From: Pseudovirgaria hyperparasitica
Taxonomy: Eukaryota > Ascomycota > Dothideomycetes > Acrospermales > Acrospermaceae
DNA: 64,000 bases
Assembly (NCBI RefSeq): GCF_010093815.1
Contig: NW_022985556.1
Coordinates: 161,339-225,338, forward strand
Reading direction: 5' to 3'
Shown here: positions 1-64,000 of the stretch, in pieces
How positions within the stretch are numbered: position 1 is the stretch's first letter
Layout of the letters: each line of letters starts with the position of its first letter
Program-made: the position numbers and the translations under genes
The notes under the pieces: model-generated
The model's input: the letters and a program-made list of their open reading frames with translations, nothing else
What the model was told of the DNA's origin: nothing
Database searches by the model: none

Positions 1-397
1 ACTGCAAGACATACCAGGCATTTTTGTGACGCCTGAATCCAGACAGCGCTGCAGTATGGCTTCAAAAGAGGTCCGAAAGCTTCCGCAGCTCGATGTGCGA
101 ATGTTGTCGCGCGTATGCCCGGGACTTTGCGTGTGTTCAGCTCAGCAGGCGCAACACCCTCTTCATGGGCTTATCACGTGATGTCAGTGAAGTTCACCAG
201 GAGTCGCAACTAGGCTAATACATAGCTCTAAGTCTGTTCCAAAAAGAAACTCTCAAGACGAACTAAAGACAACAAAACATTACCCATAAAGATGGGTGGC
301 TACCACAGACCGGTGACCTTAAGCGCACACCTACAGTCATTGAAGTGCTCAAGACTCGAATGATGTTTGAAGAGCGATTCGCCTCCCTAGCAATAAA
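1..397. other. left-edge non-coding stretch
   Basis: No open reading frame with recognisable protein features was found on either strand. Short ORFs here have no conserved motif and no matching splice signals. Confidence 0.5.
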
Positions 398-799
398 GTG
401 ATGGTCTATAGGATGACACAAGGCAAGCGCAGACGTGTTCTGGAAGACTTCAATCGCATTGCCATTCCATTCGTTTGTTCTGTAGCTCCGGTCAATTTCA
501 TATCTTTTTGGATGCTCAAAGGAGGATCCTTTAGTGCATGGCAAGACACGCATGGAGTGTCATTTGAAGACCTAAATATTCCTGACCTACTTGTCTTGCA
601 CAGCATCGCCCCTTTCCTACGTATTCCTTGCTTGGAGAGGGTATATGTTGATCGCTTACGATGGGAATCATCTCACGTTTTGCTGTACCCTGATCAGCTC
701 AGGGTGGTAATGAATAGACTTCCACGGCTCATCACTGACAGTGTATCGTCAGCTGTGAAGGTAGGCAGCTGGCTTGAGCGAGACATGAGCTCACTCTAA
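398..799 (+). pseudogene. possible F-box/LRR-type protein remnant
   Basis: This is an open frame of 133 codons. The central part (about residues 60-90) has a pattern of evenly spaced leucines and isoleucines, 'LLVLHSIAPFLRIPCL', reminiscent of the repeats that follow the F-box in the expanded F-box families of filamentous fungi. No F-box itself is visible and the frame has no convincing upstream exon, so if real it is a 3' fragment or a decayed copy. It stands alone in a gene-poor region. A chance ORF is an equally good explanation. Confidence 0.22.
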
Positions 800-3495
800 T
801 GAACGATTGGATCTCTTGCATGAGATTAAGGCAAGGATTTAGCTTATTCGATTTCAACGAGAACATTTTGTAGAGCGATGTGTTACTGTCGTACTACGAC
901 AGTAACTTATGTAAAGTCTTCAACTAACACTAAGCCAGCTACCAGCATCGCCCTGTTTGTTTCGCCTCTTGAATAGCTCACACAGCAATGTATCTAGCTA
1001 TCACAGCAAGCATTCTGAGAAATTTAAGCTCCTTTTATCTTACTTCAAGACTCTAAATCTTTTGCTTGTTAGTAGTTTTACGATACCTATCCCCGTTATA
1101 CTGATTCAAAACTCACAATATAGGAAAGAAGATACAAGGCTTATCCAGCACCATAGTACTTGACATGGAGACAACATTCGGAAATTCGCGAAGTCAGATC
1201 TCCGTACCTATGATCAGTTCCTTTGGGTCAAAACTACACCCTTGCTGCTTGTTCACGTCCTTAGTGAAGTCCACCAAAACGACACCCCTGAAAACCCTTC
1301 CATTCGGTAAGTGATCGCTTTCTTGTCTCGATGGGTATATAATAGGAACAATTGTTGCATCCTTCGTAACACTAACACAGGTTCTAGGGCATTTGGCAAA
1401 CTTGATTCTTGTCACCGAACGTTACCACGATCCTCGACCGAGTCCCCCCGTTCGATTCCCACTCACGACATCCCGTTCTGCTCTCGAGCCGTCGACCGTA
1501 TACGTCGCTCGCCATTATGACGTACCCATTGCACACCGCGGTCGTCTGGCTTCCTTCCCCTTCTCTCCTCCGTATACGCCCTCTCACTGGCACACGTGCT
1601 CTCGACCCTTCACTTCCTCACTTGCACACGTGCTCTCGACCGTTGCGCCACAATGCAAACCAACCCTTATCGCCGGGCAGAGTTTCCCCATCCCCATCGG
1701 GGGGTGGTTTTTTGTCAAATTTTGCGGCGCTCACCACTCAAGACAAGGCAAGGTTTGGTGGTCTCTCATACTAATTGAAACAAATTTTGAAGAGATAATC
1801 GCGCGTTATCTTATCGCACATAGTTGCTTGTAAGCTCACATGAGTGTTTACATCGGCCAGTTTTTTGGTTGTGTCCAAAGCAGCTCAGCCCTGGACAACG
1901 CACCAAGTCAGTCTTTGGATGGCGACGTATAACTGTGTATCAACGAATACTGAATTCCTACTCAAAGATGCCCAAGAAAGACTGCACTCATGGCTTCAGC
2001 GGTGAGCCCCGACGCGTTTCGTGATCAGGTCAATCACAACGCACGCAGCTGTGCACTGTGACTTCATCTTCAATCTGCTCAGGGAAACGCCTTTTTTTCG
2101 AACAAAACTCAGCTAACTCGAAAGCAGTCTACTCTTTCTTGGTTCTCACATTTCAACGTAGCCACTCACTGACATATCGATTGCAAGCCTGCCATCAGAG
2201 AAAACCTCAACTTCATCTCAGCACGACTGACTGAGATTACTTGGGAAGTCTCTTGTCCTATAGAACAGACTCGCTTCTAGTCTCTGTAAGCATTCATTCC
2301 TACATATCGAACCAAGAACTAACGCTGCCCATGATATCTACGAAAGTTCAGATCAAACCCTCGCACAACTAGCGAATCTGAGAGTCGCCCAAACTTCCTA
2401 TCCTGCGATACCAGCTTTCGACCCATATTCTTTGGACATGATAGAAGCCACTGACGTTAAGATCTCTATGCTCTTGGACACAGCCTCATCACGCGGAAGC
2501 ATATAACTAGGCTGTTTTGCTGAGGCGTCCTTTCCCTCGCGGTCATTGAGGCCACACTACCTTATCCGCCATAAAGGCTATCGTTGCCTTATAACCATAG
2601 CCTCCCATACATGCCTCATTACTGCGTCACCTGGATGAGGACAAGCTGCTCATAATATTGGTCCATCGAAGAGAACGATGGTAGGAACCTGATCACTGTG
2701 GATCATAGAAAGCTGCCAGTATCCACATCTTGCTCGAACAGGCCAATTGCTGAGCGAGTGATGAATAACAAAGCAGGCCTTCAAGATCGATCTTCCGTGG
2801 TGTCGGGATCAGTGGCAGCTAGAAACATGACATTCTGGATCCATATGCGGCAAGAATGATGACAAGGGAATGTTTTGAGTGAGCCTTGTCCCTGAAAATG
2901 TTTTGACAGAGTACAGAATCAATCATCGACTCGACCTCGCAGTATAGACGGGTTTCTCCAGTACATTTTAATACCCTGGACGCTATGTACAGACCATTCG
3001 AGCCAAGACTAAACACTGTGTAGCGCTATATGCATGGAGAAGTATCGTATGATCCTCCTCTACCTGACATGATTCGGATATACATCCTGTGGGCAGTGGA
3101 AAGAGAATGACTTTGTTTACAATTATCAGGCTGATGCCCAAGATTGGGCGACAAGCCCCTAAGCCTTATTCCGAGAGGATGCCTACGCGTACAAGACGCT
3201 GATAGTGTAATATAGAATGACTGTGATGGTAATTTATTGTCTGTCAGTGCTCCAGGCTACATGTAAAGAATCACCAAAACGCAAAAGAGTATTCAAGCTT
3301 TCTTCTCTCCCATCACCCCTTCCATCTGAACAATGCCTTAGCTGCGAGACAGCCTCCAAAGTATCCGCTGCAAGAGAACGAACTAGTCTGACGATGCAAT
3401 GTTATTTCTTCCACCTACATCATGGTCATGGGTCCATCCTCTATGGCTGAGTATTACAACTCACTACACGGAACCTGGCAAGTATTCGAGTCTTT
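800..3495. other. gene-poor intergenic region
   Basis: About 2.7 kb with only short ORFs (none above 146 codons) that show no domain, signal peptide or plausible splicing. An 18-bp direct repeat centred on CACGTG lies at 1590-1607 and 1624-1641. I see no RNA gene. Confidence 0.5.
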
Positions 3496-4089
3496 TTATC
3501 TCCCAGCATGGTTTCTGCCTGGCGTAGTATGGCGTTTTTCAGTCGTATATCCAGCACCGCCTCCTACCGGATCCGCAAACGGGTCCTCCTGCATGGAAGA
3601 ATTATCGCGTCGCGTAGTATCACCCCTGTTTGGCGTCTGTTTGCCCGCAGCTCCGAATGCATCACTGACGGCATTAAGATGCCCTGCTGGTGTATGCGTT
3701 TCTGTCCAACGATCATGCCTTGCGAGCTCTTTTTGGGTAGGATAAAGAGATTCGGAAGATGACTTGGAGACAGAGCTTAGGGGTTCAGGCTCACGCTCTC
3801 CTAGAAGCCTACGCGTGCATTCATCGGACGGGGCTTTCTTAAGCGTGAGTATTTTCCCAAGGTTCTCTTTGATTTTGCTCATGGCTTTTTTAGAAAGGAA
3901 TGGAGCCTTGTTTTCTGTGAATTGGGAGGCGCTGGGCGCTGGGTTGGGAATTTGCTGTGTTTCGTAAAGGGATGTGGATGGGTTGGGCTGTATAGTGGCC
4001 TGAGATGCTGAAGGGTGTTTTGGCCTAGTGATTATGATAGAAACTGTGGAGAGGTGATTTGGTAGATGATTCATGTGACAGTGACACAT
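3496..4089 (-). CDS. hypothetical protein, disordered
   Basis: I do not recognise this 197-codon ORF. It reads on the minus strand from an ATG at 4089; a second ATG six codons in (about 4071) is an equally good start. The product is rich in Ser, Thr, Pro, Lys and Arg, with a short basic, helix-prone part in the middle ('MSKIKENLGKILTLKK') and a disordered acidic-to-polar tail containing 'DPFADPVGGG'. There is no signal peptide, membrane span or known domain. The composition looks more like a real protein than the shadow ORFs nearby, and nothing competes on the other strand. It could be a lineage-specific gene or a chance ORF. Confidence 0.38.
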   Translation of the reverse strand: MCHCHMNHLPNHLSTVSIIITRPKHPSASQATIQPNPSTSLYETQQIPNPAPSASQFTENKAPFLSKKAMSKIKENLGKILTLKKAPSDECTRRLLGEREPEPLSSVSKSSSESLYPTQKELARHDRWTETHTPAGHLNAVSDAFGAAGKQTPNRGDTTRRDNSSMQEDPFADPVGGGAGYTTEKRHTTPGRNHAGR

Positions 4090-5032
4090 GGTGGTAGCTT
4101 TATACGCTTCCCAAGTGTAGACAATGTCGGTGTACAGTGATTAGGAAGCATTGTGAGACAAAGCAAACCAGTAACAGAGTGGAAGGGCACCATTCGATGC
4201 TGCTTCAGCATATGGCAAAGAACATACGAGTGAACAACGCAGCCACTGTCAAGCGCAAACTGACAGGCTCGCATTACATTTACATGTTTTATATCTTCGC
4301 ATTCGTTACTTCGGATGCCACTTGGTTGCAGATAGTCGCTCTTGGAAACTACCGGTAGAGAATGTCGGTCTTTCTGTATTACCAAGATCGTAATTCATTA
4401 TCGAGTGTGGCCAAAGACGAGAAGACACCCATCACAGAGCACGGAGTTCATGGTTAGAGAGACAGTGGACTCACGTACTTCTAGAACTGCGCACAGAGTA
4501 TATCTGACACTGATGAATAACAGTCCACAGAAGGCCATAAGCTGAGAAGATCAATTTGTAATATTAGAAGCTGTAATATATATCCAACCCAAAACAAAAC
4601 TGCGTGGTGAGCTTCCACTAATATATCTCCGCGGCACTCTGACGCGTGGTAATCATATTGCATGTCGAACATCTCACACCAATCCTCTGGTTGAATTAAC
4701 GATGGTCTGTCCTGTATCGAAGACACTATTTCTCAGCTCATTGATGCGCTCAGTAGGACCACCGGGTCACTCTGACAGTCGATGTATGGTAGTTCTCAGG
4801 CGTTCAGTACTGTATCACTGTCCCCCTGCTGACGAGTATGAGATGACTACTCAAGGTAAGTACACCAGAAATACCGGAGACCATGAGATAATCCCTACCA
4901 TACATGCTTACCGTGAATTTGACCTCGAAAACTTGGCCTTGAACAACAGCAAAGTAATTTCAAATAATATAAACCTTAGAGTGTGAAACATCAGACAGCA
5001 CTATACCACAATCTAAGAGACTATAGAAAGCA
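4090..5032. other. intergenic region, no gene seen
   Basis: Only short ORFs without features. The stretch becomes AT-rich towards the transposable element that begins at 5041. Confidence 0.5.
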
Positions 5033-5040
5033 TACGCGCG
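5033..5040. repeat. 8-bp target-site duplication, left copy
   Basis: TACGCGCG, identical to 5481-5488. The two copies directly flank the inverted-repeat element, which is what an 8-bp staggered insertion (hAT-type) leaves behind. Confidence 0.75.
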
Positions 5041-5480
5041 CAGACGTGAGCATATACAATCGGATACAATCCGAAGTACTAGATTAGGATTGTATGATTA
5101 GTCACCCTAAAAGTACAGATTAAGCTTGGAATCTATGCTAAGGGATTAAGATTGCTTATATTAGATTAATTAAAGTGGGTGTATAGCCGGGGCCCTATAT
5201 TAGGCTATATTCAGGCATTATTTATGCCTAAGGCTGCCATATTAGTGCCTTAGGCTAGACTTTGGGCCTTAGGTAGAAATAATACCTAAATATGGCCTAA
5301 TATTAGGCCCGCAGCTATTTACCCCACTTTATTCAATCTAACACAATCAATCTAACCAATTAGATTAAGATTGTACCGTCTTAGCAATCATTTTGAGTCG
5401 TAGATTGAGCTTGTATTCTCTATCAAAATTTTGGCCCAGATTGAGATTGCATAGATTCGGATTGTATATGCTCACGTCTG
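5041..5480. mobile_element. non-autonomous hAT-type element (MITE), 440 bp
   Basis: Both ends read CAGACGTGAGCATATACAAT inwards, giving a 21-bp perfect terminal inverted repeat (5041-5061 and 5460-5480). The left arm then has a 10-bp insertion before the match resumes with CCGAA. An identical 8-bp direct repeat, TACGCGCG, flanks the element. Eight-bp duplications with termini beginning CAG are the known signature of the hAT superfamily. The interior is AT-rich, non-coding and strongly self-complementary: AGATTAATTAAAGTGGG near 5164 faces its complement near 5322-5339. Several GATTGTAT/AATCTAA motifs repeat near both ends, as subterminal transposase sites often do. No transposase is encoded, so mobilisation would need a partner elsewhere. 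A minus-strand ORF running through the right end is a shadow. Confidence 0.8.
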
Positions 5481-5488
5481 TACGCGCG
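5481..5488. repeat. 8-bp target-site duplication, right copy
   Basis: TACGCGCG, the exact copy of 5033-5040, immediately outside the right inverted repeat. Confidence 0.75.
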
Positions 5489-5702
5489 CAGCTGAATAAA
5501 TGATAACTGACGGGGCCAGCCCCACTCCTTCCTTCGATTGCATATAAATCTATCTATACAGCACCCTCTATTCTCGTGACTAACCTTCCTTCTCCAACTC
5601 TGTCGTCGAAGAACTTTCCACCTTGCCAGAGTGACCCTGGTCTCTGCCATCGTCGTCTCCCTTGCAACATGAGACTTCGCCAGCATGACCAGATCCCCAC
5701 TT

Positions 5703-6134
5703 CTATCCCAGCTCATGTTTGGAACAAATCTTCTTACACCTTTCTTCCAACCTGCGAGATCTATTATCCGCGTCTCTCGCATTGCGATCTTGATGTTTGT
5801 CCCTCCGTCTCTCAATGCGCCTTAAATACAGATACAATTTCGCACGGCTTAGTAGATTCCAGTGGTGTCGCACTTTGGGCCGGTTGCGGTACGCTTCGTC
5901 AAATTCGGAGTTGATTCGTTTTTTGGTAGCTTCCGTGTCGGATTTTATTCTTGCATCAGTTTGATAGATTTCCTCGAGCCTGGCAGGGAGGACTGTTGTT
6001 AGGGATTTGGATGGGTGAAGGGGTGAAAGGGCTATAGGTACTTTTCTTTTAATTCCGCGGGAATGTCCCGCGCGGGACTGTCCCGCCAAGGCATCAGCAA
6101 GTCTTTGTAGGTTATGAGCGAATGCGGATGGCAC
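5703..6134 (-). CDS. hypothetical basic protein
   Basis: I do not recognise this 143-codon minus-strand ORF. The N-terminal third is Ala/Arg/Ser-rich. The C-terminal two thirds (about residues 50-140) are highly charged and predicted helical, with many Arg and Lys ('LYLYLRRIERRRDKHQD', 'SRRLEERCKKICSKHELG'), which could be a coiled coil or a nucleic-acid-binding tail. There is no signal peptide or known domain. A 14-bp perfect GC palindrome lies in the coding sequence at 6065-6078. The hAT-type element ends about 215 bp beyond the stop codon. An overlapping ORF (6032-6247) in another frame might be an upstream exon, but I could not find a convincing junction. Confidence 0.33.
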   Translation of the reverse strand: MPSAFAHNLQRLADALAGQSRAGHSRGIKRKVPIALSPLHPSKSLTTVLPARLEEIYQTDARIKSDTEATKKRINSEFDEAYRNRPKVRHHWNLLSRAKLYLYLRRIERRRDKHQDRNARDADNRSRRLEERCKKICSKHELG

Positions 6135-7269
6135 TCCTCTTGGTCTTGGCTTTTGGACATACTGCCTTGAATACTGTCTCGTGTGGGTATCGGTGCTGAT
6201 CTTGCTGTTACTGGCATTACTGTTACTAATGGTGCTATCCCATCCACAAGACCTTTGCTAGGAGTAACTGTAATGACTCTTGGGAAGAAGACGGATATAG
6301 TCGAATCGACGTATCAGAATCCGAAAAAAAAAACAAGTGGAGTGCGGCTGTGGATTAAGTGGAGCAGGCTCAAGATCTATATCGATGTTCACATATCGAA
6401 CAGAGTCGCCTCGGAGGCTGTAAAAGTAAGGGATATTCATGAAAGAGCACATGGTGGACGCCGGGGCATAACAATGAAGATCAAACAATGCCCTTCACAA
6501 AGGAAACGAGTTTACTTCGCTTTGTTACAATGTCCAGTGAGCCTGACCTGAAGAGACGACTCATAGTGTCGGGTACAATGAAAACTGTTTTGAATCCTGA
6601 CTAGCTCTCAGCAAGATCTTGATCATAGCTGATTCTGGTCGATGGCTGTTATATGCAATATGCTACACCCTGTCTGGAGAGGTTATCAAACCACAAAGGA
6701 TCTTTTCGGATTTGATGGAGCGGAAACGTGCTTCGCTAGCTTCTAGTCTGCGACGCGTCCATTCATTCAGCCTGAGGTGCCACGTACATAAGGGGATACA
6801 TCAAATACCGATGTTCGTTCTTACCAGAACCCAGAAGAAGAATGCAGAGACACGTCTGAATGCAGAAGCTGCACAAGGGCTCTTTCTAGACACGTGGAAT
6901 GACAATGAAAGAGACTAAGCAGAGAAAATGAACTACATTGTTCCAGAGAACTAGCGACGAATTGTCTCGTCCAAAAGACCCACGTATCTCGTGAGCGCGT
7001 CATGAAGTGAATTTTTTGCAGTAGCCCAAGACAGCATTAGTGAATATCTACTTCCAATCCAGACAGGAAATACTCTACAATAGCAATAATCACAGTATCG
7101 AACACAGACGGTAATCAAACCCAACGTTACTATCTATCCTCGTCGCACATAATTCGTGTCATACTACTCCTCTACTGGTATCACGAAGCCACTCTACCCA
7201 AAACGCCAGTACTCCAACCTACGTCACTCTACCACAAGTTCTATGCGCTCTATACTCCAACAAAGCCCC
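6135..7269. other. intergenic region, no gene seen
   Basis: Short ORFs only (up to 122 codons) with no domain, and no RNA gene. The last ~100 bp would be the 3' flank of the nitrate transporter gene. Confidence 0.5.
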
Positions 7270-8937
7270 TCAGCGACCGCCAATCTGCTTACTAGGCACA
7301 GGTCTAATCCAAGCAACCGCCAAATTCATGCCGATTGAGATGGCGCCAACGATGTAGAAGACTTGGTGGTAGTTCGTACCATGGTAGCGAAATGCGATGG
7401 CATATATAACTTTACTCATTGTCAGCAAAAGCGCCCACACAATAAGCCACGAGGAAGAGTGAGCACTCGACTTACCACCACCAAGATTGCCCACCGCACC
7501 CACAAGCCCACTCACGACCCCGTTCGCAAACGGATGCACGTGCGGCACAAGCCCAAAATTCGCTCCGTTGCCTGCTTCCATGAACATCGCCATCCCCGCG
7601 ACCAGGCCGATCATAGTCGGTAGATGATGAGGGTCGAGAACGCCGATGATGATGGCGAATATCCCCGCGACGCAGCCTACGAAATGAATCCAGAGCTTCT
7701 TGCCCCATAGACTGCCCCCGGTAGCGCGGTAGATCACGTCCGCGATGACGCCACCCAAAGGGCGAGACACGACGTTCAGTAACCCGAACATGGCGGCCCA
7801 GCGCCCAGAGCCGGTCTGGAGGAGAGTCGGGAAGTTCTTAAGGTAGTAGGCGCCGAGTATGGAGTTTATAGCGAGTTCGGCGCCGAACGAGTTGAAGTAT
7901 CCAGCGCACAAAGCGAGGGTTTGCGGAGACGTGTATACCTTGAGCATCTCCTTGAATGTCGGCGCTTGTACGATTTCATGCTGGTATTCGTCTACTATGA
8001 CAGCCTCGCCGACTTCACGGTCGGCGACGTCGGCGTCGTCGGATTCGGAGGGCGCAGCGGATTTCTTCTCGGATAGGTACTTGGCGTCCTGAGTGGTTGA
8101 GACGGGGATCTTGTGCAGGGCGGGAACTTGTGCGGAGGCAACGTGGCCGGCGTTGTGTTGAGTGCGGATGCGTGCGTTGATGGCTTCGTGGCGGGTGGAC
8201 CAGGCGCCGTTGGGAGTATCGGGGCAAAGGAGGAGCATGGAAATTGCGGTGGAGGTGATGAGAATAAAAGGCACGATGAAGGCGACGCGCCATGCGACAT
8301 GAGCGCCGAGGTGCTGAGAGTGGACGAGGGAGTCGAAGATTGCGGGCATGGCGAAGCTGGTGGATGTGAGCGAAGGTTGCGTGAGTTGGATGAAGGTAAA
8401 GGAGACGAACTATGTGATGCCACCACCGGAATTGCCCCAACCACCGATGAGGGCGTTGGATGTTCCAACAACATTTTTGTCGAAGAACTGCATAGACCAT
8501 ACCTGGCAAGGAACGAAAGTGCCACCGAGAATACCAATGAAAAATCTCAGAGTGATCAGTCCAGCCGCATTGTGAATAGTTCCGGCAAGGGCAGTTGGGA
8601 GAGCGCCAACAAGTAGGAGACTGGCAAAGACCTTTCGGGGCCCAAACCTATCACAAAGAGGTCCAGCAACGGCACGAACCAGAAGTGTAGCAACTAGTCC
8701 AGAGATATTTGAGTTCGCGACTTCATTCGTGGATAGGTGAAGGTCTTTCTTGATAGTAAGGGTCAAGAGCGGCGGGAAAGCGTACCAGGACCAAAAAGCA
8801 ATCAAAAAGCCAAGCCATGAAAAGAAGAATACACGACCATGCACATCCACTGGGTTTAGGACAGGAATGGAACGAGCTTTGCCATTGATCGGATTCTGCT
8901 CTGGCTTGGTCCAGAGGAGGGAGAGTTTAGGGGCCAT
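7270..8937 (-). CDS. crnA/nrtA-like: high-affinity nitrate transporter (MFS, NNP family)
   Basis: Imports nitrate (and probably nitrite) with protons across the plasma membrane. Exons on the minus strand are 8937-8411, 8356-7476 and 7409-7270, giving 515 aa (A. nidulans CrnA is close to 500). The introns are 54 bp (8410-8357, donor GTTCGT) and 66 bp (7475-7410, donor GTAAGT). The second keeps frame if unspliced, but splicing restores the family sequence GNLGG-V-IYAI. About twelve membrane spans are apparent. Both nitrate signatures are present: GGWGNSGGG (residues 165-173, in TM5) and GNLGG (465-469, in TM11). The MFS motif '[11 protein letters not shown]' follows TM2. A long acidic cytosolic loop lies between TM6 and TM7, as in CrnA, where it is linked to turnover. 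No nitrate or nitrite reductase gene is nearby, unlike the classic crnA-niiA-niaD cluster. Confidence 0.95.
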
Positions 8938-10261
8938 TGTTGATGTCGATCGCTTACCAACGAAGATCTGGACAGGTAGAAGAATGACTGCAGACTAGAC
9001 AAGGAAGAAAGTTGGATGGTGAGACTCGACTCCGAAAGCGAGAAGACCGCATATATACGAACAGACCGGACATATCAGACCACCAGGCCCGCGGATGTGG
9101 TCAAACGCAGTGCTGGCATCTCCAGAAAGTAGTGGGGACTTTGAAGAATCCAGAACTACACAATTCAGAGATCTACTAATTACCAGGAATGGAGGCGTCG
9201 TTGCCAGGCTCTGGCTGATATCGGATATGTTTGATCAAGTAGGGAGTAAGAGATAGCGAGCATGAGCCATTTGATTTTGCAGACAATCCGCGGAAATCTA
9301 TAGATGATGGGCGCGAATGTCGCAACAGGACTTGTTGTTAGTGTGTTTGCTGCCGAAAGCGTTATCAGCACCGCAGTGCGCTGTAAGCACGGCTTGGCCT
9401 GGCCTGATAAGCAATTCCCTCCAAGTCGCACATGAAAGAGTCCAGAATCGGAACATCCTACAACTCCATACTTCTTTCACCAGTTCATAGGCTCCTCAGA
9501 CCTGCGCTGTTGTGCATATGTGATAGCTGTTCCCTTTCAGACCTGGAGAAAACCCTGGGCAATCGAGATTTAGATATCTATCGATATGATGCGACCTCGA
9601 AGCAGTTGGAGCTGAATGAGGGGCAATCGGTACCCATCAGCCCTACTAACTCAGGATGGAGGCCTCTCTTCTTTTTTCTTCGTATTTTCCGTGTTCATTC
9701 TCCTACAGCATCAGCCTCATGCCCCGTTCAATTCCCAAGCTCTTTCTCTGCCCATCACTCTACTGTAAGATGATAAAAACTGTACCCGGGCACCGTTCAG
9801 GTACGCGCCTGTGACGACAACTACGAGCATGACGTCTCCGCGGTTCGCAGCGTCGCAAGCTCGCAGATCGTCACCAAAGTGGCGTCGCGACTGATAAGGG
9901 AAAGCAATCTGTGGATGTGAGGATTGAGATAGTAAAGAGGGTCTGGGCCGAGATTGTTGTGGTGTTTAAAAGCGTTGTGGCGCGCTCGTGGCTGGACGCG
10001 AACATCTCCGCGGCCGTGGACACACGCTAACTCTGCTGGAGATTATGGATATCGTGGGGGTGTTTGGAATTTGGGCGTACAATGTTTGTGTCTATTTTGG
10101 GCTGCATGTTTATCGCGAAAAAAGTTGTGTTGTGGAGCGTCTGGATCCCTAGATACTGAGTGTCTACTTCGTATGGAGGCTGCGTGGCTATTGAATCTGA
10201 ACCTCAGTTTATGCATCAAAGTGAACAACAAACCCGAAGCCGCTACTATTCTCTCTGTATA
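8938..10261. other. intergenic region upstream of the nitrate transporter
   Basis: 1.3 kb without a convincing gene; all ORFs are under 114 codons and featureless. It contains the candidate nitrogen-control sites listed separately. Confidence 0.5.
9089..9410 (-). promoter_or_regulatory. candidate nitrogen-regulatory sites of the nitrate transporter
   Basis: Two ATCCGCGG motifs (9089-9096 on the minus strand, 9286-9293 on the plus) differ by one base from CTCCGHGG, the site reported for the nitrate-specific activator NirA. GATA-factor (AreA) motifs of the form HGATAR lie at 9251-9256, 9362-9367 (reverse) and 9405-9410. Together they are what would be expected of a gene induced by nitrate and repressed by ammonium. 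The motifs are short and could be chance. Confidence 0.3.
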
Positions 10262-11134
10262 TCAGGCAGACTGTCCCTTAGCATAGTCGGTACTGTAGCT
10301 GATGTCCTTCCATTCATCTAACAGCGCCAGCGTAGCCCTACACTTCTCGCGAATCGTCTCCTGACAATCACTTCCTAGTACAAGCCTTGGAGGTATACCC
10401 TTCTTTCCAGTCTCGCCGCTCCCAGTCAACACATCGACAATGACCTCGCACCCCTTCTTCACATCTCCTGGCTGGTTACCGCCAACCTGAGCCAGCAATC
10501 TCCTCACTTCTCCTGTCGCAGTATCCGTATAGTCCTGAATCTCGACCTCGCTCTTGACTTTTGCGTCAGAGCTTAAGAAATTAGATCTGAAGTATCCCGG
10601 TTCGATGACTGTCGCTGTGATCCCGAGGCCCTCTAGCTCCGGACGCAAACTCTCGGCTATCGCGCTGCAGCTCCATTTTGTCGCTGCGTAGTTTGCAAAG
10701 CCGGCCCCGCCAGTCCAAGATCCCAAAGAGCCGAAGATAGCCATGACTCCGCTCCTCTGCGCTCGCATGTACGGCAATACAGCCCTTGTAACGTTTAGCA
10801 TGCCCAGAACGTTCGTGTTGAAGGTAGCAAGCGTTTCTTCCGGACTCGTCTCCTCGACTGCGCCTTCAAGAATGTAGCCTGCTGCATTAACTAGGATGTC
10901 GATGCTACCATGGATCTTTTGGGCTTCTTTTACTGTCTCCTTGATCTGGGGAAGCGGCCAAGTTACATCCAGAGCAAGAGTTGATGCGCCGGATTCTTTA
11001 AGACCAGCAATCTTTGCTGTATTGCGAGCAGTGGCTATGACTCTGTGACCACGAGCCAGAGCAAGTTCTGCGATGCCTTTACCAAAGCCGTTGGATGTGG
11101 CTGTGATCAGCCAGACAGGAGTTTCAGAGGTCAT
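10262..11134 (-). CDS. short-chain dehydrogenase/reductase (SDR)
   Basis: Single-exon NAD(P)-dependent oxidoreductase of the classical SDR family, 290 aa from the ATG at 11134. An in-frame ATG at 11155 would add seven residues but lies outside the conserved fold. The nucleotide-binding turn near the N-terminus reads 'LITATSNGFGKGIAELAL' (TGxxxGxG with Thr-Ala-Thr at the start). ARN at the end of beta-2 suggests NADP preference. 'DILVNAAGY' is the structural NNAG motif in variant form. The catalytic Ser lies in 'IFGSLGSWTGG' and the Tyr/Lys pair in 'NYAATK'. 'VIEPGYFRSNF' follows, as in many fungal SDRs of unknown substrate. The substrate cannot be read from the sequence. The gene stands alone, so I see no pathway context. 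Confidence 0.88.
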   Translation of the reverse strand: MTSETPVWLITATSNGFGKGIAELALARGHRVIATARNTAKIAGLKESGASTLALDVTWPLPQIKETVKEAQKIHGSIDILVNAAGYILEGAVEETSPEETLATFNTNVLGMLNVTRAVLPYMRAQRSGVMAIFGSLGSWTGGAGFANYAATKWSCSAIAESLRPELEGLGITATVIEPGYFRSNFLSSDAKVKSEVEIQDYTDTATGEVRRLLAQVGGNQPGDVKKGCEVIVDVLTGSGETGKKGIPPRLVLGSDCQETIREKCRATLALLDEWKDISYSTDYAKGQSA

Positions 11135-11703
11135 AATGCAGTATGTTCTGTACAAGGCTTTGATCTCGAAGGGAGGTTCCGGAACCGCGAAGAGAAGAAC
11201 TCCGCACTAATCTAGGTCGATATTAACAGAGATAGCGAGAAAGTTGTTGAAACTTATAGAGGTATTTGTATGGGTTCTGCAAGCAATATGTGTTGCCTAC
11301 CTAGTGATAAAGGTTACAACGCTCCGCTTCATACAATATCGTTCTTTCTGCTATTAAGCTACGGCGACCCTACATTATATCAATGATCATGTAGATCTGG
11401 CAGAGCTGAATGAGGATCATTATACGCTTCTTGGCATCAGCCGTACCCCACTTTCTCTCGCATATAAGACACTTAAGTCCTATATCTCCGTTGTCAGATG
11501 TGAGGCCATTGGTAGACTTCTGCCTTTGCTTGTGCATGATAGAAAGCATCCTGATAGGGGACTATAGGTTATTTCATAGCACATACTCAGATTGATGACG
11601 AAGAGCAATCTTCTCCTACTACCCGTAGCAAAAGTCGGTCTTTGCGGTTCGTTATTCTCATAGCATGTCCATTATCAGTCACTGCTGCACAGCGCATTTG
11701 CAA
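11135..11703. other. intergenic region, no gene seen
   Basis: Promoter of the dehydrogenase plus the 3' flank of the next minus-strand gene. Short ORFs here have no features. Confidence 0.5.
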
Positions 11704-12426
11704 TCACTTCTTGCCTTCTACCCACTTCCATATCGCCTCTTCACCTTTCTTCAGACTTTCGCCCGCTGTATTCAACGCATTCATGATGCTCTCTTGGGTT
11801 GTAGTATCGCCACCAAGCTCACTCTCTCGCCTTGCTGCCTCTCGTAATTCAGGAGGATCTTCGAATGCGCGGTAGTTCTGCACATATCCCGGAGGATGCT
11901 CGATAGGACTCTGCCATGGCTGTCGTGGCTGCGACGAAAGCTTCGCAGTTCCGAGAGGAAGTGATGTTGAACCTGAGCCTGAGCCTTGATATTGCGCAGG
12001 CTGATATGGAATTGTTGACTTGCCAGACAGTTGACTATCCGTTGGAGGCGGAAGAGATGCTTGAGGTGGGAGTGAGCGCGTCTCCGTTACGGCGACAACC
12101 TTTTCTACCACATTGGCTGACTGAGGTGGTATAGGTACTGCCCCTGGCTGCGGAGGCGGCGGTGTGTCGGCATTTTGCTGCGATGACAATGTGGTCAAGG
12201 CAGTTGTGGCCGCGGGAATGTAACGTGAGGCAGGCTGGGGCGCCGCAGGAGGAGCCGGGCTGTAAGTGTTTGAAGTTGTCGTAGGTGTAGGTATCTCTAT
12301 GGTACGGGTTGGTGGAGGAGCGGTTTGGGGAGTAATGCCACTCGCTTTTCCTGCCGTCGTAGAAGCCTCGGTGGATGAAACCTCCGGGTTGATTGGGTCG
12401 TGAAGGTGGATTGGTATCGGAGGCAT
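11704..12426 (-). CDS. conserved fungal Pro-rich protein of unknown function
   Basis: Single exon, 240 aa from the second ATG (12426). The upstream ATG at 12441 adds five residues, but the protein naturally begins 'MPPIPIHLHDPINPE'. Residues 15-190 are low-complexity, rich in Pro, Thr, Ser, Ala and Gln, and presumably disordered. The more ordered C-terminus contains 'IEHPPGYVQNYRAFEDPP' followed by a helix-prone segment ending 'GESLKKGEEAIWKWVEGKK'. That layout (a disordered Pro-rich body plus a short Trp-containing C-terminal helix) fits a widespread uncharacterised Pezizomycotina protein. No enzymatic motif, signal peptide or membrane span is present, and I assign no function. Confidence 0.7.
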   Translation of the reverse strand: MPPIPIHLHDPINPEVSSTEASTTAGKASGITPQTAPPPTRTIEIPTPTTTSNTYSPAPPAAPQPASRYIPAATTALTTLSSQQNADTPPPPQPGAVPIPPQSANVVEKVVAVTETRSLPPQASLPPPTDSQLSGKSTIPYQPAQYQGSGSGSTSLPLGTAKLSSQPRQPWQSPIEHPPGYVQNYRAFEDPPELREAARRESELGGDTTTQESIMNALNTAGESLKKGEEAIWKWVEGKK

Positions 12427-12865
12427 GATGGTGAGATGCAAAAGAACGGCGGAAGTGTTGGATCTGAGGAATTTGCGGAAAAGTAAAAAAAATCTAGGAC
12501 ATCTGTGGCAGGGTTGTCTTTGCTGTAATTGCTAGGGTCGACAGGTTGATGTATAGTGTTCGTTTGTCAGGTAGAATCGTGGACGTGGACCCTGGCATGC
12601 ATGTCCATTGACATCATTGTGGCTCTGAAACATCATTTTCACGCTAGTACCGCTTCTACCTAAATATTGATGCCTAGTGTCTGATGCCTGAGTGTATTAC
12701 CACTCTTCCTCCTATCTTGCTGTCTCCAGCAGTATGATGATTAGCTTATGATACATAATGTCAGAATCTTTCGGATTTTCTCCCTGTGCCTAGTATACTG
12801 TATTCCAATCTCTCCCGCATTCGGTTTGATACAATGTTGACCGCCAGAAAACACCCAAGATTGTC
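12427..12865. other. intergenic region, no gene seen
   Basis: Promoter of the Pro-rich protein gene and 3' flank of the sterol reductase gene. Nothing else is visible. Confidence 0.5.
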
Positions 12866-14412
12866 TTAGTAGACGTATGGAATGATTCTATAAGGAACTT
12901 TCTCCACATAGCGGTCCCAGTCCTTGCCATATTTGCGTCTGCACTTCTCCTCATCTCTGCGCTCTCTATGAATGAGTAGAACGGCAAAGTAGATCATGAA
13001 AAAGTAGGTGAATAGCATTCCCCATCCTTTTGCTTCACCCGGAACGACCTTCTTAGGTCCTAGAATACCAGCGATTGAGTCACGCTCAATGACATATCCC
13101 GCGATTGCGGTCGGAAGACAGAAGGACCAACTCATCAACCAGTCGCCCAGATAGTTGATATGGCGGGCCGTTCCCCACCAGCCAGTAGTCAGTAATTTGG
13201 AGCCAGATTCGGTCTCAATGTATTCCAGGTGGGCAATTCTCGGATCTTTTGGGTTGGTACGGAAGCGATTCTTCTCGTTGTTAACAGCACGGAAAAGTGC
13301 ATAGCCGGAAGCCTGAACGGCAAAGACACCCAGCAGTCGAAGCGGACCGAGCTGAACGGGATGAACAGCTAAGTAACGAGTATGGATGCTGTAAGTAAAC
13401 GGCAACCATGGCACATCCCCGAAAGCTAGCATGAAGCCAAATCCATCAGCGATTATATCGATAGTAGTGAGGATAGCAGGCTCCATGTATTGGCCATCAA
13501 GTGTGTAGAAGGCCTGAGCAAACGTGATGAACAGAATCGAATCTGTCACATGACCATAGTGGCGATATTGCGCAGCAATGTTTGACAGATTGATAACAAC
13601 CCATGCAATCATACCAGGACGTAGCTCCATCCATGACTTAATGTCAATCTCGCCGAAGACTGGAAGAGTGATGCGGGGATTGAGTTCGCGTCCGATGAAC
13701 CAGTCGTATAGCATGTTGCCACTTTGTCCACCCTTGGCGAGCTCACGGAGCTCCTTGTTGCCTGGCTTGACACTGAAAGACCGTATATAGACAAAAGTAG
13801 CCAATGCATACGCAAATACAAGGTTAGTAGTAAGAAGTGGGATCGTGTTTTCCCATAAGAATACCCAGATCGGCCAGTCAGCGCCCTGATAGAGGGTACC
13901 TGCCGCTGCAATTGCGAGCGTAAAGACGTGGATATTGAAGGCTGTAGCAGTTAGTTTTGTGTGGGAGTCAATCTGATAACACTCACTGTTAAGTCGATAC
14001 TTCAGTTTGCCACCAGAGTCAAGTTCAACACCTTCAATCTCAGTTGCAGGTAAAAATCTCGTCAAAGTCAGGAGGTAAATATACCACCCGACCGTAGCTA
14101 AGATAGACTGCAGGTTGATGATTGACTCTATACCTTTCCATCCGATGTCCCGCTTTAGATCTTCGATGTTGAATTCCGTCGGGTGAAGCAATGATGGAAT
14201 TGGACAGCCAGAGACATCGTTGCAGCCAAATGCGAAGACGTAACAAAGGATAGGCAATCCGATGGAGATGAGGAATGCACCGGGACTGTACATGTAAGCA
14301 GAGGGATGACAAGATCCAATGATTTGTTAACGTACGGGCCCATGAACTCATATCCATGTTTCTCAGACGGTGCGGCTGTCGATGACGCTTTCGACGTTTT
14401 CGGAGCCATCAC
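12866..14412 (-). CDS. ERG24: C-14 sterol reductase (ergosterol biosynthesis)
   Basis: Reduces the C14-C15 double bond left after 14-alpha-demethylation of lanosterol or eburicol, in the ER membrane, with NADPH. It is a target of morpholine fungicides. Exons are 14412-14336 and 14285-12866, and the 50-bp intron (14335-14286, donor GTACGT) restores the conserved 'YEFMGPPGAFLI'. The product is 498 aa with about eight to ten hydrophobic spans. Family features include 'GRELNPRI' and 'IDIKSWMELRPGMIAWVVI', characteristic of the C-14 rather than the C-24(28) branch, then 'NYLGDWLMSWSFCLPT' and the C-terminal signature with 'RDEEKCRRKYGKDWDRYVEK'. The C-terminus ends 'YRIIPYVY', as in the family. 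Lamin-B-receptor/TM7SF2-type reductases share the fold. Many moulds carry two ERG24 paralogues, so this may be one of two. Confidence 0.95.
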
Positions 14413-15844
14413 GTTTGAGCGCGCAGTCTATGTCAACGCTGCACAGGCGACACGCGGAAGGGATATACAGCAATTGACAGATGGAACGAATTGATCAGCC
14501 AAAGAAAGAAGAAACGCGATGAGAGGCGGAAAGAGTATGAATAATACTTGGAATTGTAGCGATGCAGGCTGACTTAACCATCGTTCGACTTTGTCCCGTC
14601 GGGAAACGAAGCAGCCGCGAGCGACGCACGGGCGCTCATGATGATGCTCAAATCGACTAAATAGGGGAAAGCCCGGATTAGGGGGGCACGTGATGCCCGT
14701 GAACTAACGGACACGATCGGAATGTGCAAGCCTACCCGAAACTACCAACACACACACATATATATATATATACATATACCTGAACAGTCCAGTATTCTAA
14801 GCATGCATCGGACAAACCCAGATAGTTTGCCACATCAAGTGGTTGACATAGCTCCACCACCACAAGTCATCAATCAGTTCCCGATTCTACGGCCCAATTT
14901 CTCCAAGGGCGGCAGTCATTGGCGCAACGATAGAATCAGGAACTCACTGACCCATTTATCAGCTGCGTCTCATGAGAGGTCCTGTGCGGAGCTCGAATGT
15001 GTGGATTAAGTTGAACGCTTTAATTGACATCGGCGATAATAGCCATGGCCGATGAGCATGAAAGAACCTGACTTAGGTGGGATTGAATGTTGAATACATG
15101 TTGTGTGCACTCTGGTACTCTGATGTTGATAGGTTACGTATTAGGCCTACAGCTTTACTAGGTCTCAAGTCGGCAGTTACATTAGGTGCAAGAATCCTGC
15201 CATAGAGCGTATGGAAGATTCAAGATCGAACAACGATAAGGAACGTATTTCCATGAGAGTCATGGTGTGTGTTCATAAGGCTGCTGTTGTTTGTAACAGC
15301 TTTATATCAGTCCCTAATTAATACCTCACGCCCATAATGATAAATGGCACGGCTCCTTGTTCGGTAGCGATTGGCGCGGACCGCGGACAGGGGGTTTGTA
15401 GTGGGTCGGAAAGATGGAAAGGCTGGAAGAGCAATAAAGATGGTACTCATGTCTGCAGTGCTGGGCAGAACACTCCTAAGGTTGCTAGCAGAATCGAATC
15501 GCACGAGAAGGGAGAAAGGTTCCAGCCTTAATATGTTTCGGCCGCAAATTGGAAGGTTGAGAGAATAACAGTCCGAGGTATGCGGTCTCGCAGCAACGGG
15601 GGCAAAAACGCTGATATGGCTGTGAATGGCTAGTAATAGACCTCTTCTGCTCAGGACTTCGGCCCGGATTTTTCCGAGCTAGGTCAAGGCGGCTAAGCCT
15701 AACCCTGCCGCAAAATCTTTCTCACTCGCTCCTCCCTACAAAACCCTCCAAAGCAACTTTCTTCCATTCTCACTTCATCTCCATCCCATCTCCCCTCAAC
15801 CTTTTCGACTTTCTTTCGTTAGAAGTCTTTACATAGCTGTCATA
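14413..15844. other. divergent intergenic region
   Basis: 1.4 kb shared upstream region of the sterol reductase (leftwards) and the ADP/ATP carrier (rightwards). It contains a CA/TA dinucleotide tract at about 14749-14780. The last 100 bp before the carrier start are pyrimidine-rich (many CTCC/TTTC runs), as is common ahead of highly expressed fungal genes. No gene seen. Confidence 0.5.
14749..14780. repeat. (CA)n(TA)n microsatellite
   Basis: A short run of CA followed by TA dinucleotides, about 30 bp long, in non-coding sequence. Confidence 0.8.
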
Positions 15845-17303
15845 ATGTCAGACAAGAAGGGCGAAGTCGTCCAGCAGGACAAGTCCTTCATGGGCATGCC
15901 GGTAAGCTCACTGATTCTCGATCTTAGTCTGCAATTTGACAGCAACGACAATTGTCACATCCTATCTACATTCAGCAATCGCTCGCGGTAGCTCTTTTAC
16001 AATTGATCGTAAAGCTTCAACGGGTTGTGTGGAGATGAATGGCATTGGCAATGCTGTCGATCCTGACCTTTACTTCTTTGCGCGCGACCATGACCAGCAG
16101 CTAACAACATTATCAGGGTTTTGTCGTCGATTTCTTGAGTACGTCGCCTTCACCTGTCAATTGACATCACTCTGGAGGATCGCCTTGATCTCCTGAAATG
16201 ATTGGATACATTTGGATTGCAACACAATACGTTGTCGACATGCTGACGCCTTATCTATAGTGGGTGGTGTCTCCGCTGCCGTCTCGAAAACCGCCGCCGC
16301 TCCCATTGAGCGTGTCAAGCTTCTCATTCAGAACCAGGTAAGTGCCATCAATGCTAGCCTATTTTCAAACCTGTACTGACAATCGTTCCAGGATGAGATG
16401 TTGAAGTCTGGTCGTCTTGACCGCAAATACGATGGTATCGCCGACTGCTTCCGTCGTACAACTGCTGGTGAGGGTGTTATCTCTCTCTGGAGAGGTAACA
16501 CTGCCAACGTCATCCGTTACTTCCCTACTCAGGCCCTAAACTTCGCTTTCCGTGACACCTACAAGTCAATGTTCGCGTACAAGAAGGAGCGTGATGGTTA
16601 CGCCAAGTGGATGATGGGCAACTTGGCCTCCGGTGGTGTAAGTGAAGCATTTGAGATGGATATCTTGCCTGAAATATCACTGACCACTAGCATATAGGCT
16701 GCCGGTGCCACCTCTCTTCTCTTCGTTTACTCTCTCGACTATGCCCGTACTCGTCTTGCCAATGACGCTAAGAACGCTAAGAAGGGTGGTGACCGTCAAT
16801 TCAACGGTCTCGTAGACGTTTACAAGAAGACTCTGGCCTCCGATGGTATCGCTGGTCTCTACCGTGGTTTCATGCCCTCCGTTCTCGGTATAGTCGTTTA
16901 CCGTGGTTTGTACTTCGGAATGTACGACTCTATCAAGCCTGTTGTCCTTGTCGGTTCCCTTGAGGGTAACTTCTTCGCTTCCTTCGCTCTCGGTTGGGCT
17001 GTCACTACTGGTGCTGGTATCGCTTCCTACCCTCTCGACACTATCCGTCGTCGTATGATGATGACGTCTGGTGAGGTATGTATCAAGTGAAGCAACTCTC
17101 AATTATTCGCAATTCTGACATCATACTAGGCCGTTAAGTACACTTCGTCTATGGATGCCGCCCGCAAGATTGTCGCCGCTGAGGGTGTCAAGTCTCTGTT
17201 CAAGGGCGCTGGTGCCAACATCCTCCGTGGTGTTGCCGGTGCTGGTGTGCTCTCCATCTACGACCAAGTCCAGCTCCTCATGTTCGGCAAGAAGTTCAAA
17301 TAA
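15845..17303 (+). CDS. AAC: mitochondrial ADP/ATP carrier
   Basis: Exchanges cytosolic ADP for matrix ATP across the mitochondrial inner membrane. Six exons: 15845-15901, 16117-16138, 16261-16337, 16392-16637, 16698-17075 and 17130-17303, giving 317 aa. Exon 2 is a 22-nt microexon encoding 'GFVVDFL'. It is needed to join the N-terminal tail to '[20 protein letters not shown]'. Three carrier repeats are visible, with signatures 'PIERVK', 'SLDYAR' and 'YPLDTIR'. The last continues into RRRMMM (residues 251-256), the hallmark that separates ADP/ATP carriers from other carriers. Codons are strongly biased (GGT, GTC, CTC, AAG), unlike the neighbours, as expected of a very highly expressed gene. 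Intron 1 (215 bp) and intron 2 (122 bp) are the longest and could hold regulatory sequence. Confidence 0.98.
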
Positions 17304-18397
17304 ATGACTCGCTCCGGTCAATACTGGAACAGGTCTCAGGGTCGTGCAGATGGGAGTGTAATGATGAGCGCGGTGGTCGTGTAGAGGACGGCGCAGACAT
17401 GATACTCTAAAGGCTGGCTAGCTGAATCAGTGGAAAGATAAAGGATATGGGAATCTTCTTCTTTTGTTCATCTACTGGTTTGGTCGCATGTACACTACTG
17501 CTGGAGCATTCAAGACTTCTTTCTCTACATTCACCTCCCCCACAGCCATTTCCGCTCGCTGTACTAAATCACCATTGTTGCTCATTTTCTCTTTTGTTGA
17601 TAGACTTCTGTTGCCGTCCTTGTTGAGCATTAGTAATGACTCAATGATGCAGGCTTCAAAAATAGTTGCATAGAGCGTTCTTCCATTCTAGCTTCACTGT
17701 TGTCCTTTCTAAGTGCTTACCTTAATTGTGCATGCCAGGATTAAGCCTGGACAAGACCTCTGCGAAAGTTTATCCAACAGTAGAATAATCGTTACTCTAG
17801 CTAGCTAGGCCGGGTGACTGGGACCCAGTGTCCTTACAACGTCGATGACGACAACGGCAACAAGAAGAATATAATCCTATAATCCTGAACTCAAACACGT
17901 CTGATCTGAAGCTCTCGGGCAGGACAGGGATATCGTAGCATAGCAATGAGACCACTAAGATTTTGAATGACATGCAAGGGGAGGGATATCAAAGAATAGA
18001 ACCGAAGAATGAACAAGCCGCCCTGCAAACTTTTCATGGTTCGCTTTTCTCTTCTTTCCTTTTCCTTTCGCTTGAATGGATGGGTGGGTGGGTATATGTT
18101 TTGTACAACAGAGAAACAAAAGAGTACAGGAGAAAATGTCGAACAAGCATGTACAGTCTTGGAATAGAGATCGTGGAATGGCAAGGCATCTTGGTTCCTT
18201 CCTGACGGGCATCATCGGAGGTTCCAAGGGAGTTATTAGTGTTGGGAATCAGACTCGGAGCTGGCCAAAATGACTTTTCCTAGCCAACGTGTTCGTCAGG
18301 AGAGAGCTTTCCAAGAAGAGTGCGAGTTGTGTAGAGCCGATTAGGGTCGTGTCCTCTCGGCAGAAATGTATCCAATGTCGGGAAATTTCCTACGGTG
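17304..18397. other. convergent 3' intergenic region
   Basis: 3' flanks of the carrier and the large GTPase gene, which converge. Short ORFs only, with no RNA gene seen. Confidence 0.5.
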
Positions 18398-21300
18398 TCA
18401 AAAACTGCCATTTAACCATTCAGCCAACATTGGATTTGCTTGATAGTCATTGACGTCGTCCATATCCGTCGCTGGAACAATCTCGTCGACGTCGTTGAAG
18501 TCGTCGGGCGCATCTTCATGGTCTGCGGTCTCATACTTTATAGATTGTGTTGGATCCGCCGCGTCCTGAGAAACTTGACCATCGTCGCCAAGTTGCGTGG
18601 TGAGATCTTCTCCTGCAACTTCTGTCTCGGGCTGTTGTCCGCCGCATAAAATTCTGTCAAAAGCCTCATTGAAATTGTCGAGGAGGTCCTTGACCCTTCG
18701 CCTGATTTTCCGCTCAGCGCTGGAAACCTGTGCGGCACTGTCAACTTGTACGCCGGCGATGATGCCCATGTAGTCTTGTTGCATAGACCTCCATACATAG
18801 TCACTCTGATTTGCGCAAAACTCCTCAACATCTCGGCACATTTGGGCGAGTCTTTCTTCAACCCCCTTTACAGCATCCATGAACATGTTCGAACGCGCCT
18901 TCTCGACGTGATTGAGCATCGCAGCCTTCATCCGAGCGTACGAGCCCGTGCCGCACTCATTTGTGCAGATCGTGTATGCGACTTCCATAGCTGCAGTGAT
19001 GACTGGAGTGAATTCGCGATTCACCTCACGTTGGCGTTCGTTTATGGCGGCGAGGACCTTTTGGGTGTGGTCCTGCAGCAACGCCTGATGGTTGCCAATC
19101 TGCCGGGCCAGCAATTCTATTCTGGAAAGACCAAGACCTTTCTCGTGGGCGCGAGCACCTATGGCATCATGGAAACACTGGAGCTGCCTGCCGGCATCCT
19201 TCTTGTAGGCTTCAAGAACCCGTGGGAGGTGTCTTTGAAAGGTCTTCTCCCACCCTGACGCAAGATACACTATCATCGGCTCACACAGCTCAGCGTTAAA
19301 GTCACGCGCGCCAGCAGCCCCATTGTACATACCACTGCGCCGTACCGTAGCTTTATATGTGGCCCAATACAGGCCGCCTTCAGCTCTATGAGCCCCCCAT
19401 TTCGCGGCAGTCCCCACCGAAGCTTCGATGGCGATATCTGTAGCCTTTTCATATTTGTCATAGATGTTCTCGATGAGAGCCTTATTGATTTCTTTAACGC
19501 ATGTCGAAACCGCTTCCTCGAGAGCCTACGGAATCACAGATCAGCACAAGTGATGAGGTTAGAATGAAAGACACGTTTTATAGATGAGACCTGTCTGCTA
19601 TCCATTGAACCAGGTTGAGTGCTAAGGAAAGAGATATATCAAATGCGCTTCCTCATCATATGAGACATTCGTTGAAATGCGAACAATGCAGTTCTAGATA
19701 AAGAGAGTGTCAAGCAATTGACTTGATGAAATATGAAATGTGAAATTTGAAATTTGAAATTTGAAATTTGAAATTTGGAGGTTGAAAGATGAAACTGTGA
19801 TACCGTAGACGTTGAGTCAAGTATCATTAGCCATGCGAGTTGAAGTACGAATTTGTACGGCACGACCCAAGTCAAATGCGCATGCCATTTTCGACCCATC
19901 GATCGAGTAGAATCCTGGTATCCAAGACAACCCTGGAACTAGCTCACTGAGAAGAGAGGAAACATCTGTACTGACCTTTTCTAGCTCTGCGAGCTTCTTC
20001 TTTAGGAAGAGGACCTCTCGAACCTTCTGTTGGTCTGTAAGGGTTGCGCCACTACCATCATCAGAAGCCCATAGACTAATTGAGGTCAGCAACTGGTTCA
20101 AGTTATTGAGAAATCGTCGACACGAAGACGAACGGCCGGCCTCGGTGAGCTTTTTGCAATGTGCCTGTAGAGCCGGAATCTCGGTCTGGTCTAGAGTCGT
20201 GAATCCAGGCACAGCAGAGTCTTTCTTAAGACGACCAGAGAGCTTCTGGTACGCCCGACTACTCACACAAAAGACGGGTAAGTCCCTTGCAACCTGTTCA
20301 TAGTCTCGCTTCTCATCATCAGGGTTGAAATTCTCCTCATCTTCCTCAATTGCGTTCTCTTGGTCAAGTTCTTCCACACCGGCAGCGAAGTCGAATTGAA
20401 TCGCGCGCCTGGAATAGTCATTGCGACCAGAAATGCAGATGGTATTCATCTTCGCTTGGACCTCGTTGTGCTCGAATTTAGCAGCTGTGATCTCTTTCCT
20501 CACCTGTCTGATTTTATCCTCGAGTTCAGCCTTTGAACTCCGAGCTTTCTTTTTGAAAACCCGGATCTGGTTGATCTCAGTGGCAATATCCTCTTCAGTC
20601 AAAGGTTGTCTTTCTTCTTCTTGGTCCTCGGTCTCGTCCTCTTTTTCTGAATCAGAACCAGAAAGATTGCTTCTATCACTATCCGTATCGGCAAGGAAAT
20701 CATCGTCACTGCTAGCCCTTCTCTTGCGCGGCTTGTCCGTCGCGAGGTTCGATTTACGTTTCTTCTGGAGGGGCCGAAACACTTTTTCACCATCACCAAG
20801 TTTGTTCGAGAGACGTTCCCAAACGGCGAGAAGCTCGTCTTGGTCGTCGAACATCTCACTGAAAACTTCTTTCTCGTCCTTGAGGGCTACCAGGCGTTTC
20901 TCTAATTCTTTGATTGTCTGCTCGATTGAGTCTTCTTGGCTGAATAGTTCCGACATTCGATCTTCTAAGCCCAGGGAGTCGGTGGCCTCCGTGATGGAAA
21001 TGTCGTCGGTCTTTGAACAGATGAACGTAACAGCGCTGTAGGTTCCGTCGTACTTCAGCTGTCGTTTGAAAGTATCTCCGAGCAGATTTTTGGCAGATTT
21101 ATCATCGACAGCCCGAGTGATTGGGGCTACGATCCACAAGCCGGTACATTGCTTCATGTACCCCGCTGCGACTGCAGCACGGGCAGCATTGGAGTCTTGA
21201 ACACCGGGAAGATCGACAATGACAGCCCCAGTGGCCAGGGCAGGTGATCTTACGAAGATCCTCACGACCTTGATCAGGGGCCAGTATTCAGTCTTCCTAG

Positions 21301-22770
21301 GCTCCTTCTTTTCTTTGTCCTTCCCAGTGCCCGTTCCTTTGTCTTTCTTGATGATTTTTTCTTTGCTATCAACATACGTCTGTAGCTTTCGGTAAAAGCC
21401 TTCAGGCTCCGCTTTCTCGATTTTGATAGTAGTTCCAAGAACTTCGGCGACAATGGGAAACTTCATTAATTTGGCCACGGAACTACGAGCTATGTCTTCC
21501 TTCGTCATCTGCGGATATACAGCCTTGATTTTGGCATAAGCAACACCAGCATCGGAGTCGGGGTTAGCACAGTCCCGAGAAACCTGGCCATTCTGATCCA
21601 ATAAGTCATTGAACAGCACCTTCAGTTCCCTTTCCCAGTCCTCTGGTTTGATGAACTCGATGGCAGCTCGGTATTTCTTGTTCTCATCATCATCATCGTT
21701 CCAAGAGAGCTCCGTGACAACTGCAGTGCATGCTCTCATGCAGTTTGTTGGAACGAGACGTTCTTCGTCCAGCATAGCGTTGATAACAGAGCTCTTGCCG
21801 GCTCCAGTGTTCCCGACCACACCAACAACTGTGCGAGTGCGGACGGCTTGCTCTTGGAGATTGGTTATCGAGGTCGTCCAGTTGTCTGCGTCGGCAATAT
21901 TCTTTTCAGCAGACTGCTTCCGCAGAGCCAATTTGAGCTTCTCGAGTAGCTGAACCGCCTCCTGGACTCCGCGCTCTAGGGTCTCTGGCAGGGGAGATTT
22001 CATCAGCTGCTGAAGAGACATGTGTCGCTCCTTGCCAACATTGCCGGATGAATCTTGCGGATCATTCATGTCGGAGTCGGAGGCCTGGCTGGGCTGTCTA
22101 GACACCGCAGGTTCAAACTTGGGCGACAAACTCCGTTCCTTTTTCACTGCAGGTGACGGTAATTGATATTTTCGGTCGTTAAGTTCTTCGGCGTCACCAG
22201 AGTCATCAATGTGAGCTTGGGGGTCATCACCCGATTCTTCCATTACGTTTAAGGCCTGGTGGGCACGTTCATGTCTGTTAATCTGCTTCATACCGTTAGT
22301 GGCAGGCGTATTGTGACCAAAGGGCTCCTGGCCTAAAGGAGCGCTACTCGACGGCTGGATAAGGGAAGCTGCTGACAGGTCATGCTCGGACGCAGCTGAG
22401 ACTTCGACAGCTCGGACGACCACCAGGTTGTCTTTGTATTTGTTGAGAGATGACAGAGGCGTTTCTTCAGTTGGCTGCTGGTCTGTGTCACCGAATTTGA
22501 GAATCAGATTCATAGCGTGGCGTTCCACGTAGGATTTTTTGATAGTCTTGATTGTGATTCTCTGGGGTTCATCAGTAATGCCAACCATACAAGTAATAAT
22601 TGTTCTATACTGACGCCGTGACACTTGACCCACATGAAGTCATTTTCTCCCTTGACATCTTCTGGCTTCTTGGTGTGATACAGAATCGCGACCCAGTAAC
22701 GTGAAGGTTTTTCTGGTAACTTGGGCCTCAAGGAAAGTGCAAGATTGTGGAACGCTTGATCTGAATCCAT
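18398..22770 (-). CDS. large dynamin-like GTPase with N-terminal ubiquitin-like fold
   Basis: Exons are 22770-22615, 22561-19976 and 19525-18398, giving 1289 aa. Intron 1 is 53 bp (donor GTCAGT). Intron 2 is modelled as 450 bp. Residues ~22-105 look like a beta-grasp/ubiquitin-like domain: 'RYWVAILYH' strand, 'TIKTIKKSYVERHA' helix, 'NLILKFGD' strand, then 'TPLSSLNKYKDNLVVVRA'. A disordered acidic, Ser-rich linker follows. The GTPase has its P-loop GNTGAGKSS at 302-310, switch/Walker B 'VIVDLPGVQD' around 502-505 and 'CSKTDD' (base recognition) near 568-571. Coiled coils and a strongly basic bipartite segment ('KKRKSN...KPRKRRASS') suggest a nuclear protein. 'GGLYWATYKATVRRSGM' and 'FNAELCEPMIVYLASGWEK' are typical of the fungal relatives of vertebrate nuclear GTPase SLIP-GC. 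The fungal function is unknown. The long intron is the least certain part of the model. Confidence 0.85.
19526..19975 (-). other. long intron of the GTPase gene with heptamer repeats
   Basis: Inferred intron of 450 bp between donor GTCAGT (after GAAAAG, codon Lys) and acceptor CCGTAG. It joins 'KKLAELEK' to 'ALEEAVSTCVKEINK', which preserves the helical register. It is far longer than most introns in this window (about 45-215 bp). If the donor is skipped, translation runs 53 more codons to a stop at 19817. It contains the AAATTTG tandem repeat at 19733-19777. Confidence 0.6.
19733..19777. repeat. AAATTTG heptamer tandem repeat
   Basis: About five copies of the 7-bp unit AAATTTG plus a degenerate copy (ATATGAAATGTG) at the left, inside the long intron of the GTPase gene. 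Confidence 0.85.
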
Positions 22771-25483
22771 GGCCGGGCACAGTTTCAGTAGGCTTGCACA
22801 GACACGACTTCAGGTCGTGGACGAAAGTGAGAACACCGCTTGCACTTGACTTCAACTTATCACATGTGGGTGCGCATGTGTGAAAAGAGTTGCGTGCAAA
22901 GAAAGTGTGGCTCAGCAACAGAGGGAAACGGAGATCAAAATACGATGACGTTGTAGAAATACCAAAGAGAGGGACGCCAGGTTCTTTGGCAGGTGAACCT
23001 AAAACCAATTGGTCCAAATAATCAATTGACTGTAGCTAAACAAGTGAGCACTTTGTTTCTTTCCCCTCGCAACACGGTGCGCGATAGGACGCGTTTGCGC
23101 CAGTCCAAATTTGGTTAGGTGCAAGGATCTTCCAGGTCTCCTTACGTCCAACCGCAACTTCAGCAATATACTTGTAAATTTGCATCTCCTCAACACTAAG
23201 GCTCAGCGATAAATCGACAGTCGTCTATATCACTTGATAGTCGTGAGGCTTACATAACCCGTACTACTATCATGGATGCCAAACCGACTGTGTCGATATC
23301 CCTTGTTACGCGTGAACTTTACACGACTCGCCGTACTTTGTTGCTGTCGATTGCTATTAAATAGCCTCGTTCAGCCGATCTCTCGGCCACTCACTGCTTA
23401 GTTTAAAACGGTACTAAGAATGTTAATACATCTAATATAGCTGCTACAAGCTCGTAGACCAGATATTCGGACATAACCTTGACCTCTATTTGTGCCACTT
23501 TTTCATGCACTTATTATTCGATATCAATCGCTGTGTGGGACACCATATGGCATCTTACTGTGATGGCTCCTCACATAGCACAAGTGACAGAAATGGAAGT
23601 CATTTGGAAGCGCACGCGTGAAGTCGAGCATGGCGAGCAAGGTTACACAAGTCAAAATATCAACTCTGTTCACAGCTTCGACAGGACTGCCAAGTATGAC
23701 CCCAGGGCTACTCCTAAAACCCGTCACAGATGCGCCCTCGTGCAATACTGCTGAACATTATCATCATAATCCTGAGCAACAATAGTCGCCGCCGTAACAC
23801 AGCTATGCCATCCATCATCATCCTATCATATAGATGCACATACTGCAAGGACACACCGCAGCACCCGTAGTCCACGACGATAGAATCAAAGCACGTACAC
23901 ATTACACCTTCACTTTAGGTGAGCAAAGGTCCAACGCAGCATGAACCGTATTTGCGGAAGAGGCTGGAATTGACTGCCTATATCTGAGATGTTCTATCGG
24001 TAGCGCCGCCACAGGTATGAGCAACTCGCAGGAGGAGCTAGGCCTATATATCTGCACCCACTGGTAACCCCTGAAGCTCAATGCCGGGTAGGCCAGACCA
24101 TTGCATGACACTACCAGCTGATCTCTCCATTCACAAGTGAGCTCTTCGTCCATATAAATTCAGTAGCCTGTATATAACATCCTCTCGACAGCCACAGAAG
24201 TGTAAAGAGGAACCACCACGAGTCTCCACAAGCATATCCATGATATGGGCAACAACCTTCCTAGAAATCGCGAATGCTGGGCCTTTCTCCTGGATGCCTC
24301 CTCCTGACTGATGATAACGTTCGGCGGTGACCTATGATAGCAAACACCATTATCAAACGAGCACCCACACGGACATGATATTAAGGTCTCTGCACTCTCG
24401 CTCTGGAGAAGAGAAGCAAGATGGCAGACAAGCATAGGGGTCGGTTCTTCTCACTCCAAAAATGTAGTATCTACATTGTCCCGGCAGAAAGAGGAATAGA
24501 AAGTGAGAATACAATCCCGTATAAATATACTATAATTCATAGATGCCGGGTAGATACCCTAGTTCTACCTCGTCACCCGCTTGCATCTTGTGTAAACACG
24601 AGCTTTCAGCAGAACATCCATCAGCACATCACACTGTTCAGCCTGGTTCCGTAAAGATGAAGACCATTAGTACACACTTCTTACCTACAAAGACCCTCAT
24701 AACAAAGTCCTTGCCATGACCGAAGGAAAGAACGGAATATTAGACGCGTAATTCCTACTAAGAAGCAAGACTGGATCCCGAAACCCCTATTGAGGTTGAA
24801 CCTGTTCTCTCTGGCGGAGAAGCCGTTCAGCATTGCAAATGTAGAGAAAGCTGTGTTTGGGCTCATCATGAGTTGCATGTAAGTCAGGTGTCGTTCTTCA
24901 TCAATGATCTCCTCGGATTTCATTGGGAACATGTTTGCGTCGACTGGAGTTTTACGTCCATTGCAACTGTCTAGTTTTGAATCGTGTCAGAAATTTCTTG
25001 GAGTATTTCTTCTCTGGGAGTCAGCTTTCACCTTTTCGCAATTAATCAATTTCAATGCCTAGAATGACACGTGCTTCTCCAAGGTTTTTTAAACTTCATG
25101 CGTGATGATACCTTTTGCTTGAAGGCTTCAATATCTGCTAGGTTCAAGGGCAGTATGGATACGTTTCACAAATGCCCTGTAAGCCATCCCTCATACTCGG
25201 CGGACTGTGGAAGTCCACTGAAAGTGCCTACAGAGCTGCTTCTGATGATCACAGAGCGCCGAACAGTCGGGAACGTGCACCCGCGCGTGATAGAATCCAG
25301 TGGATGGTCTTTTTCTAATTTGGTTTATTCCGACGTCGAAGATTCGGCCACGGTGAATCGCGACGCGATTGTATTCTCGAAACGCCTAAGTCAGTCAATC
25401 AATCCTCGCGCTAAAGTCCCAGACAGACAGCCATCCCAAAGCATAAACCAAACGTTCCAACTCCTCCCCCAAATATATCAACC
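22771..25483. other. 2.7-kb intergenic region, no gene seen
   Basis: Divided between the promoter of the GTPase gene and the 3' flank of the next minus-strand gene. All ORFs wholly inside it are under 130 codons and featureless. I see no RNA gene or repeat. Confidence 0.5.
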
Positions 25484-26620
25484 TCAAACCACCCCCCAAC
25501 CCTCCCTCATGCCCCTCAGCACAACCAAACACGTAGCAAGAACGACACTCTCATCCACCACCCCGCCAACCAAGTGCCCATCTAAATTCCAGCCCGCCTG
25601 GCCGTCAACACGTACTTCAGGCCCAAACTGCAACTCTAAACCCGCATCATCTCGACGCACGAGTCTGGCTATGACATTGTGTGCAGTGCGATGTGTGAGC
25701 GCCAGTATGAGCTTCGGATCTCGTGAATTCATCGACGTGGACGATGACGAGCTCCGCTGCGAGGAAGGGCTGCCATTTGGCCTCGGTCCGAGCTTGGGGG
25801 AGTCGCAGGGTGAGGGAGCGCGTGGCTGGAGCCCGAGAGAGGATTTAATCTGTGCGGTGTTTGGAGAAGGGGATGATGGCATTGCCGCTCGGGTGCGCCA
25901 TTTCAGTGTCATAGGATTCTCAGTGGTGGCAGATGGCGTTTCAGGCACCGTAAATTTAGTGACGGACGACAGTGGGGCGTGTTTGAGTTCGATGTGTTGG
26001 TCCCTGACCACCGAGCTGCCACTGAAATTGTTGCGAATGGACTTCGTATGCGTCGCGTTTCCTTCCTCTGCATCCTCGTCGTCACTCGTCAGGACGATCA
26101 GCGGAACTGCCGGTACTGCGACTGGTCTAGGATTCTCTACATTGGTAGTAGGGGTGTCTGGAGCAAGCATCTGGATATCCGCGTTTTTCCTGAGGGCATG
26201 TCTGTATGTAGTCCGAGCCACGGGTAGCGCGATACCATCTTTGAATCTGCTCAGTGTGGCTTCTTTCCTCGTCTTGGAGTGCATATACTGCGGTCGATCC
26301 AACACGTCTGTAAAGACGAGTCCGAACTCTTCATTCCTCAATTTGAGCGTCTGACAAGCTTGAAAGGACCGCGAAGCAGCACGCTGGGAACGAGGTGAGC
26401 TCCGCAATGTATAGCTGCCGGTCCTTGATGGGGACTCCAGTGAGGGTTGTGATCTACCGGGAAATGAGGTGGCGATGTGAGTAGAATCGAGAGACCCTCG
26501 CGGGGTTACTTTGTCTGTTGTAGAGGGCATATCTTGCTTGGAAGAAATACGACGTTCTGGCTGTGGTGGACGAGAACCCTGATCCATCGCCATAAATGCA
26601 GCAGACATGGCGTCTGTCAT
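25484..26620 (-). CDS. hypothetical disordered protein
   Basis: I do not recognise this 378-codon ORF. Residues ~1-290 are rich in Ser, Pro, Thr and Arg and mostly disordered, interrupted by a more ordered block, 'LKLRNEEFGLVFTDVLDRP', and an acidic cluster, 'VLTSDDEDAEEGNAT'. A poly-Ser stretch precedes an apparently folded C-terminus starting 'DPKLILALTHRTAHNVIARL' and ending in a hydrophobic Val-rich segment that could be a short membrane helix. I prefer this strand over a 427-codon antisense ORF because that one is a composition mirror with no structure. The phospho-site-like composition would fit a regulatory or nuclear protein, but this is only an impression. A missing 5' exon is possible. 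Confidence 0.5.
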   Translation of the reverse strand: MTDAMSAAFMAMDQGSRPPQPERRISSKQDMPSTTDKVTPRGSLDSTHIATSFPGRSQPSLESPSRTGSYTLRSSPRSQRAASRSFQACQTLKLRNEEFGLVFTDVLDRPQYMHSKTRKEATLSRFKDGIALPVARTTYRHALRKNADIQMLAPDTPTTNVENPRPVAVPAVPLIVLTSDDEDAEEGNATHTKSIRNNFSGSSVVRDQHIELKHAPLSSVTKFTVPETPSATTENPMTLKWRTRAAMPSSPSPNTAQIKSSLGLQPRAPSPCDSPKLGPRPNGSPSSQRSSSSSTSMNSRDPKLILALTHRTAHNVIARLVRRDDAGLELQFGPEVRVDGQAGWNLDGHLVGGVVDESVVLATCLVVLRGMREGWGVV

Positions 26621-27384
26621 AATTGACTACTTTGAACCAACAAAGGGGAGCAATACGGCATCCAAAGAATGTAATTTAGATGCAGCACTGCTTGTCGTCT
26701 TCGCTTTGATGTACGCATTCGCCGATCAGGTCGCTTCCTGAGTTAGACTTACTCCTTCCCACGATGCATGCTGCCTACCTATGCTATCATACCTGTGTCT
26801 CATATTAGGGACATTCATCTCATCAAGCAGATATGGTTGTGTGCAATCGTTACCATCGAAAAGTCGCGCGTCAAAAACTCCATGTCGCTGGGGCATACTT
26901 GATATTAAGCCAATGGCCGGCCAGGCAACGCCACGCGCCAATCAGGTGAAGTCAAGTCATTAGTCCAAGTCCAGAACCGACGTGATGAACGCCAAAGTCT
27001 GATATTAGGTTTTAGCGGATCCTTGGTGAAACGGAACAAGCGCTGTCCGTTACATGGACGGCTATAGTGAAAGCAGAGCAGAGGTTAACATCACAGCGAG
27101 GAACGTCCAACTCACGGGATGCGGCGAATGCTAAAGCCTATCCGAATAGGCCGCCTGAGAACTAGAAAATTCAAAGCTTTCATTTTCCACTAATTTACCA
27201 CTCCCAAGTTTCGTATGTTACCACACCTCCTCCCGTTTTACACACATTTTTCGAGATCCATAGAAGCCCGGTTGTAGATGCGAGATTGGAAAGAAATCTG
27301 AGTACTTTTCAAGGCTCGGTTTACGAATCGATGAAATGCCATTCGACATCAATCTTGGCCCAACATCGAGATTCCTTTTAGCGT
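26621..27384. other. intergenic region, no gene seen
   Basis: Upstream region of the disordered protein and 3' flank of the Stm1-like gene. Only ORFs under 72 codons. Confidence 0.5.
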
Positions 27385-28844
27385 TTATGCGCCTAGGCTG
27401 GGGAATGCCTTGTCGTCGTTGACGTTGGGGGATGTGACTCCGCGACCACCGCGACCACCACGGAATTCGCCTCGGTCACCTCCACGGCCTCGTCCGCCAC
27501 GTCCACGGCCTTCACCTCGGAAGTTACCATCGCCGCGGCCACGGCCTTCACCTCTTGGGGGACGGTCTCCATCACCACGTCCGCGTCCACGTCCACCACG
27601 GCCTCCACGGAAGCCAGAGTCCTGAGGGGCGCTGTGAAGGCGCTGATCATCCAACTCGAGAAGAGTACGCTCCTTACGGGCACGCTCACGCTTGGCCTTG
27701 GGACCAGAGCCGGCAATGAAGTCTTCTTGCTCCTCACGAGAGATAGCCTTGCCTTCGGGTTGTTTCTTGGAGCCTTCGTTAGGCTTGCGGATTTCGAGAC
27801 CGGCACCGAGAGCAGCGCGCTTCTCCTCCTGCTCAGCCAACCATGCGGTGTAGGACTTGGTCTTGTCTTCTTCAGGCTCAGGGGCAGCGGCAGCCGTCTC
27901 ACCCTCAGCATTCACTGGGCCGTCGGCAGCATCTCCAACATCTGGAGTGAAGCCTTCTTCCTTCTCGTCTGCCTTAGCAATGGCTTCGCCGGCCTTTTCA
28001 TCAGCCCACTCGTCATCACCAGTCTGGCCTCCCCAGCCGGCACCGGCTTGTTTGTCAGAATCACTGTTGTAAATGTCAACGATGGGATATCAGGAAGAAA
28101 TGGGTCTGCCTACGAGACGCCGGTCTTGCTGTGACGGTCATCGCGGGGGCCACCGCCGCCACGACCACCTCGGTAACCACCCTGTCCACGAGAACGTCCA
28201 CGGCCTCCCGAGTGTTTTTGCTCGCCGTCTAGGAGAACAGGTCAGGATAGTTGATGATAAGCGATCAATGAATAAACAAACCTTGGAGGCGGTTGGAGTG
28301 CCTATCAGATCGAAACTCGTCGGTCGGCTTGTTGCGGTTCTGGTTGCTTCCAGCGCCACGGTCACGGAAAGCTGCATGTCGGATTAGTATCAAATCGATG
28401 TGAGATAGCTGACTTGCAAGAGCCAATGCTCAAGAATCTATACGAAGGGCTGTACGGACCTAGTTCAGAGCCTGTGGCACCATCACGGCCTCCACGTCCA
28501 CCTCTTGGTGCAGCAGTAGCATCTTTCGAGGGAGCCTCAGCAGGCGCATTTCGCTTGCCTTGTCGCGCAGCAGGCTTGTCTACAGTCTTGACGGGTGGGT
28601 CTGCCGGTCGGTCCGGATCGAGTTCGGGATCATTGCCTGGTTTGGGATGTGAGAAAATTTCGAAAGAGGTAACTGAGTGGTGGGAAAAGTACCTAGAAGC
28701 TCGTAGAGGTTCTGCGACAAAAACCAAAGTCAGTGATGGAACTTTCGAGAGACACGATTGAGCATGCAATGGCAAATCGTATGTGTCGGCACATGACAAT
28801 GAGCTTAATCAACGCACCTTGGACACGATGCCTTGAGTAGTCAT
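27385..28844 (-). CDS. STM1-like: Stm1/SERBP1-type ribosome-associated RNA-binding protein
   Basis: Binds the 80S ribosome and mRNA-associated complexes. In yeast, Stm1 clamps idle ribosomes during starvation. Exons are 28844-28818, 28711-28693, 28636-28460, 28371-28282, 28228-28114 and 28063-27385, giving 368 aa. Exon 2 is a 19-nt microexon completing the N-terminal family motif 'VSKNLYELLGNDPE' (first exon only nine codons). The middle carries 'DRHSKTGVSDSDKQAGAGWG', the segment the family threads through the mRNA channel. The HABP4/PAI-RBP1 domain follows with 'KSYTAWLAEQEEKR'. The C-terminal ~70 residues are RGG repeats, likely arginine-methylated, before the end 'DDKAFPSLGA'. Introns fall every 100-200 bp. 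Long GC-rich ORFs in other frames over the RGG region are shadows. Confidence 0.94.
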
Positions 28845-29788
28845 GATGAATGGGGAGTTCAAGCGCCTTCCGCGCTTTTCCCTTTTCGACACTCAATCTG
28901 ATCCGAAGAAAAAAGATGAAGTGAGAGCTGATCCCAAAGAAAAGGATCGGAACTCTCGGGGCGAAGATGAGGATGCAGGTAGTTGCAGAGGGAAAAGTGC
29001 GGTCGAGGTTGGCGGAAAGTCTGGTGACGACGAAATTAGGCAGGGTGTGGCTGCTCGCTTAATCTGAATGGATTGCCCGTTTGCGTCAAGTCGCACAAGG
29101 TGCCGCCCTCAATATGTTCGCAGGCAGGATAGTCAGGCAGCCATGCTTGATTGAAATGTTTATGTAGAAATTGCTTGTAACGAAGTAATGCAAATAGAGG
29201 AGCCATCATCTGATTGAGAGGCTGAAGATTTATTGCGTTGTCGCTCGACCTGCTATCGTTAAGTTTTAGGGCACCCCGCATGAAGCTACTACCAAGGTAC
29301 GTTTCACGGCACATCATTCCATATAGATCAAACATTGTCCGGCCTTTGAACCCCTTCTACTGTGTAGACGCAAGCACACTAAATGATGATTCTGACAAGC
29401 AGAAACACAGGTAAAACTGCACGTAACCTGCGCCACAGCTGTGCCAAGACACTGATGATGAAGACGTTCGTTCTGACGACTCGAACGTGGTAAGAATGGT
29501 ACATATATACAAATGGAACAAGCGTTTCGGCTGATTGTCGCTCACTGAAGTATGCTGACCTTGAGCATGGTCGGAAAAACGGCAATCCGAGCCATATGTT
29601 CAATTGAGTGCTAAATTCTTTCATGACGCCTTTCCATGACTGTCCCTGTTCATTCATGCAGTCGTGAATTGTAATCGCGCTTCCCAAGCTTTTGCGCGCC
29701 GTATCTTTGCCTTTTTGAAACCGCCTCTGTCCATAAACGCCCGCTAAAGTCAAGCAAAATCTGCAACCGCCCTTCATCACCCCTGCCT
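28845..29788. other. intergenic region, no gene seen
   Basis: Promoter of the Stm1-like gene and 3' flank of the bZIP gene. An ORF that appears to continue left of 29788 on the minus strand is out of frame with the spliced bZIP product. Confidence 0.5.
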
Positions 29789-31258
29789 TTATCTCGACTC
29801 GTATTGGAATTGTGTTGGGAAGTGCATGCTTGCAGAGAGACCAAATGGATCTGCGTCTAGCATGGGATCGTAGGAATCGAACATCTGGTTGTTGATGTTC
29901 TGAAAATTGCCATTCGTATCGGTCGGGTGCATAGCGACCGGCGATTGGAAGGTTTGTGTATTCGAATTCGGCACAGGTGGATTCGGTAACCCGTGCGGGG
30001 ACTGTTGCGGTGCAAGTTGCGGCGTCGTGTAGTGATTCGGGAAAGGGCCGGGGCCCGCGGCATGTTCGGCGGGGTCTTGCTCGTCGAGCATATCGGCTTG
30101 GGCGTCGTACTCTTGCTCTGTACTCACGGAATAAGTCTAGGACGAACAGAGTTCTATGCCAAAGAAAGGCACGGGGGCGGGACAGCTTGCCGAGTTGATC
30201 CATATGACTCTGAAACGGTGAAGGGTAATAGTGCCCGGTGGCAGCGCTCGTATTACCCGACATTACGTTGTTTCCTCCACTTGTCATACCACTTGGACTC
30301 TGTTGAGCCGTTATGACCGAGGGTCGCTGGGGCGGAGGCTGTATCTGGTTGAACTGGGATCTTGGAGGTTGCTGCGTCTGTCGCATATGTTGCTGCGGGC
30401 CAAGGGGACCAAAGTTGGGAGAGTGTATGGCACTGGACACTGGCATGAAGTTGGGAGACTTGGTTGCAGTCGTGGCTGGCGAGGACAGGTGTGAAGCCGA
30501 TGTCGGCTGTGATAGCGGAGAACGGTTCGTCATAGCAACTTCATGTTGACCAAGTGCCATTGCCGGTACACCTTCCAGCTTGTGTGGCATGCCTACAAGA
30601 GAACGACGCTGCCTATGGTTATTCATGATAGCACTACGCATGGGTGGCTGCGCAGGCGATGTGTTCGCTGGGGGTGCCTGGACCGGGCCTAGATTGGGAC
30701 TTCCAGTCTTTGCTTGCAGTTCGGCTTGCACGTCAATGCCTAGCATACCGTCAGTGACATTCAATTGTGTAGATGTCTCGGGAGACGGTGAGGCAATATA
30801 AAGGACCTTTCTCTAGCAGGATTCTCTCCAGAAGCGAATTCTTGTATCTAAGCATAAGGCATTCGTCGGCGGCGGTGCGGTGATTCTGCTGCAGATTTTG
30901 TAGCGTCTCTTCATGGTGCTTGATGGTGCTTTCCAGCTGCTTTATATATTCAGTTCTTCGCTCGCGGAAGGCAGCCTGAGCTTGCCTGTTACGCTGCTTG
31001 CGCTCCTCGGAAGTAGCATATATCTGACAACGCTTTGTTAGCTGCAGTCTGCGAGACCTTGCTACACTAAGACACAAGGGGTAGGAATGAGCTCACGGGT
31101 TTACGTCCACCTTTACGCTTTTGCTGCTGAGGCTCTTCCTGAGTGTAGGTTTCGGGATCAGGTTCGGGAGTGGAGGAGACTGAGCCGGATGAAGGTTCGC
31201 GTTCTGGGTCCTTCTTGCCCACGGCAGAAGGCATGTCTTGCTGAGTGCTATCTCCCAT
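29789..31258 (-). CDS. bZIP transcription factor (Yap/AP-1-like)
   Basis: Exons are 31258-31097, 31023-30807, 30739-30191 and 30117-29789, giving 418 aa. The DNA-binding region spans the first junction: 'KRKGGRKP' then 'IYATSEERKQRNRQAQAAFR', with the N-x7-R pattern Asn-Arg-Gln-Ala-Gln-Ala-Ala-Phe-Arg close to the fungal Yap class. A leucine-zipper helix follows ('YIKQLESTIKHHEETLQNL'). The stretch 'ADECLMLRYKNSLLERILLE' and the following 'KGIDVQAELQAKT' are conserved in moulds, where this gene is often labelled Fcr3-like. The C-terminal half is Pro/Gln/Ser-rich and probably an activation domain. The last intron (30190-30118, 73 bp) begins with GC rather than GT. It is required to give 'SHMDQLEQEYDAQADMLDE'. 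No Cys-rich redox domain like that of Yap1 is visible. Confidence 0.9.
30118..30190 (-). other. GC-AG intron in the bZIP gene
   Basis: The donor is GCAAGC after CTCG and the acceptor GTACAG. No GT donor in the neighbourhood keeps the reading frame into the acidic C-terminal exon. GC-AG introns are a known minor class read by the U2 spliceosome, usually with a donor otherwise close to consensus. Confidence 0.75.
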
Positions 31259-33915
31259 CTGCAGGAGAGGAACGAGTTTCGGGGGATATATTACGAGAGA
31301 CCAAAGCACAAGCGGGCCTCCCGTCCGCGCAAGGCGAACAGTAGGCGCGGATATCGATAGGGCTGGGGCCGGTAGGGTTTGGTGGTGGTGGTAAACGCGC
31401 GTGCAAAGGGATCGTCCAGAGCGCCGGAACCTGGCAGTGCAAAAGCGTGTGTCGAACTGTTTGATAATGGAAAATAGAATAGCAAAGATAAAGTTGCAGA
31501 GGTGGAGAGAGTTAGTTGGCGTGAGGTAAGCAGTTGGCTAATGGAAATGTGAAAATGGGGTGTGCTGGTCCTGTCCTGTGTGTAGTAGCGGAGGCGGCGG
31601 GGGAGGGGGCGGATGGGGATGGATGGATGCCTTTTAATATCAGACCGGCCGTGAAGGTTGTGTTGTTTGTCCTTTTGCAGACTCCATCCACTCTCTCTCT
31701 CTATAATGAACAGTCCGACCGTTTCGACAATTCCGCCTCCCTTTGTGTCCTGGCTGGGCAGATGGCAGATGGCAGATGGCTACTGGCTAATGAGAGAGCG
31801 AGCAGAAAGCAGATGGCGGACTGCGGCGAAGGCACTGGCACCAACCACCACGTACTGCGACTTGCTTCCCGTCTCAGGTGTATCCTCTACGACGTCGTTG
31901 TCGCTGTCGTTTTCGTGGTTCTCGTCCTCTCCTCAATCGATATTAGATCGTACGCCGACAGTCTGCATCAAATGAAAGCGTGCCCCGAAAACAAAGGTCA
32001 GGACAACAGAATAAGCAATGGACAGGCCAACACAGGTAGCAAGACTGAAGAAGCGCAATTGGTTGAGACATACGACGCCTCCCCAGTACAAAACGAGGTG
32101 GTGGAATGCAAATTTTCACTCGACTCGACGACTACCACTGCCGCTACGACGACCACGACCACGACCATGGCCACTACTACTACATACACACCACTAATTA
32201 CTGAGGGAACGACAGGCTCCTTTGGTGTGAATCGACGGCTCTGGCTGGGCAGAATGCGCGGTTTCACCTCCCGCGACAGGTTACATTTTCTAGGCCTGCC
32301 CCGCCTCCTTCACGTCCTCTTCATGCAAGCGAGACGCAACAGCATGCCATTTTGTGGCGCCTTTTGCCAAGGGTGCCGGAAAGAATGGCTGTAAAAGGGT
32401 TGGTTTTCTGCTTTCCTGGACGCTTCACCCGAGGTCAGCTCTCCCACTCCACGCACACGGCACTACAGTACGACGCTGCTCTTGCTGCGCTGCCCTCCGC
32501 CCGAACGAACGGGGTAAGCCGGGGCAAGGCTTTGATGCTGCCCTTAGAGCTGGGCAGTGATAGTACCAATATTAAGTGCCCCGGCGCGCTCATCCGCCCA
32601 GCAGCCTGGATGTGCCGCTGCGGCGCTGCCGATGATGCTGATGCTGATGCTGATCCCCGTCGTCGTGCCTTGACTTATTCATGCCTCGTCCTGCCATCAA
32701 TCCTCTCTACCATGAAGGCTACTGACAGATGCTGCGTGTTGGAGGCTGCAGCTGCACTCTTGCTAATTAATGTAATGGGAAAGGGTTCGCAAGCTGCTTG
32801 ATGATCTGCAGACTGCAGCATCAAACCCCGCGTGGACCGTGGAGACCATTCGCTCTACCACTTCATTCACTCTACTAACCTATAAAGGTAACCCACATTT
32901 GTGCTCACCTGTCGAATCCGGGCAATCTGCATCCCTATACCATGCATACATACATGTATACGGACACGGTTCGATACTACTGTGTACATAGTCTTTTGCT
33001 GACATCGCAGACGCGTCCAGAGCGTCCGTAAACTTGTCACGATGCTTGCATCCCAAGCCTCGATTCTCATCAAACTGCCAGTCAGTGCGCGTTAGCGGGC
33101 CTCGGCCGAACCATCCGGCGGTGAAAAGCAAGTTCAGAATGACCTTTAGCCCTGACTCTTCAAGGTTCACACCTGTGCAACATCGTCTCGTGCTGCTCTT
33201 TCGAATATCTTCTTGCAATCGGGCCTACTCTTAGACTCCAAATGACCCAGTCTTCGAAAGGAACCAAGAAGAAGAGAAGGAACCCAAGCCAACAGAAATG
33301 CAAAGTTGAACCTCAAATACTGATGGCTGGCGAACGTGTTCGGTCGGCCTGGCTGACCGAGTGTCGCAGGCCTAAGTCTTGACCTTCTGTGTGGAGAATC
33401 AGATGCATTGACTTCCTACTACACTCTACGGCGTGATATAACCTTGCGTAGCCTAGCTCCAATTCTTGGACGAACTTCGTTGAGCTGCTGTCATATAGTA
33501 TTCCTCGACTAGGCCTGGCATGCGCTCCATGCAGTTACCGTGTGGAGAGCTTACAACTAAATTAAGAGGCAATTCCCCTATTCGAAAAAAGGGCGGGAAA
33601 AGCCCTTGCTCATACGGTCAGATAGGATGAAGTCGCATCAGTACATATCCACAACATGATGAAGTGATCAAGTCTAGGTCCATTAGGCCGCCCTCAAGTA
33701 TCTATGCTAAGTACCAATCGTACATAGAGGTGAGATATAGGTATATATGCTATTAGTGGCAGGCAAGATTGGTTGACACAGTCGACGGAAGGCACGACTT
33801 ATCGTGTAGTTGCCCATTGTTACATCAGGCGTCAACAAAGGACTGATCTTTCCGAGTATTGCCTCTCGATCGTCAATGTCGAGATAGCTGATCTTTCTGA
33901 TTTTTTAGTCGCAAC
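31259..33915. other. 2.65-kb divergent intergenic region
   Basis: Lies between the bZIP gene (leftwards) and the arrestin gene (rightwards). It contains a CT run at about 31688-31700, an ACC/ACG-type trinucleotide stretch at 32130-32190 and a GATGCT tract near 32633-32656. The 286-codon plus-strand ORF across it is low-complexity (poly-Thr from the trinucleotide tract) and I do not accept it. This is probably a long regulatory and 5' leader region of the bZIP gene. Confidence 0.5.
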
Positions 33916-36788
33916 ATGCCTTTTTTCCATGTATCCGGTAAGAATGCAATGACGCTTTCGTCTGTCTTGATTCTGACATGCATGGATAGTTGCGATCAAA
34001 TCCCGTCGCTCAAGGCGTAGGCCTCTTACCACCACCACATAGACTTGGACATGGTATTCTCGCTACCCTACTATGTCTACCGAATGCTAATCTTCCTAGA
34101 ACCACAGCGTTCTGGCTCCATCAGAAGCGACCATTCTCGTGACAGACCTTCTCTTGATATCCTGAATGACTATGTTCCACTCTTGCCTCCGGCTCCTTTA
34201 CGCAGAAACGAACCGCAAGCAAATGAGAATATTCCCCCACCAGTCCCGAAAGCCCCTGTGTCCAACTGGGCGAATGCTCAGCGGCCTCTTTCAGACATAC
34301 GAGAACTCACAGAACCTAGTCTTGTTGAAGACGCGAATCGAAGAAAGGCACCAGAGTCAGGTTTATTGCGGAACCTGTCACTGACAAGAAGAAGCTCTGT
34401 GGAGAACTCATCCAGTAATCGTCATGCTCGTGGTGAGGACTCTAGAGGCCGATTGTCCCCTCGTCGATCGCCCAGGAAAGACCAGGATCGCTCGAGCATC
34501 TACAGTATTCCACCAAACAATGTTCCTCCTCGCTCATCTTCACATCATCGTCGCGAGAGAAGCTCATCACGGTCAAGAGGGGGCCATTCTGCGCCACCAC
34601 TACCGCCTCCACCATCAGCGAGACCAGAATATATAACGCGTAAAGGGCAGCCTAGTAGTCCAGTGAAAGCGACTGCTGATAGACTTGATCCGGTCACTTC
34701 TGAAAATACGCGACGAATCCCTTCCAGGACATTCTACCGCGAGTCTCAATTGACCGACATTGCCGAGTTTCCCATACATCGACATCCACGGATCAACATA
34801 GAGATTCACCTTGGCGCATCGCTGTATGTAGGTGGGGGTACTATCGAAGGGACTGCGCGGATATCCATAGACGACGCGGAGCGAATCCGCCACAAGCGAG
34901 CTTTAGCACTGGCGCGTATCTCTGTTGATCTCGTAGGGATCGAGGAAATAACTGGTGCGAAGAAATCAGTGTTCCTCAATCTTGCAACGGAACTTGTTGA
35001 CCCCGAAAACCCTCCACCTCACGGGATGGTGGAATCTCTGAAGCAAATTTCGGCCATTGACACATTTTGGCACCTTGCGCCATCAATTTCCGTTCTACCA
35101 TTTTCACTCAGCCTACCTTTAGATGTTGGGCCGCCCCCGTTCATATCTAGGATAGCACGAATACGCTATCTCCTGTCAGTGACGCTTTTGGTTCGTGATC
35201 AGGGTAAGCAATATCTTGTTCGGCAATCACAAGATGTAACAGTGATACCAGTGTACGATCGTAAGTCTAATGTATCCGACATCACGGATCGTCAAAAGTA
35301 ACGTTCCGATTAGCAGAAAAAGCCCTGATGTCTTTGCCAAGTCCTCTGACTGCTGAAGACGAATTCATTCGGTCTCGAGATCATGGACTAGAAGTCATAC
35401 ATGTCACCGCTGGTCTTCATCGACAAGTCTGGGTCAGTGGTACAAGCATCTTCGTCGATATTCATGTGGCGAACAATAGTAGCAAGAATATTAAGCGACT
35501 GGAGCTGCAACTGGAGCGAGACATACTTTGCTACAAGCATGTGTGTCAAAGGTGTCCCGAATCTTGTTCGGTGGTCGCTAAACCTTGACTGTTTAGGCTG
35601 CTGCATCCACGATGGAAAAGTCTGCGAGTCAAGGCCGTATTTTCGATGCCAATGATCGATCAATCCTTAGTCGGTCAATCACGAAAGCTGGAGGTGGTAC
35701 ATGGAGTGGGATAGCCGCGCACACCACCGAAATACGCACATGTGACCTCGAGCTGCCACGTGGACATGCAACTGTAAAGTGTGGTACGTCGATCATATAT
35801 TGCCCTCCCACCATGATGAACTGACGTTACACAGGTAAATTTTTCGAGGTCAGGTATTTCTTGAATGTTGTTGTTAGTTCTGCCCATACGTGAGACTGTC
35901 CCAATGCTAGCCCCTGAATCGCTGCTGAGGCAATAGCAGGAAACTCGTGACGATACAACTACCAATCGTCCTCATTCATATGGTACGCTCTTGTCTGTTC
36001 GAATGCTACCCCGCTGGACTCACATAATCCAGAACAGTCTCGACATAGTGCCCAATTCTGTGGCACAGGTCGCTGCAGCCATTGAGGAGAAGCGCTCCAA
36101 TTCCAATCCTGCCGATGACCCTCCAACCAGCTCTCCGCGTCTCCGTCGACGCCCGTCTGTTACCGTGCAAGGTCGGGCCTTTGCAGCGCCCCGCTTTCAA
36201 TCCCTCGACCGAATGCGCTCTGAGACGGAAGTGATTCAACATCTGGGTCGCGATTTAGAGGCCAGTCCACGCAAAATACAACACTCCATACGCCGCGTAC
36301 AAAGTAATTGCAATTACCGTACCGACCAGGGCTCGCACTCGCCGCCTCAAGCTCACAAGGGTAGATTTTTAGATTCACACGGCCAAATCGAAGGTACTAG
36401 TATTGGCGCTGATGTCAAAGCTCAATTGAGGAGGATGCGTAGCACGGATACAGCAAGGAGTAACCTTCAGTCTGCGCATTACCGGAAAGAGAGCTGTCCG
36501 GGTGTTACCACACTGCGAACGGTACCGAGTCTTGGGCTGCGGGACATGGGCAAGGAGAACTTCATGGCAGGCACTGGGCCTGGAACTGGGACTGAAGCGC
36601 GAGAACAGAGAGATCTCGTTGACGGTTTCAAGCAAAGGATTGAAGAGGCGAAGCAACAGCGGCAGTTTCAATTTCAATTCAAGAAGAAGAAAAGTGGTGA
36701 GAAGAGAAGTGGACTCCCGGGTGTTGGGTGGCTAAGAAGCTTGGATAGGGATCGTGAAAGAGATGGAAGGGAAGGGAATTGGATATAA
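33916..36788 (+). CDS. arrestin-domain protein (fungal alpha-arrestin-like)
   Basis: Probably a membrane-trafficking adaptor. Exons are 33916-33937, 34100-35260, 35314-35540, 35597-35783, 35835-35889, 35940-35982 and 36033-36788, giving 816 aa. The 22-nt first exon ('MPFFHVS') is inferred from a GTAAGA donor and a GCTAAT...CCTAG acceptor. A start at 34045 would lie inside that intron and encode an odd hydrophobic leader. The acceptor of the second intron could also be three bases later. Residues 1-237 are disordered (Ser/Arg/Pro, 'RRERSSSRSRGGHS'). The arrestin fold runs ~238-570: N-lobe from 'RINIEIHLGASLYVGGGTIE', C-lobe from 'LEVIHVTAGLHRQVWVSG' through 'CDLELPRGHATVKCGKFFEV' to 'LPIVLIHMNSLDIVP'. 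The tail is basic and Gln/Lys-rich. No PPxY motif for Rsp5/Nedd4 ligases is visible, so ART-type ubiquitin recruitment is not supported. Confidence 0.88.
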
Positions 36789-37651
36789 CCTTCAATGAGA
36801 CAATGAGGATGATATACTTACAATGATACGTATGTACTATACGTTTTCGACGTCCTTTAATTGCCCGCAGCTACTTGCCCAACTCGGCCTTCTGTCAGAA
36901 TTCACTTCGTAGCCGTCGCGTGCTTCGTCTCGTCGTTTAGTCTACGGCCAGACACGAAGAATGCCGTGAAATTGCAAAAGTGTACCGTAAACAATCACGT
37001 GATGTCAAAACTCTTGCCTCTTATGTCCATTCAATTAAGGCTAATTGAAGAGGAGAATGCCTGCATTGACCTCGTCGGCCGCTTCTCGGCGAGTTTTCAT
37101 GGATATATCCGTAGAAATCTGTCCATATGAGGAACCTCTTTCCGAAGCCATGATCGCAGCGTTTGGTCTAAGTCAGCATCCTCTTGTTTGCATTAACGTT
37201 CTTTAAAGAAATGTCACAGTCCGACTGTGATATGCAGGTGCCAAGTAAGGTTGAGCATTACGCGTATAAAACGCGCAACGGGGTAATACATTTCGCAAGT
37301 CGTGATTCGTTGGCATCGTAGTTCTGACGGACATCCCGCCTCGCATTCGCGATTGCCGGCATTTAGAACGCTACTCGAATCCTTGCGATGCGGGGGTGTC
37401 GTTGCTTACGGATGCCTTATGAATCGCCAATTTCAACGTCGTACGAAGTTTATACACTACCGCATATGCCTTGTATTTATATAGTTGCAGACTAGTTCGT
37501 GACTCTACCATGAAATTGTGACTTTAGATGAATCCAAGGTCTCTCTGGTTTCAGACTTCAATAGCCTGGGATCTGCTATTGGAACCTCTTGCTAGACTGC
37601 TCTGAGGTTATACTTAGGAGTCAAGATTCGTACGAGGACTCAGCAAACGAC
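36789..37651. other. intergenic region, no gene seen
   Basis: Promoter region of the FAD monooxygenase. It contains a short inverted repeat CACAGTC-CGA-CTGTG near 37215. Short ORFs have no features. Confidence 0.5.
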
Positions 37652-39478
37652 ATGTCTCCGGCAACGATCACATCTCCCGTGGTCATCATAGGAGCTGGTC
37701 CAGCCGGTGCTTCCCTGGCCTGTTTCCTCTCCTCGCACTCCATCACAGGTCTCATCATTGAGCTCAACAGCCACTCCGCAGACACCCCTCGCGCTCATAT
37801 CACGAACATGGCCGCGCTCGAATGTCTGCGCGACATCGGTCTCGAGGAAACCGTCCTCAAGCTCTCTACACCTGACGAGAACATGTCGCACACGCGTTGG
37901 TGCTACAATATGGCCGGCCGCGAATACGCACGCATCCATTCCTGGGGCGCCGACCCTGCTCGAAAAGGGGAATACGAGGCTGCATCTCCCTGTAAACACT
38001 GCGACCTGCCGCAGACCTTGCTTGAGCCGGAACTCGTCCGCTATGCGACGCTGCACGGCTTCAAGATCCGCTGGGATACGGAGATGTTGTCCTTCGACGA
38101 GGATTCCTCCGGAGTGCTGGTGCGCGTGCGAGACAACATCACGGCAGCAGAATACCTCATTCGAACTCAGTATTTGTTTGGCGCAGATGGCGCCCGCTCC
38201 CGTACGATCCAACAGCTCGATATCCCACTCATCAAAGCCCCTGGTGGGGGTCCTGCGCTTAACATCCTTTTCCGCGCTGATCTCGCTCAGTTGATGCCAC
38301 ACCGCATGGGCAATCTTCACTGGATTATGCAGCCGGATCGCGACTCGCCTGACTGGGCCTGGCTCAGCATCCTCCGCATGGTCAAGCCGTGGTCCGAATG
38401 GATGCTCATCGCGCTCCTACGCCCAGGCTCAACACTCTCTCAGAAACCAACCCCTGAGCAGTGCGCCACACACATAACGCAGCTAATCGGCACCACTAGC
38501 ATCCCCGTGACAGTAGAAAAGATAAACATCTGGAACATCAACGACATCGTTGCTTCAAGATACTCCTCGGACTTGGGCAGGGTGCATTGCCTGGGCGACG
38601 CCGTCCATCGCCACCCGCCCTTCAACGGCCTCGGCAGCAATACATGCATCCAAGACGCCTTCAACCTGGCCTGGAAAACCGCATATGTGCTCAAGGGCCT
38701 CGCACGTCCCTCACTGCTCAGCACGTTTAGCACAGAGCGACAACCCGTCGGCGCGGCGGTCGTCCGGCGCGCAAACGCCGGCATCGCAGCTCATGCAGAT
38801 GTGTGGGACGCGTTCGGACTCCTCCTGCCCACACCCGCAGAGCGTACCGCTGCGATGGCCGAGTTGGAGGAGGACAGCGAGCAAGGGCGGGCAAGGAGGT
38901 TCAAAGTGCAAAAAGCGATCCACGAGACGAGGTACGAGTTCCACGGGCTGGGCGTGGAGATGAACCAGACGTATGGCGCGGAGACGACAACGGCCGTGAT
39001 AGCGGACGTATTTCCAACAGCGCAGAACGCGACCGACGAGGAGCGCATAGCGGCGAATCCGGACCAGGTGTTGTATCATATCCGTAGCACACTGCCCGGG
39101 CGTCGCCTTCCGCATGTCTGGCTCTCGCGACCTACGCCTGAAGGGCTGGTGTCTACAATCGATATTGCAGGCCACGGGGTCTTTACGCTATTCACTGGCA
39201 TTGGAGGTGCTGGTCCCTGGACTGCAGCAGCGGAAGAAGTTGGTGACAAGCTGGGCGTTGAGGTTAAAGTGGTGGATGTGGGCTGGGGGTGTGAGTGGGA
39301 GGACGTGTATTTCGAATGGGCGCGCATACGTGGCGTCGAGGAGGACGGATGTGTGCTTGTCAGGCCGGATCGATTCGTGGGATGGCGGTGTGGAAGGAGG
39401 GACGGTGCGAGTATGCTGGTGGGTGTGATGAGTAGTATTGTAGGGAGAGCAGAAGGGAAGGGACAGGTTGGGATCTAG
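37652..39478 (+). CDS. FAD-dependent aromatic hydroxylase (phenol 2-monooxygenase-like)
   Basis: Group A flavoprotein monooxygenase that uses NAD(P)H and O2 to hydroxylate an aromatic ring. Single exon, 608 aa from the ATG at 37652. An in-frame ATG at 37589 adds 21 residues ahead of the Rossmann fold, so I prefer the later start. 'VVIIGAGPAGASLA' (residues 10-23) is the dinucleotide-binding GxGxxG, 'YLFGADGARSR' near 175 is the DG motif, and 'CLGDAVHRHPPFNGLGSN' near 314 is the GD motif contacting the FAD ribityl chain. The C-terminal third has the thioredoxin-like layout of phenol hydroxylase and 2,4-dichlorophenol monooxygenase (PheA/TfdB). No signal peptide. An acyl-CoA/aryl ligase lies 700 bp downstream on the same strand, which fits a small catabolic or secondary-metabolic pair. 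Substrate unknown. Confidence 0.92.
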   Translation: MSPATITSPVVIIGAGPAGASLACFLSSHSITGLIIELNSHSADTPRAHITNMAALECLRDIGLEETVLKLSTPDENMSHTRWCYNMAGREYARIHSWGADPARKGEYEAASPCKHCDLPQTLLEPELVRYATLHGFKIRWDTEMLSFDEDSSGVLVRVRDNITAAEYLIRTQYLFGADGARSRTIQQLDIPLIKAPGGGPALNILFRADLAQLMPHRMGNLHWIMQPDRDSPDWAWLSILRMVKPWSEWMLIALLRPGSTLSQKPTPEQCATHITQLIGTTSIPVTVEKINIWNINDIVASRYSSDLGRVHCLGDAVHRHPPFNGLGSNTCIQDAFNLAWKTAYVLKGLARPSLLSTFSTERQPVGAAVVRRANAGIAAHADVWDAFGLLLPTPAERTAAMAELEEDSEQGRARRFKVQKAIHETRYEFHGLGVEMNQTYGAETTTAVIADVFPTAQNATDEERIAANPDQVLYHIRSTLPGRRLPHVWLSRPTPEGLVSTIDIAGHGVFTLFTGIGGAGPWTAAAEEVGDKLGVEVKVVDVGWGCEWEDVYFEWARIRGVEEDGCVLVRPDRFVGWRCGRRDGASMLVGVMSSIVGRAEGKGQVGI

Positions 39479-40186
39479 AAGTGAAGGAGGCATCGTACTG
39501 GTTTCTGATGACAATAGACACTACATTATACTGATCTAGAAATGAACGAGCGCATAAACGTAGATTGTTTTCATCACAACACAACCGTAGTTCAATCAGC
39601 CATAGGCATCAACAGTAAAGTGACTTCCCTCTCGGTGTGATATACGAACAGTATCTTGATAGAAGACGTACAGAGTTCCCATGGGATTGGATATTTATAT
39701 AGCCAGCATGTGCTCGATTGAAAACGCTGGGTAGGGGTCGTCAAAGAACGCCAGGAGAACGAGCAAGCACTTTGATTGCGGTCGTTGTCTACTATTATAC
39801 GAATGATTGTATAAGCCTATCATCAAGGGGTATAGGGTCTTATCTAGGACGACTTGTATAGCGTGATAAACAAGTACGTATAGGAGTGGCTTCGCCGGTC
39901 GCCGGTCGTCGGTCTAGCGGAACCAACCTCGGAGGCCGCTGCCCCAGCTTTTGCTAACCCAATTAGGACAGCTCCACAACACCGACTTTGCTCATAGTGG
40001 ACGTAAGACGGTCCTATAACCGACGCCTGCAATGGCTCTTCTACTGTGCCGCAGTGCGAGCGCGCTGTTACGCCCTTGTATTCTGCGTATGTCTGCTGTC
40101 TTCCTCTTGTACACCCCATTATACCACAGATCGCCTTCAATTGTTGATTTTTTGGGCAGACGGAGTTCCGCCCTCACATAACGACC
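39479..40186. other. intergenic region, no gene seen
   Basis: Short spacer between the monooxygenase and the ligase. ORFs of 98-160 codons here are featureless or shadows of the ligase exon. Confidence 0.5.
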
Positions 40187-42264
40187 ATGTCCGGCGCTCT
40201 CTCTCGGCTGTCAAAGATTGCCTCACAGGTCATCAATCCGACGCATGCGGAAGAAGTCGACACAGCGAAGGAGTCGAAGAACCATCGGCTGAACTTTCAC
40301 ACCCTGTCGCCAACGGCATTCTTGCCAAGAGCTGCTGCGATCGAGCCAGATGTACGTCATGTCGCCCGCCTACGGAAGCTCTAAGCGCACCTACAATGAG
40401 ATGGCCCGAGTTGAAGAGAAGACTTTTCATCGAGAACGTCGCTCATATATGGAAAAGACCCGCTAACTGAACAATCCTTGCTAGGCCGAAGCCGTATACC
40501 ACATCACTACAAACAACAAAGTCCTAAGGAGAACGTATGGTGAAGTGGCCGATCGTGCGCGTGGTGTATCCTACTACCTCAAGAAACACAATTACACAAG
40601 AGTTGGGATTCTCTCTACAAACACACCGGCATTCCTTGAATCGCTGTATGGGATTACAGCTGCTGGAGCCGTCAATGTCGGTACGTAAAATGCGACTGCG
40701 CCCGTACCGATCCAACATACTATACTGCGCACGCAGGGGACCCCTTACAGACAGCGTCCTAGAACATCCATGCTTATCCCCTTTCGAAGGCCAAGAGCAG
40801 TACTGTAATTAGCTGACTGGAGCTGGCAGCCATCAACTACCGACTGAAATCTGATGACATTGCTTATATCTTTACCCACTCCGAGGTTCAACTCATCATC
40901 GTCGATGCCGAATTCGAGGACCTCCTTTCAGACTGCCGCAAAGCCTCCCCTCTAGTACAAATACTCATTGACACCGATACAGACGCGATTGAGGGGGATC
41001 TGTGCGGCCCCTTCGATCGTGCAGTCTTGGAAGGTCTGAAACATGACGTCGATACAGGGAATAAAGGCTGGGATGGCCTCGAGGTTCAAGCCGCAGACGA
41101 AGAGAGTGTGTTCGCATTAGCATACACAAGCGGAACAACGGCTCGCCCCAAAGGCGTCGAGTATACTCATCGTGGCGCATACCTTGCCGCTCTCGGCAAC
41201 ATAATCGAGAGCGGCCTCAACTACCACACCGGCCGCTGCAAGTATCTCTGGACACTTCCTATGTTCCATGCGACTGGTCCGTCTCACTCTCCCCTCCCTC
41301 GGCCCTTTATGTTGACCCTCTTCTAGGTTGGACCTTTCCTTGGGCTATAACAGCCGTTCGCGGCACCCATTACTGCCTTCGCAAAATTGACTATCCGCTT
41401 ATCTGGCGGCTCCTCAAGGAGGAGCACATAACGCACTTCAACGCCGCACCCACTGTAAACACACTACTCTGCGCCGACTCTTCCGCATCCCGCCTCCCCT
41501 CTCCTGTTCGCGTCACCGTCGCCGCATCCCCGCCCACCCCACACCTCTTTGAAACGATGACAGCTCTCAACTTGCATCCGGTCCACGTCTATGGCCTCAC
41601 CGAAACCTACGGGCCCATCACAAAGGGCTACCATATGCCCTCCTGGGACGCCCTCCCAGCCAGAGACAAATACGCCAAAATGGCCCGTCAAGGCCACGGC
41701 TTCGTCACATCTCTCCCCGCACGCGTCATCCAACCGGACCGCACCGACGGCCAACTCATCGACGTCGCTCGCGACGGCAACGAAATTGGCGAAATCGTCA
41801 TGGCCGGAAACATCTGCGCAAAGGGATACTACAAGGATCCCGTCGCCACATCCAAGCTGTGGGCCGGCAGTGTCAGCCACTCGGGCGATCTCGCCGTCAT
41901 GCACCCGGACGGCGCAATCCAGATCCTCGACCGCGCAAAGGACATAATCATCTCCGGCGGCGAGAATATCAGCAGTGTCGCGCTCGAGGCCATGCTTGCC
42001 ACGCATCCCGACATTCTCGAGGCGGGCGTCGTGGCGGTGAAGGACGAGCGCTGGGGCGAGCGGCCAAAGGCTTTTGTGACGGTGAAGAATCAGGCTGCTA
42101 CGACGGGTGCGGATGTGATTGCCTGGGCCAAGGAGAATAGCAGTATCAGTCGGTTCATGGTGCCGCGGGAGGTGGAGATTGTGGCCGAGTTGCCCAAGAC
42201 GAGTACGGGCAAGATACGGAAGAATGTTCTGAGAGATTGGGCGCGTGGGGTGCGCAGTGAGTAG
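40187..42264 (+). CDS. AMP-forming acyl-CoA (or aryl-CoA) ligase
   Basis: Activates a carboxylic acid with ATP and joins it to CoA. Exons are 40187-40351, 40485-40680, 40830-41276 and 41327-42264, giving 581 aa. Adenylation motifs occur in order: 'AYTSGTTARPKGVEYTHRGA' (phosphate loop), 'FHATGWTFPWAITAV' across the last junction, 'HVYGLTETYGP' (adenine pocket), 'SHSGDLAVMHPDG' (ribose Asp), 'RAKDIIISGGENISS' (hinge) and 'PKTSTGKIRKNVLRDWA' with the catalytic Lys near the C-terminus. The overall sequence resembles the fungal medium-chain/aryl acyl-CoA synthetase group. The C-terminus, 'RGVRSE', is not a peroxisomal PTS1 signal, and there is no clear N-terminal targeting peptide. The neighbouring flavin hydroxylase hints at an aromatic acid substrate, but that is inference. 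Confidence 0.93.
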
Positions 42265-42618
42265 CAGTAGTAGCGCGCTCTATGTGTGCAGCATGTCATG
42301 GAATGGTCGTACTTTCTAATCATGAATAGTTGGCAGGTACGAATGCATATATATACACGTATGTATGGACGAAATGTACAGATGAAGATGAATCTACAGG
42401 ATGGCTACAAAGACATCATCCATGTCAAACTGTATCGTATGCTGGGTTCCCCGCACAGAAATCGCTACAGCAGAACAAGGATGAGACATTGAATATAGCG
42501 TAATGAATACGAAAGAAAGAACAAAAAAAAATCGACACCTCTATCAACAGGTCCGGCCCATTAAACAGTCATTCATATCCATTTCATTGCATTCGCACCT
42601 CGTGCCTAACATCACCAT
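42265..42618. other. convergent 3' spacer
   Basis: 3' flanks of the ligase (rightwards) and the chitinase (leftwards). Nothing else is visible. Confidence 0.5.
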
Positions 42619-44892
42619 TTAAGCTGAGCAGCCCTGGAGCACATATGTCTCCGTGATCGTTACCGTGGTGGCCGCACCACCCACATCAGTCGCCCCTCCA
42701 GCAAGTGGCGCCCCAGGAGTCACTCGCGGAGTTACCACGGGCGCCACGGAGGGAAGTTCCATCGGCGTTGAAACACCGGTGCTAGGAAGACTGACGAACC
42801 CGCCAAAGCTCTTGCCCGCCGGCGGTGGCGGTGGCAGCGATGAAGCGATCGCACCAACACCCATTTCAGGAACAGGGGTCACGACGCTGGTGATTAGAGT
42901 GCTGGGGCTTGAAGGAAGGGGGGCGAACTGGATTGGAGATCCAGACGGCGCAAGGATGGAGTTCTGGTTTGCGACTGACAGCGCAGGGATGGAGTTCTGG
43001 CTTGCGATTGACGGCGCAGGGATGGAGTTCTGGCTTGCGATTGACAACACAGGGATGGAGTTCTGGCTTGCGATTGACAGCACAGGGATGGAGTTCTGGC
43101 TTGCAATTAACGGCACAGGGATGGAGTTCTGGCTAGCGACTGACAGCACAGGCACCGGGCTTTGGAATAGTGCAGCAGAGGAAGCTGTTGGTGGTGCCCC
43201 TGACGGGCCCACAACGGCGCCCTGGGAGACGGCTGTCGAGACTGCATTCAATGGCAGTATGGGAATTCCAGTGTTTCCAGAATTGATATCGGCAGGAACT
43301 CCACCAGACATGGTCGATAGGCCGGCTCTCATCGCGATCAGGTGGTCGGGCGAATCCCAGTTCTCTTCGCCGAAGCTCCAGGCCATGACACCACCGAGTT
43401 TGAGCGGGACGACGATAGTTTGAAACTTTTTCTGTACGTAATCTTTCGAGTCCCAGCTCCAGAAGATGTTGAGCTCAGTGTCGAGGTATGTGAGGCCGCC
43501 TTTGATGGTGTCGTCGCTTGGTTTGGTCGTTGCGGTGCGCCACGACTTCCAGACGTCTGGGCCTTCACATTGACTGCCGGAACCACTGTAGGTGGGGTTG
43601 CAGTGGCCATAGCCACAGTAGTCTGCTGTGTTACCGCTGTTTATGATTAGAATGGGAATGCTGAGAGGAGACAAATGGTTACGTACCACCAACCGTCAGT
43701 GGAGCAGCAATAGCCACTGCCACATTGTAAACCTTTCTCGGGTCCACACTGGCCGTCCGTCGCAGGTGAGAGAGAAGATGGTGCATCTTTCGCGTTCTTT
43801 GCCTCAAAGGTCATGGAGCCGGAGTGATTGGTGTCGGCACCATTGGAAGCCTCCAGTTCTACAGTAGCACATCCGAGCCCTCCTGTAGATGTACACCCGG
43901 GCTGGACACCGAACCATTTAGCATACAAGGCTAGACCTAGGTTTGCTTTTTGGGGATCTAGGCCAATATTCAGGTATTCCTGGACCGTGTCGAGGGTATC
44001 TTGTACACAGGTGTGGTGGCTTGTGGTTTTGTCTCGCCTGTTCATGATGTCGTAGGTCATGATCTATACGCTGTCAGGGGATTCGCGTGCTAACAAGAGG
44101 GAAGAAACTCACGTTCACAAAATCAACATTGTCGAATATGTTTTTGCCGTTAGCTGCGTTGAAGATGAGCATGTCGCCCTTCTTGCCAGGAGTCGCTATG
44201 GAAAGAACCTTGTCGGTTCCCATGGTTGTCTTTATAGTCTTTAGCATGTTGATGTAGCCTGTGGTTTCAGTACTGGTCGAAGGAGGGGCGCCTCCTGCAA
44301 GATAGTAGACGTCGTTTCCACCAGGGTATTCCCAATCAATATCTGCGGCCGTCAGCATCTCCGAGTCCATCACACTCCCTCACGGTGTTACTCACCAACG
44401 CCGTCAAAGTGAGCGCCGCCCCCAAAATCATGCGTGACGATCTGCTTGATGTTTTCGGCAAAAAGGCTCAAAGAGGCGTCGCTCTCGATAGCCTTTCTCC
44501 ATCCAGTGGTAGGATCATCGTTCCACCCACCGATGGCGAGGCTGACCTTAATATTGGGATTGAGTGCCTTGATAGCTTTGAGAGTGTCAGCGTGCCACTT
44601 ATGTCCTGGCTCTGTATACTGAAATGTGGTCCAGTCTATAGTTTGGTTGTTGAGATTATGGCTTAACATGAAGGCCAAGATGACGTTTGTGACGCCTTCA
44701 AAGGATGTTGCGGTCATAGGAACATTGGGATGCCATCTATTCATGTTAGTTAGTACGACTGAGGGAGGGCGACGAGAAGGAGTGAACTTACTGGTCATAG
44801 TACATAACCAAGCGAGGGGCCGAAGTGGTGTCTTGAGCGACGCTTCGTGTTACCCCTAGAAAAGTCGTCAAAGTCCTCAGTATGTTCCTCAT
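42619..44892 (-). CDS. secreted GH18 chitinase with nested CBM18 and repeat tail
   Basis: Hydrolyses chitin outside the cell or in the wall. Exons are 44892-44792, 44736-44396, 44342-44113, 44063-43687 and 43636-42619, giving 688 aa. The ATG at 44892 gives a signal peptide ('MRNILRTLTTFLGVTRSVAQ'). An earlier ATG at 44986 is in another frame. The GH18 barrel shows 'VSLAIGGWNDD' and the catalytic 'FDGVDIDWEYPGG' with Glu152 as acid, a motif assembled across an exon junction. After 'LGLALYAKWFG', a Cys-rich hevein-type chitin-binding module (CBM18, residues ~330-373, eight or more Cys, 'CGSGYCCSTDGWCGN') interrupts the catalytic domain. The barrel then resumes to 'LGGVMAWSFGEENWDSPDHL'. The C-terminal ~220 residues are Ser/Pro/Thr-rich with 11-residue repeats and end 'TETYVLQGCSA'. 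No clear GPI signal. Confidence 0.94.
42952..43149. repeat. six tandem 33-bp repeats in the chitinase gene
   Basis: Six consecutive in-frame 33-bp units, each starting A(A/G)GGATGGAGTTCTGG on the plus strand, encode on the minus strand an 11-residue unit close to I-P-x-x-S-I-A-S-Q-N-S. The four middle units are nearly identical, indicating recent expansion. Lengths in multiples of 33 keep the frame. Confidence 0.93.
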
Positions 44893-46058
44893 GTTGGGCA
44901 GTAACGATATAGGAGTCCAGCTGCTTGATATCGATGGTAGCACAGTATGTTAGGAAGAAGTAGGTAAGAGTGTATGTCGTACGCATATACGGGTAGCGTA
45001 TTTATATACTCTCTAACAGTGAATGCGGCGATACAGTCACGGATCTGATCGATCGTGAAGGAGCAGAGAAATCTCTATGCATCGAGACAAAATATATATT
45101 CCATGGAAAGTGGGTGCAGCAGCCACAGAACTGCTGAATGCAGAAGTCACAATACGCTTCCACCTGCCCAAAACCCTTTCTTGAATGCTTTCGTCAATTA
45201 TTAACTTATCCATGGCATCGGAAGACCAAGGTCAGACCTCAGACTCTGTGATGGAGTGGTGTTTGCCATAACGTGGCTTTGAAATACCGCCTGAGCGCAT
45301 CTAACGCGTTGACGCGCCACAATTCGACGCCTACAGAGTAGAACAACGGCATTTATTGCTCCTGTAAAGTGATCATGTGCTGCTCGCGTGTCTGTGTCCT
45401 TCTCACTGAAACTTGTTAGGTGACCGGGATATAACGATTGGCCAAAGTGCGTTCGATGATGCCATATAACTTGGCGCTTCGTGAATGGACGACCACAGCA
45501 TCACAAAAATGTCGACTGCTAGATTAAACTCCGGCGGTAGTTTCATGAGAGATGGCAGATTGAAGCACCCAATGGAGCTGAGGTCATTGAAGTGGGTCTT
45601 GGCTCATTCCATGCTTGGATAAATCCCTTGCTTCGTTAAAGACCTACAAGTCCACCCGTCGGATGTGCCGGAACCCAATACGCCACATTATCTGTCTGCT
45701 AAGTTAGGACAAGGTTGATCAATGTTTCGAATGTTCGTGATACCCGTCAGAACGCCCAAGTCTAGGTGGCCTTGAGTCAGGTGGAAAATCTTCTGTTTGC
45801 CATATCAGATTTGAAACACTTGAAATGCCAGTTACACTTGATGATGGTGATGACGATACTTTCATTTTTATTCTAGATGATAAGGTAGATTCGTCTGTTT
45901 ATCCGCGTCAATTCCAGACATCCTTGTAAGGTTATATTGATCTGCCATAGAAGCACCGCTACGGCGAGGAGGGTTTCGACGCAGTACTATATGCTCTCTT
46001 GGCTATGTTAGAATTGAGTTGAGCAAAATGTCGGATACTTGTGGTTATTTTCGATCTC
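44893..46058. other. intergenic region, no gene seen
   Basis: Upstream region of the chitinase (1.2 kb) and 3' flank of the coiled-coil protein gene. AT-rich blocks and no ORF worth reporting. Confidence 0.5.
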
Positions 46059-46712
46059 TCACTTAGCCTTCTTCTTCATTTCGGCCAGTCTTATGTTCGT
46101 CTCCATGGCATGCTCCGCAGTTTTCTGCGTAATGTCTTTATCGATCTGTTCATTCTTCAGCCTCATGGCTTCTCGGGTTTCCGCTATAGCTATCAAGCTC
46201 TTTATTCTCTTTTCGATTTCTTTTTCCTGTGCTTTCTTCAGTCCGGCCTTGGTCCTGATATTGGGATGCGCCTTCAGGAAATTGGCGGTGAACGCGAGCT
46301 GTTCCTTGTCTTCAGCTGCTGACTTGGGACCAGGACCTCCATAGGGCGAGCCATGTTCATGTGTTAATGGTATGGGAATGGTGGGATGCAAGACGTTCTC
46401 GGGGTTCCGGGATGTTGAGCTAAGCGGGAGGGGAGCACCTGCAACTGGTGTACTTTGGTCCAGGCTGGGGGATGGCATTTTGCCATGGAGTACGAGCGCT
46501 GCGAGTTCGTTTTCAAATTGAGGGTCGTATGGCCTTTCAGGGAGTGGCACGTATTTGCTATCTGCATCGACGGGAGTGTGTCCAACCGATGGAGAGGGTG
46601 TATTTGCAGTGCTTGTACGATGAGGAGTGTTGTTTGAGGTTGTAGCAGCCTCAGGCTTATAAGCATCAGTCATATCGATATTGACACCTGTAGTGTCGCT
46701 GGCAGATGGCAT
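46059..46712 (-). CDS. conserved hypothetical protein with C-terminal coiled coil
   Basis: Single exon, 217 aa, not recognised as a named family. Residues 1-130 are disordered (Thr/Pro/Ser/Asn-rich, with 'YVPLPERPYDPQFENELAAL' as the most ordered patch). Residues ~140-217 form a long, highly charged amphipathic helix ('KAGLKKAQEKEIEKRIKSLI', 'ETREAMRLKNEQIDKDITQK') ending 'RLAEMKKKAK'. This looks like a coiled-coil interaction module. There is no signal peptide or membrane span. The gene is head-to-head with the SF3b5 gene across 387 bp, so the two may share a promoter. No function is assigned. Confidence 0.62.
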   Translation of the reverse strand: MPSASDTTGVNIDMTDAYKPEAATTSNNTPHRTSTANTPSPSVGHTPVDADSKYVPLPERPYDPQFENELAALVLHGKMPSPSLDQSTPVAGAPLPLSSTSRNPENVLHPTIPIPLTHEHGSPYGGPGPKSAAEDKEQLAFTANFLKAHPNIRTKAGLKKAQEKEIEKRIKSLIAIAETREAMRLKNEQIDKDITQKTAEHAMETNIRLAEMKKKAK

Positions 46713-47099
46713 GCTAACGATTGCTGTAGTTGTTATTGATCGATTGGATGAATGAATGAGGTAACATGTGAAACGAGCTTCTCCAGTAATCTATGTCCTG
46801 GAGTAAAGTGATATTGCCGTTGTTGTAAGAGATGAAGTGGAACGGGAGGAGTGAGATGTAGTGATAATTATAAAGTTATAGATAAATGATTTGTTCAAAG
46901 AAATCGCGACTTGGAATCGAAGCAGGTTCGGGAAGCAGCGGCCGGAACTGGCGGAGCTTTTCCGCCCTGGCACCAAACACTTCACGACCAAGCGCCTCCT
47001 GGGACCCAAACTTCAGTTTTCATCCTCACCTTACTACCGTACTTCAACCCGCCAATACCCGCCCGACCTCAGCTCTAAACCTCCCATCCTTCTTTCAAT
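46713..47099. promoter_or_regulatory. divergent promoter, coiled-coil protein / SF3b5
   Basis: 387 bp between two start codons pointing away from each other. It must contain both promoters and 5' leaders. I see no strong TATA box. Inferred from geometry only. Confidence 0.5.
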
Positions 47100-47354
47100 A
47101 TGGCTGACAAACTCCGCACACAACAACAGCTCGAAGCGCTGCAGTCCCGCTACCTCGGCGTCGGACACGCGGACACAACCAAATTCGAATGGACTTCTAA
47201 CATCGCCCGCGACAGTTACGCTTCATACGTAGGTCATCCTCAAATGCTTGCGTACATGAGCGTAGGGCTGGGACAGAGCCGTGAGAAGACAAGGTTGGAC
47301 TTCATTGAAAAGATGGTCAGACCCGTGGGACCGCCTCCTGAGAGGGAGGATTGA
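47100..47354 (+). CDS. SF3B5/YSF3-like: splicing factor 3B subunit 5 (SF3b10)
   Basis: Small subunit of the SF3b complex of U2 snRNP, which secures the branch site in the spliceosome. It is 84 aa in one exon; the human protein is also in the mid-80s. Family landmarks are continuous: 'QLEALQSRYLGVGHADTTKF' near the start, 'RDSYASYVGHPQMLAYMSVG' in the middle and 'LDFIEKMVRPVGPP' near the end. It is a full-length, very short gene lying head-to-head with a coiled-coil protein gene and about 550 bp from the ankyrin gene, which converges on it. Confidence 0.96.
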   Translation: MADKLRTQQQLEALQSRYLGVGHADTTKFEWTSNIARDSYASYVGHPQMLAYMSVGLGQSREKTRLDFIEKMVRPVGPPPERED

Positions 47355-47909
47355 GGCGGGTAAGAAAGAGTTTTTATTTGGGCCACAGGCGCTTGGGCTT
47401 GTGATATGGAAGGACGGGACTGTGGAATGAGAGATTGAAACAGGCTTGAACTACATGAGCTTAAAAATACATGAGCTTTCAGTCAAGAGCGTACGAGAAG
47501 GAGGGTTCGTCTTCGGTGTCTTCAATCGCTCTGTTTCTGCATAGCCATCTGGGATAGACATGATGTCGCAACGGCAAGGACGATGGTCCTTGTGATTGTT
47601 TGGTGCTTAGAAGTCAGTATATGATGGGCGAAACAAAGCATACTCACGGAGCCTCCGACACCCCAGGAAGCGCGGCAAGGTGCTTGAGCGTTCTAAGGAA
47701 AGACCTAAATCGACTTCTCGGGTTACGATATGCGCCATGCACAGACTGGGTTATATCACAAAACAAATGAACATGAGGTTGAGGGAGAATGTCACAGTGC
47801 TGCTAGGTTACAACATTCAGGGAGTAATGGTTCTCTGTAATTTACAATCTAAAGTAACGCCCGCTATGCACTGGCAATGCTTCATCTCTTATGACCTTCA
47901 ATGGTGCCC
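47355..47909. other. convergent 3' spacer
   Basis: 3' flanks of SF3b5 and the ankyrin protein. No gene seen. Confidence 0.5.
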
Positions 47910-48564
47910 TCAGTCCGAGTCGCTGGCACTCCCAGTCGGTCCGTCATCGTCATCGTCTGCCACGACGTCGTTGCCAACATTCATGGCATACTCAGCCTTC
48001 TGCAACGACGTCCGCAGTGCATCGTTTCTAGGGTCGACGAGCTCGAATGGCTTAAGTTTGGCCTTGTTCCGTATCCGTGGATCGCAGCCGGCATCAATCA
48101 AGATGTCTACGACAGACTGACCTTCCTCCCATTGCTTCGGTGCTAGTGAATTGACATATCGTACTGCTTTGTGCAGGGGTGTGTCTTGCTCCATGCGGTC
48201 TATTTCGTCGATCTCGAGGCCTTCTTGGTCGAGGAGAATGTCTAGAATCTCATCTGAAATGCATGTCAGCTGTAGTTTCTTTGGCCGGCGGGAGTGGACG
48301 CACAGCTACCACACTCGGCGGCTACATGTAGAGCCCCCTTCCCTACGCCATTCCGTGCCTCGTTGAGTGTTTTGGCAATATACTCGGTGTCCTTGCCTTT
48401 CGGGGCGCCCTTAGACAGGTCTGACAGGACTTCTTCGAGAAGTGTAGTATTGTCACGTCGGCATGCTTCAAATATAAGCTCGCGGGGAGAGGCACCCTGC
48501 TAATTCATTAGCCCATAGCCAGTGATTGTCGAGATGGATGTGAAGGACTGACCTCGTCAGCCAT
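47910..48564 (-). CDS. small ankyrin-repeat protein
   Basis: Exons are 48564-48553, 48499-48310 and 48253-47910, giving 181 aa. The first coding exon is only 12 nt ('MADE'). The first intron has competing acceptors TAG and TAGCAG three bases apart, so one residue (Gln5) may be optional. Ankyrin-type motifs are visible: 'NGVGKGALHVAAEC' followed by 'EILDILLDQEGLEID', and 'EQDTPLHKAVRYVNSLAPKQ' followed by 'VVDILIDAGCDPRIRN'. The N-terminal helix 'SPRELIFEACRRDNTTLLEE' may be a first repeat. The tail is acidic ('VVADDDDDGPTGSASDSD'). This is a protein-interaction module of unknown partner, head-to-head with the Pol III subunit RPC11 gene across 375 bp. Confidence 0.86.
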
Positions 48565-48939
48565 TGCGGGGATGAGAGGAAGTGGGGTAGACTACTGCGA
48601 GGATAGCTTTCTAGACGCGCAGGGGAGAGTTCGTTGTTCTTTTTTCTTGGGGGCACTTGGTGAAGACGTTCGGGCTATAGAATGAAATAAAACGAGGCTG
48701 CACGCAGCTCTGAAACGCGCGTGCGTGTAGCAGGCGCAGTGAAACATCCGATCGCATCCAACGGCAACGAGGCGCGATCAGGCACAAAATCCAGGGTCCA
48801 ATAATACGACTTCCCGAAATATCACCGATCCTGTTTGAAGCTTCAATTTTGATGATATCGATGCCACCTCTAATAATTTGACCATCTCAATCTTGGACGC
48901 GTCCATTACCACCTCTCGCCTCGGTGGGTACTCACCACA
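48565..48939. promoter_or_regulatory. divergent promoter, ankyrin protein / RPC11
   Basis: 375 bp between two opposing start codons; both promoters must lie here. Inferred from geometry only. Confidence 0.5.
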
Positions 48940-49396
48940 ATGCTACTCTTCTGCCCAGTATGCAGCAATCTCCTTACCGTCTCCAAGATGCCCGTAAACC
49001 CACTTTGGCCTGAAGAGTCTGGCAAAAACCGCTTCGAGTGTCGCACATGTCCGTACATGTTCATGATAACTCAAAGGATGATGGAGCGTAAGCCAATGAA
49101 GAGAAAAGAAGTCGAGGATGTACTTGGTGGGGAAGACGCCTGGGCAAATGTTGACAAGACCGATGGTATGGCAAGGCCATAGGATGCGCGTGCAAAGTTG
49201 CAGGATTGCTGACTTGATACAGTCCAATGCCCAAACGACAAGTGCGGTAATACGCAGGCTTTCTTCTATCAATTGCAGATTCGCTCTGCGGATGAGCCGA
49301 TGACTTCTTTTTACAAGGCACGTGTTTAGTTACTGTCCACTCGTACTATGCTAATGGTCTCAGTGCACATCTTGTGCTCGTCAATGGAACGAATGA
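48940..49396 (+). CDS. RPC11: RNA polymerase III subunit C11
   Basis: TFIIS-like subunit that gives Pol III its RNA-cleavage activity and helps termination and reinitiation. Exons are 48940-49165, 49223-49317 and 49364-49396, giving 117 aa (human ~108). The N-terminal zinc ribbon is 'FCPVCSNLL' with 'FECRTCPY'. The C-terminal ribbon is 'VQCPNDKCGN' with 'FYKCTSCARQWNE'. Between them, 'IRSADEPMTSFYK' carries the acidic Asp-Glu pair of the catalytic hairpin. The last intron (46 bp) starts with GC, not GT. Only that donor joins 'FYK' to 'CTSCARQWNE' and completes the zinc site. The GT two bases further on breaks the frame. Confidence 0.95.
49318..49363 (+). other. GC-AG intron in RPC11
   Basis: Donor GCACGT after TACAAG, a GCTAAT branch-like motif and acceptor CTCAG. 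It is 46 bp, among the shortest introns here, and required for an intact zinc ribbon. Confidence 0.85.
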
Positions 49397-50587
49397 GTTT
49401 GATATATACACTTTTCCATCTACTTTTCGCATAGCATAGGAGTTGGGAGGGCTTTCTAAAGAGATACCCATATATATATAGCGGGGCAGACCGATTCGCA
49501 TTCGAAATTGTCGGCTTAAAATACAACATCAAACCCACGGACTTGTTTCTTGTACAAATCGCGTCATATGCCTATAGGCTATAGCAGAGTCAATCGACTT
49601 GACTTAGATCTCATTCAGCATTTGACGAGTCATCGGGACATGGCGCTGACAACCCAGTCGAACTTGGCAGAGTAGATTACGCTAGCATGATACTGTCCTG
49701 CGTATTGTCAAAGGTTTGGACACTTGAAATATTTTGTCTAGCATTGGGGAATAAAAAACTGCGACGACTGTTCCTGACTGTTGTGACTGCCGGGGTTGCC
49801 GCACTAAGACACAAACAGGCAATTCCTGGGTCCCAAGGTCGTTCAAGGTAAGACCTTTAGCAAACCAAGATTATTCGATTTTTCGATTGGAACCCAGCCA
49901 TCTTCTCTTGAGGCAGGTTGCGTTCTTTGCTGGGGCTATGGGCTTCATGGCTTACCACCGATTGCAAGTTCTTTTCGCTTGGCAGCCAAGACAAACAACA
50001 TCTGTACGGAAGGCCCGGTCGATTTTGTTGATGACGTCGAAAGCTCAACAGGAGTTTACCCTTCTGAAGTCTGAGGATGGAATTTATTTCTCTGCGGCTA
50101 TGGGCAAACACCCACCCAATCATGCGAATCATCATCATATTCGGCGCTACTTCCCGATAGCGAAGCTTCCATGTCAATCATTTCGGGCAAAATAACGTTA
50201 CGGTCCGCAGGCTTCCTTGCTTCCTTGTCCATGTCCTACAGCTGCGGTACCCAAAGGATTGCTGAAGCTGGGAAAAAGCGACACTGTAGTACCACATCAT
50301 CACCTCATCGCCTAATACATTGTCTACCACTCATGTCTAAGTGCGTCATGTCGTTACGCCTGACACCTCTATTCATCTTAGCACCCCAGCCCCCTCCCAT
50401 TGAACTGCTACATGAAGTTAGGCACCGCCTCCACCCGGCGAAAGATCGACACTTGGGGTCCAGGACATTAAGGGACACAACTGCGCCCAATGTCTGGGAT
50501 CAGACCATCACGGGTCATTAAAAGCTGCTTTGTCCGGTCGTTCCGGCATTTACTCACGACCACCTCGCAGCTACAGACATTGCGAAG
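49397..50587. other. intergenic region, no gene seen
   Basis: 1.2 kb upstream of the GH47 gene. ORFs of 102-116 codons are featureless. Confidence 0.5.
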
Positions 50588-52208
50588 ATGCTCTGGCCAA
50601 AGTTCGGAGCGATCAGCCTTTGCGCATCTGTCGCACTCGCATTACCAAGATCACCTGCTTCGATCCGGAAACGGGAAGACCAGGAAAGGGCTGATGCTGT
50701 AAAGGCAGCATTCCAGCATGCATGGGATGGTTATAAACAATACGCGTTCCCTAATGATGAATTGAAACCAGTTTCGAATTCGTTTGGCAATTCGAGGTAC
50801 GTGCAATGTGATCGTTGCTGTAGCATGGCCTGAGTGGACGTATAGGAATGGCTGGGGTGCTTCTGCTGTAGATGCTCTATCTACAGCATTGCTTATGGGC
50901 AATCAGGATGTGGTAGACACTGTCCTGGAGCACATCACCACGATCGACTATACGAAGACAGACACAGAAGTCTCCCTGTTCGAAACTACCATCAGATACC
51001 TTGGTGGCATGCTATCCGCATACGATCTACTGAAAGGACCTTTATCGAACATGGCGACAGACGTAAGTCATCCAGTAGCATAATCATCACGTGCATTGAC
51101 AGTCTTGTAGTACACAAAGGTCGATGCTCTCCTCACTAAGTCAAAAGAGCTTGCAGACGCGCTCAAATTTGCATTCGACACTACGAGCGGTGTCCCGCAC
51201 AACAATCTGATTTTCGCCAATCGAACCTATGTCGAAGACAACGGCTCCAACGGACTCGCGACCGTCGGCACTCTTGTCCTCGAATGGACGCATCTCTCTG
51301 ACCTCCTCGGCGTTTCAACTTACCAAGACCTCGCCGAGAAAGGCGAATCCTATCTCTTGAACCCCATGCCTACCTCGAATGAACCTTGGCCCGGTCTCAT
51401 CGGCTCTGATATCAGCATCGAAGACGGCACGCTACAGAACGCAAACGGCGGTTGGTCCGGCGGGCAGGACTCGTTCTACGAATATTTACTGAAGATGTAC
51501 GTCTACGACCAGTCGCGCTTTGGTCAATACAAAGATCGCTGGGTCCTTGCCGCCGACAGCACAATCGCTCACCTAACGTCGCATCCACAAACACGCCCGG
51601 AAGTGACCTTCGTGGCCGAATTCCGGGGCCAGACGCAGAGTCTGAATTCAGGCCATCTGACGTGTTTCCACGGCGGCAACTTCTTACTCGGTGGTGCTGT
51701 GCTCGGCGAGCAGAAATACATCGACTACGGCCTTGCGCTCGTCGACAGCTGCCACGCTACCTACAACGCCACCGCAACGAAGATCGGGCCAGAGCGCTGG
51801 TCCTGGGACCCAGAAAACGTGCCTGCTGATCAACAGGCGTTTTGGGAGGAAAACGGGTTCTACATCACCGTCGAATACTACGATCTCCGGCCTGAAGTCG
51901 TGGAGAGCTTTTACCACGCATACCGCATCACCGGTGAGCAGATCTATGCGGATTGGGTGTGGGATGCGTTCATTGCTGTCAATAGCACAGCGCGGCGTGG
52001 AAGTGGGTTTGATGCAATTGAGAATGTGAATGTGGAGGGTGGAGGCACGAGCTTTGACAACCAAGAAAGCTTCTTGTATGCGGAAGTCATGAAGTATTTC
52101 TACCTGACGTTCGCTGGCGAGGCGGAGTGGCAGGTCAGCAAGGATGGAAAGAATGCATTTGTGTTCAATACTGAGGCACATCCATTCAAAGTTGTAGGTG
52201 GGAGCTGA
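50588..52208 (+). CDS. secreted class I alpha-1,2-mannosidase (GH47)
   Basis: Trims alpha-1,2-linked mannose from N-glycans, or from extracellular mannan, in a Ca2+-dependent reaction. Exons are 50588-50796, 50846-51062 and 51111-52208, giving 507 aa. The signal peptide '[20 protein letters not shown]' is followed by a dibasic 'IRKRE' that a Kex2-type protease could cut. Characteristic stretches are '[20 protein letters not shown]', '[20 protein letters not shown]' across the first junction, '[18 protein letters not shown]', '[14 protein letters not shown]' and the C-terminal 'VFNTEAHPF', whose Thr binds calcium in the family. With a cleavable signal and no membrane anchor, it resembles the secreted Aspergillus 1,2-mannosidases rather than the ER enzyme. 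It lies on the same strand as, and 1.3 kb upstream of, a Zn2Cys6 regulator. Confidence 0.95.
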
Positions 52209-53475
52209 CTATATGATCTGAATGCGAAAGCCTCCCAGGTCTGGTTGGCGGTATTGGTTTTGTTACGTGCGAAGTAGGGGTGGGAGGACTGTATATAGTG
52301 GAAGGCGTATGCATGTAAGAACCAATGCTGCTGTGTACGACTGTGATTCGCAGTCCAGATGTTTATTGATCCACAATGGCACCTATGCACGCAATTTGAC
52401 TGTGGCGTGCTTCTAGAGCATCCTAGACAAGGCTGCCTCTGTTGTCTACCAGATGATGACCGCCCTAAGCGACCAGTCCCCGTAGGCGTCCTCTTCTTAC
52501 CTGTACGGATAATATTTGTCAGTGCTCAAGTGCCTCGAGACGATGTACACGCCTTATACTGCCCTATCAGTGGCCATCAGTGATACATGTGCGACTATGG
52601 CTTGTGAATGTCGCGGACATGATATCTCGGGGCTGGAAAGGAGTCCTGTGATCGTCGCTCCAGATGCATGGCATACAACATATGGCCTTTACTGCATTGG
52701 TCCCGACATCCCCGAGCGCGTGGTAGGTATTTGATTCGCTAGAGAATATTGTATCCACTGTAACACTCTTGGAAGTTTTGAGGCTGTCTCCGTGTTTCGC
52801 AGTAAGGGATGTTCGTGGATAGATGGCAGGCAATTGAGGGTCCTAGATGCTGCAATTAGCTCTTTTCTATGCATAGCGAGACGCCCAGCCAGCCAGTAAG
52901 ATGGCATAGAATGAGACGTTCAGCCTCGGTCGCGGCTCCGAGAGTATGAGACATAGACGTAGACTACTCATAGTAGTTACCGTACGCTAAGAAGCAATAG
53001 TCAGTCAACATGGAGCCCCGATTGTGACGGTTTGCGCACGAGCACATACATCGGCAAATCAGCGACAGTGTCAAGCGGAGACGGCTCCGACTAGGGATGT
53101 ACTAGGGAGGTAGCATGCTGAGACCCGTAATTTAGTCGTCCGTAGGGAACTGCTGTATTTTCAGGGTGCGGCGAGGAGGAAGCAGAGTGTGTACTGTGGA
53201 TGGAAGTTGGAGGAGGATTGGGGAAGACAAAACACACGCGGGTAAACACATCAATTTCTTGTAGAATAATTGTCAGAGCAAAGAGAGAGAGGTGCCGTGG
53301 TCCGCCCGCGCGCACGGTTTGCCTTCACTTCCCTAGGAGACCCCCCCCGTCAGCACAGCATTTCATCTTTGGCATGCATGACTCAGCAGCCGTCCTTGTA
53401 GCATTTTGAAATCCCATCTTTCTAAGCATCCATCATCTATTCATCAAAATCACTAGCAAGACTTCGCAACACGAT
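52209..53475. other. intergenic region, no gene seen
   Basis: 3' flank of the mannosidase gene and promoter of the Zn2Cys6 regulator. A C8 run occurs near 53341. Only short ORFs. Confidence 0.5.
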
Positions 53476-55788
53476 ATGAGCTCCCGTGGCTCAATCGATG
53501 ATGGCTGTGGCGGTAACGGCGAGGATGCTTCTACTCGACTCCTCCCTCGATTGCTCCCCGCTTTGGGAGGTCATGGAAGTCGACGTCCCAGCATTCGACT
53601 TTCGTCTGCACCGCCCAAAAGGATAGGAAATCCTATAGCATGCAGGCCCTGTAAAGCCAGGAAGCTACGGGTATGTTGCCATCGAGCTTTTACGATGGAC
53701 GCATCTAACATGTGAGGCGGGTGCTAGTGCGATGGAATTCGGCCAGTGTGTACAAGATGCCAGAAGAAGAACACTGGTGGTTGTCAGTATGAGTTGCCCG
53801 CCGGTGTTTCTCGTCAAGTCGCCTTGAAGAACTTCAACAATGCTCTGAAGCGTGACAACGCCGACTTGAGAGAGCTTGTGTTACTCCTGAAGACGAATAG
53901 TGAAGCTGAAGCTAAGGCAATACTCAATATGATCAGATCCCACGACGATCCTCTCATTGTTATCAAGAAGCTTCGGCAACTCGACCTGCTTCTCACTTCC
54001 CCTGACACTCCGAGCCAAGACTCTGATGAGGCTGACGTGAAAAGTGCTATTCAGGTCCCTGCCCGGCCGTGGACAAGTGTCGCGACTGACGAAGTGGTCT
54101 CAGAGCTGATCACTGCCTGGTTCGCTTGGGAAGACACGACACTCTTTTCGTATATCACACTAGATCTTTTTGTAGCAGACATGAAGGCAGGCGATCCGGA
54201 GAGTGCGACATATTGCTCTCCCTTCCTCGTCAACGCCATCTGTGCTGCCAAAGCCGTCAGTTGCATCACACGAGCTCGAAGAATGAGAAGTGCTAACAAG
54301 ACCTTCAAGTCTATGGACAAGCCTGCCGCAGACGCAGCGTCTGAAAGCACATGGAAGTTAAGCGAACGATTCCTCGCCGCTGCAAAGGAGCACCTGGAGC
54401 TCCAATGCGGACGCGCTTCGCTTCCTACCATCCACGGACTGTATTGTCTTTTCCAGCACGCATCTATCTCAGGAGAAGATCGGGCAGGCACGTTGTATCG
54501 ACTTGCTGCGATCGACATGATAAGCCGTCTCAACCTCACAAAGGTATACAGAAGCTTGAGAGACGATGTACCATCACATTTTAGGCGAAAGCAGGCTATA
54601 TCACGAACCTTATGGGCTGTCTGTAACGTCGAAAGGTATGTCAAATCTACTTATGCAGTACCCGATCCTCCACAATAAATATATTGTTACAGCTCCTGGT
54701 ATTGAAGACATGTTAACATCAATCCGAAATAGTCTTACTACATCCCTGTACCTGAAGCCCACCTTATTTCCGGCACCACCAATTCCTCCCTACTTTCGAG
54801 AGCCTCCTCTCACATCTTCAAAAATGGAGGACGAGGCATTTGACTTCCTGGGCTCCCCATTTTCTCACAAGAGTTCACAACCGCCCGTGGTGCGAGGCGC
54901 ACAATATGCACTATGCGAGGTCTCAATCATCATGAATGAGGTCGTAAACTACAACCACACCACCCGCGAGTGCCCAAGTGGTGGTGCTGCAGATATTGAC
55001 ATCCGTCAGGGTCTCTATCGCCGGCTCACAGATCTTGAAAGGTCCTGGCCAAGCTGGCTCAGACATGACGCTGAAGTCACCCCGCAAACTTTCGTCTTGG
55101 GGTAAGCGAGCACCTGCGTTACTACAACAGCCTGTTAACATACCCTAGCTTCTTTGCGAATATCGTCGCCTACAACATCCTCCGTCCGTTATATAACGTC
55201 CACCCTGATACAAGCTTCGAGCCCTCGCTGCCTCCAGGCTCGATGAGAGGCCCGCTAGGGTACGCGTCAACAGCACAGTCATTCATCCTCAAACATGCTG
55301 CCATCGATGTCAACCTGATGGAGACGCTCGAGAAGCGCTGGCCATACAATATCCACCCCTTCACATCTCTTTTCCTCGCCGCACCGTACAACTGTGCCGC
55401 GACTCTAATCTCCCTCCTCCACATTCCCGTTGCACAAAATCTTTTCACTCGAGCAGTCCGCAATCTTCGCCTGCTCGAATCAGGCCTACCTTGCGTCAAG
55501 CTAATCCTCGGTGGCCTGCTGGTCGTAGCACGGTCCGTCGGCCAGCAAATCCCATCCGAAGCACAGGACATATTCGAGGGCGTGGAGGAAGCTTGCGAGC
55601 TGGAGCGCAAAGATATCCCCGTGTCGTTCCGCGCTCCTCAGGACGAAGCGCTGGTCAAGTTGCTGGCTATCAGCGAAAGTGAAAATCTGGACATGGTTGG
55701 CGAGGTGGAGAACATGGGCTCGGAGCTGGGATGCATGCTGTCGCTGTATAAGAGCATGAGTCTGAAGGGGAGGGATGGTGCGAAATGA
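53476..55788 (+). CDS. Zn(II)2Cys6 transcription factor
   Basis: Exons are 53476-53670, 53728-54635, 54733-55101 and 55149-55788, giving 703 aa. The zinc cluster is C56-x2-C59-x6-C66-x6-C73-x2-C76-x7-C84 ('ACRPCKARKLRCDG', 'CTRCQKK'). The first intron cuts inside it, just before Cys66, a common position in moulds. A short linker and helix (residues ~90-130) could be the dimerisation element. The middle and C-terminal parts match the helical 'middle homology region' layout: 'LITAWFAWEDTTLFSYI', 'FLVNAICAAKAV', 'LYRLAAIDMISRLNL', 'NILRPLYNVHP'. The third junction is the uncertain one: acceptor 54732 keeps frame (VESLTTSLYLKP), whereas the earlier acceptor near 54692 leads to a stop within a few codons. 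The target genes are unknown; the upstream GH47 gene is a candidate only by position. Confidence 0.92.
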
Positions 55789-57683
55789 TGTGGTATACCC
55801 GGTTTTATAATCCTGGGATCTAGGGGAGCTGGAAAATTTGCTTTGCTTAACACTCACACACATGAAATTTCGGACTGCGTGTTAGGCTAATGAAATGAGA
55901 TATGCCTATCAATTTATAAATTCATGCTTGAGAATATCTCGTCTTTATAGAATGCTGATGCGTGACTGACGCGAGACGTGATTGGAATTCATTATAGAGA
56001 CCCAAAATCTGATACATGGACGTGACATCCATCGTAGAGACCCTACATCTATGACAAAGACTTGATGTCGATCTACCATATACAATTTCCTCGCCACCAA
56101 GAAAGTAATCAACAACATGGATGAAGGAGATCCATGATAATCAAGAACTAAACAAGTCCAGACAAGAAAGAACCAGACTGCAGAAAGCTGGAAGGCCCAA
56201 AAACCAAAACACCCCCAAAATCCGAAATGAGGCAAGAAAAAAAAACACAAAAACTCATGCCCGAGGATTTGAACCAGGGTCTTACTGAGAAACCAGACGA
56301 ACTGAGTTTTTTCAATCCACGTTGTGGCACCACTAAACCATGGCCCCGAAGTGTGGGAACTGACAGTTAGTCGTTTCGAATTGTTTATAAAGGGTCCACA
56401 TTCTGGTCTTCTCTAATTCTTGGGAAAGAGATTATACACTCGATCTATGACGCACTCACTCAGGGCTGCTCCTTTGGGATCAACCTTCGAGGAAAAACTC
56501 CCTTAAAACTGTTTTATAGATACTCGAATACGTTCTTTCGACGACAAAATCTAGATGTACGAGTTGGCCCTTAGATAAATTTATACATACTATACAAAGA
56601 AAATCAAGTAGATTTTGTGATAGTATGTACATCTCAGAAGCCCTTCAGATGATACTATAGTCCTATAATATTATAATAAGCCAGTCTAGATATCGCTACT
56701 CGTAATCCATCACGCAGAGACACAGACGCAAGACATGTCCAAACCTCAACACCAACACACACCCTATACCAGCAGTATTAGGTCCAAGCGCCCAACGTTG
56801 TTGGTTCAACGACTTACAAACTTTCAAAGTTGCCGTTCTGAGATGCGAAAGAGCCAATCAGCGCACAGCCGAGCACACGAGGGAAACGAAAGGTCCAAGC
56901 AACACGCAAGACGCAAAAAAGTGGGAAATTTCGAAGCTTTGACCCGGTATGGCTGCTGCCTAACGACGAACCCCTTACGTCACTCAACCCGGCCCAATTG
57001 ACGGACGAAAAAGGGGGCGTCCGGCGATAAAACGTCAGAGCAATCGCCGAGCAAGGAATGAATGGCAAGGCGAAGAGTCTCTATTGACGGGAAACCAGCC
57101 AGCCAATGGGAACCTGCTCTACAGGTCTGCGCAAAGTGGAGACAGGGAGTCATATGGGCGATGTGTGTTCTCGCACGGACGGTATCGTGGGGTCTTGGCG
57201 TGGTGGAAGTGAATCTTCACAACACTGTTCAATAGCGAGTGTTTTCGCCAACCTATTGACGGCCCTATCTCTAGTTGTTTTGAGAGTAATTGATGAGGCG
57301 GCAAGCGAGATTGGGAGGATGGCGTGTGATGGAGTAAAAATTTTCTCCAGGGGAGGGGAGGGGAGGAGGGGGACTGTTGGAGGAGAGTATTTATTGCGGC
57401 TTTGCTTGCTCGTTTTTTGCTTCTTCTTTCTTTCTTCCTTTCTCTATATCTTCATACTTTACATCTCTACCACTGTTGAAGATCGTTCTATCCTCTCTCA
57501 TCACGTTGGTTGAAAATCGTCCACATTTACATTCATCACGCTCATCACATCGTCATTCCTCATATCGCCATTCGAAATTTCGACACTCAACACATTGCCA
57601 TCTCGCCACTCATCATATCTCTTTCTTCTTTCTCTTTCGACTCCTCAACTCATCATCACATATTTCCTCATCATCTGCCAACA
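55789..57683. other. 1.9-kb intergenic region with tRNA-like element
   Basis: 3' flank of the zinc-cluster gene and promoter/leader of the coiled-coil gene. The last ~250 bp are C/T-rich with repeated CAT(C/T) motifs. It contains the tRNA-like sequence described separately. No protein gene seen. Confidence 0.5.
56250..56347 (-). ncRNA. tRNA-like Pol III element (degenerate tRNA or SINE head)
   Basis: On the minus strand, a perfect A-box (TGGTTTAGTGG, 56340-56330) and a B-box (GGTTCAAATCC, 56275-56265) lie 65 bp apart start to start, followed by T-runs (TTTTT, then T9 by about 56236) that would stop RNA polymerase III. The acceptor and D arms do not pair and the T arm pairs only partly, so it is not a functional cloverleaf. 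A decayed tRNA gene, a SINE head or a Pol III ncRNA would all fit. Confidence 0.35.
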
Positions 57684-60254
57684 ATGCCTCTCAATTTGGC
57701 CCCTCTCTGGTCTTTGATCGGTGTTCTCACCGCCATCGACCTTTTCACCAAGATCATCTACCCGGAGGCTCGGGCCGCAATCTACGAAGTCTGGACGGCC
57801 ATCAGCGGTCGAAGTTCCACGTGGGCGCCTGAGGGCGCATTCGTGTGGAGCATGGTCGGCCACATCCACAGGCCTCTTCCGTTGGTGGCGGCGCCGCCAA
57901 AACTGGAAAACTCACTTCCCCTGGGAGATGCCCAGGAAAACGCAACGAACCACTACAACATCTACAGTGGTTTCAGTCCAAGGACAGAAGCTCACCTCTT
58001 CCAGCTTCTTCTGACAATCGCCGTTTTCCTGGGCATGCTCGTGTGGCTCGCGTTACGGAATTCGAAGTCTTCCGCTGTGCTGGAGCAGCGAGATCCTTTC
58101 GCGGTCTCGGTGCAACACATACTTGAACAGCACAACGTGGACTTCGGTACGTTCGTGGAGCGCACCCTCCGCATGCCAATAACCACGGATGAGATCGCCG
58201 CTGCCACCATCGAGCGGCGATTCAACGAGGTCGGAGGCCTGGGTGAGTTCATGCAGAAGAGCACGGCGGCAACGGCAACCCAGGGCGCGACAATCAGCGG
58301 TCTCGCCCAGCGTCTTGGGGCCGTCGAGGCCGCCGTCGGCAAGGCTGTGGCGGCACACAGCACCCTGGAAAGGGATTTCCAGGTACACGTCACCGACTTC
58401 AACGCCCTGGCTGGCCAGGTCGCAGCAAACTCTTCTTCCGGAAAGTCCACCGCGGAGAAGGCGTCCGATCAAGAGAAGCGGCTCTTCTCGCAGATCACGA
58501 AGCTCAAGGTGCTGACCGAGAGGTTCAACACAGTGCAGTCCGACGTCAGCAAGCTCGACGTCTCCCTGTCTCAACAGGGATCTCAATCGTTGCCCACCCA
58601 GGGGCAACTCACTGCACTGGCCCATCTGCCCCAGCAGATGGAAGACCTCGAGGCTCGCCTTCGCGAGCAGATCGCCGGGAGTGTGCTCGACCGGGTCGCG
58701 GCTGTAGAAGCCAAGGTGGAGCAGGGAGAAGCTCATTGGCAAGACCAAGCCGCTGGTCTTGCCGAATTCACAGGGAAGGCGGAGGAGTGGTTCCGTGGGG
58801 TGGAGGACAAGATCAAGGAGGCGGCTGAGGACGCCTCCGAGGTCAAGAGGGGCATGGAGGCCTTCGCGCGCCTCGACGAAGAAGTCAATTCTTCGGCAAA
58901 GGCCTTTGTGGAGCTTACCACAGAGGTCGGCAAGATGGGTGCGCGTCTGGACGAGGACTTCAAGTCTTCATCGGCCGCCATCACGAAGCTCGGCAACAAC
59001 GTCGGGAACATGGGGAACACACTCCGAAAGGAGTGTGTCAAGCGACATGAGAAGGACTATGCCGCCATTAGCTCCTTGGGTAAGGATCTTGACAAAGAGG
59101 CTCTCCGCACAAGGGCCTCCTTCACCGAGTTCGAGGCTCGCGTGGGCCGATTTGAGGAAGCTCAGAAGAGCAAAGGCTCTTCTTCTTCCTTGTCGGTGGC
59201 CACCACTCGTCCTTCGGAGGCCATCTCGTCGGAGCCTCGTGCTCCAAAACCTTCCTCCGCCCATCCCATCCCCTCGCCCCCAGTCGTCTCCTCCGCTGGA
59301 CCCTCGCGCCCATCCGCGCCGACAGGGGTTTCAGAGGTGCCATCGAGGCCCTCTGTCGCCCCTCGCCCATCCACCGAGACGTCCGAACCCAAGACGTCGC
59401 GCAAGGAGGGCGCGAGGTTCCAAACCGTAGCTGGCATAGAGGCGCCAGTTCCCACGAAGCCCAAGGGCCACGGCAACCGTGGGATGAGAAAGGTGTCAGA
59501 GGCATCATCATCAACTGCACCTCCGGCCAAGCAAGAGCCGAAGACCACCACCACCACCACCACCGCCTCTACCACCACTCCTCCCACTGTCGCCGCACCT
59601 GTCGCCGCCCCTGTCGCCGCCCCTGTCGCCGCCGTCGCCGCCCCTGTCGCCCCTGTCGCCCCTGTCGCCGTTGCCGCCACCGCCGCCACCGCCGTCCGAA
59701 AGCCATCTCAGGCTGAGAAACCGGCCTCTGCTCCCGTCGCATCGTCATCGACGGGCACCGCAGGCAAGGCCTCAAAGGCAATCAGAGGCGGGATGACCCA
59801 GAGCAAGTACGCTGCCCCCGAACAGGGCAGCGCGGTCGTCCCCAAGAAGACGCCTGCGCCCACTCAAAGCCGGGCGTCTTCGAGCCTCCAGGCCAAGGCA
59901 GTGGCCTTCACTCCAGCAGCAGCACCATCACAGGTCGAGAAGCCAGCTCCCGCCAGCTCCCAGGACGTCCGCAGCGCGCCAGTCGCCAAGCCGCAGCCCT
60001 CGTCCTCGTCGTCAAGCAGCAAGGCCGCACAAGCCCCCCAGGACAGCGGTGCAAGCAAGGAGAGTCCCGCGGGCGAGTCGTCTGAGAAGACACAAGCCCA
60101 GAAAGACGAAGAAGCGGGCCTCCTGCCGCTATGGGATGGACCCAAGACTGCGGCGCAAGAGTACGAGGAGAAGCTGCAAGCTGCTCTGAACAAACACGCG
60201 AAACTCTTCGACAACTTGCCCAAGGGCATGCACCACAGCAAGTATGCACGCTGA
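57684..60254 (+). CDS. membrane-anchored coiled-coil protein of unknown function
   Basis: Single exon, 856 aa from the ATG at 57684. An in-frame ATG at 57510 would add 58 His/Ser-rich residues translated from the C/T-rich leader, so I reject it. Residues ~7-25 ('LWSLIGVLTAIDLFTKII') and ~104-124 ('LFQLLLTIAVFLGMLVWLAL') are hydrophobic and could be a hairpin anchor. Residues ~130-510 are alanine-, glutamate- and lysine-rich heptad-like coiled coil. The remainder is disordered: Ser/Pro/Ala-rich, with a Thr run, an (A/V)-A-P-V repeat, and two copies of G-M-x-x-S-K-Y-A (residues ~703-710 and at the very C-terminus). The architecture recalls organelle-tethering or septal-pore proteins, but I recognise no family. 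GC content is well above that of the neighbours. A minisatellite lies immediately downstream, probably in or near the 3' UTR. Confidence 0.75.
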   Translation: MPLNLAPLWSLIGVLTAIDLFTKIIYPEARAAIYEVWTAISGRSSTWAPEGAFVWSMVGHIHRPLPLVAAPPKLENSLPLGDAQENATNHYNIYSGFSPRTEAHLFQLLLTIAVFLGMLVWLALRNSKSSAVLEQRDPFAVSVQHILEQHNVDFGTFVERTLRMPITTDEIAAATIERRFNEVGGLGEFMQKSTAATATQGATISGLAQRLGAVEAAVGKAVAAHSTLERDFQVHVTDFNALAGQVAANSSSGKSTAEKASDQEKRLFSQITKLKVLTERFNTVQSDVSKLDVSLSQQGSQSLPTQGQLTALAHLPQQMEDLEARLREQIAGSVLDRVAAVEAKVEQGEAHWQDQAAGLAEFTGKAEEWFRGVEDKIKEAAEDASEVKRGMEAFARLDEEVNSSAKAFVELTTEVGKMGARLDEDFKSSSAAITKLGNNVGNMGNTLRKECVKRHEKDYAAISSLGKDLDKEALRTRASFTEFEARVGRFEEAQKSKGSSSSLSVATTRPSEAISSEPRAPKPSSAHPIPSPPVVSSAGPSRPSAPTGVSEVPSRPSVAPRPSTETSEPKTSRKEGARFQTVAGIEAPVPTKPKGHGNRGMRKVSEASSSTAPPAKQEPKTTTTTTTASTTTPPTVAAPVAAPVAAPVAAVAAPVAPVAPVAVAATAATAVRKPSQAEKPASAPVASSSTGTAGKASKAIRGGMTQSKYAAPEQGSAVVPKKTPAPTQSRASSSLQAKAVAFTPAAAPSQVEKPAPASSQDVRSAPVAKPQPSSSSSSSKAAQAPQDSGASKESPAGESSEKTQAQKDEEAGLLPLWDGPKTAAQEYEEKLQAALNKHAKLFDNLPKGMHHSKYAR
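59588..59690. repeat. GTCGCCGCCCCT-type coding repeat
   Basis: A degenerate 9-12-bp repeat (GTCGCCGCCCCT/GTCGCCCCT) encodes the A-A-P-V / A-P-V run of the coiled-coil protein. Copy number probably varies between strains. Confidence 0.85.
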
Positions 60255-60443
60255 AGAACACCTCTTCCTCCTGGGAGGGGGACCTCACGCTGGCCTGGTT
60301 TCGAAAGGCTGCTGCAGGGACTTGTCTTCAGTTTTGCTTCTTGTTGTGCTGTATCTTGCTTCACGCGGTAGCGCTCGGCTTCGCTCCTTTCTCACACTCA
60401 TCCTTTTCGACCTCGACTCATCACCTGGACTGACTTGGGACAA
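60255..60443. other. 3' flank of the coiled-coil gene
   Basis: Non-coding spacer between the stop codon and the first minisatellite unit. Confidence 0.5.
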
Positions 60444-61470
60444 GGCTCACGTTCGAGTGTCTGGCACACTCGATCAAGCCCTACGTCCTATCTTCTCCCT
60501 GACACTCCCTGCATGGCTCACGTTTGAGTGCCTCGCAAACACTCATTCAAGCCCCTCCCTCCTGTCTTCACCTGTACTCTGGGTATGGCTCATGTTCAGT
60601 GTCTGGCAAGCACTCGTTCAAGCCTTCACCCTCTCAAGGCTCAAGTTCGAGTGTCTGGCAAGCACTTGTTCAAGCCCCTCCNNNNNNNNNNNNNNNNNNN
60701 NNNNNNNNNNNNNNNNNNNNNNNNNNNNNNNNNNNNNNNNNNNNNNNNNNNNNNNNNNNNNNNNNNNNNNNNNNNNNNNNNNNNNNNNNNNNNNNNNNNN
60801 NNNNNNNNNNNNNNNNNNNNNNNNNNNNNNNNNNNNNNNNNNNNNNNNNNNNNNNNNNNNNNNNNNNNNNNNNNNNNNNNNNNNNNNNNNNNNNNNNNNN
60901 NNNNNNNNNNNNNNNNNNNNNNNNNNNNNNNNNNNNNNNNNNNNNNNNNNNNNNNNNNNNNNNNNNNNNNNNNNNNNNNNNNNNNNNNNNNNNNNNNNNN
61001 NNNNNNNNNNNNNNNNNNNNNNNNNNNNNNNNNNNNNNNNNNNNNNNNNNNNNNNNNNNNNNNNNNNNNNNNNNNNNNNNNNNNNNNNNNNNNNNNNNNN
61101 NNNNNNNNNNNNNNNNNNNNNNNNNNNNNNNNNNNNNNCCTCACCCTCTCAAGGCTCAAGTTCAGTGTCTGGCAAACACTCGTTCAAGCCCAATCCAAGG
61201 CTCAGGTTCAGTGTCTGGCAAGCACTTGTTCAAGCCCCTCCGTCCTCATTTCGGTATGGCTCAAGTTCAGTGTCCGGCAAGCACTCGTTCAAGCCTATCC
61301 GTCCTGTCCTCACTCCCAAGGCTCAAGTTCAGTGTCTGGCAAGCACTAGTTCAAGCCGCACCCTCTCAAGGCTCAAGTTCAGTGTCTGGCAAGCACTTGT
61401 TCAAGCCTCCCTCTCCTTTCTCACTCTCAAGGCTCACGTTCAAGTGTCTGGCAAAACACTCGTTCAAGCC
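60444..61470. repeat. minisatellite with ~38-bp core, interrupted by N run
   Basis: At least ten copies of a core that begins GGCTCAAGTTCAGTGTCTGG and ends CACTCGTTCAAGCC. Starts are at 60444, 60515, 60587, 60639, then (after the gap) 61153, 61199, 61258, 61320, 61370 and 61431. Spacers between cores are C/T-rich and variable, giving periods of 46-72 bp. ORFs through it are artefacts. Confidence 0.9.
60682..61138. other. assembly gap (457 N)
   Basis: A run of 457 undetermined bases lies inside the minisatellite, so the array could not be assembled and the true copy number is unknown. Confidence 0.99.
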
Positions 61471-62396
61471 CTCTCCGTTCTGATCATATTTCTCCACACC
61501 TTCATCTTTCGCAAATCCCCAGAACAGAACGAGAGTGAGAAACGACAACTCGTACTTCGATACGAGGAGAGTACAGAGACATACAGGACAAGGAGGACGA
61601 GGACCATGACCAGGACCAGGACCAGTGAGAGGATGGTACGGTATCTTTTGGGGGAAAATGACTTTGGGGGGTGGGCGGAACACGTCTATCTTTTCTCTCT
61701 CCTCCCTCTCAGAGAAAGATGGGCGGGTGTTCAATCCGGGTTTTTGATTTTTGTTTTGATGGATGGGAAAAACTGTTGTTGTTGAATGAGTGTTGCTCTG
61801 GCTTTTCAGAGAAGAATGGAATTGGGATGATTTGTTGGTTTCTCTCTTGTTTGTTTTGTTGTTGCAAAGTTCCTTCGGCTTGGGCGGGAACAATGTGGTC
61901 TTGAAGTTGCACAAGTTGAATTTTTTTTCCTTTGTTATCACGAGTTCTTGGTTTGACTCAATGAATGCATCTTCATCTCGTTCATGATGTCTCTTCTCAT
62001 CGTCATCTTTTGCCGTAATGTGTCTTTCATCATGATGTGACCATGTGTGTGGTATTGCAACTAGATGCTGTTGTATTTGTGTTGCATCGCGAGTTGGAAC
62101 TGAATTGCAATTGAGTATGTGGGCAATTTCCGATTGGTTGCTATACGACCGTGTCTATGCTACGCCGTGGATGCAGAATTATGACAACAATTAACCCTCT
62201 AAGTATGATATGATGACATTCCCAATAAATCACGACGACGGTGCAGCGTCCTTGATATGCGTTGGTTGCGACGCGGCCTGCTCGCCTGCAACGCCACAGA
62301 TTACTCATTCTCGTCATACCGAAACATCGGAAGATATCGCCATACAGTATAGCATATATTGCAGATAGGGACTTGGGCGGACCGTCTTCGCAGTGC
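61471..62396. other. intergenic region, no gene seen
   Basis: About 0.9 kb with T/G-rich stretches (for example, repeated TTGTTG near 61770). It is the 3' flank of the protease gene and carries no acceptable ORF. Confidence 0.5.
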
Positions 62397-64000
62397 TCAA
62401 ATCTCAAATTTCTTCCATCCCTCCACGAGCCCATCACCGGCTTTTGTCACAATCGCCCAGTTCGGTAGGAAGCGCCATATTTCCTCCAGTGCGGGGATTG
62501 CGCCTTGGGCGTTTGCATCGGCGTATAGACAGACAACGTGGCCTGAAAGTCCAGTGTTTTTGGACTGCGACGATTGTTTTACCAGGCCGTCATACGTCAT
62601 TACTGCATGCTCGCCATTACCTGTCATGTCTGTCGTGCTGGACACAGTATCCCATGCCACGCTCACGTTCCACTGAGCGTGGAAAGTTCGACTCCACAAT
62701 CTGACTTCGCGTGCGCCATTCTCGCCCACGGGAGAAAAGCGCGAGTCAGATGCTGCGTTGGCGATATGCAGTGATTTGACGGGCGTGTCGAAGTAAATGC
62801 GGCAGTTCTTCGTGTCAAGAGCTGAGATGTAAAAGGTAGCAGTATTCTTGCCGCCTGTGGTTTCGATGTCGAAGTTGAACCATTTGGACTCATAGCTCCG
62901 GCGACTGTGGATGGCTGAGATATTGGATGGGAGTGTGACCGGGTGTGCAGGTAGACCGGGCCAAATACAACTCGTCAGACCGTTGCGCGAGCTGGTGTAT
63001 GCATCAGACGATGTGCAGTTTATGTCATGTCCGCTCGCACTGGGGAGGTTAGAGATTGCTGCTTCGACGAAGGGTTGTGCGCCGGTCAGTGAAACTGATG
63101 TAGCGCCGGTGTCGCAGTCAACGCGCTGGAGGAAGAAAAGTTTGAGGCGATTGTTTGGCGAGAACGGAAACGCAACGAGATTATATGCTAACGTGCCAAT
63201 CAGGATCAACAGGAGGAATGTAGGGAAGTGGTAATGGAAGCGGTGTAGGAAGGGTGTGATTGGGATCAGTAGGAGGACGGTGAGGATGGCAATGAAGAGG
63301 TAGACGGCTAGAATGGAGCTGCCGTCTGCTCCAGTCTGGTGCAGACCCGCGGTGATGGTCAAGGCTATCTGTCCAATAAGGACGATATTTATAGGCCCGA
63401 GGAGGAGAAATTGAAGGAGCCAGACAGAGCTTGGGAGTTTGCAGCTCCAAGGCTGCTCTTCACCATAGGCTCCACGCATTTCAGCGGGCGGTCGATCGTC
63501 ACTTGTGGTCTCTGAAACGTCCTGAGAAGCACGGCGAGAGCCATAACGTGCAAAGGATTGACGATCATTTTGTAGCAATGATGTCGTCTCAGTAGCGTCG
63601 TCGTCATGTTCTGTGGACCCATGATTGGATCTATGGTTGGTACCTGAGGTCGGAGGTCGACTATCCGGGCCATTACCATCCATTAGTGCTACGTAGTCTG
63701 CCTTCTTTGGCAGAGCAAACATCTCGAGGAAGGACAGTAGCAGCGCGATAGAGACGCTTGCAAAGTATATGACGAGGAAGTAACCTCCTGCAAGATGGAA
63801 ATTGTTCTCGCTGATAGTGGCAAGGACTAACAGCGCAAAGGATGCAATGTAGATCCATAGCAATGCGTATATGCGCTGCAATGCCGTGGGCCGCATCTCA
63901 TCAGAGGCTCGAAGACCCATCCATGCGACGAAGAACCAGGCCGCAATCATGGAGGCCCATACTGAGTACTCGCTGCTGTATGCGATCAGTGGGTTTACCT
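62397..64000 (-). CDS. PFF1-like: vacuolar membrane protease (Pff1-like), C-terminal part
   Basis: Partial: the frame stays open to the right edge (64000), so the N-terminus is outside the window. The visible ~533 residues contain six to eight membrane spans in two groups ('IYALLWIYIASFALLVLATI', 'YFLVIYFASVSIALLLSFLE', then 'LLQFLLLGPINIVLIGQIAL' and 'LFIAILTVLLLIPITPFLH'). A cytosolic or lumenal Ser/Asp-rich loop ('TEHDDDATETTSLLQND') separates them. The last ~260 residues form a soluble lumenal domain with several possible N-glycosylation sites and 'RFSPVGENGAREVRLWSR'. This order is that of the fungal vacuolar membrane proteases related to yeast Pff1. Their M28 zinc-peptidase domain sits N-terminally and is missing here only because of the edge. 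No introns are seen in this part. Confidence 0.92.
   Translation of the reverse strand, partial: VNPLIAYSSEYSVWASMIAAWFFVAWMGLRASDEMRPTALQRIYALLWIYIASFALLVLATISENNFHLAGGYFLVIYFASVSIALLLSFLEMFALPKKADYVALMDGNGPDSRPPTSGTNHRSNHGSTEHDDDATETTSLLQNDRQSFARYGSRRASQDVSETTSDDRPPAEMRGAYGEEQPWSCKLPSSVWLLQFLLLGPINIVLIGQIALTITAGLHQTGADGSSILAVYLFIAILTVLLLIPITPFLHRFHYHFPTFLLLILIGTLAYNLVAFPFSPNNRLKLFFLQRVDCDTGATSVSLTGAQPFVEAAISNLPSASGHDINCTSSDAYTSSRNGLTSCIWPGLPAHPVTLPSNISAIHSRRSYESKWFNFDIETTGGKNTATFYISALDTKNCRIYFDTPVKSLHIANAASDSRFSPVGENGAREVRLWSRTFHAQWNVSVAWDTVSSTTDMTGNGEHAVMTYDGLVKQSSQSKNTGLSGHVVCLYADANAQGAIPALEEIWRFLPNWAIVTKAGDGLVEGWKKFEI

Follow-up and report, generated by a model that had tools for sequence, protein, structure and literature searches.

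The window analysed here, a 64-kb stretch of the genome of the mycoparasitic fungus Pseudovirgaria hyperparasitica, carries at positions 5033 to 5488 a short sequence with inverted ends enclosed in a direct repeat, and the question raised by this locus is what kind of mobile element it represents and which enzyme could have moved it. The best answer, to which we give a probability of about 0.93, is a non-autonomous hAT MITE derived from the two ends of a resident hAT transposon of ~3.5 kb and a palindromic core, and presumably moved by the transposase of that parent. The find is well supported and ordinary: the MITE was inserted recently, and its hAT parent survives in the same genome in decayed form. 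A hAT family and its MITEs are thereby added for the Acrospermales, a little-studied order of the Dothideomycetes, together with a case of a MITE outliving its parent under RIP. No paper on the transposons of P. hyperparasitica was found in our literature search.

The element and its copies in the genome

The element occupies 5041..5480 on the plus strand, as established from its sequence, its genome copies and their alignment. Self-comparison revealed a perfect inverted repeat of its terminal 21 bp, starting with CAG; the left repeat, CAGACGTGAGCATATACAATC, lies at 5041..5061 on the plus strand and was also used in a genome pattern search, and the right one lies at 5460..5480 on the minus strand. 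Short terminal inverted repeats starting with CAG are typical hAT termini. Direct inspection of the sequence places the same unstranded target-site duplication, TACGCGCG, on the left at 5033..5040 and on the right at 5481..5488. Because the right flank past the duplication also begins with CAG, as the element does, the direct repeat reads 11 bp at this copy; the other copies set the length of the duplication at 8 bp. A first-pass annotation of this DNA had described a 440-bp element with perfect 21-bp repeats inside a perfect 8-bp duplication, and both the coordinates and the sequence agree with it. No stop-to-stop frame of at least 80 aa was found inside the element, and one minus-strand frame of at least 80 aa overlaps its right end. 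The motif GATTG/CAATC occurs 13 times, versus ~0.7 times in shuffled sequence, and its repeated subterminal occurrences may, as in other hAT elements, constitute candidate transposase binding sites.

The whole genome assembly (35,028,730 bases, 35.0 Mb, in 59 contigs) was searched for further copies. The 440-bp element matched 64 places, with 40 of 58 candidates scored, and the 21-bp terminal pattern, allowing at most three mismatches, was retrieved at 51 sites (29 forward and 22 reverse), against none for the same pattern written backwards. Several classes of uniform size emerged, as is expected of a MITE: the window copy together with two further 440-bp copies (identity to the window copy 97.7% and 97.5%), five of 462 bp, all ending on the right in CAGAGATGGG, and three of 221-222 bp (L034, L036 and L042). 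Three other copies measure 471-516 bp. Among the 21 copies for which both ends could be compared, 14, including the window copy, are flanked by a perfect 8-bp duplication and these 14 duplications differ from one another in sequence; one more copy matches at 7 of 8 positions and the remaining six at 1-3 of 8. In several of these six (L018, L019, L044 and L045) the copy is truncated or has diverged, so that its ends had to be guessed, and L016 and L037 likewise have no matching 8-bp duplication. Eight additional sites of the terminal repeat gave partial matches only, with no paired duplication, and no second, unoccupied copy of the insertion site was found in the same genome. The terminal repeat thus recurs well beyond the window, in copies of which most have a duplication of their own, and the annotated hAT-type MITE is borne out by this copy family, by these duplications and by the hAT domain of the parental elements described below.

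The left arm contains ten bases more than the right one, GGATACAATC, at 5062..5071 on the plus strand. This difference, already noticed in the first-pass annotation, had been put forward as a possible subfamily mark. All 17 copies in the alignment contain the ten bases without a gap (L041 has substitutions in them), and so do the left ends of three parents, those on C10, C3 and C25. Being found in every aligned copy and in the parents, they are no subfamily marker and constitute a family-wide trait of the left end; the sister classes are distinguished by their terminal bases and by their core.

Probable origin from a decayed hAT transposon

Larger elements with the same ends encode a hAT transposase in a decayed state. 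The C-terminal dimerisation domain of hAT transposases, PF05699 (Dimer_Tnp_hAT), gave eight matches in the genome, all above the cut-off and all interrupted by in-frame stops, and in four elements with MITE-type ends (C26, C10, C25 and C8) this domain lies 321-384 bp inside the left terminus. When its stops are read as X, the C26 remnant retrieves 58 proteins at E <= 0.001; most of these are hAT transposases from fungi (best 3e-49), identity is 27-38% for the majority, and the homologues of the remnant carry PF27041 together with PF05699. Those from Pyrenophora tritici-repentis and Cryomyces minteri, which carry both domains, are matched over much of the length of the C26 remnant, but at ~27-35% identity; the family described here is a distinct one, in another fungal order. 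The length of the parent, ~3.5 kb, was taken from the C25 copy (684 bp + 2,857 bp).

Three segments can be recognised in the MITE by comparison with these parents. The first 129 bp (5041..5169, plus strand; element positions 1-129) are 95.3% identical to the parental left ends on C10, C3 and C25, and the last 151 bp (5330..5480, plus strand; element positions 290-440) are ~91% identical to the parental right ends on C10, C3 and C55. Between them, the limits of the parental matches define a core of ~160 bp (5170..5329, plus strand) that could not be found in any parental element fetched and that is enclosed in an imperfect, unstranded palindrome at 5149..5353 (element positions 109-313), ~77% identical to its own reverse complement. 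The absence of this core from the fetched parents implies that the MITE is not a plain internal deletion. The core of the ~505-bp class, on the other hand, was found in the fetched parents, and this difference suggests that the ~505-bp copies originated as plain internal deletions, while the 440/462-bp class appears to have gained a palindromic core. The core was also considered as an independent nested MITE, an option that now looks unlikely: in the fetched loci it occurs only within MITE-class copies of the same family, the whole-element genome search having scored 40 of 58 candidates.

These elements suggest a mode of formation and movement. In the MITE, the palindromic core joins some 129 bp from the left end of the ~3.5-kb hAT to 151 bp from its right end, and the parental transposase would recognise the 21-bp terminal repeats and probably also use the subterminal GATTG/CAATC motifs. 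The MITE would then have been excised and inserted at a staggered cut, giving rise to the 8-bp duplication. The element resembles other MITEs of the hAT superfamily (class II) in that it has an 8-bp duplication, short inverted repeats with CAG/CTG termini, no coding capacity and a resident hAT with common ends; it differs from them by a palindromic core that none of the fetched parents showed and by the lack of an active transposase for the 440-bp family among 24 transposase matches.

These 24 matches bear on the main alternative, namely that a working transposase persists, either in a copy that the assembly left out or collapsed or in other isolates, and that the MITE is moving now. They were obtained with a full-length homologue (P0012) as query; 21 of them contain in-frame stops and the three stop-free stretches are short and belong to C55 and C39, leaving no complete open transposase among the 24 in a search that reads exons only. 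The least decayed copy, C55, has one TAG and one TGA in its matched stretches, a composition without RIP bias and the right end CAGAGATGGG, and it is cut by the end of its contig. Assemblies often break at repeats, and this truncation is one of the points in favour of a surviving enzyme, along with the single difference in 462 sites between the 462-bp copies L014 and L015 and the unmutated termini of the window copy. Against it stand the stops in most of the transposase stretches, C55 included, and in all eight PF05699 matches, and we consider this alternative unlikely, at about one chance in four. The suggestion in the earlier annotation that the genome may possess an active hAT transposase is therefore unsupported, as a full-length gene with the same termini is absent from the 24 matches; it keeps some probability because the best of them runs off its contig and the search reads exons only.

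Long-range end pairs and nested clusters

Some ends of the family face each other over much larger distances, opening a second alternative in which hAT elements of giant size (81-85 kb) would carry cargo and the MITE would be their miniature relative. On C10, two family ends lie 80,965 bp apart between identical 8-bp flanks, TCTACACG, and joining these flanks minus one duplication gives a continuous reading frame, the interrupted gene looking by eye like a beta-1,3-glucanase. A similar end pair on C3 (372973-458418; L058 and L059) spans ~85.4 kb, and its flanks agree at 7 of 8 bases. The content of the C10 block speaks against such a giant element. The 2.97-kb C55 element is found there in three collinear pieces (1-1116, 1124-2145 and 2681-2973), with repeats filling the intervals of ~50 and ~28 kb between these pieces of the hAT backbone; every 2-kb bin listed for the block is RIP-mutated (TpA/ApT 1.31-2.35), and the block contains two open frames of at least 150 aa outside its run of N (~656.8-659.5 kb). 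On C3, reading covered the outermost 10 kb on either side, and an insert of ~8 kb bounded by repeats splits one of these two pieces. The interior of the C10 pair thus forms no unit: a giant hAT is refuted there in favour of a backbone of ~3.5 kb interrupted by nested repeats, and C10:596781-677745 (L057, L067-L069, L072-L075 and L056) is an 81-kb nested, RIP-mutated transposon cluster. For the family as a whole, the reading of the MITE as a miniature relative of giant elements is very improbable. More improbable by far is the last alternative, a chance duplication beside a stray hairpin with no transposon involved: the CAG common to the right flank and the element does lengthen the apparent direct repeat, but 14 copies with differing perfect duplications and the empty backwards control dispose of it.

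A smaller end pair on C25 (39601-48426; L025 and L054) was identified by backbone alignment as the two ends of one hAT element with an insert of ~5.3 kb. Its flanks, GGTGTGCA at 39601 and GATATATA at 48426, differ at 4 of 8 bases, all by transitions; as both ends belong to one element, its duplication was probably eroded by RIP. This element adjoins open frames that resemble, by eye, a non-ribosomal peptide synthetase.

Nested clusters are documented in another fungus, Mycosphaerella graminicola, for which a published study reports 78 nested transposon clusters of 7.5-63 kb as well as MITE families, one of them with an 8-9-bp duplication (PMC4522978). The 81-kb cluster reported here is of a similar kind, but it concerns another genome and another family and its base element is a hAT.

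RIP-type marks and probable age of the insertion

The three 440-bp copies differ at 16 sites, of which all 16 are RIP-type (transitions in CpA/TpG context), with no transversion and no indel. This context accounts for 56 of the 175 C/G sites, so that the chance of 16 out of 16 is 1.2e-8. With variation of this type alone, the insertion of the window MITE looks recent, in line with what the first-pass annotation had proposed, and the inserted copy would have been struck by RIP afterwards, judging from the mutation signature. Compared with L010, the window copy differs at 11 sites, all RIP-type (10 G to A and one C to T) and all within 5122..5383 (element positions 82-343; unstranded), the element ends being unchanged. 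Polarity is uncertain at sites 82 and 162, because A is likewise present there in each of the five 462-bp copies and may be ancestral; at the other 14 of the 16 sites, L010 can safely be considered unmutated.

The window copy and L009 have 6 of 11 changed sites in common, against 2.2 expected (hypergeometric P 0.004). Transposition of an already mutated copy after RIP was considered for this excess and is unneeded: the same sites are also changed in left ends located on C10, C25 and C3 and are thus favoured positions, and at sites 82 and 162 the A may be ancestral.

The other size classes display contrasted patterns. RIP-type changes account for 21 of 27 variable sites in the five 462-bp copies; RIP context is found in 46 of 91 transitions among the ~505-bp copies and in 14 of 41 pairwise transitions among the 221-bp copies (L034, L036 and L042), these last showing no RIP excess, and as the 221-bp and ~505-bp classes are older, length and age are incompletely separated in this comparison. 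We tentatively propose, at somewhat less than even odds, that RIP strikes unlinked copies of 440-462 bp and not those of 221 bp, that it spares the outer ~75-95 bp, and that it would thereby kill transposase genes while leaving MITE termini mobilisable. If the length dependence holds, the family offers a small natural test of the minimum repeat length seen by RIP. The lack of RIP bias in the 221-bp copies recalls the ten MITE families of M. graminicola reported to be without CpA bias and all to have an average match length below 200 bp (PMC4522978).

Candidate DNA methyltransferase genes are located on C4, C20 and C5; the one on C20 (L085) is RID-like, its nearest counterpart among the named proteins listed being 'rid1' of Apiospora phragmitis (32%). 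A MAT1-1 alpha-box mating-type gene is present at C9:86250-86624, and the occurrence of this gene and of the RID-like methyltransferase agrees with RIP and with a sexual cycle. To our knowledge, P. hyperparasitica has been described only in asexual form, and young RIP-marked copies would, if the above proposal is true, mean recent sexual cycles.

Elsewhere in the window, a sterol C-14 reductase is encoded, and a 33-bp unit is repeated six times at 42954-43152 inside an open frame that gave a weak, below-cut-off match to Glyco_hydro_18. Tandem arrays with units of 46-112 bp flank a run of N on both sides at ~60444-61470.
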